DNA of 64,000 nucleotides from Acidobacteriota bacterium (lineage in GTDB: Bacteria; Acidobacteriota; Terriglobia; Terriglobales; Acidobacteriaceae), in assembly GCA_021792795.1 (NCBI GenBank), contig JAJYUB010000002.1, positions 1 through 64,000 on the forward strand, read 5' to 3'. A model generated the notes under the pieces. That model was given only the letters and a program-made list of their open reading frames with translations. It searched no databases and was not told where the DNA came from. Made by a program: the position numbers and the translations under genes. This document shows, one piece after another, positions 1 to 64,000 of this stretch; position 1 is the first letter of the stretch, and the number at the start of each line of letters is the position of its first letter.

Positions 1-112
1 AGCCCGGACTGAACAAGCCCTCGACCAAGCAATCGCAGAGGCCCTTCAGGAAATATCTGCAGACAACGCACAAGCCTGGTTCAGACTCACCCTCAACTGG
101 GTACAGTTATGA
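1..112 (+). mobile_element. IS630-like transposase, 3' remnant (broken)
   Basis: Frame 2 reads to a stop at 110-112 and gives AIAEALQEISADNAQAWFR. This resembles the C-terminal end of IS630-family transposases, an acidic helix followed by WFxHCGY. After WFR the frame diverges, but the +1 frame immediately supplies GYSYDENALE, the expected continuation. A small indel or substitution patch therefore seems to have broken the end of the gene. The rest lies outside the window. The assignment rests on motif resemblance only; a chance match is possible over so short a stretch. Confidence 0.45.
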
Positions 113-122
113 TGAAAATGCT

Positions 123-449
123 CTAGAGCGACCACTGTCCATGCTCCTGAATCGCGGCGTGCATCGCATCTGGAGCAAGATCAACTTCTCCGGGCCACTC
201 GATCATTCCATAGTGAATCGTGACCTGGGCAAACAGTGACGGATTGGCAAGCGCGGCGAATACCCCAGCCTTCGGCGAATGCACGAGGCCAGACATATCC
301 ACCACACCCGTGAGACCATCGGCAAATGCAACCTGCAGCGGGAATCCTGGAAGGACTTCGACTCCGGTTACACGCCGGGGCGATTGGGGCGCGACCTCCG
401 GTGCTACGGCAGCGGTCGAATTTTCATTGGCATTTGATTCTGTACGCAT
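123..449 (-). CDS. DUF2442 domain protein
   Basis: A protein of about 108 aa whose second half (VTGVEVLPGFPLQVAFADG, then GVVDMSGL and WPGEVDLAPD) matches the DUF2442 pattern: a short beta-rich domain that reads a target through a conserved W-x-x-x-x-D-L segment. I chose the ATG at 449, which overlaps the end of the preceding DUF4160 gene by 46 bp; an in-frame ATG at 494 would add 15 residues. DUF4160 and DUF2442 genes are commonly paired and are often discussed as toxin-antitoxin-like modules, but no activity can be read from sequence. The upstream partner is interrupted here, so this may be an orphan. The first 30 residues are low-complexity (Ala, Glu, Pro, Asn) and probably disordered. Confidence 0.75.
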   Translation of the reverse strand: MRTESNANENSTAAVAPEVAPQSPRRVTGVEVLPGFPLQVAFADGLTGVVDMSGLVHSPKAGVFAALANPSLFAQVTIHYGMIEWPGEVDLAPDAMHAAIQEHGQWSL

Positions 450-664
450 AGCTCCCAATTCTCCATGAGTTCGGAGCGGTGTTGCTGTGCCCACTCCAGC
501 ACAAGCGCCATGGCGCGGTCTGGCAAATCTCCCCGGACGACCTAGAAGGTACGAATGTCAATCAACGCTTCGAACTCAGCATAAAGTGCGTGGAAGTGGG
601 GCGGAACATGATCTCCGAAGTGCATCTGAATCAAGATTCCATAAAATCTGCTGATCGTTGGCAT
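404..664 (-). pseudogene. DUF4160 protein with in-frame stop
   Basis: Reading from the ATG at 664 gives MPTISRFYGILIQMHFGDHV, then a PPHFHALYAEFEALIDIRTF segment. A TAG at 544-542 falls where the family normally has Glu, and the same frame then continues through LPDRAMALVLEWAQQHRSEL and ENWELC to a stop at 404. Both halves are well conserved and in the same frame, so a single GAG-to-TAG change (or a sequencing error) explains the break. The 3' end overlaps the DUF2442 start, the usual arrangement for this pair. It is probably inactive unless the stop is read through. The halves are 40 and 45 residues. Confidence 0.8.
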
Positions 665-749
665 TCGTGGCTCTACTTCCTCTATTTACCACCATCAACT
701 GCGCTCAACGATCGTCTTAGTCCTTAGAGAGTCAACTATGCGAGTCCGT

Positions 750-1568
750 TCAACCTGAAATCAAGAGGAATTTCGTTCCAGCAGCAATCCTCGTAGTTTC
801 CTTTGCGGAGCCGCAGTTAGTGGCAATTTCCAGCAGGCCGGAGCTGCCCACGATGGCGCAAAGCTCGCCCGGCGGTGCCTCGGCGTAGAAGCGGCAAAAG
901 CGCGTGATGCGCAGGCTCCCAAGTTCAAGAGAAAAATTCATTCGGTCATCCGGCAAATCCGCCGCCGTCAGGTTTGTCAGCAGATTGCCAAAGCGGTCGG
1001 CCTTCAAGACGACCCCCTCGATCGACCCATCCGGGTTATGGATCGGCTCCGCCACTTCCAGTTGAATCAGGCCCTCGATCACCGGGCCAAAGGTCTCCGC
1101 CGCTACCCGGCCGTGTTCGATCTGGGCTGCCAGATGTGCGGCAGCCGGCGCAAAAATATCACGGCCATGAAACGTGTTGCTCTGTGCAGGCAGCCTGTAT
1201 TCAGGATTTTGGAGAGACCGGTGCAGAATCGCGCCGCCGTTTCGACGCACATCGCGCTCGACCAGGGTGAGCACGCCATTGTCCGGCGCGATGAACCAGG
1301 CGTTCCTCATGCGGCAGAGAACCGGTTGGCGGCTCGATCCGACGCCCGGATCCACGACGATGACGTGGATCGTCTCGGCAGGGAAGTAGCGCCAGGCTTG
1401 CCAGATCGCGAGCGCGCCCTCCAGCACGTCAAACGCCTTGACTCCATGGGAGATATCGATCACGTGCGCTGCCGGGCAGATGCCTGCAACCACGCCCTTC
1501 ATCACGCCGACAAAGGGGTCAGTGAGGCCGAAATCAGTCGTCAGGGTGATGACAGGGCGAAGCACCAT
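750..1568 (-). CDS. SAM hydroxide adenosyltransferase (DUF62 / chlorinase-fluorinase fold)
   Basis: A 272-aa protein of the family that contains fluorinase and chlorinase but whose common members hydrolyse S-adenosylmethionine to adenosine and methionine. The N-terminus VITLTTDFGLTDPFVGVMKG carries the Asp of the SAM-binding site, followed by VVDPGVGSSRQP, APDNGVL and, in the C-terminal barrel, DRFGNLLTNL. I start at the ATG at 1568 because the family begins two or three residues before the ITLTTDFG strand; the upstream ATG at 1607 adds 13 unlikely residues. It is divergent from rpsO with a 130-bp spacer. Halogenation is not indicated; hydrolysis is the default inference. Confidence 0.9.
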   Translation of the reverse strand: MVLRPVITLTTDFGLTDPFVGVMKGVVAGICPAAHVIDISHGVKAFDVLEGALAIWQAWRYFPAETIHVIVVDPGVGSSRQPVLCRMRNAWFIAPDNGVLTLVERDVRRNGGAILHRSLQNPEYRLPAQSNTFHGRDIFAPAAAHLAAQIEHGRVAAETFGPVIEGLIQLEVAEPIHNPDGSIEGVVLKADRFGNLLTNLTAADLPDDRMNFSLELGSLRITRFCRFYAEAPPGELCAIVGSSGLLEIATNCGSAKETTRIAAGTKFLLISG

Positions 1569-1698
1569 GGCCAGGGTCCCAATTGCAGCCGAACGATGAC
1601 GATCCATTCGGTGTGGATGTCAGGTACAGGCAAAGCATGTTACTCTTAAGTAGACACTTATGCAGTGTACTCGACAATAAAGAGGGAGTGGCCACACT

Positions 1699-1965
1699 GT
1701 GCTGGCACCTGCAAAAAAAACCGACGTAATTGAACGCTTTCGTACCCACGCAAGCGACACCGGCAGCCCGGAAGTGCAGATCGCGATACTGAGCGAACGC
1801 ATCACGGAGCTGACGGACCACTTCAAGGCCCATGATAAAGACCATGCCTCGCGACGTGGCTTGCTGATGATGGTGAGCAATCGCCGCCGTCTGCTGGACT
1901 ACTTGAAGACACACGATACCGATCGCTACCGGGAAGTCATTGGCAAACTGGGCATCCGCAAGTAA
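1699..1965 (+). CDS. rpsO: 30S ribosomal protein S15
   Basis: 88 aa, the standard S15 length. Conserved blocks: [16 protein letters not shown] (16S rRNA and S6/S18 contact helices), [11 protein letters not shown], and NRRRLLDYL. The start is GTG at 1699, with an AGGGAG Shine-Dalgarno about 10 nt upstream. It is the primary 16S binding protein that organises the central domain of the 30S subunit. The rpsO-pnp order is widespread in bacteria and both are probably cotranscribed here. S15 often represses its own translation by binding its mRNA leader, but no leader pseudoknot could be confirmed by eye. Confidence 0.98.
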
Positions 1966-2163
1966 GCGGCAGCGACGTTCCGCAGATTTCAGGATTGCGA
2001 GCGTGGTTGGATCCAAGCACTGCGGCATTGACGCGGAGGAGAACTGGCTCTGTTGGGCCGCTTCCGCGTACACATCGTCTCCTCTATCGCGGCCGCCTGC
2101 CAACTTCCCCACGTTCCCGCCTATCTGCACCCACGCCCCTATACAGCAAGATTTGAGGATTCT
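1966..2163 (+). promoter_or_regulatory. rpsO-pnp intergenic region with competing stem candidates
   Basis: A 198-nt spacer with no convincing gene. Two inverted repeats share one arm: CGCGGA 2032-2037 pairs with TCCGCG 2063-2068, and GAGGAGA 2036-2042 pairs with TCTCCTC 2078-2084. The helices overlap and cannot both form. In enterobacteria the rpsO-pnp spacer carries an RNase III-processed stem through which PNPase autoregulates; an equivalent role here is inference. The pnp ribosome site GAGGA lies at about 2154-2158. Confidence 0.4.
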
Positions 2164-4557
2164 ATGAAACATGATGTGACCGTCGAATTAACCGGCGGCA
2201 AACGACTTAATTTTGAGACTGGCCGCATGGCCAAGCAGGCTTCAGGCGCCGTACTGGCGACCCTGGGCGACACCGTAGTCCTGGCCACCGCTGTGGCCTC
2301 ACCCGATCCCAGAGAAGGCATCGACTTTTTCCCGCTCACGGTCGATTATCGTGAATACGCCTACGCCGGCGGACGCATCCCCGGTGGTTTTATCAAGCGA
2401 GAAGGCCGGCCCAGCGAGCGCGAAGTTCTTACCTGCCGCCAGATTGACCGCCCCATCCGCCCCTTATTTCCAGAAGGCTTCCGCAACGAGACACAAGTGA
2501 TCGCGCTGGTCTTTTCCGCGGACAAGGAAAATGACCCTGACATTATCGGCATCAACGCCGCAGGTTGCGCGCTGGCGCTCTCCGACATTCCGTTTGGCGG
2601 GCCGGTTGGCGCCGTTCGCGTCGGTCGCGTGGATGGACAGTTCATTATCAATCCTAGCTACGCGGAACTTCGCGCTGGCGATATGAGCATCACCGTCGTC
2701 GGCACGCCGGACGGCATTGTGATGATCGAATCTGGAGCCAAGCAGGTCAGCGAAGATTCCATCGTCGACGCCATCGAATTTGCGCACACAGAAATCAAGA
2801 AGATCTGCGCAGGCATCACGGAGCTGGTTGCGAAAGCCGGCAAGCCGAAGCGCGAAGTGAAGCCGGTCGAATTTGACCAGGCCTACTACGATTCGCTGTA
2901 TGCCAAGGTCGGCGATCGCCTGAAGGATGCGCTCGACACCCACAAACATCCCAAGTTTGAAAGCTACGCGCTGGTCAAGCAGATCAAGGACGAGCTGAAA
3001 GCGGCTCTCCCCGCGGACGATCCGGCGGCGCCTGCGAAACTCTCCAAGTACTATGAATCGCTGCGCGAAAAAATATTCCGCGACCAGGTGATCAAAGATC
3101 GCGTTCGCCCGGACCGCCGCAAGTTCGATGAAATTCGCGAGATTTCCATCGAAGTTGGCGTGCTGCCGCGCGTCCACGGATCGGCGCTGTTTACCCGCGG
3201 GGAAACCCAGGCGCTGGTCACTGCAACTCTGGGCACTTTGGACGACACGCAGCGTCTGGAAAGTTTCGAAGGCGAGCAACGGAAAAGATTCATGCTTCAC
3301 TATAACTTCCCTCCGTTCTCCGTTGGAGAGGTTGGACGTATGACCGGCGTGGGTCGCCGCGAAGTGGGCCATGGGGCCTTGGCGGAACGGGCAGTTTCCG
3401 CTGTACTTCCGACTGCGGAAGAGTCGCCGTATACGGTCCGCATCGTCTCCGACATTCTAGAGTCGAACGGGTCTTCTTCGATGGCCAGCGTCTGCGGTGC
3501 AAGTCTTGCGCTGATGCATGCCGGGATTCCATTGAATGCCTCGGTCGCGGGCATCGCGATGGGGCTGGTCAAGGAAGGCGACAGCTATTCGATTTTGACC
3601 GATATTGCGGGGGCAGAAGACCACTATGGCGACATGGACTTTAAAGTTGCCGGCACGCGCAACGGAATTACCGCGCTCCAGATGGACATCAAGATCGGCG
3701 GAGTCACGGGACAGATCATGCGCGAGGCGCTGGCGCAGGCCCGTGCTGGACGCCTCTTCCTGCTGGACAAAATGGACGCGGTGATCAGCGAGGCGAAGAC
3801 GGAGAAGTCTGAATTTGCTCCGCGCATCCACACATTGCAGATTCCAGTCGACAAGATTCGCGACCTGATCGGACCGGGCGGCAAGACCATTCGCGGCATC
3901 GTGGAGGCGACCGGCGTCAAGATCGATGTCGACGACACCGGTAAGGTCAACGTCGCATCGTCCGATGCCGACGGCCTCCGTCGCGCCATCGAGACCATCA
4001 GCAACCTGACCGCTGTGCCCGAGGTTGGCAAAACCTACCTGGGCAAGGTGGTGCGTTTGGCGGAGTTCGGCGCATTTGTCGAAATTTTCCCAGGCACGGA
4101 TGGTCTGCTGCACATCAGCGAAATTGCCGAGCATCGCGTCCACGAAGTTACGGACGAGTTGAACGACGGCGATCAGGTGCTAGTCAAGGTATTGGGCATC
4201 GAAGGCAACCGCATCAAGCTGTCGCGCAAAGCTGTACTGAAAGAACAACGGATCAAGTTGGGCCTACCGGATCCGAATGCCGGCGGCGGCGGTCATGTTC
4301 CTGACATGGCTGCGGCAGGAGAGCGACAACCCGCTTCCAATGGCAGCACCATTGTGCTGGAAAGTGCGGACGACTTCAACGATGAAGGCGGGGAATCCTC
4401 TGGCGATGCGCCGAACTTCAATCGCGCCGACGGCCCACGTCCACCAAGTTCTTCACCCGGCGGTCGTGGCCCTGGCGGCGGAAACAACAACCGTCGTCGG
4501 CGTCGTCCCGGTGGGGGAGGCGGTCGGCCCGGCGGTGGCGGCGGACGACGTCCTTAA
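2164..4557 (+). CDS. pnp: Polyribonucleotide nucleotidyltransferase (PNPase)
   Basis: 797 aa. PNPase is a 3'-5' phosphorolytic exoribonuclease and degradosome core protein. Order: first RNase PH domain (about 10-145), linker helical domain, second RNase PH domain with the GRREVGHG and phosphate-binding ESNGSSSMA segments (about 310-500), a KH domain containing IRDLIGPGGKTIRGI (about 555-610), and an S1 domain (GAFVEIFPGTDGLLHISEI, about 620-690). The remaining ~95 residues form a disordered Ser/Asp patch followed by a Gly/Arg tail (GGRGPGG, RRRRRPGGGGG), unusually long and probably RNA-binding. The ATG at 2164 follows GAGGA with proper spacing and begins MKHDVTVEL; the longer frame back to 2053 is not needed. 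Confidence 0.98.
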   Translation: MKHDVTVELTGGKRLNFETGRMAKQASGAVLATLGDTVVLATAVASPDPREGIDFFPLTVDYREYAYAGGRIPGGFIKREGRPSEREVLTCRQIDRPIRPLFPEGFRNETQVIALVFSADKENDPDIIGINAAGCALALSDIPFGGPVGAVRVGRVDGQFIINPSYAELRAGDMSITVVGTPDGIVMIESGAKQVSEDSIVDAIEFAHTEIKKICAGITELVAKAGKPKREVKPVEFDQAYYDSLYAKVGDRLKDALDTHKHPKFESYALVKQIKDELKAALPADDPAAPAKLSKYYESLREKIFRDQVIKDRVRPDRRKFDEIREISIEVGVLPRVHGSALFTRGETQALVTATLGTLDDTQRLESFEGEQRKRFMLHYNFPPFSVGEVGRMTGVGRREVGHGALAERAVSAVLPTAEESPYTVRIVSDILESNGSSSMASVCGASLALMHAGIPLNASVAGIAMGLVKEGDSYSILTDIAGAEDHYGDMDFKVAGTRNGITALQMDIKIGGVTGQIMREALAQARAGRLFLLDKMDAVISEAKTEKSEFAPRIHTLQIPVDKIRDLIGPGGKTIRGIVEATGVKIDVDDTGKVNVASSDADGLRRAIETISNLTAVPEVGKTYLGKVVRLAEFGAFVEIFPGTDGLLHISEIAEHRVHEVTDELNDGDQVLVKVLGIEGNRIKLSRKAVLKEQRIKLGLPDPNAGGGGHVPDMAAAGERQPASNGSTIVLESADDFNDEGGESSGDAPNFNRADGPRPPSSSPGGRGPGGGNNNRRRRRPGGGGGRPGGGGGRRP

Positions 4558-4572
4558 AGCGAATCAACAGGG

Positions 4573-4610
4573 AAGCGGGCTGTGTGGTTTTGCAGTCCGC
4601 TTTTCTATTT
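4573..4610 (+). terminator. Rho-independent terminator after pnp
   Basis: AAGCGGGCTG (4573-4582) pairs with CAGTCCGCTT (4593-4602), a 10-bp stem with one G-T pair and a 10-nt loop, followed by a T-rich run. It lies 15 nt after the pnp stop and before the EamA gene, closing the rpsO-pnp unit. Confidence 0.8.
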
Positions 4611-4653
4611 CTGTGTCCTCTTTCGCGAACAGCACGCGCTTCGTTCATCCTGC

Positions 4654-5574
4654 ATGAAACCCCGCATCATTCTCGCGCTGGTCGCGTTGTCCGTCATCTG
4701 GGGCAGCACATGGATGGCGATCCGCGTCCTTGTCATTGCGGTCCCGCCGATGCACAGCGCGTCGCTGCGTTTCCTGCTGGCGTCTGTGATTTTGCTGACC
4801 ATCATCCAATGGAAACGATTGCCGTGGCCCACTGGCCGCGGACTGCACGCGACGCTCTTACTCAGCCTCAGCATGATTGCCGTGCCTTCCGCGTTGACGT
4901 TCTGGTCGGAACAGCGCCTTTCTTCCGGCCTGACGGCGTTGATCTTCGGCGCGATGCCGCTGATGACTGCATGTCTGACTCCATGGATGGCGGGCCGCAG
5001 CGTGCCGCGGCGGGCGTGGGAAGCAATGATCGTCGGACTGGGCGGACTGGGATTGGTGATGTCCGGGGCCATTTCGACATCGCGATGGCAAGCTGTCGGC
5101 GCGGTCGCCGTGTTGCTTGCGGTATCGATGTACGCGGCGTCTTCCGTCTACGCGAAAGAGGCGCTTACCGGAGTTCATCCGTTTGTCAGCACCGCGATTC
5201 AGTTCTTTCTGGGAGGAATCTGGCTCGCGCTTGCCAGCATGATGTTCGAACGCGGTCGAACTTCGACGTGGAATACTTCGGCGATCGTTGCGCTGGTTTT
5301 CCTGAGCGTTTTTGCCAGCGCACTGAGTTTCACGCTGTATTATTGGCTGTTGCAGCGGATCGAGGCATATCAACTGACCAGCCTGCAACTGATCGTTCCC
5401 GTCCTGGCGGTCGCTGAAGGGGCGCTGTTGCTGATGGAACCGGTGCCGTGGACGATGATTGCCGGAGCGTCGGTTGTGCTGGGAAGCCTCGTTTTTGTGA
5501 TGCGCGCGCGTCGCGGCGACGAACAGGAAATTGAACTTCGGCTGGATGAGAACCCGCCCAGCGCTAAGAAATAG
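4654..5574 (+). CDS. EamA/DMT-family transporter (10 TM)
   Basis: 306 aa with about ten hydrophobic segments in two EamA repeats. The first begins ALVALSVIWGSTWMAIRVLV, the signature of drug/metabolite transporters, and a second repeat begins around residue 155. Members export amino acids, nucleosides or drugs; the substrate cannot be told. The ATG at 4654 gives the usual short N-terminus before TM1; the frame upstream to 4582 runs through the pnp terminator and is rejected. The C-terminal tail is charged (RRGDEQEIELRLDENPP). Its 3' end overlaps that of the convergent Gfo/Idh gene by 11 bp. Confidence 0.92.
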   Translation: MKPRIILALVALSVIWGSTWMAIRVLVIAVPPMHSASLRFLLASVILLTIIQWKRLPWPTGRGLHATLLLSLSMIAVPSALTFWSEQRLSSGLTALIFGAMPLMTACLTPWMAGRSVPRRAWEAMIVGLGGLGLVMSGAISTSRWQAVGAVAVLLAVSMYAASSVYAKEALTGVHPFVSTAIQFFLGGIWLALASMMFERGRTSTWNTSAIVALVFLSVFASALSFTLYYWLLQRIEAYQLTSLQLIVPVLAVAEGALLLMEPVPWTMIAGASVVLGSLVFVMRARRGDEQEIELRLDENPPSAKK

Positions 5575-6556
5575 TTTCTTTCCGACCGGATTGCCAACTG
5601 GCATACGCGGCATCGAGGATGCGCTGATTTTTCAAGCCGTCTTCACCCGGTGCAAGATAGCTGCCGCGACCTTCGATGGCGTCACTGAACCCATCCAGCA
5701 TGCGGCAGTACGCATCCGCATTTGTGACTTGCCGGTTGTCGAGCACCTTGCCGCTCTGCAACAACTGCACGTCGACCATGCCGGTGACAGTTAGGCCGTT
5801 CTCACTGCGAATCACGCCGGTTTCACCGACGATTTCGACAAGCGAGCGGTACGGAGAGCGAAAACTGACCAAAATAGACCCAATCGTCCCTTGGCAAAAA
5901 TCCATGGCGAGCGCCGCGCTGGCTTCGACACCACCAGATTGCGCGTCGCGCTGGGCGAGGGTCGTCACCGCCGTCACGTTGTCTTGCAGAATGTATCGCA
6001 GCGTGTCCAGGCAATGAATGCCCACGTCTCCAATGGGGCCACCGCGGGCCATGGAAGCATCGTATATCCAGGCGCGTTGACTTTCCGCACTCTGAAAATA
6101 AAAATGTGCCGCGGCAAAAACAGGCTTGCCAATTTTGCCAGCTTCCACCCATGCGCGAATGAGGTTGACGCTGCGGTTGTAACGAAAGCACTGTGCCACC
6201 CCGAACTGAACATTTGCTCTTTTCGCTGCTGCAAGCATCTGTTCTACTTCTTCAGCATTCATGGCCAGTGGTTTTTCGCACAATACTGGCTTGCTGTGGC
6301 CGAACGCCAGCAGACTGTCTCGCATGTGGCAGGCGTCGGGCGAAGCGACGAAGACCGCGTCTACATTGGGAGAGGCACACAGTTCTTCGGCAGTTGCAAA
6401 CACGGTCTCAATGCCATAATCGCGGGCATCGGCCTTCGCTTTATCGAGGTTTCTGCGCCAGATGCCAGTCAGTTGGGATGTCTTCGCGCCGGCAAATGCA
6501 GGCACGAGTCTCTTCACTCCATGAAGTCCAAAACCTAGAATGCCGTAGCGAACCAT
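5564..6556 (-). CDS. Gfo/Idh/MocA-family NAD(P)-dependent oxidoreductase
   Basis: 330 aa. An N-terminal Rossmann fold opens with YGILGFGLHGVKRLVPAF (GxGxxG variant). It is followed by the family hallmark LCEKPLAMNAEE, whose Lys acts in catalysis, and a C-terminal beta-sheet domain with GPIGDVGIHCLDTLRYIL carrying the GG-x-x-x-D-x-G-x-H motif. The family oxidises or isomerises sugars, inositols and their derivatives; no closer substrate call is justified. It is the last gene of a same-strand run that begins with a serine hydrolase, murQ and murA, separated from the small gene before it by 9 bp, so a role in amino-sugar or wall metabolism is possible but inferred only from context. Confidence 0.92.
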   Translation of the reverse strand: MVRYGILGFGLHGVKRLVPAFAGAKTSQLTGIWRRNLDKAKADARDYGIETVFATAEELCASPNVDAVFVASPDACHMRDSLLAFGHSKPVLCEKPLAMNAEEVEQMLAAAKRANVQFGVAQCFRYNRSVNLIRAWVEAGKIGKPVFAAAHFYFQSAESQRAWIYDASMARGGPIGDVGIHCLDTLRYILQDNVTAVTTLAQRDAQSGGVEASAALAMDFCQGTIGSILVSFRSPYRSLVEIVGETGVIRSENGLTVTGMVDVQLLQSGKVLDNRQVTNADAYCRMLDGFSDAIEGRGSYLAPGEDGLKNQRILDAAYASWQSGRKETIS

Positions 6557-6565
6557 CCGCGCCTC

Positions 6566-6820
6566 TCAGTTGTTTTTGTAGGATTCCAGCTTCGCGGTCC
6601 ACAACAGGAAGCGAAGCAAATTGCCTTTTTCCGCGAAAAAAAACTTCCAGAAGGTGCGCGCGTTGACGGTCCCAGCCGGGATGCCGGAGTAGGTCTCGAT
6701 CCGCCAACGAAGATAGGGACTGCGCCAGGGACGCAGCCAATGTCCGTGCAAGGCGTTCCAACCGAAGCGGAATGGAGCAAGGAATTGTTGCATAGCGTCG
6801 ACTGCGATCTGCGGCTTCAA
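6566..6820 (-). CDS. Small Trp/Arg-rich conserved-looking hypothetical
   Basis: 84 aa, no function recognised. The sequence is rich in Trp and Arg (GWNALHGHWLRPWRSPYLRW, then RIETYSGIPAGT and FFFAEKGNLLRFLLWTAKLE), which looks like a folded basic protein rather than a shadow frame. It sits tightly between murA (33 bp upstream) and the Gfo/Idh gene (9 bp downstream) on the same strand. An internal ATG at residue 10 (MQQFLAPF) is an alternative start. I have an impression of similar short ORFs in acidobacterial genomes but cannot verify it. Confidence 0.65.
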   Translation of the reverse strand: MKPQIAVDAMQQFLAPFRFGWNALHGHWLRPWRSPYLRWRIETYSGIPAGTVNARTFWKFFFAEKGNLLRFLLWTAKLESYKNN

Positions 6821-6853
6821 CTGCTGTTACGATGCAAGCTTCGAACCACGCGA

Positions 6854-8158
6854 CTAGGCCGTCACTTCGGCAGTGGGCTCTTCAGTCTCGCGAAACACGT
6901 TGCCGATGCGGCGAATCTTTGCGCCGACGCCGCGCAGTTTTTCTTCGATGCGCTCATAACCGCGATCGATGTGGTAAACGCGGTCGATAATGGTTTCACC
7001 CTCCGCGACCAGCGCCGCCAATACCAGCGACGCCGAGGCGCGCAGGTCCGACGCCATGACCGCAGCCGCGGACAAAGGCGACTTGCCGACAACCGCGGCG
7101 GTACGGCCCTCCACGCGAATGTTTGCGCCCATGCGGACCAATTCCTGCACATGCATAAAGCGGTTTTCAAAAATGTTTTCCGTTACCAGCGACGTTCCTT
7201 CCGCCTGCGTGGCCAACGCCATAAATTGCGCCTGCATATCGGTAGGGAAGCCGGGATACTCTTCCGTCGAAATGTTCGCGCCACGCAGCGGGCCCGAAGC
7301 GCGGACCCGGATAGTGTCGGCAGTCAATTCGCACTGCACCCCGACCTCTCTCAGCTTTTCAATGACTGACGAAAGATGGTGTGGATTGCATCCGGTCAAT
7401 GTAAGATCGCCGCCGGTAATCGCCGCGGCAACGAGAAACGTACCCGCTTCAATGCGGTCGGGATGAATACGATGTTTCGCTCCATGCAATCTGTCGACAC
7501 CTTGCACGCGGATCGTCGCGGTGCCTGCACCTTCAATCCGCGCGCCCATGGCAGAGAGCAATTTTGCCACGTCCAAGACTTCCGGCTCGCACGCGCAATT
7601 TTCCATGCAGGTCTCGCCGTCGGCCAGAGCAGCAGCCATCAGGAGGTCTTCCGTACCGGTCACGGTAATTTTGTCGAAGACAATACGCGCGCCATGCAGT
7701 CGTTTCGCGCGTGCTTCCAGGTAGCCATGTTCCTGGGCGATCTCCGCGCCCATGGCCTGCAGCGCCTTGATGTGCAGATCGATCGGCCGCCCGCCAATGG
7801 CGCAGCCGCCAGGCATCGCGACGCGCGCCGTGCCGGTGCGGGCAATCAGCGGCCCCAAGACCAGCGAGGATGCGCGCATGGTTTTTACAATCTCATACTT
7901 CGCCACAGGATCGAGTGACCCGCAGCGAATACGCGTGCGGTGGTGCGCTCGCCCATATCCCAACTCGACCTCGGCGCCCATGGAGACGAGCAGCTTGCGT
8001 TCCGTCTCAATGTCACGCACATCTGGAATGTTTTCCAGCGTCACTTCGTCTTCTGTCAGGATGGCGGCAGCCATGCATGGAAGCGCGGAATTTTTGGCCC
8101 CACTGATGCGGATGGCACCGCGAAGAGGTGTTCCGCCGCGAATGACAAACTTATCCAT
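6854..8158 (-). CDS. murA: UDP-N-acetylglucosamine 1-carboxyvinyltransferase
   Basis: 434 aa. This is the first committed step of peptidoglycan synthesis, enolpyruvyl transfer from PEP to UDP-GlcNAc in the cytoplasm. The N-terminus [20 protein letters not shown] is followed by AKNSALP with the catalytic-site Lys/Asn. The loop [11 protein letters not shown] holds Cys119, the nucleophile attacked by fosfomycin (so not the Asp variant that gives natural resistance). Further family blocks: [17 protein letters not shown] and [13 protein letters not shown]. Length is normal. It is fourth-quarter neighbour of murQ, 69 bp downstream on the same strand, so wall synthesis and recycling appear coexpressed. 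Confidence 0.98.
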
Positions 8159-8227
8159 GGATACATCTAACCACGCATTTTCATTTTGCGGTGCAGGGTA
8201 TCTGCAGCGTCAACTCATCCGGGAGCG

Positions 8228-9205
8228 CTACAGTTCAAGCGTGGTATCTTCAATGGCGCGGCGCACATTTCCATCGGCCTTTGCCAGCCTGCGCACTGCT
8301 TCCTGCTTATCGACCCCAGCTTTCAACATCACCAAAGCAATGGGAACGCTTTTTCCGGAGGCCTTCATGGTGCGGACGGCGGTCTCTTGGTCCACGCTGC
8401 ACGACTGTTTCAGGATGCGGAGTCCGCGCTCCACCAGCTTGGAATTTTTCATATGCACGTTGACCATCAGGTTCTCGTACACATAGCCAAGGCGTGTCAT
8501 GGCGCCGGTCGTGATCATGTTCAAGATCATCTTTTGCGCGGAGCCGGCCTTCATGCGAGTAGAGCCCAGCACCACTTCAGGTCCGACTTCGGCAACAATG
8601 GTCACATCGGCAACCGTAGTCAGCTCAGAATTGTAATTGCAGGTGACAGCGGCGGTCTTGGAGCCTCTGCCGCGAGCATACTCGAGGGCTGCGACCACAT
8701 AGGGCGTGCGACCGCTGGCGGAAATCCCAATAACAATGTCTTTACGGGTCGGACGACGTCGGGCGATATCTCGCTGGCCCAGTTCGCGAGAGTCCTCGTT
8801 CGCCTCCATTGAGGAAGCCAGCGCCTTCGGTCCTCCCGCCATGATGTACTGCACCGTCTGAGGCAAAGTTGAATACGTGGGCGGAATCTCCGATGCGTCG
8901 AGAGCGGCGATCCGTCCGCTGGAACCCGCGCCAACATAAATCAAGCGTCCGCCGTCGCGCAAACATCGCGCAACATTGTCAATCACCGTGGCAATCTCCG
9001 GGAGTGCTCTCTTGATTGCAGCCGCAATCTTGGCGTCTTCGTGGTTGATGATGCGCGCAATCTCAAGTGCGGACTTGGTATCGAAGCCCTGCGAAGCTAG
9101 GTTCGCACTTTCCGTCGTCAATGTCTCTAGGTGTGAGATCGAATTTTTTCCGTTGCTTTCAGCTCGTGTGGCTGCTTTGTCGATCGTGTTAATTCCATTT
9201 CCCAT
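8228..9205 (-). CDS. murQ: N-acetylmuramic acid 6-phosphate etherase
   Basis: 325 aa. MurQ cleaves the lactyl ether of MurNAc-6-phosphate to give GlcNAc-6-phosphate and lactate in wall recycling. A SIS sugar-isomerase domain is evident: GRLIYVGAGSSGRIAALDAS, EIPPTYS and IGISASGRTPYVVAAL, with STRMKAGSAQKMILNM near the phosphate site and a C-terminal helical VKxxxKxEA-like segment. I start at the ATG at 9205 (MGNGINTIDK); 21 more basic residues would come from 9268. It lies between a serine hydrolase and murA, all on one strand. Confidence 0.96.
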   Translation of the reverse strand: MGNGINTIDKAATRAESNGKNSISHLETLTTESANLASQGFDTKSALEIARIINHEDAKIAAAIKRALPEIATVIDNVARCLRDGGRLIYVGAGSSGRIAALDASEIPPTYSTLPQTVQYIMAGGPKALASSMEANEDSRELGQRDIARRRPTRKDIVIGISASGRTPYVVAALEYARGRGSKTAAVTCNYNSELTTVADVTIVAEVGPEVVLGSTRMKAGSAQKMILNMITTGAMTRLGYVYENLMVNVHMKNSKLVERGLRILKQSCSVDQETAVRTMKASGKSVPIALVMLKAGVDKQEAVRRLAKADGNVRRAIEDTTLEL

Positions 9206-9277
9206 AAGCTTCAAAAACCGCCTCAGCCTGACTCTTCTGTATTGATTGTATCGCCTTGCCCACCGCAAATGAAGCAG

Positions 9278-10414
9278 CTATTCGCGACCCGTGGCGGGGG
9301 AAGGGTCCGCGGCTGTACCCCAGCCAAGCTCCTGCATCAGCGCGTCGTGAAAACGCGGCCGAACGTTCTTGATTTTTTCGGGGGCCACTGTATCGCGGTT
9401 TCCCGGATATGTGCGATTGGTCAACAGGACGGCCGCTAAATCCTTGTCGAAATCGATCCACAAAGAAGTCCCCGTGTAGCCGAGATGGCCGATGGAATGG
9501 GCGCTGAAAAATTTGCCGGAAGAGGAAGGCTCGGTGGGTGTGTCCCAGCCCAGGGCCCAGCCGGAATTTGGCGGCATTCGCTGTCGACCGGCGAACATCG
9601 AAACGGTACCTGCCTGAAAAACATTTCGGCCGCGGTGCAATAAGCAGTCGGCCAGGGACAACACGTCTGCAACGTTGGAGAAGGCTCCCGCATGCCCGCT
9701 GACACCGCCTAACATCCAGCAGTTGCCATCGTGGACCTCGCCCTGCAATACGCGGTGTCGAAAATTCTCTGCGTCGGCTGTCGGCGGAATGAACGGCTTG
9801 AGTTCAGAAGGAGGGCAGTACTGCGTAGCGTTCATCCTCAAAGGGGCGAAGACCTCTCTGTGGCAAAAGCTGTCCAGCCTCTCGCCAGCGATGCTCTCCA
9901 GAAGATGGCCAAGGAGGATGAATCCAAGATCGGAATAGACGGCTTGCGTTCCGGGAACTGCTTCAAGCTGCATATGGAGGCAAGCGTCGAACAATTCTGA
10001 AGCGCTGCGGCAGGTCTTATAGAGCGGCGCGTATGCCGGCAGTCCGGAACAATGCGCCAGGAGCATTTGCGGAGTAACTTTCTGTTTTAGTCCGAAGAAG
10101 GATCCAGCTTCGGAATCGGAGCCGAGAGCGAGGAAGCCTGGAACTCGCAGGCCAACAGGTTCGTCCAGGTTCAGCAGGCCACGTTCCCACAGCAGCATCG
10201 CCATGGCGGTCGTTGCCATCGCCTTGCTGACGCTGGCCATGTCGAAGATAGTCTCCGGCAGGACCGGCGGCGAATCCGGTTGATAGGTGAACCTGCCCAC
10301 AGAGTCGATCGCCAGCCGGTCGCCACCTTGTAGAACACCGAAGGCCGCGCCGGGAAACACGCGCTGGTCAATTGCATTCGTCAACACTGAAGTTGCAATA
10401 GGGAAACGGAACAT
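9278..10414 (-). CDS. Beta-lactamase-fold serine hydrolase (class C / AmpH-like)
   Basis: About 378 aa. The SxxK nucleophile motif is SVSK in FDMASVSKAMATTAMAML, a Tyr-x-x motif follows in VYSDLGFILLGHLLE, and a late HIGHLGYTGTSLWID stands where class C enzymes have the KTG/HxG triad. There is no obvious signal peptide, so it may act in the cytoplasm or be exported another way. Such enzymes include esterases, DD-peptidases and D-amino-acid hydrolases. Its place 72 bp before murQ suggests a role in muropeptide turnover. I use the ATG at 10414; a TTG at 10438 has AAGGAG within it rather than before it, so the start is uncertain. Confidence 0.85.
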   Translation of the reverse strand: MFRFPIATSVLTNAIDQRVFPGAAFGVLQGGDRLAIDSVGRFTYQPDSPPVLPETIFDMASVSKAMATTAMAMLLWERGLLNLDEPVGLRVPGFLALGSDSEAGSFFGLKQKVTPQMLLAHCSGLPAYAPLYKTCRSASELFDACLHMQLEAVPGTQAVYSDLGFILLGHLLESIAGERLDSFCHREVFAPLRMNATQYCPPSELKPFIPPTADAENFRHRVLQGEVHDGNCWMLGGVSGHAGAFSNVADVLSLADCLLHRGRNVFQAGTVSMFAGRQRMPPNSGWALGWDTPTEPSSSGKFFSAHSIGHLGYTGTSLWIDFDKDLAAVLLTNRTYPGNRDTVAPEKIKNVRPRFHDALMQELGWGTAADPSPATGRE

Positions 10415-10702
10415 AACAGAGAAGGATCGCTCCTTCAACCTAGACTAGCAGTTTCAAGGACAAACAGATTGGAACAGCATAGGTTAGCTTCCTACATATA
10501 AACATTACAGAATACATGTTATCGGACATACTTACCCTAAAAACACTTTGGCTTTCGGGTCCCATTTTGGCATTTATTACACTCCCATTCCGATTTGGAA
10601 CCTACCCAGGTTCACCGCGCCCGATCCTCGTGGTCTTCCTGATCGCTTCCGTGCAAACTACCCGTGCTGGTGCTGCATTTGCGCCGCGCGAGGCATTCCC
10701 CC

Positions 10703-13700
10703 ATGTCCCTACATTTTCGCCCACGGCTTCTGTCCGCGGTCCAGTGCGTTGCCATTGCTCTCATGACCATGCTCCCCGCATCTCTGCGGGCGTTGTCGCT
10801 TCCAGTTAATGTTTTGCCGCAGATCAATCGCGTCGCCGGCTCACCGACTGGGCTCGCCGGAAGCTCCGGGAATGCAGGTTCCGCCCTCCTCAGCCTTCTC
10901 AACCAGCCTGAAGGCGTGGCCATCGATGGAGGCGGAAATCTCTATGTCGCCGATACACGCAACGATCGGATCCAACGGATCGATGCCGCGACCGGCGTCA
11001 TCGCCACCGTGGCCGGTAACGGTCAGCAAGGCTACGGCGGCGACAATGGCGCTGCTGTCGACGCGCTCCTGAACCAACCTGTCAGTGTCCTGGCCGATTC
11101 GCACGGGAACCTCTACATCGCCGATACGGGAAACCATGTTGTTCGATTTGTCAGCCTTAAAACGGGCATCATCACCACCGTTGCTGGGACCCCCTCGATC
11201 ACAGTCTTCGATCCTAACAATATTGGCGATGGCGGTCCCGCGACCCAGGCAGAGCTGGACAGCCCGGCAGCGCTGGTCCTCGATAGCGCCGGCAATCTCT
11301 TCATTGCCGATGCCGGCGACAATCGTGTCCGCGAGGTCTACGCAACTACAGGGACCATTGCAACGGTGGCGGGCACGGGCACGGCCGGATACACAGGCGA
11401 CAACATCCTTGCCACCCGGTCGGAGCTGAACGACCCGACGGGAATTGCAGCGGATGCAGCAGGCAACCTCTACATTGCCGACTCGGCCAACAACCTGATT
11501 CGTGCAGTGAACGCGCTGTCCGGTGTCATCACGACAGTGGCTGGAGTTCCTGGTTCTGTCGCCGGTTACAACGGAGACAACATCCTTGCCACGCAGGCAA
11601 CGCTGAATTTTCCCACCGGAATTGTTATCGATTTCGCCGGCCAGATTTCCTTCTCCGACCGAGAGAACAGCCGCATTCGCAAGATCAACGCCGCAGGGAC
11701 CATTTCCACGCTGGCTGGCAACGGCACGGCTGGGCTTTCTGGGGATGGCAACCTGGCTGCCAATGCCGAAGTGGACCTTCCTGGAGGTCTGGCCCTCGAC
11801 GATGAAGGAGACCTCTATCTTGCCGACTCCGGAAACAACGTGTTGCGACTGGTGTCGCAGGGACTGAACTTCCCTGCTGTTGCGATTGCCGCCACATCGC
11901 CACCAACGATGCACACAATTTTTCTTGGCCTCAATCAGTCCGTCACTCTGTCCACTCCGACGGTTGCGGCGGCAGAAATTCAGACGGGAGCGCAAGCGTC
12001 GACACAGCCACAGGAATTCTCCGTTGGAAGCATCAACGGCTGCAGCACGGACGGCATTACGGCCAACCAGTCCGGGTCTATCTGCGCGGTCCAAGTCACC
12101 TTCAGTCCCGGCTATCCCGGGACCCGAACAGGGACATTGGAGTTTGCTGCGAACAGCGTTCCTGTGTCGCTCGGACTGTATGGAATAGGCCTGGGGCCGC
12201 AGGCGGTCGTCGTGCCCGGCATTATCCAAACAATTCTCTACAGCACGGACATGTTCAACGGGACCGCAATGACGGGACCGGAACGGATCGCCGTAGATCC
12301 AGCGGGCAATGTCTATGTGGCAGACCCGTCCAGCAATGTTGTGTGGAGCTTGCAGAATCGCACCGGCGCGGCGCCCACCATTGTCGCAGGCGGCGGCGCG
12401 CTTGCGCCTGCCCAGGCGAACGGCGGCCAGGCTGTGGATGCGGCGCTCGACCAGCCAAGCGCGGTGGCCCTCGACGCGGCTGGAAATCTGTATATCGCGG
12501 AGACGGGCGCCAATCTTGTGCGTAAGGTGGACCTTGCTACCGGCATCATCGCCACCGTCGCCGGTACGGGGACCGCCGGATATTCGGGCGATCAAGCGGC
12601 AGCCACCAGCGCGACCCTCAATGGCCCAGCCGGAATCGCCGCGAATGCAGCCGGAGATTTGTTCATCGCCGACACTGGCAACAATGTAATTCGACGCGTG
12701 TATGCGCTTACCGGGACCATCGCCACCGTCGTCGGAAATGGCACTGCCGGATATACCGGTGACGGCGGCTACGCCCTGCAAGCCGAGTTGCAAAGTCCGC
12801 ACAGCGTAGCGGTCGGTCCCACAGGGCGGCTCTACATCGCCGACACCGGGAACAGCGTAATACGCGCGGTCGATCCGGTCACGGATTCCATCACGACCGT
12901 CGCCGGCAACGGCACCGCCGGATTCGCCGGAGATGGCGCCGCTGCGGTCAACGCGGAACTGAAGGCCCCAGCCGCGGTTGCGGCAGATGCAGCCGGCAAT
13001 CTCTATATCGCAGATACAGGAAACGCGCGCGTGCGCAAACTCTATTCGCAAAGCGGGACCCTTGTGACCCTTGCAGGGTCCGCCCTGATTGGCGATGAAG
13101 GCGATGGCGGCCCGGCCAACGCCGCCGCGCTGACCGCCCCGGCAGGAGTGGCTGTGGATTCTCTCGGCCAGGTTTTGATCTCCGACCCCGGAAACGACAC
13201 TGTTCGTCGAGTGTCCACGAATACTCCCACGCTCGACTTTGGCTCGGAAACCGTGGGAGCTGCTACTGCGTCGCAAACCGATTTCCTTTCGAACATCGGC
13301 AATCAACCGCTCGCGATCGCGCAGTTTCTCGCTGCGCCAATTCCAGTGGATTTCCCCATGGGCCCGGATGCCGCGCAATGTTCGGTTGGCAATCTGGTCG
13401 CGGGCAGTCTCTGTGACCTTAGCTTTGTTTTTCAGCCCACAGTCCCTGGACCGCTGACTGAAGATGCGTGGATCACGGACAATTCGTTGAACGCAACTGG
13501 AGCACAGCAGGTTGTCCCCATGACCGGCAACGGAATCGCCTCTACATCGGTCGCGACCACCACCACGGTCGTTGTCAATCCAGCAACGGCAATCTATGGA
13601 ACGCCTGTTCATCTGACGGCGAATGTAGCCAGCGCTCCCGGCCCGGTCATCGGCGGAGATGTGGAGTTTTCCATCAATGGGATTGAGGTCGGCGCCGCCG

Positions 13701-14644
13701 CGCTGTCGGGCTCCGGCACGGCCATCGTAACATTGCCCGCCGCACCCACTGGAAGCGACATTGTAACGGCAACGTTTGCCGGCCAGGGCAATTACCTGGC
13801 GAGCAGCGGAACTGCCAATCTGACGGTGACACCCGCCAATTCGCAGATTTCGTTGACGGCCTCCGCCACGCAAATACGTCTGGGCCAAAATGTGATCTTT
13901 ACAGCGAACGTGGCCTCCACCACCATGGGTATGCCAACGGGGACCGTGGTGTTCTTAAATGGAAGCGCACAGATTGGCGAGGCGCTGTTGAACGCGACTG
14001 GACAGGCGATCCTGAATACGCAGAACCTTCCGCCGGGGACCGACACAATTACAGCCCAGTATCAAGGAGATGGCAACTTTCAGCCATCCACTTCCGGTTC
14101 TGTAACTGTGACAGTTGCAGATGATACGCTGACCATGACAGCCAGCCCGACCCTGCTCACCATCTCCACCGGAAAGACTGGCCAGACCACCCTGACTCTA
14201 ACACCGAAGAACGGCTTTGCCGGCACGGTCAGCCTTTCTTGCGCGGGCCTGATCCAGGGCGCGGCCTGTCAATTCAGTTCTCCCTCCGTAATGTTCGACG
14301 CCCAGACGCAGACTCCTCAAAGCATCACGCTTGTCATCAATCCAAATACCGTCGTAATCGCTGGATTCAGACTGCCCGCAAAAGCAAGTCCTGCCCTGCG
14401 GCTGTCAATTCTACTGCTTGGACTCGGCGCAATCCTGCTGCCGTTTTTTTCAAGGCGAAGATCGGCGGCTCTTGGCTGGGGGCGCATGTTTCTGGTGATC
14501 TTCTGTGTCGGCCTGGGCTTTCTGTCGGGCTGCGCAAATCTCACCGCTGCCGTGCCTGTTTCCGACGCAATCACGGTACAGGCCTCCATGCCGTCCAGCG
14601 GCGTACTCGCGACCGCGCAATTGCAGGTCTACATGGCCCAATAG
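10703..14644 (+). CDS. Giant secreted NHL-repeat / Ig-like protein
   Basis: About 1313 aa. A signal peptide (VAIALMTMLPASLRALSLP) is followed by about eleven NHL beta-propeller units in two blocks, each of the form LYIADTGNxxVRxV then GTIATVAGTGTAGYTGD. An ASH/choice-of-anchor-type segment lies between the blocks and another after the second (TLDFGSETVGAATASQ). Next come two Ig-like repeats (TTTVVVNPATAIYGTPVHLT and ISLTASATQIRLGQNVIFTA) and a Cys-containing beta domain. The C-terminus has a hydrophobic helix, the basic stop FSRRRSA, a second hydrophobic helix ending LGFLSGC, and 40 more residues. It is probably exported and cell-surface associated; the ligand is unknown. The ATG at 10703 has GAGG 8 nt upstream. 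The minus-strand 1015-aa frame beneath it is a shadow. Confidence 0.9.
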   Translation: MSLHFRPRLLSAVQCVAIALMTMLPASLRALSLPVNVLPQINRVAGSPTGLAGSSGNAGSALLSLLNQPEGVAIDGGGNLYVADTRNDRIQRIDAATGVIATVAGNGQQGYGGDNGAAVDALLNQPVSVLADSHGNLYIADTGNHVVRFVSLKTGIITTVAGTPSITVFDPNNIGDGGPATQAELDSPAALVLDSAGNLFIADAGDNRVREVYATTGTIATVAGTGTAGYTGDNILATRSELNDPTGIAADAAGNLYIADSANNLIRAVNALSGVITTVAGVPGSVAGYNGDNILATQATLNFPTGIVIDFAGQISFSDRENSRIRKINAAGTISTLAGNGTAGLSGDGNLAANAEVDLPGGLALDDEGDLYLADSGNNVLRLVSQGLNFPAVAIAATSPPTMHTIFLGLNQSVTLSTPTVAAAEIQTGAQASTQPQEFSVGSINGCSTDGITANQSGSICAVQVTFSPGYPGTRTGTLEFAANSVPVSLGLYGIGLGPQAVVVPGIIQTILYSTDMFNGTAMTGPERIAVDPAGNVYVADPSSNVVWSLQNRTGAAPTIVAGGGALAPAQANGGQAVDAALDQPSAVALDAAGNLYIAETGANLVRKVDLATGIIATVAGTGTAGYSGDQAAATSATLNGPAGIAANAAGDLFIADTGNNVIRRVYALTGTIATVVGNGTAGYTGDGGYALQAELQSPHSVAVGPTGRLYIADTGNSVIRAVDPVTDSITTVAGNGTAGFAGDGAAAVNAELKAPAAVAADAAGNLYIADTGNARVRKLYSQSGTLVTLAGSALIGDEGDGGPANAAALTAPAGVAVDSLGQVLISDPGNDTVRRVSTNTPTLDFGSETVGAATASQTDFLSNIGNQPLAIAQFLAAPIPVDFPMGPDAAQCSVGNLVAGSLCDLSFVFQPTVPGPLTEDAWITDNSLNATGAQQVVPMTGNGIASTSVATTTTVVVNPATAIYGTPVHLTANVASAPGPVIGGDVEFSINGIEVGAAALSGSGTAIVTLPAAPTGSDIVTATFAGQGNYLASSGTANLTVTPANSQISLTASATQIRLGQNVIFTANVASTTMGMPTGTVVFLNGSAQIGEALLNATGQAILNTQNLPPGTDTITAQYQGDGNFQPSTSGSVTVTVADDTLTMTASPTLLTISTGKTGQTTLTLTPKNGFAGTVSLSCAGLIQGAACQFSSPSVMFDAQTQTPQSITLVINPNTVVIAGFRLPAKASPALRLSILLLGLGAILLPFFSRRRSAALGWGRMFLVIFCVGLGFLSGCANLTAAVPVSDAITVQASMPSSGVLATAQLQVYMAQ

Positions 14645-14906
14645 CGGGTTGCGAGCTGCCCTTTTCCCGCCTGCGCGTCGGTCCTATTGCTGTGCCGCAA
14701 TTTCCATGCGCCGGCTCGTCGCATACAACGACTGGATCGCGTTTGATCCAGCCGTGGGGGCAATGGAACGCGCCATCAAGGGGCTGCTGCTGTCGCTAGC
14801 GCGTTTCATGTGGAGGATGGCATGGCCGCGCCCAGCCACATCGGCAGTCGCGGCGTGGGTAAAAAAAATTATGGCAACAACATTTTCTTCATCGTGGAAC
14901 CTGATG

Positions 14907-14983
14907 TGGTGACCCCGGGAAGATTCGAACTTCCGACCTGCGGTTTAGGAAACCGTCGCTCTATCCACCTGAGCTACGGGGCC
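14907..14983 (-). tRNA. tRNA-Arg (anticodon CCU)
   Basis: 77 nt including an encoded CCA. The acceptor GGCCCCG pairs with CGGGGTC (one G-U), discriminator A, D arm AGCTCAGGTGGATAGAGC, anticodon loop TTCCTAA giving CCU, and T arm GGAAG/TTCGAATC/CTTCC. The outermost anticodon-stem pair is an A-C mismatch. It decodes AGG. It is solitary, downstream of and convergent with the NHL gene. Confidence 0.93.
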
Positions 14984-15322
14984 AATCCTGGAATCTGCAC
15001 CTTCCTTGGAGCATAGAATGGACCAGGTCGCAGGTGCGAAACTTCTGACATACTCTCTTCGCTCGCCCTATGACATGAGCCCGACGCAAAGGCCGCGAAG
15101 AGCCGCCTCCGCAATACCAGCATGGTAGCATTCGCCGCCGGCCAACAGCATCCGAGATTCCGGTTGAATCGCGATAGGACGCAGCACGTCAAAATCTGAA
15201 ATGCCGAAAAATCTCGACTCGAACGAACGCATCGCTAACAAGACCATTTGTCAAACAGATTGGCAACTGGCAGCTTGAGGTTTCTCACATAGCCGGCGAA
15301 CCGGGCTGCCTGACGTTCACAT
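14984..15322. other. Intergenic stretch, no gene seen
   Basis: 339 bp between the tRNA and the minus-strand YceI gene. Short frames here have no recognisable product. It must hold the promoter of the tRNA (minus strand, about 14990-15040), but no confident -35/-10 pair was found. Nothing else is supported. Confidence 0.5.
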
Positions 15323-15868
15323 CTATTGCCAGGTCATGTCCACTTTGACTGGAATTTCGTTCTTGATCGGGACTGTCAGGAACGACGGCCGATCGATCTT
15401 GAAATCTGAACATGTCGCGGGAATCGTACCCGTGATCCGCACCTGGTTGCCTTGGGCCACGCGCTGAAACGGCACATGCTGATAGTGCGCGGTCTGGCCG
15501 GCAAACTGGACTTCGAGGTCGGCATAAATCGTTGGCGATGTTGTTGCCGCTTCTGGAAACTGTGTGCGCACAATGACCATGGGAAACTGCGCTCCGCGTG
15601 TGGTTTGAATCATGTGAAGATCGCGGTTGCTGTCTCCGGAATCGAACGACTTCACCGGCACCGCAATCAGGAAATTGCACTGCCCAGCGTGGCAAATGCC
15701 CTTCCCTTTCGCCGCATGACTGACGCCATCCACCTCATGCATTGGGTGCGACATGTGATAGCTGAGAGTGGATTGATCCAGGGCCCATTGAGTATCGGAC
15801 TGCGCAAATACAAATATAGGGAATGCAAACAACAGGGCAAGCAGAATTTTCTTATACATCAACTTCAT
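15323..15868 (-). CDS. YceI-like periplasmic protein
   Basis: 181 aa with a signal peptide (MYKKILLALLFAFPIFVFAQ). The mature part follows the YceI lipocalin-like barrel order: WALDQSTLSYHMSHPMHEVD, a middle FDSGDSNRDLHMIQTTRGAQ block equivalent to the usual S-x-x-x-x-x-R-D-x-H signature, then FAGQTAHYQHVPF, GTIPATCSDFKIDRPSFLTV and IPVKVDMTW. YceI proteins bind isoprenoid quinones or other amphiphiles in the periplasm. The start overlaps the preceding stop as TGATG, so translation is probably coupled to the b561-like gene. That pairing parallels the yceJ-yceI pair (YceJ is a cytochrome b561) of enterobacteria. Confidence 0.85.
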   Translation of the reverse strand: MKLMYKKILLALLFAFPIFVFAQSDTQWALDQSTLSYHMSHPMHEVDGVSHAAKGKGICHAGQCNFLIAVPVKSFDSGDSNRDLHMIQTTRGAQFPMVIVRTQFPEAATTSPTIYADLEVQFAGQTAHYQHVPFQRVAQGNQVRITGTIPATCSDFKIDRPSFLTVPIKNEIPVKVDMTWQ

Positions 15869-16833
15869 CATCTCTCCCAGAATTTCAAATGAATTGGCCA
15901 CGAAACAGCCACGATGGCCACTCCGTACGCAATGGCCGTCACATAGGCAACCGGGGCATGCGCCGAGGCGATCCCATGCACTTTTTCTCCAGCGTTCTCC
16001 TGCTTGTACGCCATAATTCCCAGGATGGGTGTGGCGATCATGCCTGGACCATGGACCCATTCCAAATCCCGGTGCAGGCGGATTGCACCCTTGGGCTTCA
16101 CTCCCGAAACTTTCGGCGCGAAGATGGCGTAATACGCGGTCGTATAGTACAGGCCCGAGGTCAGACCGCCGAGCGCGATGTGGAGATCCAGGTTCGCCGA
16201 GGTCGGCTCTGTGATCGGCTGCCCGTTTTTCCCTTTCGCCTTGGCCTGGGGTCCGGAAATCAAGGTCGCGGCCATCGGAATCGCAGTAATCAATCCAAGC
16301 GTTTGATGGACCTTGAGCATGTGCGTGCGCTTATTCAGCAGCGCCTGTTGCTGCGCGCTTCCCTGGGTCTGCGTGGAAGAAAACCCAAGGTCCGACAGCG
16401 ACGGGGCGTTCGCGTTGCTGGAAGGGGCCAGATGGGGATTCGGCTGCGGCGTAGGCGGCAGACTGCTGGGTGGAGTTTGCTGCTGGGCCGGTGCGGCACT
16501 CAAAACAAGGTCGGCCCCCTGTTCGCTGGATGTGGACAGCGCCACGGTAGCAATTCCAGGGCTGAACCCTTCCGCGGAAACAGAAACTGTGTAGTCTGCG
16601 GGAGCAAGGTCCGTCTCGGTATACACTCCAGCCGCGTTGGTTTGTGTCTCTGTCGATTGGCCGGTTGTTTCGTCTTCGATCAAAACTTTCGCGTTGGGTA
16701 GAACATTGCCTGCGGAGTCCTTCACGGTTCCCGACAGGATGGCGCGCGTTTGCGCCCGCAATGAATTCGGCGCCAGAAAGGCAAGAACGACGATTCCCGC
16801 GCCTGATGCAAACTTCGCCATACTTCGTTTCAT
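15868..16833 (-). CDS. Carboxypeptidase-regulatory-like domain fused to a b561-like 4-TM domain
   Basis: 321 aa. After a signal peptide (ending SLRAQ) comes a Cna_B/CarboxypepD_reg domain, with SGTVKDSAGNVLPNAKVLIE and GVYTETDLAPADYTVSVSAE. A Pro/Gln/Ser linker (about 115-160) follows, then about four TM segments rich in His: HMLKVHQTLGLITAIP, LDLHIALGG, IRLHRDLEWVHGPG and EKVHGIASAHAP. The spaced histidines suggest two haem b sites, as in cytochrome b561. The Cna_B part would sit in the periplasm. The ATG at 16833 follows AGAAGGGG. It is translationally coupled to the YceI gene; together they may pass electrons to or from a quinone-like ligand, which is inference. Confidence 0.75.
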   Translation of the reverse strand: MKRSMAKFASGAGIVVLAFLAPNSLRAQTRAILSGTVKDSAGNVLPNAKVLIEDETTGQSTETQTNAAGVYTETDLAPADYTVSVSAEGFSPGIATVALSTSSEQGADLVLSAAPAQQQTPPSSLPPTPQPNPHLAPSSNANAPSLSDLGFSSTQTQGSAQQQALLNKRTHMLKVHQTLGLITAIPMAATLISGPQAKAKGKNGQPITEPTSANLDLHIALGGLTSGLYYTTAYYAIFAPKVSGVKPKGAIRLHRDLEWVHGPGMIATPILGIMAYKQENAGEKVHGIASAHAPVAYVTAIAYGVAIVAVSWPIHLKFWER

Positions 16834-16910
16834 GGGGGCCCCTTCTTTTCCTATCGATGGCCAGTTGTTTTTCTTGAGGAGGGAAGCGGCGAGAAGCATT
16901 CAATTATTAG

Positions 16911-16926
16911 TCTTAATCTGATAAGA
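16911..16926. promoter_or_regulatory. Candidate BlaI-type operator A
   Basis: TCTTAATCTGATAAGA is an imperfect palindrome (TCTTA-N6-TAAGA) between the divergent b561-like/YceI operon (start 16833) and the thioredoxin-like gene (start 16979). It shares 14 of 16 positions with the site upstream of the blaI-like gene at 32691. The regulator assignment is inferred. Confidence 0.55.
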
Positions 16927-16978
16927 AGCGACGTCAAGTGGACCTGAAAAATATGGATGTGGTTTTCTTCATTCTCGA

Positions 16979-17575
16979 ATGTTAAAGCCAATGCGACAAT
17001 TATCCAAATCTGCCGAGATTGCGATTGGACTCTGCATCCTTGCGGGAGCGGTCCACGCTGCTAGCCCGACCACCGCGCCTTTGCGCGCGGGAGCCGTGTT
17101 CCCAGAATTTTCCGGACAGACGCTGACCGGAAAGTCTCTGACTTTGCCTGTGGCTGCCGCGGACCGGCCTGCTGTGCTGGTTTTCTCCTTCAGCAGGGCG
17201 GCGGCGAAAGATGCGCGCCTTTGGAACGAGCACATGGCCAGGGACTTCCCCAACACAATCGCGGCCTACGGGGTCGTCGTGCTGGAGTCGGCGCCGAGAG
17301 TGTTTCGGGGACTCGCCATTTCCGGTATGAAGAGCAGCATGCCAATCTCCGCGCAAGGTCGAACGATCGTGCTGTATCAGGATGAGGAGCTATGGAAACA
17401 GAGACTGGCAGTGACCGATGAAAGGCGCGCGTATGTGCTCGTGCTGGCTCCATCCGGGACCGTTTACTGGACCAATTCCGGCGCTTTTTCCAATGCGATG
17501 TACGCACGCTTAAAGAATCGGCTGCAGAAGTTGTCTCCTCGCGCCCGTAGTCCGGCAGCCAAGGTTTCACCTTAG
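16979..17575 (+). CDS. Secreted thioredoxin-fold protein without CxxC (ATP10-like)
   Basis: 198 aa. A signal peptide (EIAIGLCILAGAVHA) precedes a thioredoxin-like core: FPEFSGQTLTGKSLTLP, AVLVFSFSRAAAKDARLW, and YVLVLAPSGTVYWTNSG at the position of the cis-Pro strand. The CxxC redox motif is absent, as in the ATP10/SCO-like branch, so a redox-inactive scaffold or metal/haem assembly factor is as likely as a peroxidase. ATG at 16979 or 16991. It diverges from the b561-like operon, sharing operator candidate A. The C-terminus is basic and proline-rich. Confidence 0.6.
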   Translation: MLKPMRQLSKSAEIAIGLCILAGAVHAASPTTAPLRAGAVFPEFSGQTLTGKSLTLPVAAADRPAVLVFSFSRAAAKDARLWNEHMARDFPNTIAAYGVVVLESAPRVFRGLAISGMKSSMPISAQGRTIVLYQDEELWKQRLAVTDERRAYVLVLAPSGTVYWTNSGAFSNAMYARLKNRLQKLSPRARSPAAKVSP

Positions 17576-17630
17576 ATACAGCACCGCTCCCGGACGCGGA
17601 CGAAAATGGCGTGAGCATTTGGCTACGGAG

Positions 17631-18656
17631 TTAGCGTCCGAGTGGAATCTCCATCGACGCTCCCAGGGTCCGTGTCCGTGGATCGGCAATCGGGCTCACC
17701 GAATTTATCAGTCTGCTCGCCAGAGTCTTTTTCACCCCAGGCCGATAGCGCGCGCGATGATTCAGGACATAGCTGGCGGTGAGAAATCCGACGGCCTGAC
17801 CGACGATTATGTCGGATGGAAAATGCTGGTTCGCCAAAATTCGGGAGATGCTGATCGTCTCGACAAATCCATAAGCGGGGACCATGACATACCAGCGGGG
17901 ATACTCGCCGGCAATGACGCGGGCCAGGGCCATGGTCGCCGTGGCGTGGTCTGAAGGAAAGGATGAGTCCCACTCCCAATGCTGCGTGCCAAAGGGCCAG
18001 AAATCTCCTCGCCCATTGCCTTGCCGAGGGCGCTGCCGGTTGGTGACAAGCTTGGTCAATAACGTCACGGAACCGGAGTCGATGATGGCTTCAGCGCCCA
18101 ACCGTCCCGTTTCCGCCAGCTTGGGGTTCTTTTTCGCCAGGCCGACAAAGTAAATCCCCGCGCCTTCCGCGCCGGTCGCCCAGAAAGAACCGAAATTCGC
18201 GATTGTATTCGCGGTGTTGGTGCGGTTCGCGTCCACACCCGCGGCTTGCGCGGCATCGGCGTCATAGGCGAACGCCAGGCCCGTGGCAGCGCCCAAGGGC
18301 GCCATCCAGTAAGCGTCTTTGGGCTGAATGCGCAACGGACTCGTAAAGATTCCCTTCTCGTCCTCGCCCAAATCCTGAAAGCAGCGGCCAAGATGAGCGA
18401 TGCCGCAGATGGGCTGGTTGTCCTGGATGGATGCATTTGCTGTTGTGGGCGCTGCACTGTGCGCGAAAGCATTGGGCAACGCTGGACCCACGGTCATGTT
18501 CCCGCTCGGATTGAAGCTGCTTTCAATCCACCGCGCGCTTTGTGCCGATTGAAGGTTCGGGCGCGGATTGGGCGGCAGCATGTCGGTTTGCGCATTTGCG
18601 CAGGACGCAGTCAGGGTAACGAGGATGCATCCAACAACGGGAGAAAATAAGCGCAT
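17631..18656 (-). CDS. PAP2-family phosphatase, exported
   Basis: 341 aa with a signal peptide (LVTLTASCANAQ). The three phosphatase motifs are present: TKLVTNRQRPRQG (K-x6-RP), SFPSDHATAT (PSGH type, catalytic His), and SRILANQHFPSDIIVG (SRxxxxxHxxxD). Members dephosphorylate undecaprenyl pyrophosphate, phosphatidic acid or similar lipid phosphates. Only weak hydrophobic segments surround the motifs, so it may be periplasmic or outer-membrane rather than a six-TM enzyme. It lies 6 bp after the secreted hypothetical 18663-20048, clearly an operon. Confidence 0.88.
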   Translation of the reverse strand: MRLFSPVVGCILVTLTASCANAQTDMLPPNPRPNLQSAQSARWIESSFNPSGNMTVGPALPNAFAHSAAPTTANASIQDNQPICGIAHLGRCFQDLGEDEKGIFTSPLRIQPKDAYWMAPLGAATGLAFAYDADAAQAAGVDANRTNTANTIANFGSFWATGAEGAGIYFVGLAKKNPKLAETGRLGAEAIIDSGSVTLLTKLVTNRQRPRQGNGRGDFWPFGTQHWEWDSSFPSDHATATMALARVIAGEYPRWYVMVPAYGFVETISISRILANQHFPSDIIVGQAVGFLTASYVLNHRARYRPGVKKTLASRLINSVSPIADPRTRTLGASMEIPLGR

Positions 18657-18662
18657 GATGGT

Positions 18663-20048
18663 TTAATGCCTTTCAGTGGGAATTGGCTTCGATGTGGGCG
18701 CAGGCAGCGTACTGCGGCCAGGGACTGTTGTGACCTCAATACGAGTATTTTTCACAAACGAAACGTTCTGGCCGTGGACCAACCAACGTTCGCCCACTGA
18801 GAGGCCGGCAGCGTAGAACCCGATGCCAGCCGCCACATATGTGGAGCCCGAAACAATGCCGACGACGCGCCCGATCATTCCGAATCCATTGGATGCGACT
18901 GCGGCATTACCGGCGAAATTTCCATCGTTATCGAGAGCGCGCCCTGCCAGAAGCGTCAGCACCACAGGGACGATGACACGATTTTGCGGCTGGGACTGGA
19001 CGCCACCTTCCGAATCGATCTGAAGCTTTTGGGCTTTGCTGGAGTCGGCGCCCGCCAGCGTACCTTTGACCTTCTGCGATGTGGCCCCTGGAAATTTCAA
19101 TTCACGAAAATTAAAGCGCAGCTTCCCTGTCCTGCCGAACGATCGCGCCGCCTTGGCCAGCGTAATGGTGCCTACCAGGACTGATCCTTGAGGGACCGCA
19201 AGGGTGTGGTCCTGCGCGAAGATCGGTTCCGCGACGACCGCCTCAAACGTATTCCCTTTTTTCTCATTTGCCGAACTAATCGTTTGCTGCAGGTAGGCTG
19301 TCAAATGCCACGTCGACTTGTCCTCTGCTTTTACCGCTGCCGGGGAGGTTCCTTTCGGGCCGGATTTGGGTACAGGGGTGGACGCAACCGTCGAGGTGCT
19401 CTTCACATCTCCAGATGGATTAGGTTCGTTCAGGGTGAGCGGCTGGTCCAGCGTGACTGTCCACATGGTTGCCGCCTCGATCCTCTCCGGGTGATACGGA
19501 AGCTGTCGGTACAGTAACTGGACCAGCCGATCCTTGCGTCCAGGAGCGGTCACGTATGCAACAGCGTCTTTTGCCGTTTGTTTGGCATGGCTGAACTGTC
19601 GGGCGACAAATGAATTCGACTTCTTGGAGGCTGGCGTGGAAAGATGCAGCACAGGCGCACCGTCCGTTGCGTTGCTGCCGACAAATTTCTGGACAGTGCC
19701 GTCAGGAAGGACTACTTCATCAAAATGAACAACCGGAATGTGAAACGGCGTGAAGTCTCCCCACAAACGGGAATGAACGCGGCGGCTGCGGTCAGGGTTG
19801 AGAGCGATGACGCTGCCGCGCAGAACACTGCCCGCAGGAATCGCCACTGTATTTTCCGCATAGACCGGGTAGAGCAGGCGGCAGTCTAAAGGTTCTCCTT
19901 TTTTCATGGGGACGTGTTTACCAAGTTGGACCGGTAACGGCGTCCCTGCGGGGAGCCCGAGGGACATCTCTTGAGCGGACAAGGGGGACACAGTCACGAT
20001 CAAAGACAGTAACGCGGAAAATCGCAACAGTGCGCGAACCTCGTTCAT
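18663..20048 (-). CDS. Large secreted hypothetical protein
   Basis: 461 aa, function not recognised. A signal peptide (FSALLSLIVTVSPLSAQ) precedes a region with IPAGSVLRGSVIAL, and a second, similar segment later (FAQDHTLAVPQGSVLVGTIT), so the protein seems to contain two related beta domains. The IPxGxxLxGxV pattern recalls the beta-barrel of TrbI/VirB10-type proteins, but nothing else of a type IV system is present. A Gly/Ala-rich hydrophobic stretch (about 395-420) could be membrane-inserted. It is the first gene of a two-gene unit with the PAP2 phosphatase. A possible promoter has TTTACA at about 20090-20095. Confidence 0.75.
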   Translation of the reverse strand: MNEVRALLRFSALLSLIVTVSPLSAQEMSLGLPAGTPLPVQLGKHVPMKKGEPLDCRLLYPVYAENTVAIPAGSVLRGSVIALNPDRSRRVHSRLWGDFTPFHIPVVHFDEVVLPDGTVQKFVGSNATDGAPVLHLSTPASKKSNSFVARQFSHAKQTAKDAVAYVTAPGRKDRLVQLLYRQLPYHPERIEAATMWTVTLDQPLTLNEPNPSGDVKSTSTVASTPVPKSGPKGTSPAAVKAEDKSTWHLTAYLQQTISSANEKKGNTFEAVVAEPIFAQDHTLAVPQGSVLVGTITLAKAARSFGRTGKLRFNFRELKFPGATSQKVKGTLAGADSSKAQKLQIDSEGGVQSQPQNRVIVPVVLTLLAGRALDNDGNFAGNAAVASNGFGMIGRVVGIVSGSTYVAAGIGFYAAGLSVGERWLVHGQNVSFVKNTRIEVTTVPGRSTLPAPTSKPIPTERH

Positions 20049-20137
20049 ACGGGCTTAAAAAGACTCTACCGATTCTTGTCGCGCATGTCACAAATGTAAA
20101 GATCGTACAGAGGATCCGACTCTTAAGTCGCCCGCGT

Positions 20138-20758
20138 TCATGGTGTCACCGTGGCGTTGCTATCCACGTAGACAGCGACGGTTTTCCCGACCCGCAGGAG
20201 GAAGGTGCTCGGGTCTTTCAATCCCCATTGTACGTAGGGCACAGTGAATTGGGTGGAAGCGCGAAGCGAGTTGTCCGCTTGCGGCATGACATGAACATGC
20301 AACTGCAGCGGATGGTCTTCGCCATGGAGGCGAAAGGTCCCATCCACGGTGATCCACTGGTCTTTGCTGAAATCGAAATTACCGGAGACATGCGTGGGCC
20401 GAAAGCTGATCTCGGGATATCTATCGCTCTGAAGAACCTCCTTCTGCATTTTTTCATCCCGCGCCCTATCGCCGCTTCCGCCGCTCTTTGCGTCGATTGC
20501 AATGAGTCCATCCGCAGTGCCCGTCGCCGGGTCCAGATGGATCGTCCCGCTTTTGAGAGTGAAGGCGCCATGAGCGGTATGGAGCACAGCTTGCAACGTC
20601 CAGTGAATCGAGGTCCTCGCGGGGTCGAACGTCACAGTGAGTGGACCGTGAGGGTCGCTGGCGGCCAAGGCTGCCCGCGACAAGACGAGGAGGCAGAAAA
20701 GTAGGAGGCTTGCGGCGATGCCCTTGCCAAGATTTCTGCGATAAAAAATGCTTTGCAT
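20138..20758 (-). CDS. YceI family protein
   Basis: 206 aa. A signal peptide ([20 protein letters not shown]) is followed by a typical YceI domain: [58 protein letters not shown] with the R-D-x-x-M element, [10 protein letters not shown] and [18 protein letters not shown]. It is 9 bp downstream of an FAD-dependent oxidoreductase. It probably binds a polyprenyl or quinone-like ligand in the periplasm. It is the second YceI protein within 5 kb, and like the first lies downstream of a candidate BlaI-type operator. Confidence 0.92.
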
Positions 20759-20767
20759 CCTTCTCCT

Positions 20768-21877
20768 TTAGTAGAGGCTTGCCTCAAGAAAGCTCCAACC
20801 AACCCGAATTCCCTGCCGCACCGCAAAATGACGCATGCTCTGGGCCCCGACATGAACGGAGAGCAATTGCTGGAAATAGTCTGGGCGCGCTGACAATGTC
20901 TTGATGGCGCGGCCTTGCATCTGCGGCCAGCGATCCATCGATACCATCAGCCAGCTCATCGCATGAGGGAGCCTCCCAATCCTTCGATGCGCACGGGCAT
21001 ACAGTTCCAGGTCTCCTTGCTCGACGGCGTTTGCCAATGAGACAGCCTGGCGGAACGAGACCGCAAGACCTTCGCCGGTAATGGCGTCGGGTGACCCAGA
21101 AGCGTCGCCGATGAGGGCAATCGATCGGTTGGCAACGCGGCGGAGTTTCCTGTTGGCGGAGATGCCGCCGCGAAGCTTCGACATGGTCGGGACACCCTGG
21201 AGTCTGGCGGCGACAGCCGGAAACGCGGCCAGAAAGTCCCCGTGCGCGAACTTCGGATTTCTAGTGATAAAGACGACGCACACGCAGTCTGCGGCAACCG
21301 GAGTGACATAGACCTGGCCCGGTGGTCCCCAATGCACCTCCACGTATTCACTCCACGGAGCGATGTTGTAGTGGCGTCGGAAACCGAAACGCACGCTCTC
21401 TCTCTGGACTTGGCCCAGCCCCGCCCACTTGCGAACGCCGGAGGCCTGCCCGTCGGCCCCGACCAGATAGCGGAACGAAACCTTGCTTCCGTTGACAAAG
21501 GCGGATCTGTTGTCAAGCAACTTGGCCCGACTGCTCCACAGCACCGGAACACCCGCTTCGCGGGCGCGGTCGGCAATCAGCCCATGCAATTTCGTGCGCC
21601 GCACTCCAATGCCCATGCCGTTGGGGAAGTCTGCATGGACCTGGTGCGCGGAGTTATTGAAGCGGATGCCGCGAAAGCGATGACCGTCCTGCTCCGTGAT
21701 GTGCAGGCCCAGATCGCGCAAAGACGCGAGCGCATCGGGCATCAGGCCTTCGGCGCAGCCCTTGTCAATGGCCGGCCCCAGAGCTTCGACCACGAGACAT
21801 TCGATGCCCTTTTGCCGCAGCGCAATCGCCGCTGCCAGCCCGGCGGGGCCCCCGCCGAGAATGAGAACGTCCGTCAT
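20768..21877 (-). CDS. FAD-dependent oxidoreductase (geranylgeranyl-reductase / hydroxylase-like)
   Basis: 369 aa. The dinucleotide-binding N-terminus is MTDVLILGGGPAGLAAAIAL (GxGxxG), with an Arg/Thr segment IGVRRTKLHGLIADRAREAG and the second FAD motif IALIGDASGSPDAITGEGLA (GDA), as in PHBH-type monooxygenases and geranylgeranyl/halogenase relatives. The substrate is unknown. Start: ATG at 21877, giving the canonical position before the first beta strand; a TTG at 21910 has AAGGA with no spacing. It is followed by a YceI gene at 9 bp, which suggests chemistry on a polyprenyl or quinone-type lipid. Candidate operator B lies 123 bp upstream. Confidence 0.88.
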   Translation of the reverse strand: MTDVLILGGGPAGLAAAIALRQKGIECLVVEALGPAIDKGCAEGLMPDALASLRDLGLHITEQDGHRFRGIRFNNSAHQVHADFPNGMGIGVRRTKLHGLIADRAREAGVPVLWSSRAKLLDNRSAFVNGSKVSFRYLVGADGQASGVRKWAGLGQVQRESVRFGFRRHYNIAPWSEYVEVHWGPPGQVYVTPVAADCVCVVFITRNPKFAHGDFLAAFPAVAARLQGVPTMSKLRGGISANRKLRRVANRSIALIGDASGSPDAITGEGLAVSFRQAVSLANAVEQGDLELYARAHRRIGRLPHAMSWLMVSMDRWPQMQGRAIKTLSARPDYFQQLLSVHVGAQSMRHFAVRQGIRVGWSFLEASLY

Positions 21878-22353
21878 GCCTTTTTGCTGTGTCGCGTGTT
21901 CGCAGATCAATCCTTATTTCCTTTGTCGGTTGCAGGGAATGTGCATCGCGCCTGCCTGCTCGCGTTCACCTGTTGGGTCGCATCCAAACTAGCGGAAAGT
22001 CTTAATTCTTTAAGCATAAATGCGTCGAGGGGGAATCTCAAACTCGAGGGGTCGTTTCGGACGGCAGATCGATCAGCCGCCGTATCGATTGCGCATACGC
22101 GGGCGGCGGCCAGGCAGAACCAGTTGTGAGCGGGCGAACAAGTTCCAGCTACGGTCGGGACAGCGTCCGCGCGGCTGACTATTGGCGGACTGTGCGTATG
22201 CAATGGATGGCGCAGGCGTTGTTCTGTAGTGGCCGCGACGAAGGTCTATTCTCTCAGCGTGACACCTGGTCCCCCCTGGAAATGGCGCCGCCATAAACAG
22301 GCGGCATTCCGGGCGCCAGCGGAAAGAATGCGTGCAATATCTGCGCCAGACTG
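21878..22353. other. Intergenic region with regulatory candidate, no gene
   Basis: 476 bp between the hexahaem cytochrome stop and the FAD oxidoreductase start. No frame here has a recognisable product. The only structure supported is the palindrome at 22000-22015. A promoter for the minus-strand flavoprotein-YceI pair should lie near it. Confidence 0.5.
22000..22015. promoter_or_regulatory. Candidate BlaI-type operator B
   Basis: TCTTAATTCTTTAAGC, TCTTA-N6-TAAGm. On the minus strand it reads GCTTAAAGAATTAAGA and is preceded by TTTATG, just as the copy before the blaI-like gene is preceded by TTTTATG. Confidence 0.5.
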
Positions 22354-23745
22354 TTACCAGCTCTCCTTCTTCTGTTGCTGCTTCGACCAGAGGAAGTCCG
22401 CAATGCGATTGATATCCTCATCGCTCAAAACGTGCTTCCACGACGGCATGTAGAGCGGAGGAGTTGGGCCTTTCACGTTATCCAGTGGAGGCATTCTTCC
22501 ATCGCGGATGATCCCGATAACTTCGTCCTTGGTGTAGTCGTCGGAGACGTGCAGCAGCGACGGGACCTGTTCACCTTGCGCGTTGGGGTTGGCCAAGCCG
22601 CCTTGCAATTCCGTGCCGTGGCAGCCGGCGCAACCGAAGCGCGCAAAATCCTGCTTGCCTGCTTCGATAGCGGCGTCTTTCGGAGTCAGTGGATGGCCCT
22701 TGCGTGTCAGCATCTGCTGCGCATCCTCCGGAGTGGCGGACGCAAGGAAGGCAACAAGCGCCTTGCGAGCATTGCTCTCAAGATCGTATTCCGGCATGGA
22801 ACTTCCGGGATACACCAGCTCCGGATTCACCAGTTGTTCGTCAATCCATTCGGCCGAGTGTCGCTTGGTCACGCCGAGCAGATCGGGTCCGGTCTTGGCC
22901 CCAATTCCCCCAATGGCATGGCAGACAATGCAGTCTTTTTCGACAAACAATTGTCGGCCATATTCAGGGCTGGGGATCAGCCGCTCGCTGGAATAGTAAC
23001 TCCCCATATCTCCACTGGTAAGCGAAAGCATGTAATAGGTAAGTGCGCGCGCCTGCTCTCTGGTGAAGTGGAAGTTCGGCATCGCCGAGCCAGGCGAGAC
23101 TGCATTGGGGGCCAGGAAGTGGCGCTCAAGCCATTCCGGAGATCGGTGATTCGCGCCTTCTTCTGTCAGGTCGGGGCCGATGCTTCCGCCCACTCCGTTC
23201 AACTTGTGGCAACCGCGGCAGCCTTCGGTATCGAAAAGGTGGTGTCCCTCGGTCAATTCCGGCACGCCCGGTACATCGCCCTCTTTGTGACATCGACCGC
23301 AGGAAGCGCGGACGTAGTCCGCTGGCAGCAGCGGGGTTTGCCAGAAGGCCACGTTGCCGTGGGCATCCTTCATATCGGTGGCCAGTCCCTGCCCGCCATG
23401 GCAGATGGTGCAGCCGAACTTGGAGGGAACGTGCGGTCCCAGGCCGGCGTGATAATGGAAAGGCCCTGGCGCATTCTTCATGGTGGGGTCTTCCACGCCT
23501 AGATGGCATGTGGTGCAGCGGTCCACGCGCTGCAAGCCCGGGAGGACCACCTGGTTGATCGCAAGCGGCGTGGCCAGAACAGCGGCCTTGCTGACGGCGT
23601 TCGGTTCTTCCTGCGCCTCAAGTTGCAGAAATTTTCGTTGATAGGGCTTCCACGATGGCGTGCTGGCCTGCCATTCGGCTACCAGGATCAGCACCAGCGC
23701 CAGAAGACTGAGTGCGAAGAAGAGTTGCTGTAGTTTACGCTCCAT
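22354..23745 (-). CDS. Membrane-anchored hexahaem cytochrome c
   Basis: 463 aa. An N-terminal anchor (LFFALSLLALVLILVAEW) is followed by six CxxCH haem sites: CTTCH, CTICH, CGRCH, CRGCH, CIVCH and CAGCH. Methionine ligands are suggested by AMPNF, SMPEYD and RMPPLD, so at least the last three domains are class I-like with His/Met haems. It probably takes electrons from the cytochrome b/Rieske pair just upstream and passes them to periplasmic acceptors, replacing cytochrome c1. The ATG at 23745 overlaps the cytochrome b stop (TAATG), so translation is coupled. It is the last gene of the seven-gene respiratory run. Confidence 0.93.
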   Translation of the reverse strand: MERKLQQLFFALSLLALVLILVAEWQASTPSWKPYQRKFLQLEAQEEPNAVSKAAVLATPLAINQVVLPGLQRVDRCTTCHLGVEDPTMKNAPGPFHYHAGLGPHVPSKFGCTICHGGQGLATDMKDAHGNVAFWQTPLLPADYVRASCGRCHKEGDVPGVPELTEGHHLFDTEGCRGCHKLNGVGGSIGPDLTEEGANHRSPEWLERHFLAPNAVSPGSAMPNFHFTREQARALTYYMLSLTSGDMGSYYSSERLIPSPEYGRQLFVEKDCIVCHAIGGIGAKTGPDLLGVTKRHSAEWIDEQLVNPELVYPGSSMPEYDLESNARKALVAFLASATPEDAQQMLTRKGHPLTPKDAAIEAGKQDFARFGCAGCHGTELQGGLANPNAQGEQVPSLLHVSDDYTKDEVIGIIRDGRMPPLDNVKGPTPPLYMPSWKHVLSDEDINRIADFLWSKQQQKKESW

Positions 23746-25031
23746 TATTCTGGCCTCGCGACAACGTGGACCCAAGGTGGCACCCACGCCCATCCCGGTC
23801 CGCGGAAAAAGGTCCCAACAATGATCAGCGCGATGTTGGCCACCACAAAGAGTGTGAACACCCACAGGACCCACTTGCGGTCGCCGGGACGGCGGCTGGG
23901 ATTTCTGTCAAAGTAAGGAATGGCGAGCAGGGCAAGCACCATCAGCGCGGGCGCGACGACCCCGCCCAGTAAGGCGGAATGGCTCACCAGTTCCTGAAGG
24001 CCGAGAAAATACCACGGCGCTTTGGCGGGGTTCGGGGTCACTGCCGGATTGGCCATTTCTTCCAGAGGCGCATTCATGAACAGCGACATCATCATGATGG
24101 TGGTCACTGTTCCCATCAACACGACTGCCTCGCGAACGAAGGCGTATGGATACGAGAAAACCGTGTCTTCTTCCTCCTCTGGAGTGATGGTTTCAAAGAT
24201 CGGCTTGCCGGTGACGACTTCCATCAGTCCATAGGTTTTGTCGGTTGACGCCGCTGCCACATGCAACGGGACCGCCTCCGCCGGCGCGCCGATGGTGACC
24301 AGGGCTTCTTGCTTCTGTGGCTTCAGCTTCCAGACGGGTCGCGAGAGGCCGCCGTCCTTGCGCACTCGCCAGAAATGAACGATGGTGAGCAGGATCACGA
24401 GCGATGGCAGCACCGCGACGTGAAGCACATAGAAACGCAGCAGCGCTGCCTCGCCAACGCTATGACCGCCCAGCAGCAGTTCTCGAAGTTGTCCACCAAT
24501 CAGCGGAGCGTAACTGCCAATGTTGGTCCCCACCGTGATTGCCCAGTACGCCAGTTGGTCCCAGGGCAAAAGATACCCGGTGAAGGAGAGGCCGAGCGTC
24601 AGCAGCAGCAACAGCACGCCGACCACCCAGTTGAACTGGCGCGGCTTTTTGTACGAGCCGGTGTAGAACACCCGGCACATGTGCAGAAAGACGCAGACCA
24701 CCATGCCATGCGCTGCCCAACGATGCATGTTTCGCAGAAAAGGCCCCATGAAAACGGCAAACTGGAGGTCCTTCATGTCCTGGTATGCCTGCGGCGGGTA
24801 GGGCCGGTAGTAGCACATCAGGGCGATCCCGGTCGTTACCAGGATGATGAAGAGAAAAAAGGTGATAAAGCCCAGGTAGAACGAATGCTTGAACCTCAGG
24901 TTCTCTTTCTTCACCTTGGCCGGATGAATATGCAGCCACACATTCAGAAAGACCAGTTCGGACTTGCCCTTGTCAGTGGACAAAGGGTCCCGCCGTACGA
25001 TGGATTGCCAGATTTCGCGAATCAATTTCAT
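23745..25031 (-). CDS. Cytochrome b of a bc-type complex (b6 and subunit IV fused)
   Basis: 428 aa. The N-terminal half has the four-helix haem bundle: [21 protein letters not shown] (haem ligands on TM2), [16 protein letters not shown] and [21 protein letters not shown] (ligands on TM4). The C-terminal half resembles subunit IV, with [20 protein letters not shown]; the PEWY motif of the Qo site is replaced by a PAKAPWYF arrangement. An insertion of about 60 residues ([13 protein letters not shown] onward) links the halves. It oxidises a quinol, probably menaquinol. It lies between Rieske and cytochrome c genes with 2-bp and overlapping junctions. Confidence 0.95.
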
Positions 25032-25033
25032 CG

Positions 25034-25489
25034 TTACACCATCAGCCGATACGTCGGTGGCACAGTCTTGTCTTTGTCGACGCGAAGCTGTCCGTCGCGC
25101 GTCAACGTTACCTCAAACCAGTTGAGGGGTCGAGGTGCCGGCCCATGCAGCACGGCCCCGGTGGGGGAAAATACGCTGCCATGGCATGGGCAATGAAAAT
25201 CGCGGTCGCTTGGAAAGTATGCAACAGTGCATCCCAGGTGGGTGCAGACCGCGCTGGCCACCGCGAAGCCCTTTTCCCGGTCGCGAAACACGAAGATTTT
25301 CTCGTCGACCAGAAATGTGGGAGAACCAAAAGGAAAGTCCGCCGGATCGCCGATCTTGAACGACTGCGGCGGCCCATAAAAGACGCTGGGCATCAGGAAC
25401 CGGCCCACGGCCCCTAAACTCACCGCGACCGCAGAACAGAGTGCAGCCACTCCGACCGTTCCCCAACTGAAAAAATCTCGACGATTCAT
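25034..25489 (-). CDS. Rieske [2Fe-2S] protein
   Basis: 151 aa. A twin-arginine-like start ([20 protein letters not shown]) acts as TAT signal or anchor. Cluster ligands are in the boxes [10 protein letters not shown] and CPCHGSVFS, followed by [12 protein letters not shown]. It carries electrons from quinol to the cytochrome c subunit. The ATG at 25489 is chosen so the Arg pair lies near the N-terminus; an upstream ATG at 25507 would overlap the flavoprotein gene. It is 2 bp before cytochrome b. Confidence 0.97.
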
Positions 25490-25499
25490 TTCCCGCTCC

Positions 25500-27350
25500 C
25501 TATTCAAAGACTTCCCGTTCCTGCTGCTCCAGCGCTTCCATGCTGATGGCCCCGGTTGGACAACGGTCCGCGCACAATCCGCAGCGGATGCACTTTTCTT
25601 CGTTCTTGATGATGGCCCCTGCCTGGCCGGCCTTCAATTCTGCGGCGGCCACTCCATAGCGGTTTTGAATCAGGGCCTCGTATCGCCCGTCACCGCTCAG
25701 TTGCGTCAGATCAACCAGGCGCAGGCAGCTCTCCGGGCACACGTCCACGCAACCGGCGCAGAGGATGCATTTCGACCCGTCGAAGATCGTATTTACCTGA
25801 CACTTCAGACAGCGCAGCCCCTCAGCGCGCCCTTGGTCCTCGTCGAAGCCCAGTTCCACTTCGGCGATTCCAATGCGCCGGTTGGCCGCAAGCACAGGCA
25901 TCTTCTGCCTCGGCGTGGTGAGAAAACCGCGCGGCATTTTCCAGTCGGGCATCATGCGAAAGCGGCTGAGCACCGTCTTTGCCGTTTTGCCGCTGAGATA
26001 CACGTGAATCGACCGCGCCGCGCGGTGGCCGTTCGCCACCGCCTCCACCAGGACACGCGGCCCAAAGGCCACGTCGCCACCGGCAAAAACGCCGGGGGCG
26101 GTGGTCATCAGGTTTTCGTCGATTTTGAGAATTCCACGCGGCGTCACCTGAACGCCCTCTTCGCCGCTGAGGAAAGAGAGGTCCGCCTGCTGGCCGATGG
26201 CAAGGATTACGCTATCGCAAGGAATAATTTTTTCTTCGTCGCTGAAGGCAGGATTGAAGCGACCGTTCTCATCGAAGACGGTGAGACAACGGCGTACCTT
26301 GAGGCCGGTGATTACGCCATTCTCGCCGACAATCTCCTTGGGCCCCCAACCGTTATCCACGGTGATGCCTTCCTGTTCAGCTTCGTCCACTTCGCCTTTC
26401 CATGCGGGCATCTGGGCTCGGGATTCAAGACTCACCATATCGACATGTTCAGCGCCGGAGCGCATGGCCAGGCGGGCTGCGTCGATGGCGGGCTGCAGGC
26501 TCTTGGCATCATCGTCGCCCGCGCTCGATTCAACCGATTCCTGCACCAGACGCACCGCGGCGCGCGCCACATCGATGGCCACGTTGCCGCCGCCCACAAC
26601 CACGACGCGCTTGCCCAGCTCGATCTCGAAGCCGAGATTGACGTTGATCAGGAAGTCGATGCCGTTGTACACGCCGGCGAGGTGCGCGCCAGGAATGTTC
26701 AGCTCGCGGCCCTTGTTGAGCCCTGTGGCCAGCAGGACCGCATCGTTCTTCGACCGCAGGTCCGCAAAAGAGATGTCGCGCCCCATGGTAACGCGGGTAT
26801 GCAGCGTCACCCCCATGGCGAGGATGTTGTCCACCTCCATCTTGATGATTTCTCGTGGCAGACGGAATTGCGGGATCCCCAAATACAGCATTCCGCCTGG
26901 GACCGGAGCGGACTCGTACACGTCGACCTTATAACCCAACAGGGCCAGGTCGTGGGCGCAGGTAAGTCCGCAGACGCCCGCTCCCACAATGGCAATGCTC
27001 TTGCCGCGCCTGGTTGGCGGCGGCAACTTCTTCCGTGCCGGATCGTGTCCCGTGCCTAGATTATGTCGATCGGTGGCGAAGCGCTTCAGCGCGCAGATGG
27101 CGATCGGCTCGTCGATCTTGCCGCGCCGGCAATTGTCTTCACAAGGATGGGCGCAGATCCGTCCCAGCACATACGCAAAAGGATTCGGGGCCCGCGCCAG
27201 TAGGTACGCTTCTTCATCCTTCGAGATCCCGATGGCCTGGACGTACCGCCCGCACTCCGTGTGGATCGGGCAGGCAGTGCGGCAAGGAATATTCCGATCG
27301 AAATATTCCCGGTCCGGGACCGTGACAGAATAACTCAATGCATCCACCAT
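25500..27350 (-). CDS. GltD-like FAD oxidoreductase with C-terminal ferredoxin domain
   Basis: 616 aa. The N-terminal Fer4_20-type region has Cys-rich motifs CRTACPIHTECGRYV and CAHPCEDNCRRG. Next comes an FAD domain (SIAIVGAGVCGLTCAHDLAL), an NAD(P)H domain (RVVVVGGGNVAIDVARAAVR), and the flavin closing motif GVFAGGDVAFG. The C-terminus adds two 4Fe-4S clusters (CILCAGCVDVCPESC and CIRCGLCADRCPTG). The fold is that of the glutamate synthase small subunit and NfnB, but there is no glutamate synthase large subunit here. Instead it sits 10 bp before the Rieske gene, so it probably links NAD(P)H or ferredoxin to the bc complex. The ATG at 27350 (MVDALSYSV) is preferred to 27416. Confidence 0.93.
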   Translation of the reverse strand: MVDALSYSVTVPDREYFDRNIPCRTACPIHTECGRYVQAIGISKDEEAYLLARAPNPFAYVLGRICAHPCEDNCRRGKIDEPIAICALKRFATDRHNLGTGHDPARKKLPPPTRRGKSIAIVGAGVCGLTCAHDLALLGYKVDVYESAPVPGGMLYLGIPQFRLPREIIKMEVDNILAMGVTLHTRVTMGRDISFADLRSKNDAVLLATGLNKGRELNIPGAHLAGVYNGIDFLINVNLGFEIELGKRVVVVGGGNVAIDVARAAVRLVQESVESSAGDDDAKSLQPAIDAARLAMRSGAEHVDMVSLESRAQMPAWKGEVDEAEQEGITVDNGWGPKEIVGENGVITGLKVRRCLTVFDENGRFNPAFSDEEKIIPCDSVILAIGQQADLSFLSGEEGVQVTPRGILKIDENLMTTAPGVFAGGDVAFGPRVLVEAVANGHRAARSIHVYLSGKTAKTVLSRFRMMPDWKMPRGFLTTPRQKMPVLAANRRIGIAEVELGFDEDQGRAEGLRCLKCQVNTIFDGSKCILCAGCVDVCPESCLRLVDLTQLSGDGRYEALIQNRYGVAAAELKAGQAGAIIKNEEKCIRCGLCADRCPTGAISMEALEQQEREVFE

Positions 27351-27397
27351 TCTGATGAGTTTGCAACTACTGTAATCCCAAAACACAGCACAGGCAC

Positions 27398-27417
27398 GGT
27401 GCAGACTCGACTGCACC
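27398..27417. promoter_or_regulatory. Inverted repeat ahead of the flavoprotein gene
   Basis: GGTGCAG-N6-CTGCACC, a perfect 7-bp stem in the 138-bp gap between the monohaem cytochrome 27489-27893 and the flavoprotein start. It has no T-tract, so an operator or an mRNA stem that separates the two halves of the operon fits better than a terminator. Confidence 0.4.
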
Positions 27418-27488
27418 CCCCAGCGAGCAAACCGGACGTTCGCTGAAGAGTTGAAGAAGCCAACTCCACAGCAGTTTGAGAGATGGCC

Positions 27489-27893
27489 TTATTGCTGCGC
27501 CTTCAGCTTTTCGATCTCTTCATCGCTCAGGGACTTGGAGAACGCCGACGGATTCTTGTCCTTGCGGTTCACCTGGTCGTACACCAGGAATTCATAGATC
27601 TCTTTTCCCTGGCTATTGCTGATCCCCGAGTTCGGCTTGTGCATCATGCGCTTCACATAACGTTCCCACTCGGGCTGGGTCATGCTGGTGTTAATGGGCC
27701 GCGCAATCGTGTGGCACGTGGAGCACTTGCTGACAAACAGCTTGTACGCCTGCTGCTGCGCCAGCGGATAGCTTGAGACGTTGATCTTGTCGGGCCCCTT
27801 GTCCTGGGGGAGGGTCACGTTGCCGCTCTGCGCCACGAGCAACAGGGGAACAGAACAAGCTGCGAGCGCCAGCGTGAGAATTGTCTTGTGCAT
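27489..27893 (-). CDS. Monohaem c-type cytochrome (periplasmic)
   Basis: 134 aa with a signal peptide (ILTLALAACSVPLLLVAQ) and one haem site CSTCH in YKLFVSKCSTCHTIARPI. The distal ligand may be a Met in RMMHKP. It resembles the neighbouring 27964-28332 protein (both contain INVSSYPxxxQ/PIDVSSYP before the haem), so the two are probably duplicates. Presumably it shuttles electrons between the bc complex and an outer-membrane or terminal partner. Confidence 0.9.
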   Translation of the reverse strand: MHKTILTLALAACSVPLLLVAQSGNVTLPQDKGPDKINVSSYPLAQQQAYKLFVSKCSTCHTIARPINTSMTQPEWERYVKRMMHKPNSGISNSQGKEIYEFLVYDQVNRKDKNPSAFSKSLSDEEIEKLKAQQ

Positions 27894-27963
27894 TTCAGTC
27901 TCTCCTTACCGCATGTACCGGATATCCATCATGAAATTCTTGTCGGTCGCGTCTGCCCGACCA

Positions 27964-28332
27964 TTACCATTTGTCTTTCGGCAGATGCGACTGGTAGTAG
28001 TTGATGAAGTCGATGATTTCCCGTGCCTGCCGATCGTCGAAATCTGCCGCTGGCTTGGCTTGCATCACATGGACCCAATGCTCGGCTGTGGAGGGGGTCT
28101 GCGTGGTGCGTAATGCCCGATCCAGGGTATGACATTCGGAACAGGTATATTTGAACGCCTTGTATCCATGCTGGATATTGGCCGGATATGAAGAGACATC
28201 GATTGGCTTGTCCTTTTTGTTCCCGGTGAAGAAGCCCCCGTATTGGGCATGTGCCGTACCGAGTAAACCCGCCACGAACAACAGCCCAGCCATGCGCCCT
28301 GCCATATTCCACGAAAATTCCCTATGTCGCAT
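27964..28332 (-). CDS. Monohaem c-type cytochrome (periplasmic), paralogue
   Basis: 122 aa from the ATG at 28332 (MRHREFSW). Signal peptide (MAGLLFVAGLLGTAHAQ), haem site CSECH in YKAFKYTCSECHTLDRALRT, and a late HVMQAKP segment that could give the Met ligand. Spaced 31 bp after the haem-barrel gene and 70 bp before its paralogue on the same strand. Function is inferred from context as an electron carrier in this cluster. Confidence 0.88.
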   Translation of the reverse strand: MRHREFSWNMAGRMAGLLFVAGLLGTAHAQYGGFFTGNKKDKPIDVSSYPANIQHGYKAFKYTCSECHTLDRALRTTQTPSTAEHWVHVMQAKPAADFDDRQAREIIDFINYYQSHLPKDKW

Positions 28333-28362
28333 CGTTTTCCTCCACATGATGGCTGTACCCCT

Positions 28363-29661
28363 TTAGAAGTTGAACTCGACATCGGACATGATCGTGCGAC
28401 TGGAACTGCCCACGCCCGCGATTGGGTCCCGGCCATGAAGATTGCTGTACGAAAGCCGCCCGATAATGTTGCCGGAAGGCGTGAAGGTGCGTTGCAGGCC
28501 GAAGCTCGGCTGCTCCTGGCTGACCCCGCCGATGCCTCCCACGATTTGCTGGTTCAAACGGTCATAGCGCACCGTGGCCGCCGTGCCCCGGACGATGTAG
28601 TAATCCAATTCGCCGTAGTAGTCCTTGGAAATGAAGCTGCTGGCCGGCCCAGGCTGACTGATTTCATACCCATCATGGTCATACATAAAACCACCCAGAA
28701 CGTTGAGCCTGTCATGGAAGGCCATGTAGTTGGCAAAAATCCCATTTCTGTGGATCGTGGGATAAAAAGTAAACTGGTTGGGCGCCCCGCTGTTTTGGAT
28801 CTGGTTCTTTTTCCCGTAGTAGCTCAGGAAAGAGACGCCGCTCTCCGGCGCGTACCACCAGTCGAGGTCCACATAGAGGTCTTTGGCGTTTCTGGCATCC
28901 GGGCCAGTGATCGTGCTGCCGTCCGCATGGTCTCCGTTGCTCACACTCAACGATGCGCCCAGGACTTGCTTATATCCCGGGAGCGCCCAGGTATATCCGG
29001 CGCGGAGCCCTACCATATGCTGGTCCAGAACAAAGTTGTCCGGATCGGTGTACTCCCACATTAATGGCGCAGCGGGTAAAAGGCTTTCCGTGTTTGCGGC
29101 TGTAGTTCCATTGGCGCCCATCACATGCATGTCGCCGCCCTGAACATACCAACTGCTTCCTGCCGTGCCGCCGACATACCCGAAGTATCCAACCGCGACG
29201 CTTGGATTGGTGTTACCACCAGCAATCAGATTGATCTGCGAATAGTAGAAGAAATTCGTGTCCGGAACCCAGCCGCCCAGGTATGCATTCCAAGTGCCCA
29301 CCTGGAAGGATGAGGTGGAGGTCGGGGTGGTGCCATCCTGTGTGTTTCGCTGCGCCGCAAAGTCGAAATCCGCCACTGCGAAGGCCGCGTTATTGCCCAG
29401 CGTCCACATCGGCTCCTGTTGGATGAGGTCTGAAATATGCGGCGAGACATCCCCTTTCTGTAGTGCGGGCGGCAAATGGAAACCCAGCCGCTTGAACATA
29501 TAGCCCTCCTTGTTCAGGACGGGTGGGATGGTATGACAGGCGAAGCAGCGAAGCTTATACCGGCGGGCAAACGCTGGAATCGCGTTCCCTGGCTGGGGCA
29601 GCAGCAAAAGAAAGCCGAGCAGTACCATGACTGCTTTCATAGCTGGAAACCAGAGTTTCAT
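28363..29661 (-). CDS. Haem-bearing outer-membrane beta-barrel protein
   Basis: 432 aa. A signal peptide (LLGFLLLLPQPGNA) leads into IPAFARRYKLRCFACHTIPP, a single CxxCH near the mature N-terminus, then GYMFKRLGFHLPP. The rest alternates short amphipathic strands with Gly/Tyr/Asn-rich turns (WNAYLGGWVPDTNFFYYSQI, VYRNGxxANYMAFHD-like) and ends in VEFNF, a terminal Phe as in BAM substrates. It looks like an outer-membrane barrel with one haem plugged at its periplasmic mouth, a possible route for electrons to the cell surface, although a simple porin with haem is equally possible. It is the first gene of the sigma-54-associated run; ATG at 29661 with AGGAG 9 nt upstream. Confidence 0.82.
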   Translation of the reverse strand: MKLWFPAMKAVMVLLGFLLLLPQPGNAIPAFARRYKLRCFACHTIPPVLNKEGYMFKRLGFHLPPALQKGDVSPHISDLIQQEPMWTLGNNAAFAVADFDFAAQRNTQDGTTPTSTSSFQVGTWNAYLGGWVPDTNFFYYSQINLIAGGNTNPSVAVGYFGYVGGTAGSSWYVQGGDMHVMGANGTTAANTESLLPAAPLMWEYTDPDNFVLDQHMVGLRAGYTWALPGYKQVLGASLSVSNGDHADGSTITGPDARNAKDLYVDLDWWYAPESGVSFLSYYGKKNQIQNSGAPNQFTFYPTIHRNGIFANYMAFHDRLNVLGGFMYDHDGYEISQPGPASSFISKDYYGELDYYIVRGTAATVRYDRLNQQIVGGIGGVSQEQPSFGLQRTFTPSGNIIGRLSYSNLHGRDPIAGVGSSSRTIMSDVEFNF

Positions 29662-29687
29662 TATGTGGGGCTCCTGCATTCCACTAA

Positions 29688-29703
29688 TGCACGTCTGGAG
29701 CCA
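29688..29703 (-). promoter_or_regulatory. Candidate sigma-54 (-24/-12) promoter of the respiratory operon
   Basis: Minus strand TGGCTCCAGACGTGCA matches the consensus TGGCACG-N4-TTGCA at 9 of 12 defined positions, with the invariant GG and GC exactly 10 nt apart. Transcription would begin near 29677, 16 nt before the ATG at 29661 with AGGAG between. The GAFTGA-bearing activator gene lies immediately upstream. Confidence 0.6.
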
Positions 29704-29740
29704 GACTCAACGCCTTGTTTTAACAATGACTTACGCTGGG

Positions 29741-29758
29741 CGCATCAAGTAAGATGCG
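29741..29758. promoter_or_regulatory. Inverted repeat, possible activator site
   Basis: CGCATC-N6-GATGCG, a perfect 6-6-6 repeat about 70 bp upstream of the predicted sigma-54 start. Enhancer sites for NtrC-type proteins are dyads at similar distances. A second dyad (GTCTGG-AG-CCAGAC, 29693-29706) overlaps the -24 element. Which of these is bound is unknown. Confidence 0.4.
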
Positions 29759-29762
29759 GAAT

Positions 29763-31163
29763 TCATTCCCCAGTTTCCGGCTCAGATTGCGGAATGGATT
29801 CCCCAGCCTGCTGCTCTCTCTCTCGCTTCAGGAGCGAGTAAAAGGTCTTTCGGTCCACCCCGGCTTCTCGTGCGGCGGCACTCACATTGCCGTCGCAGCG
29901 GGCCAGCACGGCTTGCGCATAGGAGCTTTCAAAGGTGGACAGATACCGTTCTCTGGCATCTTTCCACGGAAGTGCGGAGAGACTGCCGACTGCCTCCAGC
30001 TTCGGAGAATCCTCTTCGAGATCCTCCGGTCCCAATACACCCCCTCGATGCAAGGCCGTGAGCCGTTCCATGACGTTCTTGAGTTGACGCACGTTGCCGG
30101 GCCAGCGTCCCCGAAGCAGCGCCTCATAGAATCGAGGGGAGGCCGAGAGACTTTTGCCGTAACGCCGGGAGAACCGTTCCAGGAAGAAACGCGCCAGATG
30201 CTGGATGTCCTCCGGCCGCTCCCGCAAGGGCGGGATTTTCACCGTGACCACGCTCAGACGGTAATAGAGTTCCTCGCGAAACGTTCCTGCCTTGATCTTG
30301 GCCATCAGGTCCTGGTTGGTGGCGCAAAGGATGCGGCACTCCACGCGCACTGGCGTCAGGCCTCCCAGCCGTCGCAACACCCGCTCTTCAACAAAGCGAA
30401 ACAGGCGCGTTTGCAACTCCACCCCCAGGTCTCCGATTTCATCCAGAAACAGCGTGCCGCCGTCCGCGGATTCGATCAGCCCTTTCTTGGTACGCTCCGC
30501 GCCGGTAAACGCGCCGCGCTCATAGCCGAACAGTTCGCTTTCGATCAGTGAACCCGGCATAGCGCTGCATTCCACCGGCACGAATGGGCCGTCCTTGCGC
30601 CGGCTCTGGTTGTGGATGAAGCGGGCCATGACCTCTTTGCCGGTGCCGCTTTCTCCCAGGACCATGACCGTCGCGTCGGTCGCCGCCGCTCGGCGGCATT
30701 TTTCCATCTGGTCCAGCATTGCGGCACTGCGGCTTTGCGCTGCATCCGCCTCGCCCAGCGATTCCAGACGGTCTTTCAGGGTTTCAACTTCGTGTTTCAG
30801 CGTGGCATGGGAAAGAGCGCGCTTGACGGTCAGCAGCAGGTCCTCGCGTTTAAAGGGCTTTTGCAGATAATCGAATGCGCCATTGCGCATCGCGAGCACA
30901 GCGCCCTCCACAGATCCGAACGCAGTGAGGAAGACGATCGGAAGTCCCGGATGGGCTTCGTGCAGGCGGGCAAAGACTTCTTCACCCGACATTCCTGGCA
31001 TGCGCACGTCCAGCAGGACCAGGTCGGGTGGATTGGCCATGCACTCAGCCAGTCCCAGTACGGGGTCCGCAAAGGTGGAGACGGTCGTGCCGGGCAAACG
31101 CAGCATCCGCTGGATGTTTTCCCCCAGCGCGACTTCATCGTCGATGACAAGAATGCGGCTCAC
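29763..31163 (-). CDS. NtrC/AtoC-type sigma-54-dependent response regulator
   Basis: 466 aa. Receiver domain (LVIDDEVALGENI, phospho-acceptor in VLLDVRMPGMSG), AAA+ domain with Walker A GESGTGKEVMARFIH, the sigma-54 contact loop RGAFTGAER, Walker B GGTLFLDEIGDL and RWPGNVRQLKN, then a Fis-type HTH (GNVSAAAREAGVDRKTFYSL). All features needed for sigma-54 activation are intact. Its start overlaps the kinase stop by 4 bp, so the pair is coupled. Position next to the cytochrome operon and its -24/-12 match suggest that operon is its target. Confidence 0.96.
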   Translation of the reverse strand: MSRILVIDDEVALGENIQRMLRLPGTTVSTFADPVLGLAECMANPPDLVLLDVRMPGMSGEEVFARLHEAHPGLPIVFLTAFGSVEGAVLAMRNGAFDYLQKPFKREDLLLTVKRALSHATLKHEVETLKDRLESLGEADAAQSRSAAMLDQMEKCRRAAATDATVMVLGESGTGKEVMARFIHNQSRRKDGPFVPVECSAMPGSLIESELFGYERGAFTGAERTKKGLIESADGGTLFLDEIGDLGVELQTRLFRFVEERVLRRLGGLTPVRVECRILCATNQDLMAKIKAGTFREELYYRLSVVTVKIPPLRERPEDIQHLARFFLERFSRRYGKSLSASPRFYEALLRGRWPGNVRQLKNVMERLTALHRGGVLGPEDLEEDSPKLEAVGSLSALPWKDARERYLSTFESSYAQAVLARCDGNVSAAAREAGVDRKTFYSLLKREREQQAGESIPQSEPETGE

Positions 31164-32236
31164 TCTGTCGTTCCTCCGGCGAACCAGTGATACGGCTGGC
31201 CGCGTGTGAACCGGGCCGGGGGCAGTTCGACGACGAAGCTGGCGCCGCCGCCGTTCCTCGCCTCGTAACGGATTCGGCCATCGTACATATCCAACAAGCT
31301 GGCTGCGAGAAATAATCCCAGACCGAGTCTTTCCCGGCCCGCGCCGCTCGAGACGAACGGCTCGAAAAGATGTTCCCGAATATTTTCTGGCACGCCCGGC
31401 CCGTTGTCTTCAATTTTCACCACGACTTTCGCGCCAGCCGTTCGATAGGGTTCTATCCGCACCCAAATGGCGGCCTCGTCTCGCCCCTTCAGTGCTTCGA
31501 GCGCATTGCTCAACAAGCCGCGGACGACTTCACCTACCACGTGCTCCGGCACATCCACGCGAGGGGCTTCCGCAATCTCCTCCACCAGCCTCACTCCCTC
31601 GCTGTCGGCCGTGGGTTGTAGCGCATGGAGCGCTTCCGCCAAGGCCTTCTGCGGGACCGAGGTATCGAAAACCTCTCCGCCGCGCTCTCGTCGCAGCGCC
31701 TGTAGCAGCGTACTTGCAATCTTCCCCATGTAGCGAGACTCTTTCAGCATCTGCTGCAGATCCGTGCATAGCGCAGCGTCCTCTTTGCGTTCGTCGAGTA
31801 GCACTTCAATGCGGCCCGCCACAATCGCCAGCGGGTTGTTGAACTCGTGCATGAAACCGGCTGTAAACTGGCCCAGAAGCGTGAGTTGGTGGGACAGCCG
31901 TGCCTGCCGGTCGGCGGCCTGCAACTCCTCCCGCAATCGGGATGTGCGGTACCGCACCGTCTCCAACTGGAGCTTCAGTTGCGCCGCTTCTTCCTCGGCA
32001 TTCGCTGCGCGGGCGATCAGGCGGTCCCGCTGGCCACGCGCATAGAGCAGTGCCGGAAGCGGCGCTAGCAGGACGGCAAGAACGGAAATCGCGACCTTTG
32101 CGAATAGGAAGCCTGGGTGAAAAAGAAACACGATGCCCAACAGTGGCAGCACCCAGGCCCCGCTCACCCACAACACAAGAGGATTTCGCTTTCGGGAGCG
32201 ATTCAGGCCGCCTCCTTCTCCCGCATCGCTTGTCAT
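31160..32236 (-). CDS. Membrane histidine kinase
   Basis: About 358 aa. Two TM helices (VLWVSGAWVLPLLGIVFLF and KVAISVLAVLLAPLPALLYA) with almost no periplasmic loop, a coiled coil (about 70-115), then the H box GQFTAGFMHEFNNPLAIVAG, a weak N box (GLLSNALEAL), G1 (VKIEDNGPGVPENI) and G2 (GLGLFLAASLLDMY). With no periplasmic sensor it may sense a membrane signal such as quinone redox state, as in some NtrY/PrrB-type kinases; this is inference. Start at the ATG at 32236 (an upstream start at 32275 adds 13 residues). The response regulator follows directly. Confidence 0.92.
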   Translation of the reverse strand: MTSDAGEGGGLNRSRKRNPLVLWVSGAWVLPLLGIVFLFHPGFLFAKVAISVLAVLLAPLPALLYARGQRDRLIARAANAEEEAAQLKLQLETVRYRTSRLREELQAADRQARLSHQLTLLGQFTAGFMHEFNNPLAIVAGRIEVLLDERKEDAALCTDLQQMLKESRYMGKIASTLLQALRRERGGEVFDTSVPQKALAEALHALQPTADSEGVRLVEEIAEAPRVDVPEHVVGEVVRGLLSNALEALKGRDEAAIWVRIEPYRTAGAKVVVKIEDNGPGVPENIREHLFEPFVSSGAGRERLGLGLFLAASLLDMYDGRIRYEARNGGGASFVVELPPARFTRGQPYHWFAGGTTE

Positions 32237-32490
32237 ATGGCTCAAGTGTAGTGCTTCAATACGGTTGGGACGCAATCGCCAGGCGTCGTTTGGCTATTTC
32301 CTTCGCTCGAGCGACTCCAATGGGCGGGCCCTCCTATCGAAAACACGCTGCGAAGTCCGCGTTGGGTGGAATGACGATAGGACCGGGCACGGAGAGAGCC
32401 GGAAGGAATCTTCAATCTCTTCGGGTCTGATTTCCCGCTGCTAGCGGCGCAGCCTTCATATCGCGCTGCTTGCGGCGGGGTAGCTCATTC

Positions 32491-32598
32491 CTAGCGGGCC
32501 CATAAGAGAAATCCGCCGATCATAAGGGACCCCATGATGGCAATGACCGCGATGACGTAGAAAATGTACGAGAGCGGAATATCTTGATCGTCAATCAT
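32491..32598 (-). CDS. 35-aa single-TM membrane peptide
   Basis: A short ORF from ATG 32598 to TAG 32491 with GGGAG 4 nt before the start. It encodes MIDDQDIPLSYIFYVIAVIA followed by IMGSLMIGGFLLWAR: an acidic N-terminus, a single hydrophobic helix and a terminal Arg, all consistent with a small inner-membrane protein of the CydX/CcoS size class. No homologue is recognised. It diverges from the blaI-like gene and shares the palindrome at 32691-32706, so it may be under BlaI control. Confidence 0.65.
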   Translation of the reverse strand: MIDDQDIPLSYIFYVIAVIAIMGSLMIGGFLLWAR

Positions 32599-32690
32599 AC
32601 AACTCCCAACAAGGCCGGGCGTGAAGGCTGCTTGGAAACATGCCCTTTTTCATTTCAATTACGCTTCCGCCCCGCCGAAACTATTTTATG

Positions 32691-32706
32691 TCTTAATCAA
32701 TTAAGA
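32691..32706. promoter_or_regulatory. Candidate BlaI operator C
   Basis: TCTTAATCAATTAAGA, 7-bp arms around CA, located between the divergent 35-aa peptide and the blaI-like gene. TATAAA follows directly (32706-32711) as a possible -10 for the blaI-like gene, so a bound repressor would cover the promoter spacer. BlaI-type repressors bind dyads in such positions and regulate themselves. Confidence 0.6.
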
Positions 32707-32810
32707 TATAAAAGTCAATCGAATCTGAAAACCACAAGACTTCCGTGCTCTGTTCATGAGAGACTGCACTCATTACAATAGGATCCAAGCAAGAAGGATT
32801 TGAGGCGCGG

Positions 32811-33239
32811 ATGCCAGGCAAGCTATTGAAGGACTCCCAACATAAACAACTCCCGACCGTGAGTGAGCTTCGGTTGTTGCAGGTCCTTTGGGAAAGCGGC
32901 GAAGCGACGGTCGAGGATGTCGTCAACGCGCATTCCCAGCGGGAGCGGCCCAACTATAAAACCACCCAGACGCTGCTGCGCATCATGGAGCAGAAGGGCT
33001 TTATCGCGCACGAAAGCAGAGGACGCGTCTTCGTCTTTAAGCCTTTGATCTCGCGTAAGGCGATCGACCAACGTTCTGTGCAGGCGCTGCTTTCGAGAAA
33101 CTTTGGCGGCTCGCCGACTGGGCTGTTCCTCAACCTGCTGGAGGCCGCGCGAGTCAAAGGGAAGGACCTGGATGAACTGGAAGCCCAGATCCGTGAGTAT
33201 CGCAAGAAGAATGACCCGAGTGGACGCGAACGCAACTGA
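32811..33239 (+). CDS. BlaI/MecI/CopY-family transcriptional repressor
   Basis: 142 aa. An N-terminal winged helix (LPTVSELRLLQVLWESGEAT, VEDVVNAHSQ, YKTTQTLLRIMEQKGFIAHE) is followed by the dimerisation helix region SRNFGGSPTGLFLNLLEA, as in BlaI. The ATG at 32811 is used. The next gene is an M56 metalloprotease, the standard BlaI-BlaR pairing in which the protease inactivates the repressor upon a signal. In acidobacteria-like genomes this pair is not tied to beta-lactamase; targets are suggested by the repeated operator in this window. Confidence 0.93.
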   Translation: MPGKLLKDSQHKQLPTVSELRLLQVLWESGEATVEDVVNAHSQRERPNYKTTQTLLRIMEQKGFIAHESRGRVFVFKPLISRKAIDQRSVQALLSRNFGGSPTGLFLNLLEAARVKGKDLDELEAQIREYRKKNDPSGRERN

Positions 33240-33342
33240 TGCGCGTTTGCTATGGAAGATGTCCATCGCGGGCCTCCCGCAACCGCCATTGTGCATCGGA
33301 GATGTAGGCGGAGTGTAACAACTCGACAACCGCAGAGGTAGG

Positions 33343-34776
33343 ATGCATCCAGAAACCCAGTTAGCGATCATGGCGGCATTCGCCGGTTTCCTGCTCAAAA
33401 CGTCCCTCGGTTTTGGCATCTGTTGGGCCATCGGCAAAGTTGTCGCCTCTCCTCGCAGAAAATTCCTAGTTTGGCTGGGCTTCCTTGTCGGTGCGGGATG
33501 TTACTGGCTCTGGCTGGTTGCAAGTTTTGTGCCTCACGGGTCTCCGCTGATCTCCCTTCCGGTGCCGGCTGCTTTGGCAGCGTCTGCGCCCGTTGGCAAG
33601 TGGCAGATGCCGCCCTCATGGGCGTTTCCCCTGTGGATCGTCCTGCGCGTTGTAGCCGCGCTGTATCTGATCGTGTTAGGCCATTTTTTGCTTGCGCGTA
33701 TCAAAAAGCAAATGCGCCTTCGATGGGTAATGCGCTTTGCCTATAGGGCGCCAGACCTGATCGAGAGAATTTTCCAGCCGGTCGCGGAGCGTCTAGGCGC
33801 AGCCAAGGTGCGGTTGCTCGTGTTATCTGGAATCTATTCTCCTGCCACCTTCGGTTGGGTTCATCCCGTCATTCTGCTGCCGCCTCTGTGTCTGGAACAG
33901 GACGAGAGCGAACTGGCAGATATCTTCCGTCATGAACTGCAACATATTCGGCGGTGGGATTTCTTCTCGAACAGTATCGCCTCGCTCTGCTGTGCACTGT
34001 TGTTCTTTCATCCCGCTGTTTGGTTTGCCCTGCGCAGGTTGGAATTGGAAAGTGAACTTGCCTGCGACCTGGCGGTCGTCCGCGATTCGCCCGAGAGGCG
34101 TGCAACCTACGCCGAGTGTTTGGTTCGCTTCGCGCGGTTGCACGCGGCACAAGAGCCGACGCCATGGAATTTAGACTTTGCCGGTTCGTCCGTTCAGTTG
34201 AAAGTGCGTGTTCGCTCCGTGCTGGCGGAAACCAGAAAAATCCCCGGCTGGCTGTTGGGCTTGCGCGCCGGTCTTGGACTGCTTCTGTTCGCCGGCTTCC
34301 TCTGCATGGCCCCTTCGCTTTTTATCGTGCTTTCGTACGCAAACCGGATTGCGGAGCCGATCATACCCTCGGTGTTCCACCCGCAGACAAAGGTTCGACT
34401 ACGGAAGAGCGGCATATCCAGGGCCCAAACGCGGGAGAATGCGGCCCTAGCTCGCCGCGCGCTGGAAGCCCTAACGTTGGCCGCCCCGCCTGCTGGTCAA
34501 GCGGAGCTCTCCGCCGAGACAGCGCCGACTGTACCGCAGGAACCCAATATGTTGTTGTCCGGCAAGCCGGTGCCTACGTTGAAGCAGAGGAGCGATGCGC
34601 CTGAAGCTGCGTCATCGAAGCCCGCGCACGCGACAGTTGTCCTCATCTCGGATCCATCTCCCTCGCCTGCGGGACATCCAATCATCACCAAGGGTCGCTC
34701 GTTCGCTTCGGCAGTCATGACCGGGGCAGGTGAAGCGGCCCGCTTCGCCGTCGGACACGGCAGAGAAGTTCACTGA
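33343..34776 (+). CDS. M56-family membrane metalloprotease (BlaR1-like)
   Basis: 477 aa. Four N-terminal and central TM helices (FLVWLGFLVGAGCYWLWLVA and LWIVLRVVAALYLIVLGHFL) flank the zinc motif FRHELQHIRRWDFF (HExxH type) and the third-ligand helix LELESELACDLAVV. One more TM (ACGLLLFAGFLCMAPSLFIV region, about 300-330) is followed by a 145-aa Pro/Ala/Ser-rich tail without a penicillin-binding sensor domain. So it is a BlaR1-type protease with an unknown signal. 103 bp after the repressor gene on the same strand. The tail could be periplasmic and protein- or wall-binding. Confidence 0.92.
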   Translation: MHPETQLAIMAAFAGFLLKTSLGFGICWAIGKVVASPRRKFLVWLGFLVGAGCYWLWLVASFVPHGSPLISLPVPAALAASAPVGKWQMPPSWAFPLWIVLRVVAALYLIVLGHFLLARIKKQMRLRWVMRFAYRAPDLIERIFQPVAERLGAAKVRLLVLSGIYSPATFGWVHPVILLPPLCLEQDESELADIFRHELQHIRRWDFFSNSIASLCCALLFFHPAVWFALRRLELESELACDLAVVRDSPERRATYAECLVRFARLHAAQEPTPWNLDFAGSSVQLKVRVRSVLAETRKIPGWLLGLRAGLGLLLFAGFLCMAPSLFIVLSYANRIAEPIIPSVFHPQTKVRLRKSGISRAQTRENAALARRALEALTLAAPPAGQAELSAETAPTVPQEPNMLLSGKPVPTLKQRSDAPEAASSKPAHATVVLISDPSPSPAGHPIITKGRSFASAVMTGAGEAARFAVGHGREVH

Positions 34777-34944
34777 GCCGGCAGTGTGGCGATTTGAAGC
34801 GTCACTCAGCACGAATCCTCTGCACGGGGTGAATGTTCATAAGCGAAGGTTGCCGACATTTTCAAGATCGACGGTTCCCCATCGCCGTCTTGATGATGAT
34901 GAATTGAATGCAGCGACTGCGCGGACTAGAGAATTTTCAAATCA

Positions 34945-35003
34945 AGTGTTAACAAAACACTGGGTGCCCCATCCTTTGTGCCCCTCATGCACAAAGGGTG
35001 GGA
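34945..35003. repeat. Hairpin plus divergent REP-like palindrome
   Basis: AGTGTT-N5-AACACT (34945-34961) is followed by GGGTGCCCCATCCTTTGTGC, a 7-nt loop and GCACAAAGGgtGGG (34962-35003). The GGGTGCCCCAT and GTGGG flanks equal those of the 44-49 kb REP-like family but the stem core differs. It lies between the convergent M56 and aldolase genes and may also act as a terminator. Confidence 0.65.
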
Positions 35004-35049
35004 GAGCGCGACTCTTTCCACGACCTTCAACACCATGACCGAAACCGCT

Positions 35050-36123
35050 CTAATAGCGAATGTCTGCCATGAGTCGGGTGACTTCCTGCTGCTGCTCCGC
35101 AGTCAGCGGCAACAACGGCAGACGCGCCCGGCCGCCGTAATAACCGTTTAAATCGCACGCGAATTTCAAGCCCGGCACGCCCATTTGGCCGCCGACGATG
35201 TCGGAAGCGGCGCGAATGCGCTCCTGCTTCTCCGCGGCCAAACCGTCATCGCCTTCTTTCCAGGCCATCCATATCTCGCAGCAACATTGCGGCGCACAGG
35301 TGCCAAAGGCAACCACTGCGCCGGAAGCGCCTTCGCGGAACGCCGCATGCATCGTGCCGGCCCCGCCGGTCAAAACGGCGAATCCAACTGCTTTCTGCCG
35401 CGTCTTCATCGCAGCGGGAGCTGCGGCAACAGCAACGGCGGAACTACCCTGCTGCAATGCATCGGCTGCTACAAATCGGGTCGCGGAGTTTGCCGGTTGC
35501 GCTGAGAGCATCCGCTGCGTGACAACGGTGAATGTCGTGGTGACGGTGACCGTCCGCTTTGCAAATTTTGTAGCTTTTACAATGGCGGCAATGTTCTCCA
35601 CATTCCCGCTCGATTCTTTGATTCCGATAATGTTCGGGTGGTGCGCCAGCTCGGCGATCACCTCCACCGGCATGTCGTAGTTTGTGAAGAAAGGTACGTT
35701 ATACAGCAGCACTGGCAGCGGAGAATGGTCCGCGATTGTACGGTAGTACGTCAGCATCTCAAGTTGCGGCCCGTCGGAGCGATGCAGTTGCTTCCGATAG
35801 AAATGCGGCGTGCGCACCAGGACAGCGTCATAGTTGAGTGAAGCAGCGGTCTCCGCCATTGCCAGGGTTTGGCGAACGCTCTCCTGACCCACGCCGGCAA
35901 CCATTGCCTTCTCGGGCGATGCGGCTGCCATCGCCGTGGCAAGGACCTCCCGCTGCTCTTCGCCGCTCAACAGGATGGCTTCGCCGGTGGAACCCAGCAC
36001 CACCATACCAGTCAGTTGAGATCGGGAGTAGAGCGCGACGTTGTGTTCCAGCTTGCGCAAGTAAAGCTTGCCGTCGGGATAAAACGGCGTCGTAATGGGC
36101 GGCAAAATTCCTTCGAGCAGCAT
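35050..36123 (-). CDS. DapA-family lyase/aldolase with a 55-residue insertion
   Basis: 357 aa; the usual length is about 290-305. The TIM-barrel signature is intact: LPPITTPFYPDGKL, GSTGEAILLSGEEQ, YNVPFFTNYDMP (Tyr141) and the Schiff-base Lys169 in IIGIKESSGN. The barrel resumes at GFAVLTGGAGTMHAAF. Between them residues ~191-247 form a Thr/Val- and Ala-rich insertion (TVTVTTTFTVVTQRML, SSAVAVAAAPAAMK) lacking the normal short link. DapA-like relatives include KDG aldolase, NanA and HOGA, so dihydrodipicolinate synthase is not assured. It stands alone, between REP-bearing DNA and a small membrane gene. Confidence 0.85.
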   Translation of the reverse strand: MLLEGILPPITTPFYPDGKLYLRKLEHNVALYSRSQLTGMVVLGSTGEAILLSGEEQREVLATAMAAASPEKAMVAGVGQESVRQTLAMAETAASLNYDAVLVRTPHFYRKQLHRSDGPQLEMLTYYRTIADHSPLPVLLYNVPFFTNYDMPVEVIAELAHHPNIIGIKESSGNVENIAAIVKATKFAKRTVTVTTTFTVVTQRMLSAQPANSATRFVAADALQQGSSAVAVAAAPAAMKTRQKAVGFAVLTGGAGTMHAAFREGASGAVVAFGTCAPQCCCEIWMAWKEGDDGLAAEKQERIRAASDIVGGQMGVPGLKFACDLNGYYGGRARLPLLPLTAEQQQEVTRLMADIRY

Positions 36124-36290
36124 CGTGCTTATTATTGTAGGCGAAGCGATTTACCCGCCGGGAACTTTCCGCTGCCGAGGCGCGTATGTTTCTGGTAGAT
36201 CGCGGCGCCGAAATTGCCGGTATGCGTTCTTCCGTTTCAGGCGCCCCGATGGCCGGAATGCATCACTTTGTTTGGAAGGGAGGACCTACG

Positions 36291-36479
36291 ATGAAATTCT
36301 TATTGTGGTGTGTGCTGCTGATTCTCTGCTGGCCTCTGGCCCTGTTGGCGCTGGTGCTGTACCCAATCGTTTGGCTGCTCTTGCTGCCTTTCAGGTTCGT
36401 GGGCATCGCCGTTCACGGCGTGCTGGAATTGGTCGCAGCCTTGATCTTGCTGCCTGCGCGCCTGCTTCGCGGAGTATAG
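36291..36479 (+). CDS. 62-aa hydrophobic membrane protein
   Basis: Two hydrophobic segments (FLLWCVLLILCWPLALLALV and IVWLLLLPFRFVGIAVHGVL, then ELVAALILLPARLLRG) make nearly the whole sequence membrane-embedded, ending in Arg-rich LLRGV. The ATG at 36291 has GGGAGG 7 nt upstream; the longer frame from 36186 lacks such a site. Function unknown. It is convergent with carB with a 1-bp gap. Confidence 0.75.
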   Translation: MKFLLWCVLLILCWPLALLALVLYPIVWLLLLPFRFVGIAVHGVLELVAALILLPARLLRGV

Positions 36480-36480
36480 G

Positions 36481-39400
36481 TTAGACGCCCGCGGCGATCC
36501 GCGCTGCATGGAGATGCTGCAGCGCATTCACGGAAATTCCCTGTTGTTGCAGGGCCACGATGCCGCCAGCCGCCGCCCGCGCCGCCGCCAGGGTAGTAAT
36601 GGTAGGAATGCGCTGGGTGACGGCGGCCCGGCGAATTGCCTTCTCATCGAAAAACGTGTCCTGACCGCGCGGCGTGTTGATGATCAGTTGGATCCGGTCG
36701 CCTTTAATCAAATCCACGACATTGGGTCGGCCTTCCTTCACCTTGAAAACGCGCTCCACGACGAACCCGGCTTTCTCCAGCACGTCCGCGGTGCCATGGG
36801 TTGCGACCAGTTTGAATCCAAGCTCGACAAACTGCAGTGCCAGGGCCGCGACTGCGGGCTTGTCATGATCGTTCACGCTCAAAAATATCGTCCCTTTCAC
36901 TGGCAGCTTTTGCCCCGCCGATAGCTGCGCCTTGGCGAAGGCCTCGCCGAAGCTGGCAGCCACGCCCATCACTTCGCCGGTCGACTTCATTTCCGGCCCC
37001 AGCACGGTATCGACCCCAGGAAATTTGTTCCACGGAAAGACCGGCGACTTGACAAAGTAGTGTGGGCCGGTTCCAAGCAAGGTTTTACGGTCGATATTTT
37101 CCGAAAGAAACTCGCGCAGCTTGCGGCCGGTCATTAAACGAGCCGCAATCTTGGCCAGAGGAACTCCGGTGGCCTTCGACACATAGGGAACTGTGCGCGA
37201 CGCCCGCGGATTGACTTCGATGACGAAGACGTTTTCACGCTGCACGGCAAATTGGATGTTCACCAATCCAATCACGTTCAGCGCCCGCGCCAGCTTATGG
37301 GTATGCGCGCGAATAGTTGCCAGCACCTGCTCCGACAGGTCTACGCTCGGCATCACGCAGGACGAGTCCCCGGAGTGGATGCCGGCCTCCTCAATATGCT
37401 GCATAATGCCAGCAATCACCACATCGTCCCCATCCGCCAGCGCATCCACGTCGACTTCGATCGCGTCTTCCAGAAAGTGGTCGATCAGCACCGGCCGCTG
37501 CTGCGAATACTCGACCGCCTCCCGCATGTAATGCGTGACCGCTTCGTCATCATAGGCGATGACCATGGCTCGGCCGCCAAGCACGTAGGAAGGCCGCACC
37601 AGCACGGGATATCCGACCCGTCGTGCTCCGGCAACAGCCTCTTCCACGCTGGTGGCCAGCGCGCCAGGCGGTTGCGCAATCTTCAAATCGTCGAGCAGTT
37701 TGCCAAAGCGTTTGCGGTCTTCCGCCAGGTCGATCGACTCCGGCGACGTGCCGATGATCGATACACCGGCAGCCTTCAACGGCAGCGCAAGGTTCAGCGG
37801 AGTTTGTCCGCCAAACTGCACGATCATCCCAATCGGCGCGCCGGACGCTGCTTCGTGCTCGTAAACCTCCAGCACATCTTCATACGTCAACGGCTCAAAA
37901 TAGAGGCGGTCACTGGTGTCGTAATCCGTCGATACAGTTTCCGGATTGCAGTTGACCATGATGGTTTCATAGCCATCCTCCTTCAGCGCAAAGGCAGCGT
38001 GGCAACAGCAATAATCGAACTCAATTCCCTGCCCAATGCGGTTCGGCCCACTCCCCAGAATGATCACTTTTTTCTTCTGGGTTGGAGCGGCTTCATCTTC
38101 TTCGTCGTAGCAGGAGTAAAAATAGGGCGTGAAACTCTCAAATTCCGCTGCGCAGGTGTCCACCAATTTGTAGACCGGCTTCAATTTGTGCCGCAACCGG
38201 AGTTCACGCACCTTAACGGCTGCGTCCGAACCCTCCATGCCCCATACATCCGCCAGCCGCGCGTCGGAAATCCCCATGCGCTTGGCCTTGCGCAACAACT
38301 CCGGCGCGATCGTATCGTAGGTGGTCGTGCCCAGCTCGCCGACACACTCGGTGATCTCTTTAATCTGCTGCAGAAACCACGGGTCCATGGAGGTCATCCA
38401 CGCAACCTCGCGCACCGACTGGCCGCACCGAAACGCATAGCGGATATACGAAAGCCGATCCGGATGAGGCGTGACCAGCCGCTGCGTCAATCGACGAGGC
38501 TCAATCACCTCGGCGCCGATGGCCCTGCCAGTTTCTAGCGACCGAAATGCCTTCATCAAGGATTCTTTGAAGGTCCGTCCGATCGCCATCACTTCGCCGA
38601 CAGACTTCATCTGCGGCCCCAGCCCTTCGTCCGTGCCCGAAAATTTTTCAAATTGCCACTTGGGGATTTTTACGACGACATAATCGATCGTCGGCTCAAA
38701 GCACGACGGCGTCTTTCGTGTAATGTCGTTGGGGATTTCATCCAGCGTGTAGCCGACCGCGAGACGCGCGGCAATCTTCGCAATGGGAAAACCCGTGGCC
38801 TTCGAGGCCAGCGCGGACGATCGCGAAACGCGCGGATTCATTTCAATCACAACCAGGCGTCCGGTCGATGGATGCACGCCAAATTGCACGTTAGAACCGC
38901 CGGTTTCGACGCCGATTTCGCGGATCACCTTGATGGCGGCGTCGCGCATCGCCTGATATTCGCGGTCGGTCAGCGTCTGCGCCGGGGCCACCGTGATCGA
39001 GTCGCCGGTATGCACGCCCATCGGATCGACGTTTTCAATCGAGCAGATAATGATGACGTTATCCGCCAAATCGCGCATTACTTCCAACTCATACTCTTTC
39101 CAGCCCAGCACCGACTCTTCAATCAGGCATTCATGCACCGGTGAAAGATCGAGCCCGCGGGAAAGAATCTCCATCAATTCTTCGCGATTGTAGGCGAGGC
39201 CGCCGCCAGATCCGCCCAGCGTAAACGACGGTCGAATAATCACCGGGAAGCCGATCTTGCCGGCAAACTCCAACCCGTCACGAAGATTGTTGACCAGCGC
39301 GGAACGCGGAACGTCCAAGCCGATGCGACGCATCGCGTCCTTGAACAGCAGCCTATCCTCCGCTTTTTTGATGGCTTCCAACTTGGCGCCGATCAACTCC

Positions 39401-39768
39401 ACACCATACTTTTCGAGGACTCCGGAATCCGACAACTCGACCGCGAGATTCAGGGCCGTCTGGCCGCCGACGGTCGGCAGCAAGGCAAACACGCCGCTGC
39501 GGTTGGCGCTGTTCAGCATCTCTGTCTCAATACGGATGATTTCTTCCAGATATTCCAGCGTCAAGGGCTCGATGTAGGTACGATCCGCCAATTCCGGATC
39601 GGTCATGATGGTGGCGGGATTTGAATTCACCAGCACCACTTCGTAACCGTCAGCCCTGAGCGCTTTGCAGGCCTGTGTGCCGGAATAGTCAAACTCCGCT
39701 GACTGCCCAATTACAATGGGTCCCGAGCCGATCACCAAAATCTTCGTAATGTCATTTCTACGTGGCAT
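36481..39768 (-). CDS. carB: Carbamoyl-phosphate synthase, large subunit
   Basis: 1095 aa. CarB makes carbamoyl phosphate from ammonia (supplied by CarA), bicarbonate and 2 ATP, for pyrimidines and arginine. Two homologous halves: [20 protein letters not shown] and [20 protein letters not shown] begin the pre-ATP-grasp domains. The ATP-grasp regions have [10 protein letters not shown] and [14 protein letters not shown] with EVNPRASRT in the second half, an oligomerisation domain lies between them, and an MGS-like allosteric domain ([20 protein letters not shown]) ends the chain. It is complete. An unrelated membrane ORF separates it from carA. Confidence 0.98.
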
Positions 39769-39783
39769 CAGATTTAATCAGTC

Positions 39784-40549
39784 TCACTTAAAAAATGCAG
39801 TAAATACTGGAGCAAATATTAGATGAAGTGCATTTGCCAGAGCGGCGAGAAAAAAAGTGAACATCGCTGCACCAATCAACTTCTGCCCGGATTTCCGCGC
39901 ACGTTTTCAAGTTATTTTCAATTTCGAAATAGGGGAACCAATACGAATAAAAACGGACGATAAAATTCGCATAGACCAATAGCGATCCGAATAGTGTACT
40001 CGCCAATAGAATTGCACCTAAAGGTGACAGAGGACCACTAAATCGGAATCTCGGGTAAATAACGTGTAATACAGCGAATTCCGTGAACCACATCACCACA
40101 GCAGACAACCAAAACACAATCAAGACGTACTTGTACACAAAACTTCGTATGACAAACTTGTTCTTTTCAAACAGCATTCTAATTTCATTGCTGATCTTAT
40201 GAACCCAAGCCTCGTCTGCAGCATGGACAACAATTTGATTTAACCTTCTGTCGCCAACTTGATCAAAATTAGTGAAACTATTTTGGAGTCGAACTTCCAT
40301 CAGCCGTTGATTATTATCCGCCTGGGCTTGTATGAAAATCGAGCTCAGATCACTAGGGATGCTCGAGACTGGGTATTGAACATGATTGAATTCGACGTTA
40401 TTCAAGGGTGCACAGAAGATATACAGCAAATTTTGCAATGGAAACCCTTCAACAGTCTCTTTGGCGATAGACGAAGTCCGCTCCAACATATCTATGCTGA
40501 TATGGGCCGCTGGGACATTGATAAGATTTTCAACTGTCACTTCTTCCAC
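39784..40549 (-). pseudogene. Membrane protein between carA and carB, probable frameshift at its C-terminus
   Basis: The open frame (GTG 40549 to 39788, 253 aa) has a soluble domain of ~135 residues and TM helices (YVLIVFWLSAVVMWFTEFAV, AILLASTLFGSLLVYANFIV). After FEIENNLKTCA it reads a Cys/Ser-rich, improbable tail. In the +1 frame from about 39895 the same DNA reads KSGQKLIGAAMFTFFLAALA, then NALHLIFAPVFTAFFK and a stop at 39784: a clean final TM segment. A 1-2 nt indel near 39895-39905 is therefore likely, real or a sequencing error. It is clearly A+T-richer than carA and carB. The start lies 13 nt inside carA, so it is translationally coupled. Function unknown; probably acquired. Confidence 0.65.
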
Positions 40550-41679
40550 TCCTCCATCATCTTGCGGAAATCCTGGAAGAGGTAATGCGAATCGTGCGGG
40601 CCGGGGCTGGCCTCCGGATGGTACTGCACGCTGAACAATGGCAGGCTGCGGTGCCGCAATCCCTCCAGCGTGTTGTCATTCAGGTCGATGTGAGTCAGGT
40701 CCACTTCACTCTGCTTCAGCGAATCCGGGTCGACGGCATAGTTGTGATTGTGCGCCGTAATCTCTACCTTGCCGGAGCCGGTGTGCTGCACCGGATGGTT
40801 GCCGCCGTGATGGCCAAATTTCAGCTTGTAGGTTTTCCCGCCAAGCGCCAGTCCGATCAACTGATGACCCAGGCAAATTCCAAACACAGGAGTTTTTCCG
40901 ATCAGCCGGCGAATATTTTCCTGGGCATATTTCACCGGTTCAGGGTCGCCCGGCCCGTTCGACAGAAACACTCCGTTCGGATTCAGCGCCAGCACATCTT
41001 CCGCGGAAGTCGTCGCAGGAACCACGGTGACCCGGCACCCATGCTGCGTCAGCATGCGCAGGATATTGCGCTTGATTCCATAGTCGTACGCAATCACGTG
41101 CAGATTTGGCTCCGGCATGGCGGCTGCGGGGCCGATCGTCAGCGGATCTTCGTTTGCATTCTGCGGGTCTGTCCTGTCCCATTCGTAGCGCACCTTGGTT
41201 GTGACCACGCTGGCCAAGTCGGTCCCGTCCATCTTGCGAATGGAGCGGGCCTTGGCGATCAACACTTCTGGATTCGACTCCAGCGAGGAGATGACGCCTC
41301 GCATCACGCCGTAGGTACGCAAATGCCGCACCAGTGCGCGCGTGTCAATCTCCGAGATGACGGGAATGTTGAATCGCTCCAGGTATTCGTCGGCCACGAG
41401 TTGCGAGCGCCAGTTCGAGCTGACGGGCGAAAATTCACGCGTCACCAAGCCCTCGATGTACGGTCGGCTGGCTTCGTCATCCGCGTTGTTCGTTCCGTAA
41501 TTGCCTATTTGCGGGTTGGTGAGGACAACAATTTGTCCCGCATAGGAAGGGTCGGTGAAAATTTCCTGATAACCGGAAAGCGATGTATTGAAAACAACCT
41601 CGCCGTAGCATTCTGCCTTGGCACCGTAGCCGCGGCCCTGAAAGATACGCCCATCTTCGAGCGCAAGTATGGCCTGCAT
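40537..41679 (-). CDS. carA: Carbamoyl-phosphate synthase, small (glutaminase) subunit
   Basis: 380 aa. An N-terminal CPSase_sm_chain domain ([40 protein letters not shown]) and a class I glutamine amidotransferase domain with the nucleophile in [15 protein letters not shown] and the His/Glu of [10 protein letters not shown]. It hydrolyses glutamine and channels ammonia to CarB. Same strand and 98 bp downstream of lepB, with a foreign-looking ORF between it and carB. Complete. Confidence 0.98.
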
Positions 41680-41777
41680 CGCGTCTCCACGCAGTGGATT
41701 TTATTAATCTTATCAGACTTGACCAGCAATCCCCCTGTGGAAGATGGGGAACGGAAATTTGGAGTTCATGCGTCTTG

Positions 41778-42464
41778 CTAGTGGACGACTCCCATGTCAT
41801 CCGTGGGCCAATAGACAAAAGTTGCCTTGCCATAAATCAGGTTGCGGTTCACGGGGCCAAAGTCGCGGCTGTCGCTGGAAATCAGCCGGTGATCCCCCAT
41901 CACGAAGTATTCGCTCCGGGGCAGAACGGTCTCCGGATAGGACCGATCGTCTCGAAAGCGCATCGGCACATACGGTTCCTTCAGCGCCTTGCCATTCACG
42001 TACACTTGCCCGTCGTCGATGCGCAACCTGTCTCCGGGCACGGCAATCACGCGCTTGATATAGCTTTTCGCCGGATCGAGCGGAAAATGAAAGACCACGA
42101 CATCGTCGCGATGGATCGGTTCGAAATGATATTCAAACTTGTTGATGAACAGCCGTTCCTGGTCTTGCAGGCCGGGCATCATGCTGGTGCCTTCCACCCG
42201 CACCGGCTGGTACAGGAAGGTGATAATCAGAAAAGAAATCGCAATGGCAAACACCAGGTCCCGCGTCCACGTCGACACTGTCAAAGGAGCGGACACTGGC
42301 CTCGCGCCTTCATGGTTTTCGCTTTCTATGTTTGTTGGATCCACCGGAGACAAAGGGAAATTCAACCTCGCTTTTATTTTATCCGAAATGATTCGAGGGC
42401 CAGATTTCGGCGATTCACGCTCATCTCGGTCCAACTGCTTGGGCAATTCCGCAGGATTCGGCAA
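41778..42464 (-). CDS. lepB: Signal peptidase I
   Basis: 228 aa. A ~65-residue cytoplasmic N-terminus (charged, with KARLNFPLSPVDP) precedes one TM helix (LVFAIAISFLIITFLYQPVR). The serine nucleophile is in VEGTSMMPGLQD and the general-base Lys in YIKRVIAVPGDRLRIDDG; box E is MGDHRLISSDSRDFGPV. It cleaves Sec/Tat signal peptides at the outer face of the membrane. The start is 27 bp from the divergent glycosyltransferase start. Confidence 0.96.
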   Translation of the reverse strand: MPNPAELPKQLDRDERESPKSGPRIISDKIKARLNFPLSPVDPTNIESENHEGARPVSAPLTVSTWTRDLVFAIAISFLIITFLYQPVRVEGTSMMPGLQDQERLFINKFEYHFEPIHRDDVVVFHFPLDPAKSYIKRVIAVPGDRLRIDDGQVYVNGKALKEPYVPMRFRDDRSYPETVLPRSEYFVMGDHRLISSDSRDFGPVNRNLIYGKATFVYWPTDDMGVVH

Positions 42465-42491
42465 AATGCTCTAAGCTACATCCAACGTTCT

Positions 42492-43688
42492 ATGCGAATC
42501 GCCTTTTCTACGGGTCGTCCCGCGCACGCCGTGCTGCCGGCAAATCTGCTTGCCAAGCGCGGAGCCCAGGCGACAATCTTTACCGCCGCCTATCGCGCCC
42601 GCTTTCCAAAGCTGGAGCCTGCTGTTCGGCTGCGATGGGTCCCGCAATTCGTACCCTCCCTCCATTTCTTGACCGGTGTGCAGCTCGCTCGCCCCTGGCA
42701 ACGCGCCGACACCGCGTTCTACGACCATCTTGTCGCCGTGCGGATCGCAACCACACGCGACCGCTTCGATATCTTCTGGGCCTGGGCGTCGGGCGCGCTT
42801 GCTTCCGGTCGGGCCGCGCGCCGCCGTGGCGCCAGATTTGTTCTGGACCGCGCCTGCCCCCACGTTGACGCCCAGCAAGCGTTGATTCAGATGGAGTGCG
42901 ATCGACTCGGCGTGCCCTATCAACCCGAGCCGCCCTGGTTCCGCGCCCGTCAGCTCGCCGAATACGATGAAGCCAACATTATCCTGGTGCCGTCCACCTA
43001 CTCACACGGCTCATTTCCTCCCGAATTGCAATCGAAGACGCTGGTGGCGCCACTGTTTGGACGAGTGCCGCTGCAACACGTCATCCATACTTCCAACATA
43101 GCGCCTGTTTCTGCATCGAACGCAAGGAGCGAACGGCAAAGGCCGTTCACGTTCGGCACAGTGGGCGGCCAACCCTTGCGCAAGGGTTTTCTCTACCTGC
43201 TGCAGGCGTGGAAACAACTCCGGTTGCCCAACGCGCGACTGCTTCTTCGCACCGATGCGCCGCTCGATCGATCGCCAGTGCTGCGAGATCTGCTTCGCCA
43301 ACTGCCGAATGTGGAGATAGTTCGATATGTAGAAAACATGAGCGATTTCTACCGTCGCTGCGATGCCTTTGTCTTCCCCACCATCGACGATGGCTTTGGC
43401 ATGGCGCTGCTGGAGGCGATGGCGCTCGGGCTGCCTGCCATTGCCACCACGCATTGCGGCGCCGCAGAATTGTTTACTCCCGGCCAGGACCTGATCGTCG
43501 TCCCAGCGCAGGACGCCGAGCCATTGGCCAGCGCCATGCAATCTCTCTACTCGTCCGATGAAATGCGGGAGCGCCTGCGCGCCAACGCCTTGCGTTCCCT
43601 GCGGCAGATCGAGGGGAATGGAACGTATCAGCTCTACTCAACGACGCTGGACCAGATTCTTGCCGGCTGCAGGCCTGCGACCTTGTAA
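42492..43688 (+). CDS. GT4-family glycosyltransferase
   Basis: 398 aa. GT-B fold: N-terminal MRIAFSTGRPAHAVLPANLL with the flexible AKRGAQATIFTAAYRARFP, and the C-terminal Rossmann half with FGTVGGQPLRKGFLYLLQAW and the donor-binding signature DDGFGMALLEAMALGLPAIA. That EGFG-x-x-x-x-E motif (Asp-Asp-Gly-Phe-Gly here) identifies GT4. The acceptor is unknown; lone GT4 genes act in capsule, LPS or glycolipid synthesis. The start is the ATG at 42492; the much longer upstream frame to 41694 overlaps lepB antisense and is rejected. Confidence 0.9.
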   Translation: MRIAFSTGRPAHAVLPANLLAKRGAQATIFTAAYRARFPKLEPAVRLRWVPQFVPSLHFLTGVQLARPWQRADTAFYDHLVAVRIATTRDRFDIFWAWASGALASGRAARRRGARFVLDRACPHVDAQQALIQMECDRLGVPYQPEPPWFRARQLAEYDEANIILVPSTYSHGSFPPELQSKTLVAPLFGRVPLQHVIHTSNIAPVSASNARSERQRPFTFGTVGGQPLRKGFLYLLQAWKQLRLPNARLLLRTDAPLDRSPVLRDLLRQLPNVEIVRYVENMSDFYRRCDAFVFPTIDDGFGMALLEAMALGLPAIATTHCGAAELFTPGQDLIVVPAQDAEPLASAMQSLYSSDEMRERLRANALRSLRQIEGNGTYQLYSTTLDQILAGCRPATL

Positions 43689-43741
43689 GGGCGCCTTGCA
43701 GCTTCGCGCATAGACCCAGCCTGAGCGGTACAATTCTGGCC

Positions 43742-43975
43742 ATGAGGATGAATCCGAAACGAACATTTATCTCGGCATCGACGGGCTTCGCGCTGCTGGC
43801 GGTGGCGATGGGCGCGGCTGCTGTGGGAGCGATCGCCGTAGGGGCTGTGGCCGTCGGCGCGTTCACCATTGGCAAGTTCGGCATGAGCCAGGGCCGCATT
43901 GAGAAGCTGGAGATTGGCGAGCTGACCTTGGATCGGCTGATGATTCGCGAGCGAACGACAGACGAGCAAGAGTAA
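43742..43975 (+). CDS. Small Ala/Gly-repeat membrane protein
   Basis: 77 aa. Residues 12-45 form a regular hydrophobic run of AVGA/AIAVGAVAVGAFTIGK-type pairs, with Gly every four or five residues, followed by an amphipathic IEKLEIGELTLDRLMIRE segment. The Gly spacing suggests packed helices or a beta-helix rung. It looks like a genuine small gene: ATG at 43742 (MRMNPKR). Function unknown; no operon partner, lying between the glycosyltransferase and REP DNA. Confidence 0.65.
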   Translation: MRMNPKRTFISASTGFALLAVAMGAAAVGAIAVGAVAVGAFTIGKFGMSQGRIEKLEIGELTLDRLMIRERTTDEQE

Positions 43976-44033
43976 ATCCCATATTCTTGTCGATGCTGTA
44001 GCATCACTTGTTACGATGCCCGGAACGATGCCT

Positions 44034-44070
44034 GGTGCCCCATTCAAGCCTTCTTTTGGCTTGAGTTGGG
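44034..44070 (+). repeat. REP-like element, copy 1
   Basis: GGTGCCCCATTCAAGCC, loop TTCTTTT, GGCTTGAGTtGGG. Same palindrome as eight further copies between 46550 and 49241. It lies between the 77-aa membrane gene and the DoxX-like gene. Confidence 0.85.
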
Positions 44071-44163
44071 AAGAAGAAGTTCCACGGATGGACAGAGTTT
44101 CCCTGCTGCTCGCTCGCCTGGTGGCCCTCCATAAGCGCCAATGGAACTTCCCTTTCCAGAATT

Positions 44164-45081
44164 TCAGCCTGCCTTGGGTGGCCCACTTATGTCATGCGTT
44201 GCGCTGGCGAGTGCCAGAATCGTTGCGGCAAACAGCAGCGTATCCGCAAAGTAGTTGATGCCCTCCACCTTGGCTGCGGCGCTGGGGTCGAACATTTGCG
44301 CGATCAGGATGGGCCCGTAGACAAACAAGACGAGCAGCACAATCCATGACCCGAGAGCGGTCGCGGCAAGACGCGTTTTCTTGTTTAGAAGAATGGCTGC
44401 CCCGGCGACGAGGAGAATTGCGCCGGTCACGATGCCGATGACTGGGCGCGCGGGAATATACGCGGGCATGATTTTTTCCAGCGGCACGCCGGGGCAATGC
44501 AGGGGGTGCAGAAAATGCTCGACGCCGTAGAAGATTGCGGCGATGCCGAGGATGATGCGGCCGACGGTGATCAGCTTGCTTCGATTCGGACTGCGCATCA
44601 CGCTGGCTGCGAGGAGCCAGCCTCCAGCGGCGAAGGAAAGCTCGCGGAGAACAAATGTCCAGCCAAACCTGTCTCTGGGATTGGCAAAAGCTCCGCGTAG
44701 ATCCGACATCAGCACAAAAAGAAACATCATTGTGCCGAAGAGCAGGCCGGACCAGAGCACCTGAATTTTGGTGGCGATGCTCAAGGAGGCGGCCAGCAAC
44801 GCGACGCCGACGAAATACGCCCAGAACAAACGCCACGGCATATAGTCGGGCACTGCGGGCAGGACAAAGGCGACGTTCGCAAGATGAAGGGCTCCGAAGA
44901 CCGCCAGGGGAATGGCGAAGCACAAATTGGTTGCGGCGACGAACTTGTCGAGGCGGTAGGCCCGCGCGATGTCGGCCTTCGTGGCCCACAGGGCGATCAG
45001 GAACAGCAGGATGCCGGCGCTGCACATGGCAACCACCGTGCGCGAAGCTCCTAAGAACAGGACGAGAAGGGTTATGTGCAT
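44164..45081 (-). CDS. Tandem DoxX-like membrane protein
   Basis: 305 aa with about eight TM helices arranged as two similar four-helix bundles. The first is about residues 15-140 (GILLFLIALWATKADIARAY, WRLFWAYFVGVALLAASLSI) and the second 165-300 (VGRIILGIAAIFYGVEHFLH, MPAYIPARPVIGIVTGAILL). The G-x-x-x-x-x-x-x-F-H-x-L pattern near each first helix recalls DoxX/DoxD. The family has roles in sulfur and quinone-linked oxidation but here no partner is present. It is flanked by REP copy 1 and, upstream, the 21-bp tandem repeats. Confidence 0.8.
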   Translation of the reverse strand: MHITLLVLFLGASRTVVAMCSAGILLFLIALWATKADIARAYRLDKFVAATNLCFAIPLAVFGALHLANVAFVLPAVPDYMPWRLFWAYFVGVALLAASLSIATKIQVLWSGLLFGTMMFLFVLMSDLRGAFANPRDRFGWTFVLRELSFAAGGWLLAASVMRSPNRSKLITVGRIILGIAAIFYGVEHFLHPLHCPGVPLEKIMPAYIPARPVIGIVTGAILLVAGAAILLNKKTRLAATALGSWIVLLVLFVYGPILIAQMFDPSAAAKVEGINYFADTLLFAATILALASATHDISGPPKAG

Positions 45082-45171
45082 GGGTGTGGGCGTTGCATTC
45101 GAGCGCTAGATCATCAATATAGCTTTGAATTGTAGCTATGGGTAGCGGGCGGAGTTTTCGGGGTTCAAGGC

Positions 45172-45234
45172 AAGCTAGTTGAAGGATTGTGCAAGCCAAT
45201 TGAAGGATTGTGCGGGACAATTGAAGTATTGTGC
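45172..45234 (+). repeat. Three 21-bp tandem repeats
   Basis: Units start at 45172, 45193 and 45214, each resembling AAGCyArTTGAAGGATTGTGC; the third has GGGACAATTGAAGTATTGTGC. The last four bases overlap the GTG start of the AbiEi-like gene. Iterated 21-bp spacing equals two helical turns, which fits a cooperative operator. Confidence 0.75.
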
Positions 45235-45866
45235 AGAGGCCATTTCGATCCCGCAACGATGCAAGTCACTGTTTACATTCGGTTGCTGAGGCGCAAGCGG
45301 GCTTTTTCACCGCAAAACAGGCGAAATACGCAGGGTTTTCTGAAAGCAGCCACACCTACAACGTTCAAGAGGGGCACTGGGTCCGCGAATACCGGGGAAT
45401 TTACCGGCTCGCATCGTATCCGGCGGTGCTGCGGCCGGAGCTGGTGCGCTGGCATTTGTGGTCCATGGACCGATCGGGGCGGGCACAGGGAGTCTATAGT
45501 CATTCTACTGCTTTGGGGCTTTATGCTACGCCACAGATCGATCCGCCGGATGCACATCGGGAGCTGGAGATGACGGTGTCGATGAGCTTTCGACGGAGGG
45601 GCGCGACGCCGGAGAGTTTGACGCTGCACTATGCCAACCTGCGGGAGAACGACATTGCGGCGCGGAACGGGTATCGACTGACGACTCCGCTGCGAACGAT
45701 CTTAGATTTGGCGGCGGCGGATACGATGCCTCGCGCAGAGTTGTCGAAGGCGCTGCTGGGGATTTTGGAGCGGGGTCTGATCACACGCGAGCAGGTCGAA
45801 AGGGCGAGGATCCCGGAGGTGGCTCAGATGCAACTGGAGGCACTGCTGGGGTGGAAGAAGCGGTGA
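45231..45866 (+). CDS. AbiEi-like antitoxin/transcription regulator, orphan
   Basis: 211 aa from the GTG at 45231; the conserved part begins near residue 20 (EAQAGFFTAKQAKYAGFS). An N-terminal wHTH-like segment (SHTYNVQEGHWVREYRGIYR) and a C-terminal domain (VSMSFRRRGATPESLTLHYA, YRLTTPLRTILDLAAADTMP) match the AbiEi_4/type IV antitoxin layout. AbiEi antitoxins normally pair with an AbiEii nucleotidyltransferase toxin, but none is adjacent, so this one is solitary or acts as a plain regulator. Start uncertain because no strong ribosome site was seen. Confidence 0.7.
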   Translation: MQRPFRSRNDASHCLHSVAEAQAGFFTAKQAKYAGFSESSHTYNVQEGHWVREYRGIYRLASYPAVLRPELVRWHLWSMDRSGRAQGVYSHSTALGLYATPQIDPPDAHRELEMTVSMSFRRRGATPESLTLHYANLRENDIAARNGYRLTTPLRTILDLAAADTMPRAELSKALLGILERGLITREQVERARIPEVAQMQLEALLGWKKR

Positions 45867-45933
45867 GCGATGGCCCAGGTCGCAGAAGCGGGAGATGGGG
45901 CACCCAGTTAAAGTGCAATCAGGGGTCCAGTTC

Positions 45934-46497
45934 ATGCAAATCTTACATTTCAAAACATCTGCAGATTTCCGAAAGTGGCTGGAGAAACACCATACGGAAT
46001 CCGATGGGATATGGTTGCGGATTTCAAAGAAAGATTCGCAGGAGACATCCCTGACCTACGCGGAAGCGCTGGATCAGGCGCTTTGCTATGGCTGGATCGA
46101 TGGCCAGAAAAAACCCTTCGACAAACACTCCTGGCTGCAAAAATTCACACCGAGGCGCGTCAAAAGCGGGTGGTCGAAGATCAACACGCAGCATGTGGAG
46201 CGTCTTATCCAGGCAGAAGCCATGACCGCTGCGGGGAAGAAAGCCGTGGAAGCAGCCAAGGCCGATGGTCGATGGGAAGCCGCTTACGCTTCCTCCAGAA
46301 GTGCGACGCCGCCTGAAGATTTTCTAACGGAGTTGAGGAAGAATAAGAAAGCGGAGGCATTTTTTAAGACACTCAACAAAGCCAATGTTTATGCGATTGT
46401 GTATCGCCTGGAAACGGCAAAGAAGCCGGAGACCAGAGAAAAGCGGATGAAGACGATTCTTGCCATGATGGAGCAAGGCAAAGCATTTCATCCTTAA
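45934..46497 (+). CDS. YdeI/OmpD-associated-like protein
   Basis: 187 aa from MQILHFKTSADFRKWLEKHH. Conserved family elements: GIWLRISKKDSQETSLTYAE, ALDQALCYGWIDGQKKPFDK, LQKFTPRRVKSGWSKINTQH and MTAAGKKAVEAAKADGRW, in the expected order. The YdeI family is widespread, implicated in stress tolerance, and lacks a defined biochemistry; there is no signal peptide, so it is cytoplasmic. An in-frame ATG at 45895 would add 13 residues that overlap a degenerate REP-like segment. Confidence 0.9.
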   Translation: MQILHFKTSADFRKWLEKHHTESDGIWLRISKKDSQETSLTYAEALDQALCYGWIDGQKKPFDKHSWLQKFTPRRVKSGWSKINTQHVERLIQAEAMTAAGKKAVEAAKADGRWEAAYASSRSATPPEDFLTELRKNKKAEAFFKTLNKANVYAIVYRLETAKKPETREKRMKTILAMMEQGKAFHP

Positions 46498-46549
46498 ATG
46501 AGCCCCCGTGTGCGGCAGGCAGATTGGGCCGCTGACGGTATGAATTTCA

Positions 46550-46586
46550 CCCCACTCAAGCCAAGAGCAGGCTTGAATGGGGCACC
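46550..46586 (-). repeat. REP-like element, copy 2
   Basis: On the minus strand GGTGCCCCATTCAAGCC, variable loop, GGCTTGAGTGGGG. It sits 20 bp before the ATG of the 169-aa membrane gene and could fold in its 5' leader. Confidence 0.85.
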
Positions 46587-46605
46587 TGGCAATTATCATT
46601 CATCC

Positions 46606-47115
46606 ATGCTTATTCAACGAGACAGCATCGCACTGGTGATAGGGGGGTACGGTGCGCTCCTATCGACGGCGGTTTTCGTATGGACGCTCTACCTTCATAA
46701 GAGAGATGCGTCTGTCATACGCGTGCATGCGAAGATTCGTACATCGCTTCCGCGAAGCCCTCTGGGTGACGCTCCTACAGAGACGTTCGAGCTCGACAAC
46801 TTTTTTCCGAACGACGTTCGAAACGAAAAGCCTTGGTCTATCGAAATTCATTATGCGAACGCAGGACGGAGGCCAGCGACGATTGTAGGATGGGCGGCCC
46901 TTCGTCCTAGGCTCGGCTATCCACCAGACGAACGGTTCCACAGGCCTATTACTCTTCAAGAGAGCGACACAGCCTATTTCATTCTTCCGAGCTTTGATCC
47001 GTTCCGCAACGACACAACGGGATTTGTGTTGAAAGATTCGCAGGGCAGGAGCTGGAGTTTGCCGGCGGGTCAGCTCAAAAGCATTCAGAAACTGATGATC
47101 GACCACCGACTTTAG
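46606..47115 (+). CDS. Single-TM hypothetical protein
   Basis: 169 aa. An N-terminal TM helix (SIALVIGGYGALLSTAVFVW) is followed by a soluble domain with no recognised family (ETFELDNFFPNDVRNEKPWS, NAGRRPATIVGWAALRPRLG, GQSWSLPAGQL-like end). It resembles membrane-anchored proteins with an Ig-like beta fold. Chosen start ATG 46606; the longer frame from 46498 would translate REP copy 2. Function unknown. Confidence 0.7.
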   Translation: MLIQRDSIALVIGGYGALLSTAVFVWTLYLHKRDASVIRVHAKIRTSLPRSPLGDAPTETFELDNFFPNDVRNEKPWSIEIHYANAGRRPATIVGWAALRPRLGYPPDERFHRPITLQESDTAYFILPSFDPFRNDTTGFVLKDSQGRSWSLPAGQLKSIQKLMIDHRL

Positions 47116-47119
47116 CGCC

Positions 47120-47156
47120 GGGTGCCCCATTCAAGCCTTCTTTTGGCTTGAGTGGG
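47120..47156 (+). repeat. REP-like element, copy 3
   Basis: GGGTGCCCCATTCAAGCC, loop TTCTTTT, GGCTTGAGTGGG. Read on the minus strand it forms the last codons and stop of the antitoxin-like ORF 47131-47313. Confidence 0.88.
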
Positions 47157-47313
47157 AGAGCATTTTCATGGGCGTACTGAACTGTCCTGCTTGCAGCTTT
47201 GCCAGCAATTCGTCAGCTTCTGCGGCGGTCACGTACAGGCCAGTCGCCTGATATTCCTCCCACGCTGCAAGCGCATCCTGCCGAAATTTCTGACGCTTCC
47301 GGTTGCGATTCAT
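47131..47313 (-). CDS. Antitoxin-like protein (CopG/ParD type) with REP-derived end
   Basis: 60 aa. The segment RQDALAAWEEYQATGLYVTA then EADELLAKLQAGQ is the C-terminal pattern of short CopG/ParD-like antitoxins. The final residues (LSHSSQKKA) and stop come from REP copy 3, so the original C-terminus has been lost. No RelE/ParE toxin lies beside it; a MazF tail lies just upstream. Probably a non-functional orphan. ATG at 47313. Confidence 0.5.
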   Translation of the reverse strand: MNRNRKRQKFRQDALAAWEEYQATGLYVTAAEADELLAKLQAGQFSTPMKMLSHSSQKKA

Positions 47314-47338
47314 TTGTACCTCGAAGCTGACATGGCCT

Positions 47339-47509
47339 TCATTGGAAGATCGTGATGGTTTTGGCGAGGACTTCCTCGAGGAGTTCGGTGGGGAGGGCTT
47401 CGACTTTTTTGCCGTGGCGGGCTTCGATATCGAGAACGCAGGGCTGATCGCATCGCACGATTCCGGTGATGCGCGTGTTTGTGAGCGGGACGGCAAAGCC
47501 GAGGCGGCC
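47339..47509 (-). pseudogene. MazF/PemK-like toxin, C-terminal remnant
   Basis: About 56 residues beginning directly at REP copy 4: LGFAVPLTNTRITGIVRCDQ, then PCVLDIEARHGKKVEALPTE and LLEEVLAKTITIF. This follows the MazF C-terminus (G-V-V-L-x-D-Q, D-x-x-A-R, V-x-x-x-x-L-x-E-V-L-x-x). The N-terminal half is absent, replaced by the REP. The order toxin-remnant then antitoxin-like ORF is the reverse of usual mazEF, so the two may not belong together. Confidence 0.55.
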
Positions 47510-47548
47510 GGGTGCCCCATTCAAGCCTTCTTTTGGCTTGAGTGGGGG
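47510..47548 (+). repeat. REP-like element, copy 4
   Basis: GGTGCCCCATTCAAGCC, TTCTTTT, GGCTTGAGTGGGG. It marks the break point of the MazF remnant. Confidence 0.88.
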
Positions 47549-47597
47549 TAGTTCCGTAAGCTCGCCAATCCAGTGTCTCGAAGAGATCTACGCGGCC

Positions 47598-47637
47598 GGG
47601 TGCCCCATTCAAGCCTTCTGTCGGCTTGAGTGGGGGG
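47598..47637 (+). repeat. REP-like element, copy 5
   Basis: GGGTGCCCCATTCAAGCC, loop TTCTGTC, GGCTTGAGTGGGG. On the minus strand it encodes the C-terminal tail and stop of the RAYT gene. A ~49-bp piece separates it from copy 4. Confidence 0.88.
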
Positions 47638-48208
47638 AAAGTTCTATTGCGGGAGCGAGTCTCCCTGCTGCTCGTTCGCGTTTTCTGGAAATCCACTCGG
47701 ATTCGATCTCCACGCGTCCTTCGAGGCCCGTCGCGTAGTGGAGAAAACTGCTCCACTCCCAGTCTTCAGGACGTTCACACAGTCCACGCTTCACCGGGTT
47801 GCGATGGATGTATCGCAATTTTTCCATGAACTGCGGATGATTTCTGACATTGAAATCGTAGTAGCGTTTTTGCCAGAAGTGCTCGGCTTCGCCGATCAGC
47901 CTCCGAGAGATTCCCTGCTTCAGGGACTTGATGGCATCGGCGAGGGTCCGGGTGGTTTCTCCCCCACTCAAGCCAACAGAAGGCTTGAATGGGGCACCTT
48001 CCGGTTCGCTGATCAGCAAATGAACGTGCTCGGGCATTACGACATAACCGTAAACACGGAGAGAGAATCGAAGCCGGACGCGTTCCAGCGCAGACTCGAA
48101 GACCCATCTTGATTCGATTGGGTTCAGGAGTGGACGGCGCTGATAGCAGGAGAAGGTGAGGAAGTGGGTCTGTCCGGATTCGTGGAATCTTTTTAGCCGG
48201 GAGGGCAT
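47609..48208 (-). CDS. REP-associated tyrosine transposase (RAYT / IS200-like), REP inserted in frame
   Basis: 199 aa. RAYT enzymes are single-stranded-DNA Y1 transposases thought to mobilise REP elements. The HUH metal motif is VMPEHVHLLI (His61, His63), the nucleophile is Tyr116 or 117 in HFWQKRYYDFNVRN, and LRYIHRNPVKRGL follows, all intact. Residues 71-83 (GAPFKPSVGLSGG) are encoded by REP copy 6, placed in the loop between the HUH strand and TLADAIKSLK. The last residues (SPHSSRQKA) come from copy 5. It may still be active; it is the likely mover of the surrounding palindromes. Flanked on both sides by REP copies. Confidence 0.88.
   Translation of the reverse strand: MPSRLKRFHESGQTHFLTFSCYQRRPLLNPIESRWVFESALERVRLRFSLRVYGYVVMPEHVHLLISEPEGAPFKPSVGLSGGETTRTLADAIKSLKQGISRRLIGEAEHFWQKRYYDFNVRNHPQFMEKLRYIHRNPVKRGLCERPEDWEWSSFLHYATGLEGRVEIESEWISRKRERAAGRLAPAIELSPHSSRQKA
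47961..47998 (-). repeat. REP-like element, copy 6, inside the RAYT gene
   Basis: GGTGCCCCATTCAAGCC, TTCTGTT, GGCTTGAGTGGGGG on the minus strand. In frame within the transposase CDS. Confidence 0.88.
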
Positions 48209-48216
48209 GGAGGCAG

Positions 48217-48322
48217 CTTACTCTCTCACCCCACTCAAGCCAAAAAACGGCTTGAATGGGGCACCGTCAGGCTTACTCTCTCCCCCACTCAAGCCAAAAA
48301 ACGGCTTGAATGGGGCACCGTC
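48217..48322. repeat. 54-bp tandem duplication holding REP copies 7 and 8
   Basis: GCTTACTCTCTC plus a REP palindrome plus GTC occurs at 48217-48270 and again at 48271-48322, nearly identical (one base short in the second). The REP cores are 48229-48265 and 48282-48319, both minus strand with loop GTTTTTT-like. They lie between the RAYT start and the ubiD end. Confidence 0.85.
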
Positions 48323-48332
48323 CAATATTTTT

Positions 48333-50018
48333 CTACAATCCTAATTTTTCCCACATAGCGTCGACTTTGGATTTGGTGGTGGGGTCCATGCGGAGCATTT
48401 CTGGCCAGGGACGGGTGAAGCCTTCGGCGGCCCACTTGCACGTGGCGTCGATGCCCATTTTGCTGCCGTAGTTGGGTAGGCGCGAGGCGTGATCGAGCGA
48501 GTCGATGGGGCCGAGGGTGAATTGGATGTCGCGCTCGGGATCGATGTTGTTGGTCACGCGGAGGACGACTTCGCGCATGTCCTGCACATCGCAATCCTCA
48601 TCGACAACGAGGACGCACTTGGTGAACATGGCCTGGCCGAGCGACCAGATGGCGTTCATGACTTTGCGCGCGTGGCCGGGATAGCTTTTGCGGATGGAGA
48701 CGATCATCAGGTTGTGAAAGACCGCTTCGACGGGCAGATTGATGTCGACAATTTCTGGAATGGTGAGCTGCATCAGCGGCAGAAAAATGCGCTCGACGGC
48801 CTTGCCCATCCAGGCATCTTCCATGGGCGGCTTGCCAACGATGGTGGTGGCGTAGATGGGGTCGCGGCGATGGGTGATGCAGGTGATGTGGAAGACGGGA
48901 TAGTCGTCGGGCAGAGTGTAGAAGCCGGTGTGATCGCCGAAGGGACCCTCGGAGCGGAGCTCGTCGAGGCGGACGTAGCCTTCGAGGACGATTTCTGAGG
49001 CGGCGGGGACTTGCAGATCGACGGTCTCGCACTGGACAAGCTCGACGGGTTTTTGGCGGAGGAAGCCGGCGATGATGAATTCTTCGACCTCGGGCGGCGC
49101 GGGGACGATGGCGGAGAAGGTGGTGGCGGGATCGGTGCCGATGGCGACAGCGACTTGCAGGATGTCTCCGGAGGATTTGGTGCGGACGGTGGTGTTTTCT
49201 TCACCCCCACTCAAGCCAGACGACGGCTTGAATGGGGCACCGTCACCTTTGTTTGAAGGCAACATTGCGCCGCCACCGGTTTCGGCCATGCGGGCGACGC
49301 GGGCCGAGGCGGCATCTTGGGAGCCGGCTTCGGCGGATTGGCGCAGGCGTTCACGATAATGCTCCGCGGCAACTTTCTGCCGCTGCCAGTGCATGCCGGT
49401 GGTTTGGCCGTCGTAGACCTGCATGCGATACATGCCGACGTTGCGCTTCCCGGCTGGATTGCCGGCGGCGTCTGTCTTTCGGGGGTCGCGGGTGATGACG
49501 CACGGCAGCGTGATAAAGCGGCCGCCGTCCTGCGGCCAGCATTGCAGAATGGGAAAATCGAGAACGCTGAAATTTTCGCGCAGGATGACTTCTTTGCAGG
49601 GCGCATCCTTGGCGGAGACGATTTTCGGGAAGAATTTGCCCATCTCGGCCAGCATGGGAAGCATGCGAACTTTATCGAGGAAGCCCTCCGGAGAGCGGAG
49701 ATTCATCAGTTCGCGGATGCGATCGGCCACTTCATTTAGCGAGTCGACGCCGAGCGCGAGGCACATGCGGCGCTCGCTGCCGAACTGGTTCATCAAAACC
49801 CTCGCGCCTGGATGGCCTTTCACATTTTCAAACAACAACGCCGGGCCGCCGGGCGCATAGCCTTGGAGCCCGCCCGAGGTTCCGGCTTTGGAGACGCGAT
49901 CGGCAATCTCCGCCATCTCAAGTATTGGATCAATTTCATGCTTGATATATTTGATTTCTTTTGCCTTATCAAGCGCTTTTATCCAGTCTCTTAGGTCGTC
50001 GCAGGCCAAGCTGACCAT
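48333..50018 (-). CDS. ubiD: UbiD-family (prenylated-FMN) decarboxylase with in-frame REP
   Basis: 561 aa; UbiD relatives are commonly 440-500. Order: DLRDWIKALDKAKEIKYIKH, the metal/FMN region ALLFENVKGHPGARVLMNQF, LPMLAEMGKFFPKIVSAKDA, then VAVAIGTDPATTFSAIVPAP, LRSEGPFGDHTGFYTLPDDY, and catalytic-region VDEDCDVQDMREVVLRVTNN. It decarboxylates aryl or unsaturated acids, for example in menaquinone or ubiquinone synthesis, and needs prFMN from UbiX, not seen here. A 55-residue expansion between RQSAE and ILQVAVAIG contains REP copy 9 (residues ~260-272, GAPFKPSSGLSGG). The frame is kept, so the protein is probably still functional. Confidence 0.93.
   Translation of the reverse strand: MVSLACDDLRDWIKALDKAKEIKYIKHEIDPILEMAEIADRVSKAGTSGGLQGYAPGGPALLFENVKGHPGARVLMNQFGSERRMCLALGVDSLNEVADRIRELMNLRSPEGFLDKVRMLPMLAEMGKFFPKIVSAKDAPCKEVILRENFSVLDFPILQCWPQDGGRFITLPCVITRDPRKTDAAGNPAGKRNVGMYRMQVYDGQTTGMHWQRQKVAAEHYRERLRQSAEAGSQDAASARVARMAETGGGAMLPSNKGDGAPFKPSSGLSGGEENTTVRTKSSGDILQVAVAIGTDPATTFSAIVPAPPEVEEFIIAGFLRQKPVELVQCETVDLQVPAASEIVLEGYVRLDELRSEGPFGDHTGFYTLPDDYPVFHITCITHRRDPIYATTIVGKPPMEDAWMGKAVERIFLPLMQLTIPEIVDINLPVEAVFHNLMIVSIRKSYPGHARKVMNAIWSLGQAMFTKCVLVVDEDCDVQDMREVVLRVTNNIDPERDIQFTLGPIDSLDHASRLPNYGSKMGIDATCKWAAEGFTRPWPEMLRMDPTTKSKVDAMWEKLGL
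49204..49241 (-). repeat. REP-like element, copy 9, inside ubiD
   Basis: Minus strand GGTGCCCCATTCAAGCC, loop GTCGTCT, GGCTTGAGTGGGGG. The reading frame and phase are the same as for copy 6 in the RAYT gene. Confidence 0.88.
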
Positions 50019-50190
50019 CCTCTCGCGGTGCTCCCGCTCGCAAAACCGCGCGGAGCGGAACTTCCGCGTCTGTATCGTAGTGTACTTGCCGTGTGCTGGA
50101 AGAAACGCAGGTCACTCCACTTCCACTTCGAGTATGCGCAGGACCCGAGCGGAATGACAATATTGCTGCGTGAACGAGTGGGCCGGGACG

Positions 50191-50469
50191 CTAGGAAGAA
50201 GTCGGCAGGTCAACACAGGTTTCAGTGCCGGCGCGAAATCCTGCCATCCAGCGATCCATGAACGTGTGGACGCAACCGGCACCGCACAGGTGTTTGCTCT
50301 CCGCGCTATGGGCCAACGCGTTGTCCCACGGCATCAGCTTCAAGGTGGGTTGGCCACCCTTCATGTCAAGGGAAGGCGCACACTCGCTCAGGGCGATCCA
50401 CCACTTCTCTTCCACGCTCATCTGCTGTTTGCCGCAGACGTCACAACTGAAGCGTTCAATCCAAGCCAT
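50191..50469 (-). CDS. Small Cys-rich (zinc-ribbon-like) protein
   Basis: 92 aa from MAWIERFSCDVCGKQQ. CxxC near the N-terminus and SKHLCGAGCVHTFMDRWM (CxxxC) downstream could together bind one zinc, with Trp/Met-rich middle EEKWWIALSECAPSLDMKGG. No enzyme signature. I have an impression of similar proteins in acidobacteria, but this is not verified. Alternative ATGs at 50484 and 50637 exist. It is isolated on the minus strand between ubiD and a small membrane gene. Confidence 0.6.
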   Translation of the reverse strand: MAWIERFSCDVCGKQQMSVEEKWWIALSECAPSLDMKGGQPTLKLMPWDNALAHSAESKHLCGAGCVHTFMDRWMAGFRAGTETCVDLPTSS

Positions 50470-50676
50470 GGAGTGCTGTGTCATCCTGTCCGAAAAAGTA
50501 CCGCAGCCAGTATTCCCGATAAGCACACTTCGGTTACGCGCCCCAACGCTGCCAGCACGGGTTGCGCCTAGTTCTACGTGGCCGATTGGACCCTCTAAAC
50601 TGAGCGCCTGTCCGCGCGCGCCAAAGGCAGGCTTCAAGCGGCCAGGTCGTAGGTCCTTCGCTCTTCTACAAACGCG

Positions 50677-50946
50677 TCAAAACTGGCGCAGCGCATCCAT
50701 CAGATAAAAGGCGAGGATTCCCAACGTTACCAAGCCTTCCGCGCCACCGAAAATTCGAATCATGTTCTCAACAGGCTTCACCTTCTTCATGATCAGTTCT
50801 TGCTCCTGCTGTTGCATGGTCGAAGTTTCTTCCAGGAAGAGTTGGTCTTCTTCGGCGCGCGTGATGGTGGCGCGATACAAAATGAGGCCCAGCAGGACCA
50901 GTCCCAATGCTCCCCAAACGGTCCAGATAACCAATACGTAGCTCAT
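50677..50946 (-). CDS. 89-aa two-TM membrane protein
   Basis: N-terminal TM (LVIWTVWGALGLVLLGLILY), an acidic/Gln coiled segment (EEDQLFLEETSTMQQQEQEL) and a C-terminal TM (AEGLVTLGILAFYLMDALRQ). Clean start MSYVLVIW at 50946. Function unknown. It diverges from erpA. Confidence 0.75.
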   Translation of the reverse strand: MSYVLVIWTVWGALGLVLLGLILYRATITRAEEDQLFLEETSTMQQQEQELIMKKVKPVENMIRIFGGAEGLVTLGILAFYLMDALRQF

Positions 50947-51209
50947 AAGATGACCTCGCGATCGGTTGTAGTGTTGCTACCACAGCGCAAATTCAATCCC
51001 GCACCTGCGCCGACTCCTCTTTCGCCTGTATCCTACTCCTAAACTTGGCGGTAGGGGTAGAAGATTCTGTGCATCCCACGCAGGTCTTTCGCATCAACAT
51101 GGGGGGCGGCATGGGGGGACGTTCATGGGCGGTCCGCGGGAGATTGCGATTGTTTTGCGGCCCATTTCGCCGTATCATAAGGAATAGAAGAAACGAGAGG
51201 GCTCCCACT

Positions 51210-51581
51210 ATGGCTACGATGACTCCGACTCCGACCACCGAAACCGTTAAAGCTCCCCCGGTCACGCTGACCCCGGAGGCGATCAAGAAGGTGCGCGAAA
51301 TCATGGCGACTCAGGACCCGGTTCCTGCGGGCCTGCGCCTGGGCGTGGTGGGCGGCGGCTGCTCCGGCTTTCAATATTCCATGTCGTTTGAAAACCAGTC
51401 CGGCATGATGGACAAGGTCCTGAACTTCGACGGCCTGAAGGTTTTCGTAGACTCCACTTCCCTGATGTATCTGGGTGGATGCGTGGTGGACTATGTTGAG
51501 ACGCTGGAAGCTGCCGGATTCAAGTTTGAGAACCCGAACGTCAAGAGCACCTGCGGCTGCGGCTCTTCCTTCAGCGCGTAA
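51210..51581 (+). CDS. erpA: A-type iron-sulfur cluster insertion protein (ErpA/IscA)
   Basis: 123 aa. Conserved LTPEAIKKVREIMATQ, GLRLGVVGGGCSGFQYSMSF with the first Cys, and STCGCGSSF with the C-x-C that completes the cluster site. It carries and inserts [2Fe-2S]/[4Fe-4S] clusters into client proteins; this window has several such clients. ATG at 51210 with GAGAGGG upstream; the longer frame from 51045 is noise. A 20-residue Thr/Pro-rich N-terminus is unusual. Terminator follows 22 nt after the stop. Confidence 0.95.
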   Translation: MATMTPTPTTETVKAPPVTLTPEAIKKVREIMATQDPVPAGLRLGVVGGGCSGFQYSMSFENQSGMMDKVLNFDGLKVFVDSTSLMYLGGCVVDYVETLEAAGFKFENPNVKSTCGCGSSFSA

Positions 51582-51602
51582 TCGACTTCGCAACCAGTTA
51601 CT

Positions 51603-51640
51603 AAAAAGCCCTTGCGCCCACCGGCCGAGGGTTTTTTATT
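51603..51640. terminator. Bidirectional terminator between erpA and pseudopilin gene
   Basis: AAAAAGCCCT (51603-51612) pairs with AGGGTTTTTT (51628-51637), T-tract on the plus strand and A-tract on the other side, so it could stop both convergent genes. Confidence 0.75.
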
Positions 51641-51654
51641 TCCTGCAATCCGCT

Positions 51655-52917
51655 TTAAAACGGGCTGGATTGCGTCTGGTTTGAACCGGACCCTGGGCTG
51701 TTGCCAAAGCCGCTGGAATTCGACGGAGAGGAACCGAACCCTCCGCCGCTCGAACCGAGTCCTCCGCTGGAGGAGCCGATTCCGCCGCTGCCAGAACCCA
51801 TCCCTGTTCCGGAGGAGCCGAATGGGCTGCTCGATCCGCCCTGTCCGGGCGAAGACATTCCCGCCGGAGTCCCAATTCCCGCGCCGGGCGTCTGGCTATT
51901 CATCTGGCCCGCAGCAGCGGCGATCTCTTCCTGCGGATTGTAGACAAACTGCCATTTGTTGTATACCTTCTCCTTGCGATAGACGAGGATGGCGGTCTTC
52001 TTCAGGGGCACAGTGACCCCAACGATGGGACCACCGGCGGCGCTGGTCCCGTTCAGTCCGCCCGCCGGAGTGCTGCCTGGGAGTCCGGGAACGCTGGGAG
52101 CGCCATTGGCACCGCCTCCGGTTGGGCTGCTGGAGCCAAACATACCGCCTGAATTCATCCCGCCGGAAGACAGGCCGCTTTGTCCGCTGCCGGAGGCGTT
52201 ATCGGTTGAATTCTGCTGACTCTGGTCACTTATCGCAGACTGGCTGTCTCCCGCGGAAGTTGCGGACGGGCTCCCATTCGGTTGATTTCCGCTGGATCCG
52301 CTGCTGGAGCTGGAAGAATCGTTAAAGAAACTGTCGTCGCTCGTTGAGGCGCTATCCAGCCCCCCGCCGGTCATGGTCGTACTGGAGCCGATACCGGAAC
52401 TGCCGCCAAATCCACCCGACGTTCCCATGGGGCTGGCACCGCCCACTCCGCCCGTCATGCCAGTGGCGCCGGGCATACCGCTCGTCGCGCCGCCGACACC
52501 CGGCATCCCACCGACGGGTGCACTACCGCCGCCTTGCATCGCCTGGCCAAAGAATCCCAGCGCCACCATCTGCACCTGGCCTTGGTAAAGCAGTTTCCAG
52601 TCTTTCTTGCCGGTCATCGGATCGATGTAATCCTGCCGCAGGAAGTGAATCTGACTGGTCTCTTTCAACTGATCCATGGAAGTTGGATATGTTCCAAATT
52701 TGCGGTAATACAGTTGGATCGCACGCTTATATTGTTCGCCGCGATGCACGGTTTCCACTTCTTTTTCCCGTTGGATTTCCTTGGCAATCTTAGGCGCGGC
52801 AAGGGCCAATCCAACAAGAATCATCACCGATAAGAAAAGAAGTCCCAGCAGCAGGTATCCCTGCTCCCCAGCGTGCAGATTGGGCGAAGCGTCCGCGCTT
52901 TGTTGCCGGTTGGCCAA
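51655..52917 (-). CDS. Pseudopilin/GspG-like protein with a very long Gly/Ser tail
   Basis: 420 aa from a TTG at 52917, which has AGAAGGAG 7 nt upstream; this decides the start over the frame to 53115. The N-terminus EQGYLLLGLLFLSVMILVGL is type IV pilin-like (cleavage after EQG), but the usual Glu5 is Gly. A core with EQYKRAIQLYYRKFGTYPTS and MDQLKE matches GspG. From about residue 140 the chain is Gly/Ser/Pro/Met-rich low-complexity (GGMPGVGG, SSSSSSGSSG), with one short beta block (KTAILVYRKEKVYNKWQFVY). No other T2SS genes are near. It could be a surface filament subunit of altered type. Confidence 0.75.
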   Translation of the reverse strand: MANRQQSADASPNLHAGEQGYLLLGLLFLSVMILVGLALAAPKIAKEIQREKEVETVHRGEQYKRAIQLYYRKFGTYPTSMDQLKETSQIHFLRQDYIDPMTGKKDWKLLYQGQVQMVALGFFGQAMQGGGSAPVGGMPGVGGATSGMPGATGMTGGVGGASPMGTSGGFGGSSGIGSSTTMTGGGLDSASTSDDSFFNDSSSSSSGSSGNQPNGSPSATSAGDSQSAISDQSQQNSTDNASGSGQSGLSSGGMNSGGMFGSSSPTGGGANGAPSVPGLPGSTPAGGLNGTSAAGGPIVGVTVPLKKTAILVYRKEKVYNKWQFVYNPQEEIAAAAGQMNSQTPGAGIGTPAGMSSPGQGGSSSPFGSSGTGMGSGSGGIGSSSGGLGSSGGGFGSSPSNSSGFGNSPGSGSNQTQSSPF

Positions 52918-53161
52918 ATAAATGCTCCTTCTATCAAAATACGCCGCTGAACACAAAAAGTCGCGGGCCTGCCGTCGTGCACCGCGTATTTCCAGGCAGG
53001 GTTTTGCGTGGAACTGTAGATGCGCATTGATCCCAGGAACATGGATTCGGATGCGCGATCGATCGATTTCCATGGAGTCAGCAAGTTGCCATGAATGAGT
53101 TCCGACGAAGCACAACGATGTCCCGATCTGCTTCAGGCACTGTCGTTTTAAGATACGGCCG

Positions 53162-55450
53162 CTAGCTGCCGGCGTTCCAGTCCTTCGAGTGGAAACGGAT
53201 GCCGATGCTTGCCATGCGCGGAGTTCCCAACGTCAGCAGCGGCGTGCGGCCAACCTGAATTTCGCGGTCGAAAATATTGTCCACTGCGCCGTAGATTTCG
53301 GTGTGAGGACCGAAACTGTGGGCCACGTATGCGTCCAACTGAAAGTAGCCGTGGAGGAGAAACATGTTTGCGTCGTCATCGTATTGACGGCCGCTGATTG
53401 TGCCCAGCAGCTCCGCGACGCCGAGCTTCGGTTTCGTGGCGCGGACCTGTGCGGTCGCCATGTTGTGCGCCACTTCCGGAATCCATTTTCCAACCAGACC
53501 CGGATCCTGCACAAATTGCGTCACGGTCGCGTTTGCGTACTGATAACCGCCGGTAATGGAAAGCCAGGAAAGCGGCTGAGACTCATAGTCGAGGGAGACG
53601 CCGCGGCTGCGAATTTGTCCCAGGTTCTCCCGCTGTAGCACGACCTTGGTCGGGGTCGCGCTGATCGTGAGCGAGGTGACAGGACGGTTTACTTCTGTCC
53701 AGAAATAGCTTGCGCGAACAACGGTATTTCGCTGCGGCAAGGCAAACTGCAGGCCGGTCTCCCATCCGGTCGCGCGCTCCGACTGCAAATGGGGATTCGC
53801 AAGGGTGATTTCCTGGCCGACCTGAAATTGCCGATATAGTTCGTTGATCGTTGGGGAACGAAAGGCGCGATAGACCGAACCTGTCAGCGAAACATATCGA
53901 TCCATCCGCCGCACAACGCCAAGTCTTGGATTCGCCAGCGTCTCACTCCGGTTGGGGATGTCCGTTGTGGCGATCGGCCCGTCCCCTGTCTGCGCGAACT
54001 GGGCGGTATCGAGATTCAGAAAGTCGTCGCCTCGCAGGGATGCGGCCACCGTCCAATTTTTCGTTTGCAGCAAGCCTTCCGCGTATTCTCCCATGTCCCG
54101 CTGACGGGCCGAAGTATCGGACAACCCATTCGGCAGACGGTCCTTAATGGGAGTTTCATCGTCGGAGGCGCGAACGTCGTTTCCATCGCTGCCAGCAATC
54201 AGCATCAGCCAGGGACGAAGAGCTTTTGTCCACTGAACGGAACCGCCAAATTGCTGCACGGCCACGTATTGCAAGCGGGTGAGGAATTCACTCTGTTGGC
54301 CGGCGGAGGTTGCGGAAAAACTTTGCCGGTAATGTTCCTGGGCGCCGAATAGCCTCGCCATGAACGCGCCCGCACTTTTCGTGGCCCAATCGAAGCCTCC
54401 GGTGTAGCGCCAGAGCCGGGTTGCATTTGTCTGCAGCGGAGTGCCGTTGCCGCGCGCTTCGTTCAGCATGTTTCCGCGCAGAAAGACATCGCCTCGTTCA
54501 GAGATCGTGCGCCGCAGGTCCATCTCTCCATTCTGATAATGGACGTTCGCTGGGGTATCGACTGGGCCGCGCACAGCGGGCGCCACTTCAATGTAGCCGT
54601 CGGTGCGCAACCAATCCGCAGCCGCCATGCCCGCCCAGGGGCCGATGGCGGTCGTGCCGAGTACGGCCGCATGCGGCGTATTTTCCTGGCCGTATCCGGT
54701 ATCGACCGCGAAGGCCGTCGGCCCAGCCTGCCGCTCGATCAGGTTGATGACGCCGCCAATGGCGCTGCTGCCGTACAGATCGGAGGCGCCGCCGCGCACC
54801 ACTTCGACATCTTGAATTGCGAGCGAAGGCAGTTGGTCCCAATAGACCCAGCCGCCGAAAGGGTCATTCAATGGAACGTGACCCGCCAACACCAGCGTGC
54901 GGCTGGCGGCGGTTGAACCCAGGCCGCGCAAGGAGACGCCCTGGGAGGTCGGATTGGCAACGAGAGTGCTGGAACGCCGAAAAAATTGCAATCCCGTCAC
55001 CTGCCGAAGCTGATCGCCCACAGTAAGGTTTGCGCTCTGCTGCAACGCGCGCTGCGATACCACGCGGACCGTGTCGGCGGATTCATTCAATGCCAGCGCC
55101 GTGCGGTCGGCCGTGACCACCACTCGTTCGGAGTTTGTGGCGAGTGTCAGAGTGACGGTGCGCGGCTGATTCGGCAGAATACGCTGCTCCTGCGGCGCGT
55201 AGCCAGGCACCTTCAAGACCACAGTGGCGGGACCGGTCAATTTGGTCGATACCAGGAATTCTCCGTGCTCCCCTGTGACCAGCAGCAGGGTGCGGTCTGC
55301 AACCTCCAATTGAATGGTTGCGCCGACGACAGGTTCAGCGCCGGGTCCAACAATTTTCCCGGAATACAGCGACGCGGGCTGTTGGGCAAAAGCGGCCAGG
55401 CACAGCCCTCCCAGAAACATCGTTGCCACCAGCAATTTCGCCCTTAGCAC
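53162..55450 (-). CDS. TonB-dependent outer-membrane receptor
   Basis: 762 aa. The GTG at 55450 follows AAAAGGA. Signal peptide (LLVATMFLGGLCLAAFAQ), then a carboxypeptidase-regulatory-like domain (LYSGKIVGPGAEPVVGATIQ), a TonB-box-like SERVVVTADR, a plug domain (VGDQLRQVTGLQFFRRSSTL, DLYGSSAIGGVINLIERQAG) and a 22-strand-type barrel ending MASIGIRFHSKDWNAGS. It imports a siderophore, vitamin B12 or glycan; the ligand is unknown. The frame upstream to 55930 is antisense to the CHAD gene and rejected. Confidence 0.93.
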   Translation of the reverse strand: MLRAKLLVATMFLGGLCLAAFAQQPASLYSGKIVGPGAEPVVGATIQLEVADRTLLLVTGEHGEFLVSTKLTGPATVVLKVPGYAPQEQRILPNQPRTVTLTLATNSERVVVTADRTALALNESADTVRVVSQRALQQSANLTVGDQLRQVTGLQFFRRSSTLVANPTSQGVSLRGLGSTAASRTLVLAGHVPLNDPFGGWVYWDQLPSLAIQDVEVVRGGASDLYGSSAIGGVINLIERQAGPTAFAVDTGYGQENTPHAAVLGTTAIGPWAGMAAADWLRTDGYIEVAPAVRGPVDTPANVHYQNGEMDLRRTISERGDVFLRGNMLNEARGNGTPLQTNATRLWRYTGGFDWATKSAGAFMARLFGAQEHYRQSFSATSAGQQSEFLTRLQYVAVQQFGGSVQWTKALRPWLMLIAGSDGNDVRASDDETPIKDRLPNGLSDTSARQRDMGEYAEGLLQTKNWTVAASLRGDDFLNLDTAQFAQTGDGPIATTDIPNRSETLANPRLGVVRRMDRYVSLTGSVYRAFRSPTINELYRQFQVGQEITLANPHLQSERATGWETGLQFALPQRNTVVRASYFWTEVNRPVTSLTISATPTKVVLQRENLGQIRSRGVSLDYESQPLSWLSITGGYQYANATVTQFVQDPGLVGKWIPEVAHNMATAQVRATKPKLGVAELLGTISGRQYDDDANMFLLHGYFQLDAYVAHSFGPHTEIYGAVDNIFDREIQVGRTPLLTLGTPRMASIGIRFHSKDWNAGS

Positions 55451-55574
55451 GGCGTCCTTTTCAAGCGCATGATCTATTTCTGGGCCTCCGCGTCTCCGGG
55501 CAATTTGGAACTCTGCGTTCCCGGTTGCGCCCGCAACGACTACCCCCATTCTAGAATTGATTGACGGCGACCCG

Positions 55575-56393
55575 ATGGCATTCGATCTCGGCAAAGTCCA
55601 AAATGATATTCGCGAGTTAAGAGAATTTCTGAAGCGAGCGCCGAAACACCCCACTCCTGAGGAAATCCACGCGCTGCGCACATGTGTGCGTCGCTTCGAG
55701 GCGTCGCTACAGGCGTTGGCGGTCGATTCCAGACCGAATGAACGACGGCTGTTGCAAAGGCTGGCGAAACTCCGCCGCCGAGCCGGGAAGGTGCGCGATC
55801 TGGACGTCCTGACCGGATACGTGGCCGAAGCGCGGATGAAAGAAGAGGAGGTTTGCCGTGTCCAACTGCTGGAACATCTCGGCGCGGAACATGCCCGGAA
55901 CTGTCGGCGGCTGTATGCCTTCGCGGTCAAGCACGGCGAACCGCTTCGACGTTGGCTGAAGGATACCGCGGCATACCTGGGAACGCTCCTCGCCGACCGC
56001 GCGCGCGACAGCGCAGCACCTGGGAATGCGATGCTGTCTGAACTTCGGCTCCAGCGGGAACTGGCGACTCCAGCCCGCTTGAACGTAGAAAATTTACATC
56101 CGTATCGGTTGAAGGCGAAGGAACTGCGCTACATTCTGCAAATGCACAACGATCCAGGCGATCAGAAGTTGATTGAAACTCTAGTGAAGATGAAGGATGC
56201 CATCGGAGAATGGCACGATTGGCAGGAACTGCTGACGATCGCGCGCGAGCAATTGCCGCATGGTTCGGAATGCAAATTGTTGCGCTCTTTCCAATCGACC
56301 ACGGAGCAAAAATTCGATCACGCGCTTTCTGTGGCAAACAACGGGAGGAAGCAGATCCGACGGACGTTCCTCGCCATGGCGAAGCGCGCCTGA
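55575..56393 (+). CDS. CHAD domain protein
   Basis: 272 aa. Conserved histidine alpha-helical domain: TPEEIHALRTCVRRFEASLQ, RRRAGKVRDLDVLTGYVAEA, and LHPYRLKAKELRYILQMHND, KMKDAIGEWHDWQELLTIAR. CHAD proteins bind inorganic polyphosphate through basic residues lining a four-helix bundle. ATG at 55575 (TTG at 55557 is possible). It diverges from the TonB receptor with 124 bp between. Confidence 0.93.
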   Translation: MAFDLGKVQNDIRELREFLKRAPKHPTPEEIHALRTCVRRFEASLQALAVDSRPNERRLLQRLAKLRRRAGKVRDLDVLTGYVAEARMKEEEVCRVQLLEHLGAEHARNCRRLYAFAVKHGEPLRRWLKDTAAYLGTLLADRARDSAAPGNAMLSELRLQRELATPARLNVENLHPYRLKAKELRYILQMHNDPGDQKLIETLVKMKDAIGEWHDWQELLTIAREQLPHGSECKLLRSFQSTTEQKFDHALSVANNGRKQIRRTFLAMAKRA

Positions 56394-56478
56394 AACAACA
56401 TGGCAACCGCGCCGGTGTTGCGACGGCCGACATCATTTCCACGGAACAAGAACGCATTCCTGATATTTTCATTGCAGG

Positions 56479-57171
56479 ATGCCCACGCCTGCCAAACGTA
56501 CCTACAAACATCTGGATACGCTGACGCTGATGTTTGTCGTCGTTCTGCTGATATCCAATCTGGTGGCCCAGAAGATTTGCAGGATCGGGCCGTTGACTCT
56601 AAGCGGCGCGGAACTCCTGTTCCCGATCACCTATATTTTCGGAGACATCTTTACCGAGGTCTACGGGTATGCCGCGTCGCGACGGGCCATCTGGATTGGG
56701 TTCTTTGCCTCTGCCCTGTTATCGGTGATGGGAGCCATTGTGGTCGCGCTTCCTCCGGCGCCGGGATGGCGCAATCAGGCGGCCTTCGCCACTGTCTTTG
56801 GATTTATCCCGCGCCTGGTGGTGGCCAGCTTGATCGCATACTGGGCGGGCGAATTTACCAACTCCTACACCCTGGCGAAGATGAAGTTATTGACCCAGGG
56901 CCGTTGGCTGTGGACCCGGACCGTCGGCTCCACGATCAGCGGTCAGGCTGTCGACACGGCGACGGTGGTGCTGATCGCGTTTTGGGGGAAGGCCCCGTGG
57001 AGGACCCTGCTCGCGCTCATCGTTTCCGCCTATGTAACGAAGGTAATCTACGAGGTCCTTGCAACTCCGCTGACATACGCTGTTGTCGGATGGCTGAAAA
57101 ACACCGAACAATCGGACGCTTTCGATGTGCATTCCAGCTTCAATCCATTTCGCGGCGCCTCGCTCCGATGA
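56479..57171 (+). CDS. Queuosine-precursor transporter (YhhQ/VUT family)
   Basis: 230 aa, about six TM helices. Signature elements: DTLTLMFVVVLLISNLVAQK, LFPITYIFGDIFTEVYGYAA and GSTISGQAVDTATVVLIAFW. YhhQ-type proteins take up preQ0/preQ1 for the tRNA modification queuosine. ATG at 56479 and 85 bp after the CHAD gene. No other queuosine genes are visible. Confidence 0.9.
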   Translation: MPTPAKRTYKHLDTLTLMFVVVLLISNLVAQKICRIGPLTLSGAELLFPITYIFGDIFTEVYGYAASRRAIWIGFFASALLSVMGAIVVALPPAPGWRNQAAFATVFGFIPRLVVASLIAYWAGEFTNSYTLAKMKLLTQGRWLWTRTVGSTISGQAVDTATVVLIAFWGKAPWRTLLALIVSAYVTKVIYEVLATPLTYAVVGWLKNTEQSDAFDVHSSFNPFRGASLR

Positions 57172-57402
57172 TCGCCCGCATGAGAAGATGAATTCAAATG
57201 TTTGCATCCGCAATGCTTTCCGCCGCATCTTTCCCTGTGACCCTTTGCCTCAAGGATTTTGCGGCGCGGAAGTGTTTCCGTGAACGGACCGAATGCCGTC
57301 AACGTATGCTGAGAGAGGATCGATCGAAGGGCAAGTATCGGGATTTCGAAGGTCTTTGACTGGAGCATTCTGACGAAAGAATGTCGAAGTACAAATTGTG
57401 GA

Positions 57403-58530
57403 GTGGGTGAACGCCAGGTGGACGCTGAATTGAAGTTGGATCGAGTCGGCAAATTTGTTATCGCCGCAGTTGCAACGATGGGAATTTTGAGTTGCCTTGC
57501 GGGATGCGGCCAGAGCGCGGCGAAAAAGCCTGCGCAAGGCCCAATGGCGATGCCGGTAAAGGTTGAAACCGTGGCATTGCAGCCCGTGCCGGTCAGCGAC
57601 AATTATGTCGCCACCATCAAATCCCGCCGTTCAGCGACCATTCAGCCCCAGGTCAGCGGCAATCTGACGCAGATATTCGTCCATTCCGGCGACCATGTAG
57701 GCGGCGGGCAGCTCCTGATGGAGATTGATCCCCGCCAACAACAAGCCGTCGTCGCGCAGCAGGAAGCGACCGAACAGCAGGCGCTGGCCGTGTATGAATT
57801 CAACCAGAAGGACATCGCCCGCCAGAGCGCGCTGTTTGCTTCCGGCATCACCAGCAAGCAGGCCTTTCAGCAGGCGCAACAGACCTACAGCAGTTCCAAG
57901 GCAACGTATGAGGCCGACGTTGCCGCCCGCAAGTCCGCGCAACAACAGCTTGCATATTTTCACATTGTGGCGCCGTTCGCCGGCATCGTGGGCGATGTAC
58001 CCGTGCATATTGGCGATTACGTTTCCCCGACCACCACACTCACGACCGTGGACGACAACACTCAGCTTGAGGCCTACATCTATGTTCCAGCCGATCGCGC
58101 AGCCGAGGTGCGCGTTGGCCTGCCCGTAGAAATTACCGGCCCCGACGGCGCAGTGCTCGACCGCACGAGGATATATTTCGTCTCTCCGCAGGTCGATACC
58201 CAGCTACAGGCAATTCTGGCAAAAGCAAAGGTCAACACCCCGCCCGATGTGCTGCGCAACGCGCAACTGGTCCGCGCGGTCGTCACCTGGAGTACCGCGT
58301 CCGCGCCCACGGTTCCGGTGCTGGCGGTAACGCAAATCGGCGGAGAGCACTTTGTGTACGTTGCAACCAACCAGAACGGCCACTATATCGCGGAACAGAA
58401 GATGGTGCAGCTCGGCAGTACGGTGGGGAACTCCTACGAAGTGAAAAGCGGTTTGCAGGCAGGCGACAAGGTCATCGTTTCGGGGATACAAATTCTGGTC
58501 AGCGGAGCGCCGGTCCAGCCCATCACGTAA
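57403..58530 (+). CDS. RND efflux periplasmic adaptor (membrane fusion) lipoprotein
   Basis: 375 aa from the GTG at 57403. Lipobox in TMGILSCLAGCGQS. Barrel-sandwich and lipoyl halves: VETVALQPVPVSDNYVATIK, SGDHVGGGQLLMEIDPRQ and HIVAPFAGIVGDVPVHIGDY, with a coiled-coil hairpin between (QEATEQQALAVYEF to AARKSAQQQ). The beta-barrel and membrane-proximal domains follow. It bridges the RND pump and outer-membrane channel; no TolC-like gene follows. 79 bp before the pump gene. Confidence 0.95.
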   Translation: MGERQVDAELKLDRVGKFVIAAVATMGILSCLAGCGQSAAKKPAQGPMAMPVKVETVALQPVPVSDNYVATIKSRRSATIQPQVSGNLTQIFVHSGDHVGGGQLLMEIDPRQQQAVVAQQEATEQQALAVYEFNQKDIARQSALFASGITSKQAFQQAQQTYSSSKATYEADVAARKSAQQQLAYFHIVAPFAGIVGDVPVHIGDYVSPTTTLTTVDDNTQLEAYIYVPADRAAEVRVGLPVEITGPDGAVLDRTRIYFVSPQVDTQLQAILAKAKVNTPPDVLRNAQLVRAVVTWSTASAPTVPVLAVTQIGGEHFVYVATNQNGHYIAEQKMVQLGSTVGNSYEVKSGLQAGDKVIVSGIQILVSGAPVQPIT

Positions 58531-58609
58531 CCACTTATTGGCGCATCGTATCCAGGTCCCGGCATTTTGAAACACAACGTTCCATTTTGCGAGGCAGAGG
58601 TAGTCCAAA

Positions 58610-61600
58610 GTGTTTGTCGATTTCTTTATCCATCGGCCAGTCTTCGCCACGGTTTGCGCGCTGCTGATTATTCTGGCCGGCATTGTCGTCATTCCCACCT
58701 TGCCAATCTCGCTCTACCCGCAGTTGGCACCGCCGCAGGTAACGGTCACGGCAACCTATGTGGGGGCGAGCGCGCAAGAGGTAGAGTCGGCGGTAACGAT
58801 CCCGCTGGAAGAATCCATCAACGGTGTCGAAGGCATGGACTATATGACGTCCAGCAGCGGCAACGACGGCAGCAGCACCATTACCATTACCTTCAAGACG
58901 GGATACGACCTGAACATCGGCGCTGTCGACGTACAAAACCGCGTGGCCAGCGCGCAGGGACAATTGCCTGCGACCGTCAACAATTTTGGCGTCACGATCA
59001 ATAAAGCGAACAGCAATTTCGTATTTGCCGCCGGTTTTTACTCCGATCACGGCCAGTATTCCAATCAATTCATCAGCAATTACGTGGATGTCTACGTCGC
59101 CGACGCAATCAAGCGCGTGCCCGGCGTCGGCAACACGGAGATCTTTGGCGAGCGCAAGTATGCCATGCGTCTCTGGCTGGACCCGACCAAAATGGCGGCG
59201 CGAGCGTTGACCGCAACGGACGTCGTGACCGCGTTGCAGCAGCAGAATGTGGAGATCGCAGCCGGACAGATCGGCGCGCCTCCAGCCGACCCGAAGCAGC
59301 AGTATCAGATTGCTGTCAATGTCATCGGAAGACTCACCAGCCCGCAGGAATTCGACAACATCGTTCTGAAGAACACGCCCAATGGGATCGTTTTGCTGAA
59401 AGACGTCGGCTATGCGCAACTTGGCGCTCAAGACTATGGGACCGACCTGAAATACAACGGCCACAGCGCAGTCGGCATGGGTGTCCAGCAATTAAGCACC
59501 GCGAATGCGCTGGCCGTTGACAGGGCCGCCAAGGCCGAACTGGCAAAGCTGTCGAAGTCGTTCCCTCCGGGCCTGAAGTACGCGATCGCTTTTGACACCA
59601 CCACGGTTGTTGGGGACTCGATTCGCGAAGTACTGATCACGTTGGTCGAAGCAATTGTCATCGTCATCATCGTGATCTTCTTTTTTCTGCAGGACTGGCG
59701 CGCCACCATCATTCCCGCAGTCACCATCCCGGTCTCGCTGATCGGGACATTTGCCTTCATCAAGGCGTTCGACTTTTCAATCAACTCGCTGACGCTGTTT
59801 GGAATTACTCTAGCCACCGGGCTGGTCGTCGACGATGCCATTGTGGTGATCGAAAATGTGCAGCGCCATATTACCGAGGGCGCCCTGGATGCGCACCAAG
59901 CGACCTCCGACGCGATGAAGGAAGTGACCAGCGCAGTCATTGCCACTTCCCTTGTTTTGATCGCCGTCTTTGTGCCGGTGTCTTTCTTTCCCGGCACCAC
60001 GGGCATCCTCTACAGGCAATTCGCTTTGACGATTGCCTTCTCCATTGGAATTTCCGCATTCAATGCGCTGACGCTGTCCCCCGCATTGTCAGCCATTCTG
60101 CTGCGACGAGAGACGACCCATCATGGACTCTTGAAGGCCGTGGAACGCGGGATCAAAGCGACGTCCACGGGATATGCGCGCAGCATCCATTCCGTGTTGC
60201 GCTGGCGGTATCTTATGGTCCTGCTGTTCGTCGGCGGGCTGGCAGCCACCGTCTACATGTATGGCCATGTCCCCACCGCGTTCGTGCCGCAGGAAGACCA
60301 AGGCTATATTATGCTGCAGGTCCAGGCGCCTCCTGGCGCGTCACTTGCCTACACGGACCATCTGGCAGATCAGGCCCAGGTCCTCCTGGGCCAGGAACCG
60401 GAAGTGGTCGCCTCGTTTGCCGTTTCCGGGTTCAGTTTCGCAGGAAGTGCGTCGAATTATGGGATGATCTTTGTCAATCTGAAACCATTTTCCCAGCGCA
60501 AAGGCCCGCAAAACTCCGCGGCAGCGCTGGTCGGACGCCTGCGGCGGAAACTTTTCGCGGTCCAGGGCGGCCTGGTCATCCCGTTTGAACCTCCGGCGAT
60601 TCAGGGTCTCGGCAGCTTTGGCGGTTTCCAGTTTGAGTTGCAGGATACAGGAGGAAATACGCTGACCGATCTTGCCGGCGTCGCCAATCAAATTGTTGCC
60701 GGCAGCCGTCAGGACAGACAGTTGGCGGGACTTTTTACTTCTTTCACCGCCAATGATCCCCTGGTCCAGGTGAATATCGACCGGCAAAAGGCCCAGGTGC
60801 TGGACGTGCCACTGAGCCAGATCAGCGACGCCTTGCAGGTCTACATGGGCTCAGCATATGTCAACAACTTCATCTTCAACAACCGTTCGTATCAGGTCTA
60901 CATCCAGGCTGATCAAAACTTTCGTCGCAATGCACAAGACCTGCGATCGTTTTACGTGCGCTCCGACAGCGACCAGATGGTCCCGCTTGACAGCCTGGTC
61001 ACCCTCGTCAATACTTCCGGGCCGCAGGTCATCAGCCATTACAATCTTTTCCGCTCGGCGGAAATCGACGGCTCCTCCGCGCCCGGCGTCAGCAGCGGAC
61101 AAGGCTTGACCGCGATGCAACAGTTGGCCGAGAAATACATGCTCCACGGTATGCAATATTCCTGGACAGGGCTGGCGCTTCAGGAAATTGAATCCAGCGG
61201 CAAGGCGGCGTCCATCTTCGGGCTTGGAATTCTGGTGGTGTATCTTACCCTGGCCGCGCTGTATGAAAGCTTCGTGCTGCCGTTTATCATCCTTCTCTCT
61301 GTGCCGATGGCGGTGCTGGGGGCATTGGCCGCCGTATCATGGCGCGGCCTGTCGGACGATGTCTATTGCCAGATTGGTTTGGTCATGCTCATCGGCCTGG
61401 CAGCGAAGAATGCGATCCTGATTGTCGAATTCGCAGAACAACTGCGGAAAAAGGGCCGTTCCATCAGCGATGCGGCCATGGAGGCCGCCGAGCTGCGCCT
61501 TCGCCCCATCCTGATGACATCGTTCGCGTTCATTCTTGGGATATTGCCCCTGGCCTTCGCCAGCGGCGCCGGCCAGCTAGGCCGCCACTCGATCGGCACC

Positions 61601-61744
61601 ACCATCATCGGCGGAATGCTAGTCTCTACAGTGCTGAATTTGTTCTTTATTCCCGTCCTCTATGTGATCACGAAAACGGTCCTGGAGAAGCTGGGCGGCC
61701 CCACTCGACCGCGGCAACCCGCAGTCGCAGCGCCCAGCGACTGA
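58610..61744 (+). CDS. RND multidrug efflux transporter (HAE1/AcrB-like)
   Basis: 1044 aa from the GTG at 58610. N-terminal TM1 (IHRPVFATVCALLIILAGIV), YVGASAQEVESAVTIPLEES, and in TM4 ATGLVVDDAIVVIENVQRHI carrying the two Asp of the proton relay. The second half repeats the layout (SFVLPFIILLSVPMAVLGAL, IGLVMLIGLAAKNAILIVEF). Full length with 12 TM helices and two periplasmic loops; the sequence is intact. Pumps drugs or lipophilic compounds with the adaptor just upstream. Confidence 0.97.
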   Translation: MFVDFFIHRPVFATVCALLIILAGIVVIPTLPISLYPQLAPPQVTVTATYVGASAQEVESAVTIPLEESINGVEGMDYMTSSSGNDGSSTITITFKTGYDLNIGAVDVQNRVASAQGQLPATVNNFGVTINKANSNFVFAAGFYSDHGQYSNQFISNYVDVYVADAIKRVPGVGNTEIFGERKYAMRLWLDPTKMAARALTATDVVTALQQQNVEIAAGQIGAPPADPKQQYQIAVNVIGRLTSPQEFDNIVLKNTPNGIVLLKDVGYAQLGAQDYGTDLKYNGHSAVGMGVQQLSTANALAVDRAAKAELAKLSKSFPPGLKYAIAFDTTTVVGDSIREVLITLVEAIVIVIIVIFFFLQDWRATIIPAVTIPVSLIGTFAFIKAFDFSINSLTLFGITLATGLVVDDAIVVIENVQRHITEGALDAHQATSDAMKEVTSAVIATSLVLIAVFVPVSFFPGTTGILYRQFALTIAFSIGISAFNALTLSPALSAILLRRETTHHGLLKAVERGIKATSTGYARSIHSVLRWRYLMVLLFVGGLAATVYMYGHVPTAFVPQEDQGYIMLQVQAPPGASLAYTDHLADQAQVLLGQEPEVVASFAVSGFSFAGSASNYGMIFVNLKPFSQRKGPQNSAAALVGRLRRKLFAVQGGLVIPFEPPAIQGLGSFGGFQFELQDTGGNTLTDLAGVANQIVAGSRQDRQLAGLFTSFTANDPLVQVNIDRQKAQVLDVPLSQISDALQVYMGSAYVNNFIFNNRSYQVYIQADQNFRRNAQDLRSFYVRSDSDQMVPLDSLVTLVNTSGPQVISHYNLFRSAEIDGSSAPGVSSGQGLTAMQQLAEKYMLHGMQYSWTGLALQEIESSGKAASIFGLGILVVYLTLAALYESFVLPFIILLSVPMAVLGALAAVSWRGLSDDVYCQIGLVMLIGLAAKNAILIVEFAEQLRKKGRSISDAAMEAAELRLRPILMTSFAFILGILPLAFASGAGQLGRHSIGTTIIGGMLVSTVLNLFFIPVLYVITKTVLEKLGGPTRPRQPAVAAPSD

Positions 61745-61783
61745 CGGCTGCCTCCCGTTTGGCGATGTGCGGAGTGACAGGGA

Positions 61784-62359
61784 TCAATGGGGCAGAAACT
61801 GAAGAACTGCCTCCATCACTTTGGTGACAGACTCTTTCGGGCTTTCGATGCCGGTCAGGCATTCCACATCGGGAGATAGAGGAGCTTCATACGGGTCGTC
61901 AATGCCAGTGAACCCGTGAATCATCCCTGCCCGGGCCTTATGGTACAGTCCTTTGGGGTCGCGCTGCTCGCATACCGACAATGGAGCATTCACATAGACC
62001 TCAATGAAATTGCCGATGTTGGAACGCGCCTGTTCCCGGCTGCTTCTGTATGGTGAAATCGCCGCAACCAAAACGATCTTCCCATGGTAGGTTAACATTT
62101 GCGCGACCTGGGCAATTCGCCGGATATTTTCTTTCCTGTCGGCTTCCGAGAATCCAAGGTCCTTGCAAAGATGTGTCCGGACAACATCGCCGTCCAGCAC
62201 TTCCACTTCTATGTCACGCGCCGCCAATTCCACCTGCAGATATCGACAGATGGTGGTCTTGCCAGAGCCGCTCAGTCCGGTAAACCAGACAGTCAGGCCA
62301 GGTTGATGCTTTCCATGCGAGTTCGCACGCTCGCTATCCACACGTTTTACTTTGCTCAT
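61784..62359 (-). CDS. cysC: Adenylylsulfate kinase
   Basis: 191 aa. P-loop GLSGSGKTTI, then YLQVELAARDIEVEVLDGDV, GFSEADRKENIRRIAQVAQM, and VNAPLSVCEQRDPKGLYHKA with GIDDPYEAPLSPDVECLTG, all standard for APS kinase. It phosphorylates APS to PAPS. The ATG at 62359 (MSKVKRVDSERAN) is chosen; the frame to 62518 is an unlikely 53-residue extension. A free CysC without CysND nearby suggests sulfation or general PAPS supply. Convergent with the RND pump. Confidence 0.95.
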   Translation of the reverse strand: MSKVKRVDSERANSHGKHQPGLTVWFTGLSGSGKTTICRYLQVELAARDIEVEVLDGDVVRTHLCKDLGFSEADRKENIRRIAQVAQMLTYHGKIVLVAAISPYRSSREQARSNIGNFIEVYVNAPLSVCEQRDPKGLYHKARAGMIHGFTGIDDPYEAPLSPDVECLTGIESPKESVTKVMEAVLQFLPH

Positions 62360-63624
62360 AGAGTAGGTTTCCAACACTGCTCCCGATTCGTACGGCTCAT
62401 CTGAAGATTGTCGTGGTACGACTGGCGGCCGTTCGATTTTCCTGTGAGAGGCAGCAGGACGATTGAGTGTTTCCACCCGCCAGCAGGCATCTTTACGGTC
62501 CGTTCTCGGCGGAAACATGATTTGTTTTTGACAAGCGTCAAACCGGTCCGATGCAATTCAAATATAAATCCATTCTTGACGAAACTGAAATTGCATTTTT
62601 TTAACCGTTTTCGACGACCGCGCCCTCAAGCGATCTCGGCTGCTTCGAGTGATGCAGGCAACTCCAAAACCGCAGCCTGGAAACTCCAAATTCCACGGAA
62701 TCGACAATGAGACCAGTTCGCCGCAAGGCGACAATGTACACAGCGTTGGCGCGCTCCCATCCGTGGGCCCGCTTCAACACTGGCAAATTGCATTGCCAGA
62801 CAATCGCACAAGAGCGATTCAAAAAGAACGGTCGACAGGCCTCGGCATGACGACGTATCGTCGCAGGGTAACAGTTGGCCCATTGGAATGAACAAAAGCC
62901 GCGAAAGTAAAGACGCTGGTCACGGCGCGCATGGCCGACAATGTGGACCTGAACACAATTTCGCCGGAGTTGCTCGGCAACAACATTGCGGTGGAAACGC
63001 CGTCGGTGCGCATTCCCGATCGACATCAATTTGTATGGGGAGTTCGCGCTATGGCTCCGGGAAACGGCAAGCTATCGTTCAATCTTCCGGGAAGCGACGC
63101 AGTTGCGAATGCCGAGAAAAAAAGCGCGGACGTCGGGGCCGGGTTTCCCATTCTGTCCGATCGGCGAGTAACGTCATTGTGGGATTGACTGCACTATCCC
63201 GGAGAAAAACTGTTGCCGCGCAACGGCTACTTTCGCTGGATTGAGTTCAATATCCAGATGCGATGGCGAACATCCTCGGATTCGGCATTTCCTGGATCGT
63301 ATGGTTTATCCTCGTCAGATAGATCACGGCGTTTGCATTGCGAAAGCCCTTTGGCGTAATCATCTAACCCAGCCGGCCATACCCGAACCGGAGACATATC
63401 CAAATGCAACTCGGCAGCCGCGCCGACAACCGAATCGCACAAGAAACTCTATATCGAAAAATCAACATGGGATGGTCGGTTCCGCGCCCAAAGATGCTGG
63501 ACCGGAGTTCGGCCGCGCAAAAACGGCTCTGCTATGCATGGGAAACGGACCCTCGTGACGTTTTGGAATAATTTCCTATATGAAATATACTCTGGTAGCC
63601 GGATGGCTCTGCCAAGGATGGTCC
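62360..63624. other. About 1.2 kb with no supportable gene
   Basis: Several short frames overlap on both strands (for example 62601-63029 minus, 62931-63188 plus, 63241-63558 plus) but none shows a family motif, signal peptide or ribosome site that distinguishes it from chance. There is no transposase, tRNA or REP copy. It may be a decayed gene or long regulatory DNA between cysC and the downstream secreted enzyme. Confidence 0.5.
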
Positions 63625-64000
63625 ATGAAGTCTACATGCCGATTTATCTTTCTTGCCCTCGCTTCTGTGTTTTTCTTTCCGCTGGCGCTCACCGCTCAAA
63701 ACAACTTTCAGCCCGGCCAGCTTGACCCTACCCGAAACATTGTTTTTCCACAGCCCGCGGACCAAGGGCACGCCGCGTTACCGGAGCAGTACGTCTGGAG
63801 CGCCAATCGTCGCTCCAAAGACCAGATCGAAAAAGATGCCCCAATCTATTTTCGCGCCACCTTCCAGGTTAAGAGCGTTCCGCAACATGCAACCTTATAT
63901 GTCGCAGGGCCAGAAGCTTCGAGCGCTTACCTGGATGGAAAGCTGGCGGACAAAGTCCAGGACAACCCTGCGTCGCCACTGAAAATGCCGGTGTTCACCA
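63625..64000 (+). CDS. Secreted glycoside hydrolase, probably alpha-L-rhamnosidase (5' part)
   Basis: 125 codons, running off the window. Signal peptide from the ATG at 63625 (FIFLALASVFFFPLALTAQ); an in-frame ATG at 63580 is possible but gives a worse signal. The mature part, YVWSANRRSKDQIEKDAPIY and FRATFQVKSVPQHATLYVAG followed by AYLDGKL, matches the N-terminal beta-sandwich of GH78-type rhamnosidases and similar GHs, where an ATLYVAG-x-x-x-x-x-x-YLDG strand pair is typical. Family call is tentative without the catalytic domain. Confidence 0.6.
   Translation, partial: MKSTCRFIFLALASVFFFPLALTAQNNFQPGQLDPTRNIVFPQPADQGHAALPEQYVWSANRRSKDQIEKDAPIYFRATFQVKSVPQHATLYVAGPEASSAYLDGKLADKVQDNPASPLKMPVFT

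Follow-up and report, generated by a model that had tools for sequence, protein, structure and literature searches.

In-frame REP elements in a RAYT transposase gene of an Acidobacteriota bacterium and in its relatives

A 37-nt REP element is inserted in frame in a RAYT gene located in the window, the whole 64,000-nt stretch of Acidobacteriota DNA analysed here. In related RAYT genes REPs occupy either this loop or another one, and REPs of the family become rarer with distance from their cognate RAYT. The probable explanation is local copying of REPs into the RAYT gene of their own REPtron (a RAYT gene together with its flanking cognate REPs), with selection sparing the insertions that fall in frame in loops. 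A REP would have copied itself over a short distance into that gene, and new copies would land mostly near the RAYT locus. Such locality would probably come from the RAYT acting on single-stranded DNA by its own gene, or from recombination between neighbouring REPs. Insertions in the RAYT gene would survive only if they kept the frame and fell within either of two exposed loops remote from the catalytic core, and the enzyme with its insert would go on being made and selected. We infer that the RAYT catalyses REP copying and that the insert-bearing enzyme is active. Genomes and loci used for comparison are designated below by G and L numbers, respectively.

The RAYT gene and its in-frame REP

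The ORF at 47609-48208 is identified as a RAYT from its family profile and its modelled Y1_Tnp/HUH fold. In profile searches it scores 111.2 bits against NF047646 (cut-off 80) and 38.5 bits against PF01797 (cut-off 23). The best fold match of its AlphaFold model is 4er8 (Foldseek E 1e-11), the structure of E. coli TnpA-REP in complex with a REP hairpin. The gene encodes an HUH motif and a single tyrosine in a Y---NP context, and is flanked by REPs that are found elsewhere in the genome (at 47599 and at 48229/48283; ~40 copies). The presumption that Y133 is the catalytic tyrosine draws on the analogous Y---NP motif described in PMC6006769. The main features of the gene are as follows.

47609..48208, minus strand: RAYT / TnpA-REP gene, 199 aa, holding the in-frame REP (family profiles; fold match 4er8, E 1e-11)
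47962..47998, minus strand: in-gene REP, 37 nt, encoding residues 71-83 (GAPFKPSVGLSGG) (pattern match; absent from orthologues)
48020..48031, minus strand: intact EHVH codons of the HUH motif, residues 60-63 (among 34 homologues, H61 and H63 never vary)
47810..47812, minus strand: codon of the presumed catalytic tyrosine Y133 (YIHRNP), intact (invariant in 34 homologues)

The in-gene REP reads GGTGCCCCATTCAAGCC-TTCTGTT-GGCTTGAGTGGGG. REP elements are typically palindromes of 20-40 nt with a GT[AG]G tetranucleotide at the foot. The foot of the in-gene copy is GTGC, with one extra stem pair, and part of the REP family has a GTGG foot (GGTGGCCC). It lies just past EHVH, between the HUH strand and helix alphaC (the beta3-alphaC loop), and Y133 follows downstream with the reading frame unchanged. 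An earlier note on this DNA had described a REP copy in frame as RAYT residues 71-83, with the HUH and Tyr motifs intact and the frame continuing past it. Both descriptions hold for this full-length gene, with the start of the REP corrected by one base to 47962. In the AlphaFold model, residues 72-84 have pLDDT <50 and the core >90, and the low-confidence loop runs between strand 61-67 and helix 89-104. The in-gene REP is thus predicted to sit in a disordered loop beside an intact core.

The REP family and its local cluster

The REP pattern has 18 strand-wise matches in the window, equal to nine copies, compared with 0 in 100 shuffles. Across the genome, pattern searches returned ~40 copies of GGTG[CG]CCCATTCAAGCC-N7-GGCTTGAGTGGG and 0 of a reversed control pattern, counts that apply to this loop length, as other loop lengths also occur. 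Because of these differences from the shuffles and the control, the in-gene REP is not a chance palindrome. Nine of the ~40 genomic REPs are clustered in 5.2 kb around the RAYT gene; besides the in-gene copy they are the following, each found as a pattern match unless another basis is given.

47599..47635, plus strand: flanking REP overlapping the RAYT 3' end and providing its last residues and TGA stop (same arrangement in 23/25 related loci)
48229..48265, minus strand: REP upstream of the RAYT start
48283..48319, minus strand: second REP upstream of the RAYT start
47511..47547, plus strand: REP of the local cluster
47121..47157, plus strand: REP of the local cluster
46550..46586, minus strand: REP of the local cluster
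44034..44070, plus strand: REP of the local cluster
49205..49241, minus strand: REP in frame in a UbiD-family decarboxylase gene (48333-50018, minus strand) (pattern match; orthologue comparison)

The farther from the cognate RAYT, the lower the density of REPs, which drops from 0.98 per kb within the gene to 0.21-0.26 at 0.2-1 kb, 0.16-0.19 at 1-2 kb and 0-0.10 at 2-3 kb, with 0.0099 genome-wide. The 1.5 kb on either side of the other RAYTs in the window genome contained no cognate REP, and 261 kb around RAYTs of other clades contained three copies. To see whether RAYT genes are targeted beyond their neighbourhood, the copies inside them (13) were compared with those in the immediate flank (nine), giving P 0.0009; with the interior copies counted as 7 events vs 9, P is ~0.09. 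When shared ancestry is taken into account, the excess of the interior over the immediate flank is modest.

A REP has likewise entered a loop of the UbiD gene next door. Among relatives, the corresponding UbiD loop has a REP in G009 and G004 (the latter with one damaged arm), whereas G006 has some other repeat there and G002 has no repeat. G009 has the UbiD REP, yet no RAYT relative was found in its genome, which counts against the local-copying account. In Pfam scans of other ORFs with REPs, only UbiD and RAYT were hit inside conserved domains; the remaining in-ORF REPs are mostly close to a predicted start or end, or belong to ORFs in which no known domain is recognised. Given the density gradient, the bare surroundings of the other RAYTs and the UbiD hit, the self-insertion is best understood as one of many REP insertions that have rained down near the RAYT, with selection for frame and loop acting as the filter.

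The insertion compared with orthologues

The earlier note had proposed comparing RAYT orthologues with and without the insert, and both forms were found. In homologues without it the loop reads SEPQRDTLAD or SEPERGTL, and in the window it reads SEPE-GAPFKPSVGLSGGETT-RTLAD. Orthologues that lack the REP read straight through the loop, and the REP is therefore an insertion. The loop sequence is not common to all orthologues, the REP being absent from G081, G190, G405 and others. That the loop is an ancestral segment of the enzyme resembling a REP by chance is scarcely conceivable: the loop is common to four genomes of the genus, but it is absent from most relatives, reversed or located elsewhere in others, and matched by ~40 sequences in the genome. 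The orthologues without the insert refute this reading.

Three further members of the genus have the window insertion as well: G003, G004 and, as a broken copy, G008. Its carriers form one clade with the window gene (SH-aLRT 86) in a quick tree built without the loop columns, and the window copy is a single old event common to four genomes. Most of the inserts described here come from metagenome-assembled genomes, in which single cases may be misassemblies; the window insertion is seen in four assemblies. In G003 and G004 the loop of the REP itself has grown by 18 and 45 nt of further palindromic sequence, without loss of frame (nested; L131 3211-3264 and L190 3211-3291). The sequence added in G003 resembles the CCCTGAGCGAAGTCGAA-type sequence in the loop of a genomic REP at G000:C48.

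Across three species (the window, G003 and G004) the arms of the REP agree at 33/33 positions, against 75-79% identity over the remainder of the gene. These frozen arms could be due to gene conversion or to selection for the hairpin. Selection would fit a REP that is kept as a working element, a RAYT-binding hairpin in the gene or mRNA that serves autoregulation or anchors the enzyme at its own locus. The replacement of the inter-arm loop between unchanged arms is in line with this, as is the presence of three or four REPs in or around the likely RAYT transcript in nearly all relatives. Many orthologues without an in-gene REP are equally conserved, however, the arm identity could also be obtained by gene conversion with the many other copies, and the UbiD copy of G004 has a damaged arm. 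We consider retention as a working REP unlikely. It is similarly doubtful that the REPtron regulates itself, with the RAYT recognising the REP in its own coding sequence and the encoded peptide being a tolerated by-product, although the frozen arms are compatible with it.

Recurrence at two loops

Within the same REP clade, in-frame REPs have been found at the same beta3-alphaC loop (site 1) in other relatives, in forward orientation in G077 and G335 and in reverse in G060, G226, G036 and G393. The loop that joins alphaC to the HFWQKRYYD strand (alphaC-beta4; site 2) has REPs in reverse orientation in G036, G084 and G173, in forward orientation in G033, G243 and G441, and as an array in L210. 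G393 has an additional REP near the RAYT C-terminus. Mapped on the tree, insert presence requires seven changes, counting losses, at site 1 and eight at site 2. Because palindromes can flip, some oppositely oriented copies may go back to one and the same event. In other RAYT lineages (L168, L175 and L206) these loops contain unrelated palindromes that match the palindromes flanking each gene. The ends GGTGCCCCA...TGGGG are common to the REP families.

The L210 RAYT (3001-3648) has about four REP units head-to-tail in frame in its second loop. In the L206 RAYT (3001-3639), one palindrome of a foreign type (SQVSAQRTGAN) stands in frame at both loops.

The REP insert of G077 (L132, RAYT 1096-1713) is flanked by an exact 23-nt direct duplication (CTGCTGAGCGAACCACAACAGGA), and that of G036 by an imperfect direct duplication of about 23 nt. 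Direct duplications are not the usual product of HUH single-strand transposition, and another route of insertion may therefore contribute. Template switching, slippage or recombination between neighbouring REPs could insert a REP without RAYT catalysis. The duplications at G077 and G036, the replacement of the REP loop between fixed arms and the incomplete RAYT genes, fragments or truncations, whose end coincides exactly with a REP (L116, L133 at 1835-2080, L152, L155 and L190) would all agree with such a route. Against it, REPs accumulate only around the cognate RAYT, as the empty 1.5 kb around the other RAYTs and the three copies in 261 kb elsewhere indicate. An origin by this route has some plausibility and is on balance rather improbable.

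The fragments ending at REPs also suggest that in-gene REPs promote breakage or rearrangement. Out-of-frame REP insertions were sought among the frame-broken RAYT copies, a small sample, and none of these has a matching REP at the frameshift site.

Selection on genes with inserts

Gene pairs bearing the insert have dN/dS of 0.08-0.19 and insert-free pairs 0.10-0.14. Together with the intact motifs and the predicted disordered loop, these low values argue for continued RAYT function. The earlier note had left two readings of the insertion, tolerance at this loop or a self-limiting event. Tolerance is favoured by the insert-free orthologues, the disordered loop and the low dN/dS, whereas the self-limiting reading is unsupported for the window copy, whose host gene is undamaged and still subject to purifying selection. 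A self-limiting insertion would cripple the enzyme and halt further spread. The RAYTs of several relatives are indeed truncated at a REP, and in G004, which shares the window insertion, the C-terminus is missing from another REP onwards; from the copies broken at a REP in L116, L133, L152, L155 and L190, a cost of insertion may be real elsewhere. The window gene, by contrast, is full length, its insert falls in the predicted disordered loop, and selection has continued between insert-bearing lineages. A self-limiting event is accordingly very unlikely here, and local copying with tolerance at the loop is the reading that we prefer.

Relation to known REP systems

In-frame REPs in RAYT genes are already known, though little studied. 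Quentin, Siguier, Chandler and Fichant (2018; PMC6006769) reported them for TnpA-REP subclass 2.4, which corresponds to RAYT group 4 of Bertels: there the tnpAREP genes contain REPs in frame, as a rule in the segment from HuH to Y, where length varies and a peripheral position is predicted. The window RAYT family likewise has in-frame REPs within tnpAREP between HuH and Y. Its motifs are EHVH / WQ / YIHRNP, unlike the NH[IFV]H / WQ / YIxNNP of subclass 2.4; since that signature is absent, the window RAYT is not filed as subclass 2.4 and only the same behaviour is noted. The window family further differs from subclass 2.4 in its GTGG or GTGC foot, its membership of Terriglobia, its nested REPs and its repeated use of another loop, alphaC-beta4. 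The additions made here are the lineage (Acidobacteriota; Terriglobia, a soil-bacterium group), the two recurrent loops, the several REP families, the nesting, the locality gradient and the conserved arms.

Direct proof of REP movement by RAYTs is hard to obtain. The family supplies natural before/after pairs, the same gene with and without an insert, in both orientations and at two loops. With these pairs and the fall of density with distance, REP mobility, target choice and locality become testable between close strains. The family also shows which loops of an HUH enzyme tolerate 12-50 added residues.

Coding genes are also known to harbour GTAG/CGTC REPs and Rickettsia palindromic elements (PMC3733652). 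Like those elements, which occur in many proteins, the REPs described here are short palindromes read in frame in protein surface loops, and the UbiD copy is of that kind. The cases of PMC3733652 concern general genes such as uvrA or recB, whereas the window case concerns the cognate transposase. The window RAYT shares with the E. coli TnpA-REP (4er8) the fold, the HUH motif with one tyrosine and the flanking REPs. The two proteins are 24% identical, and the E. coli gene, unlike that of the window, is without an in-gene REP. A bulge and a GTAG foot mark the REP of E. coli, whereas the window REP has a near-perfect stem and a GTGC/GTGG foot.
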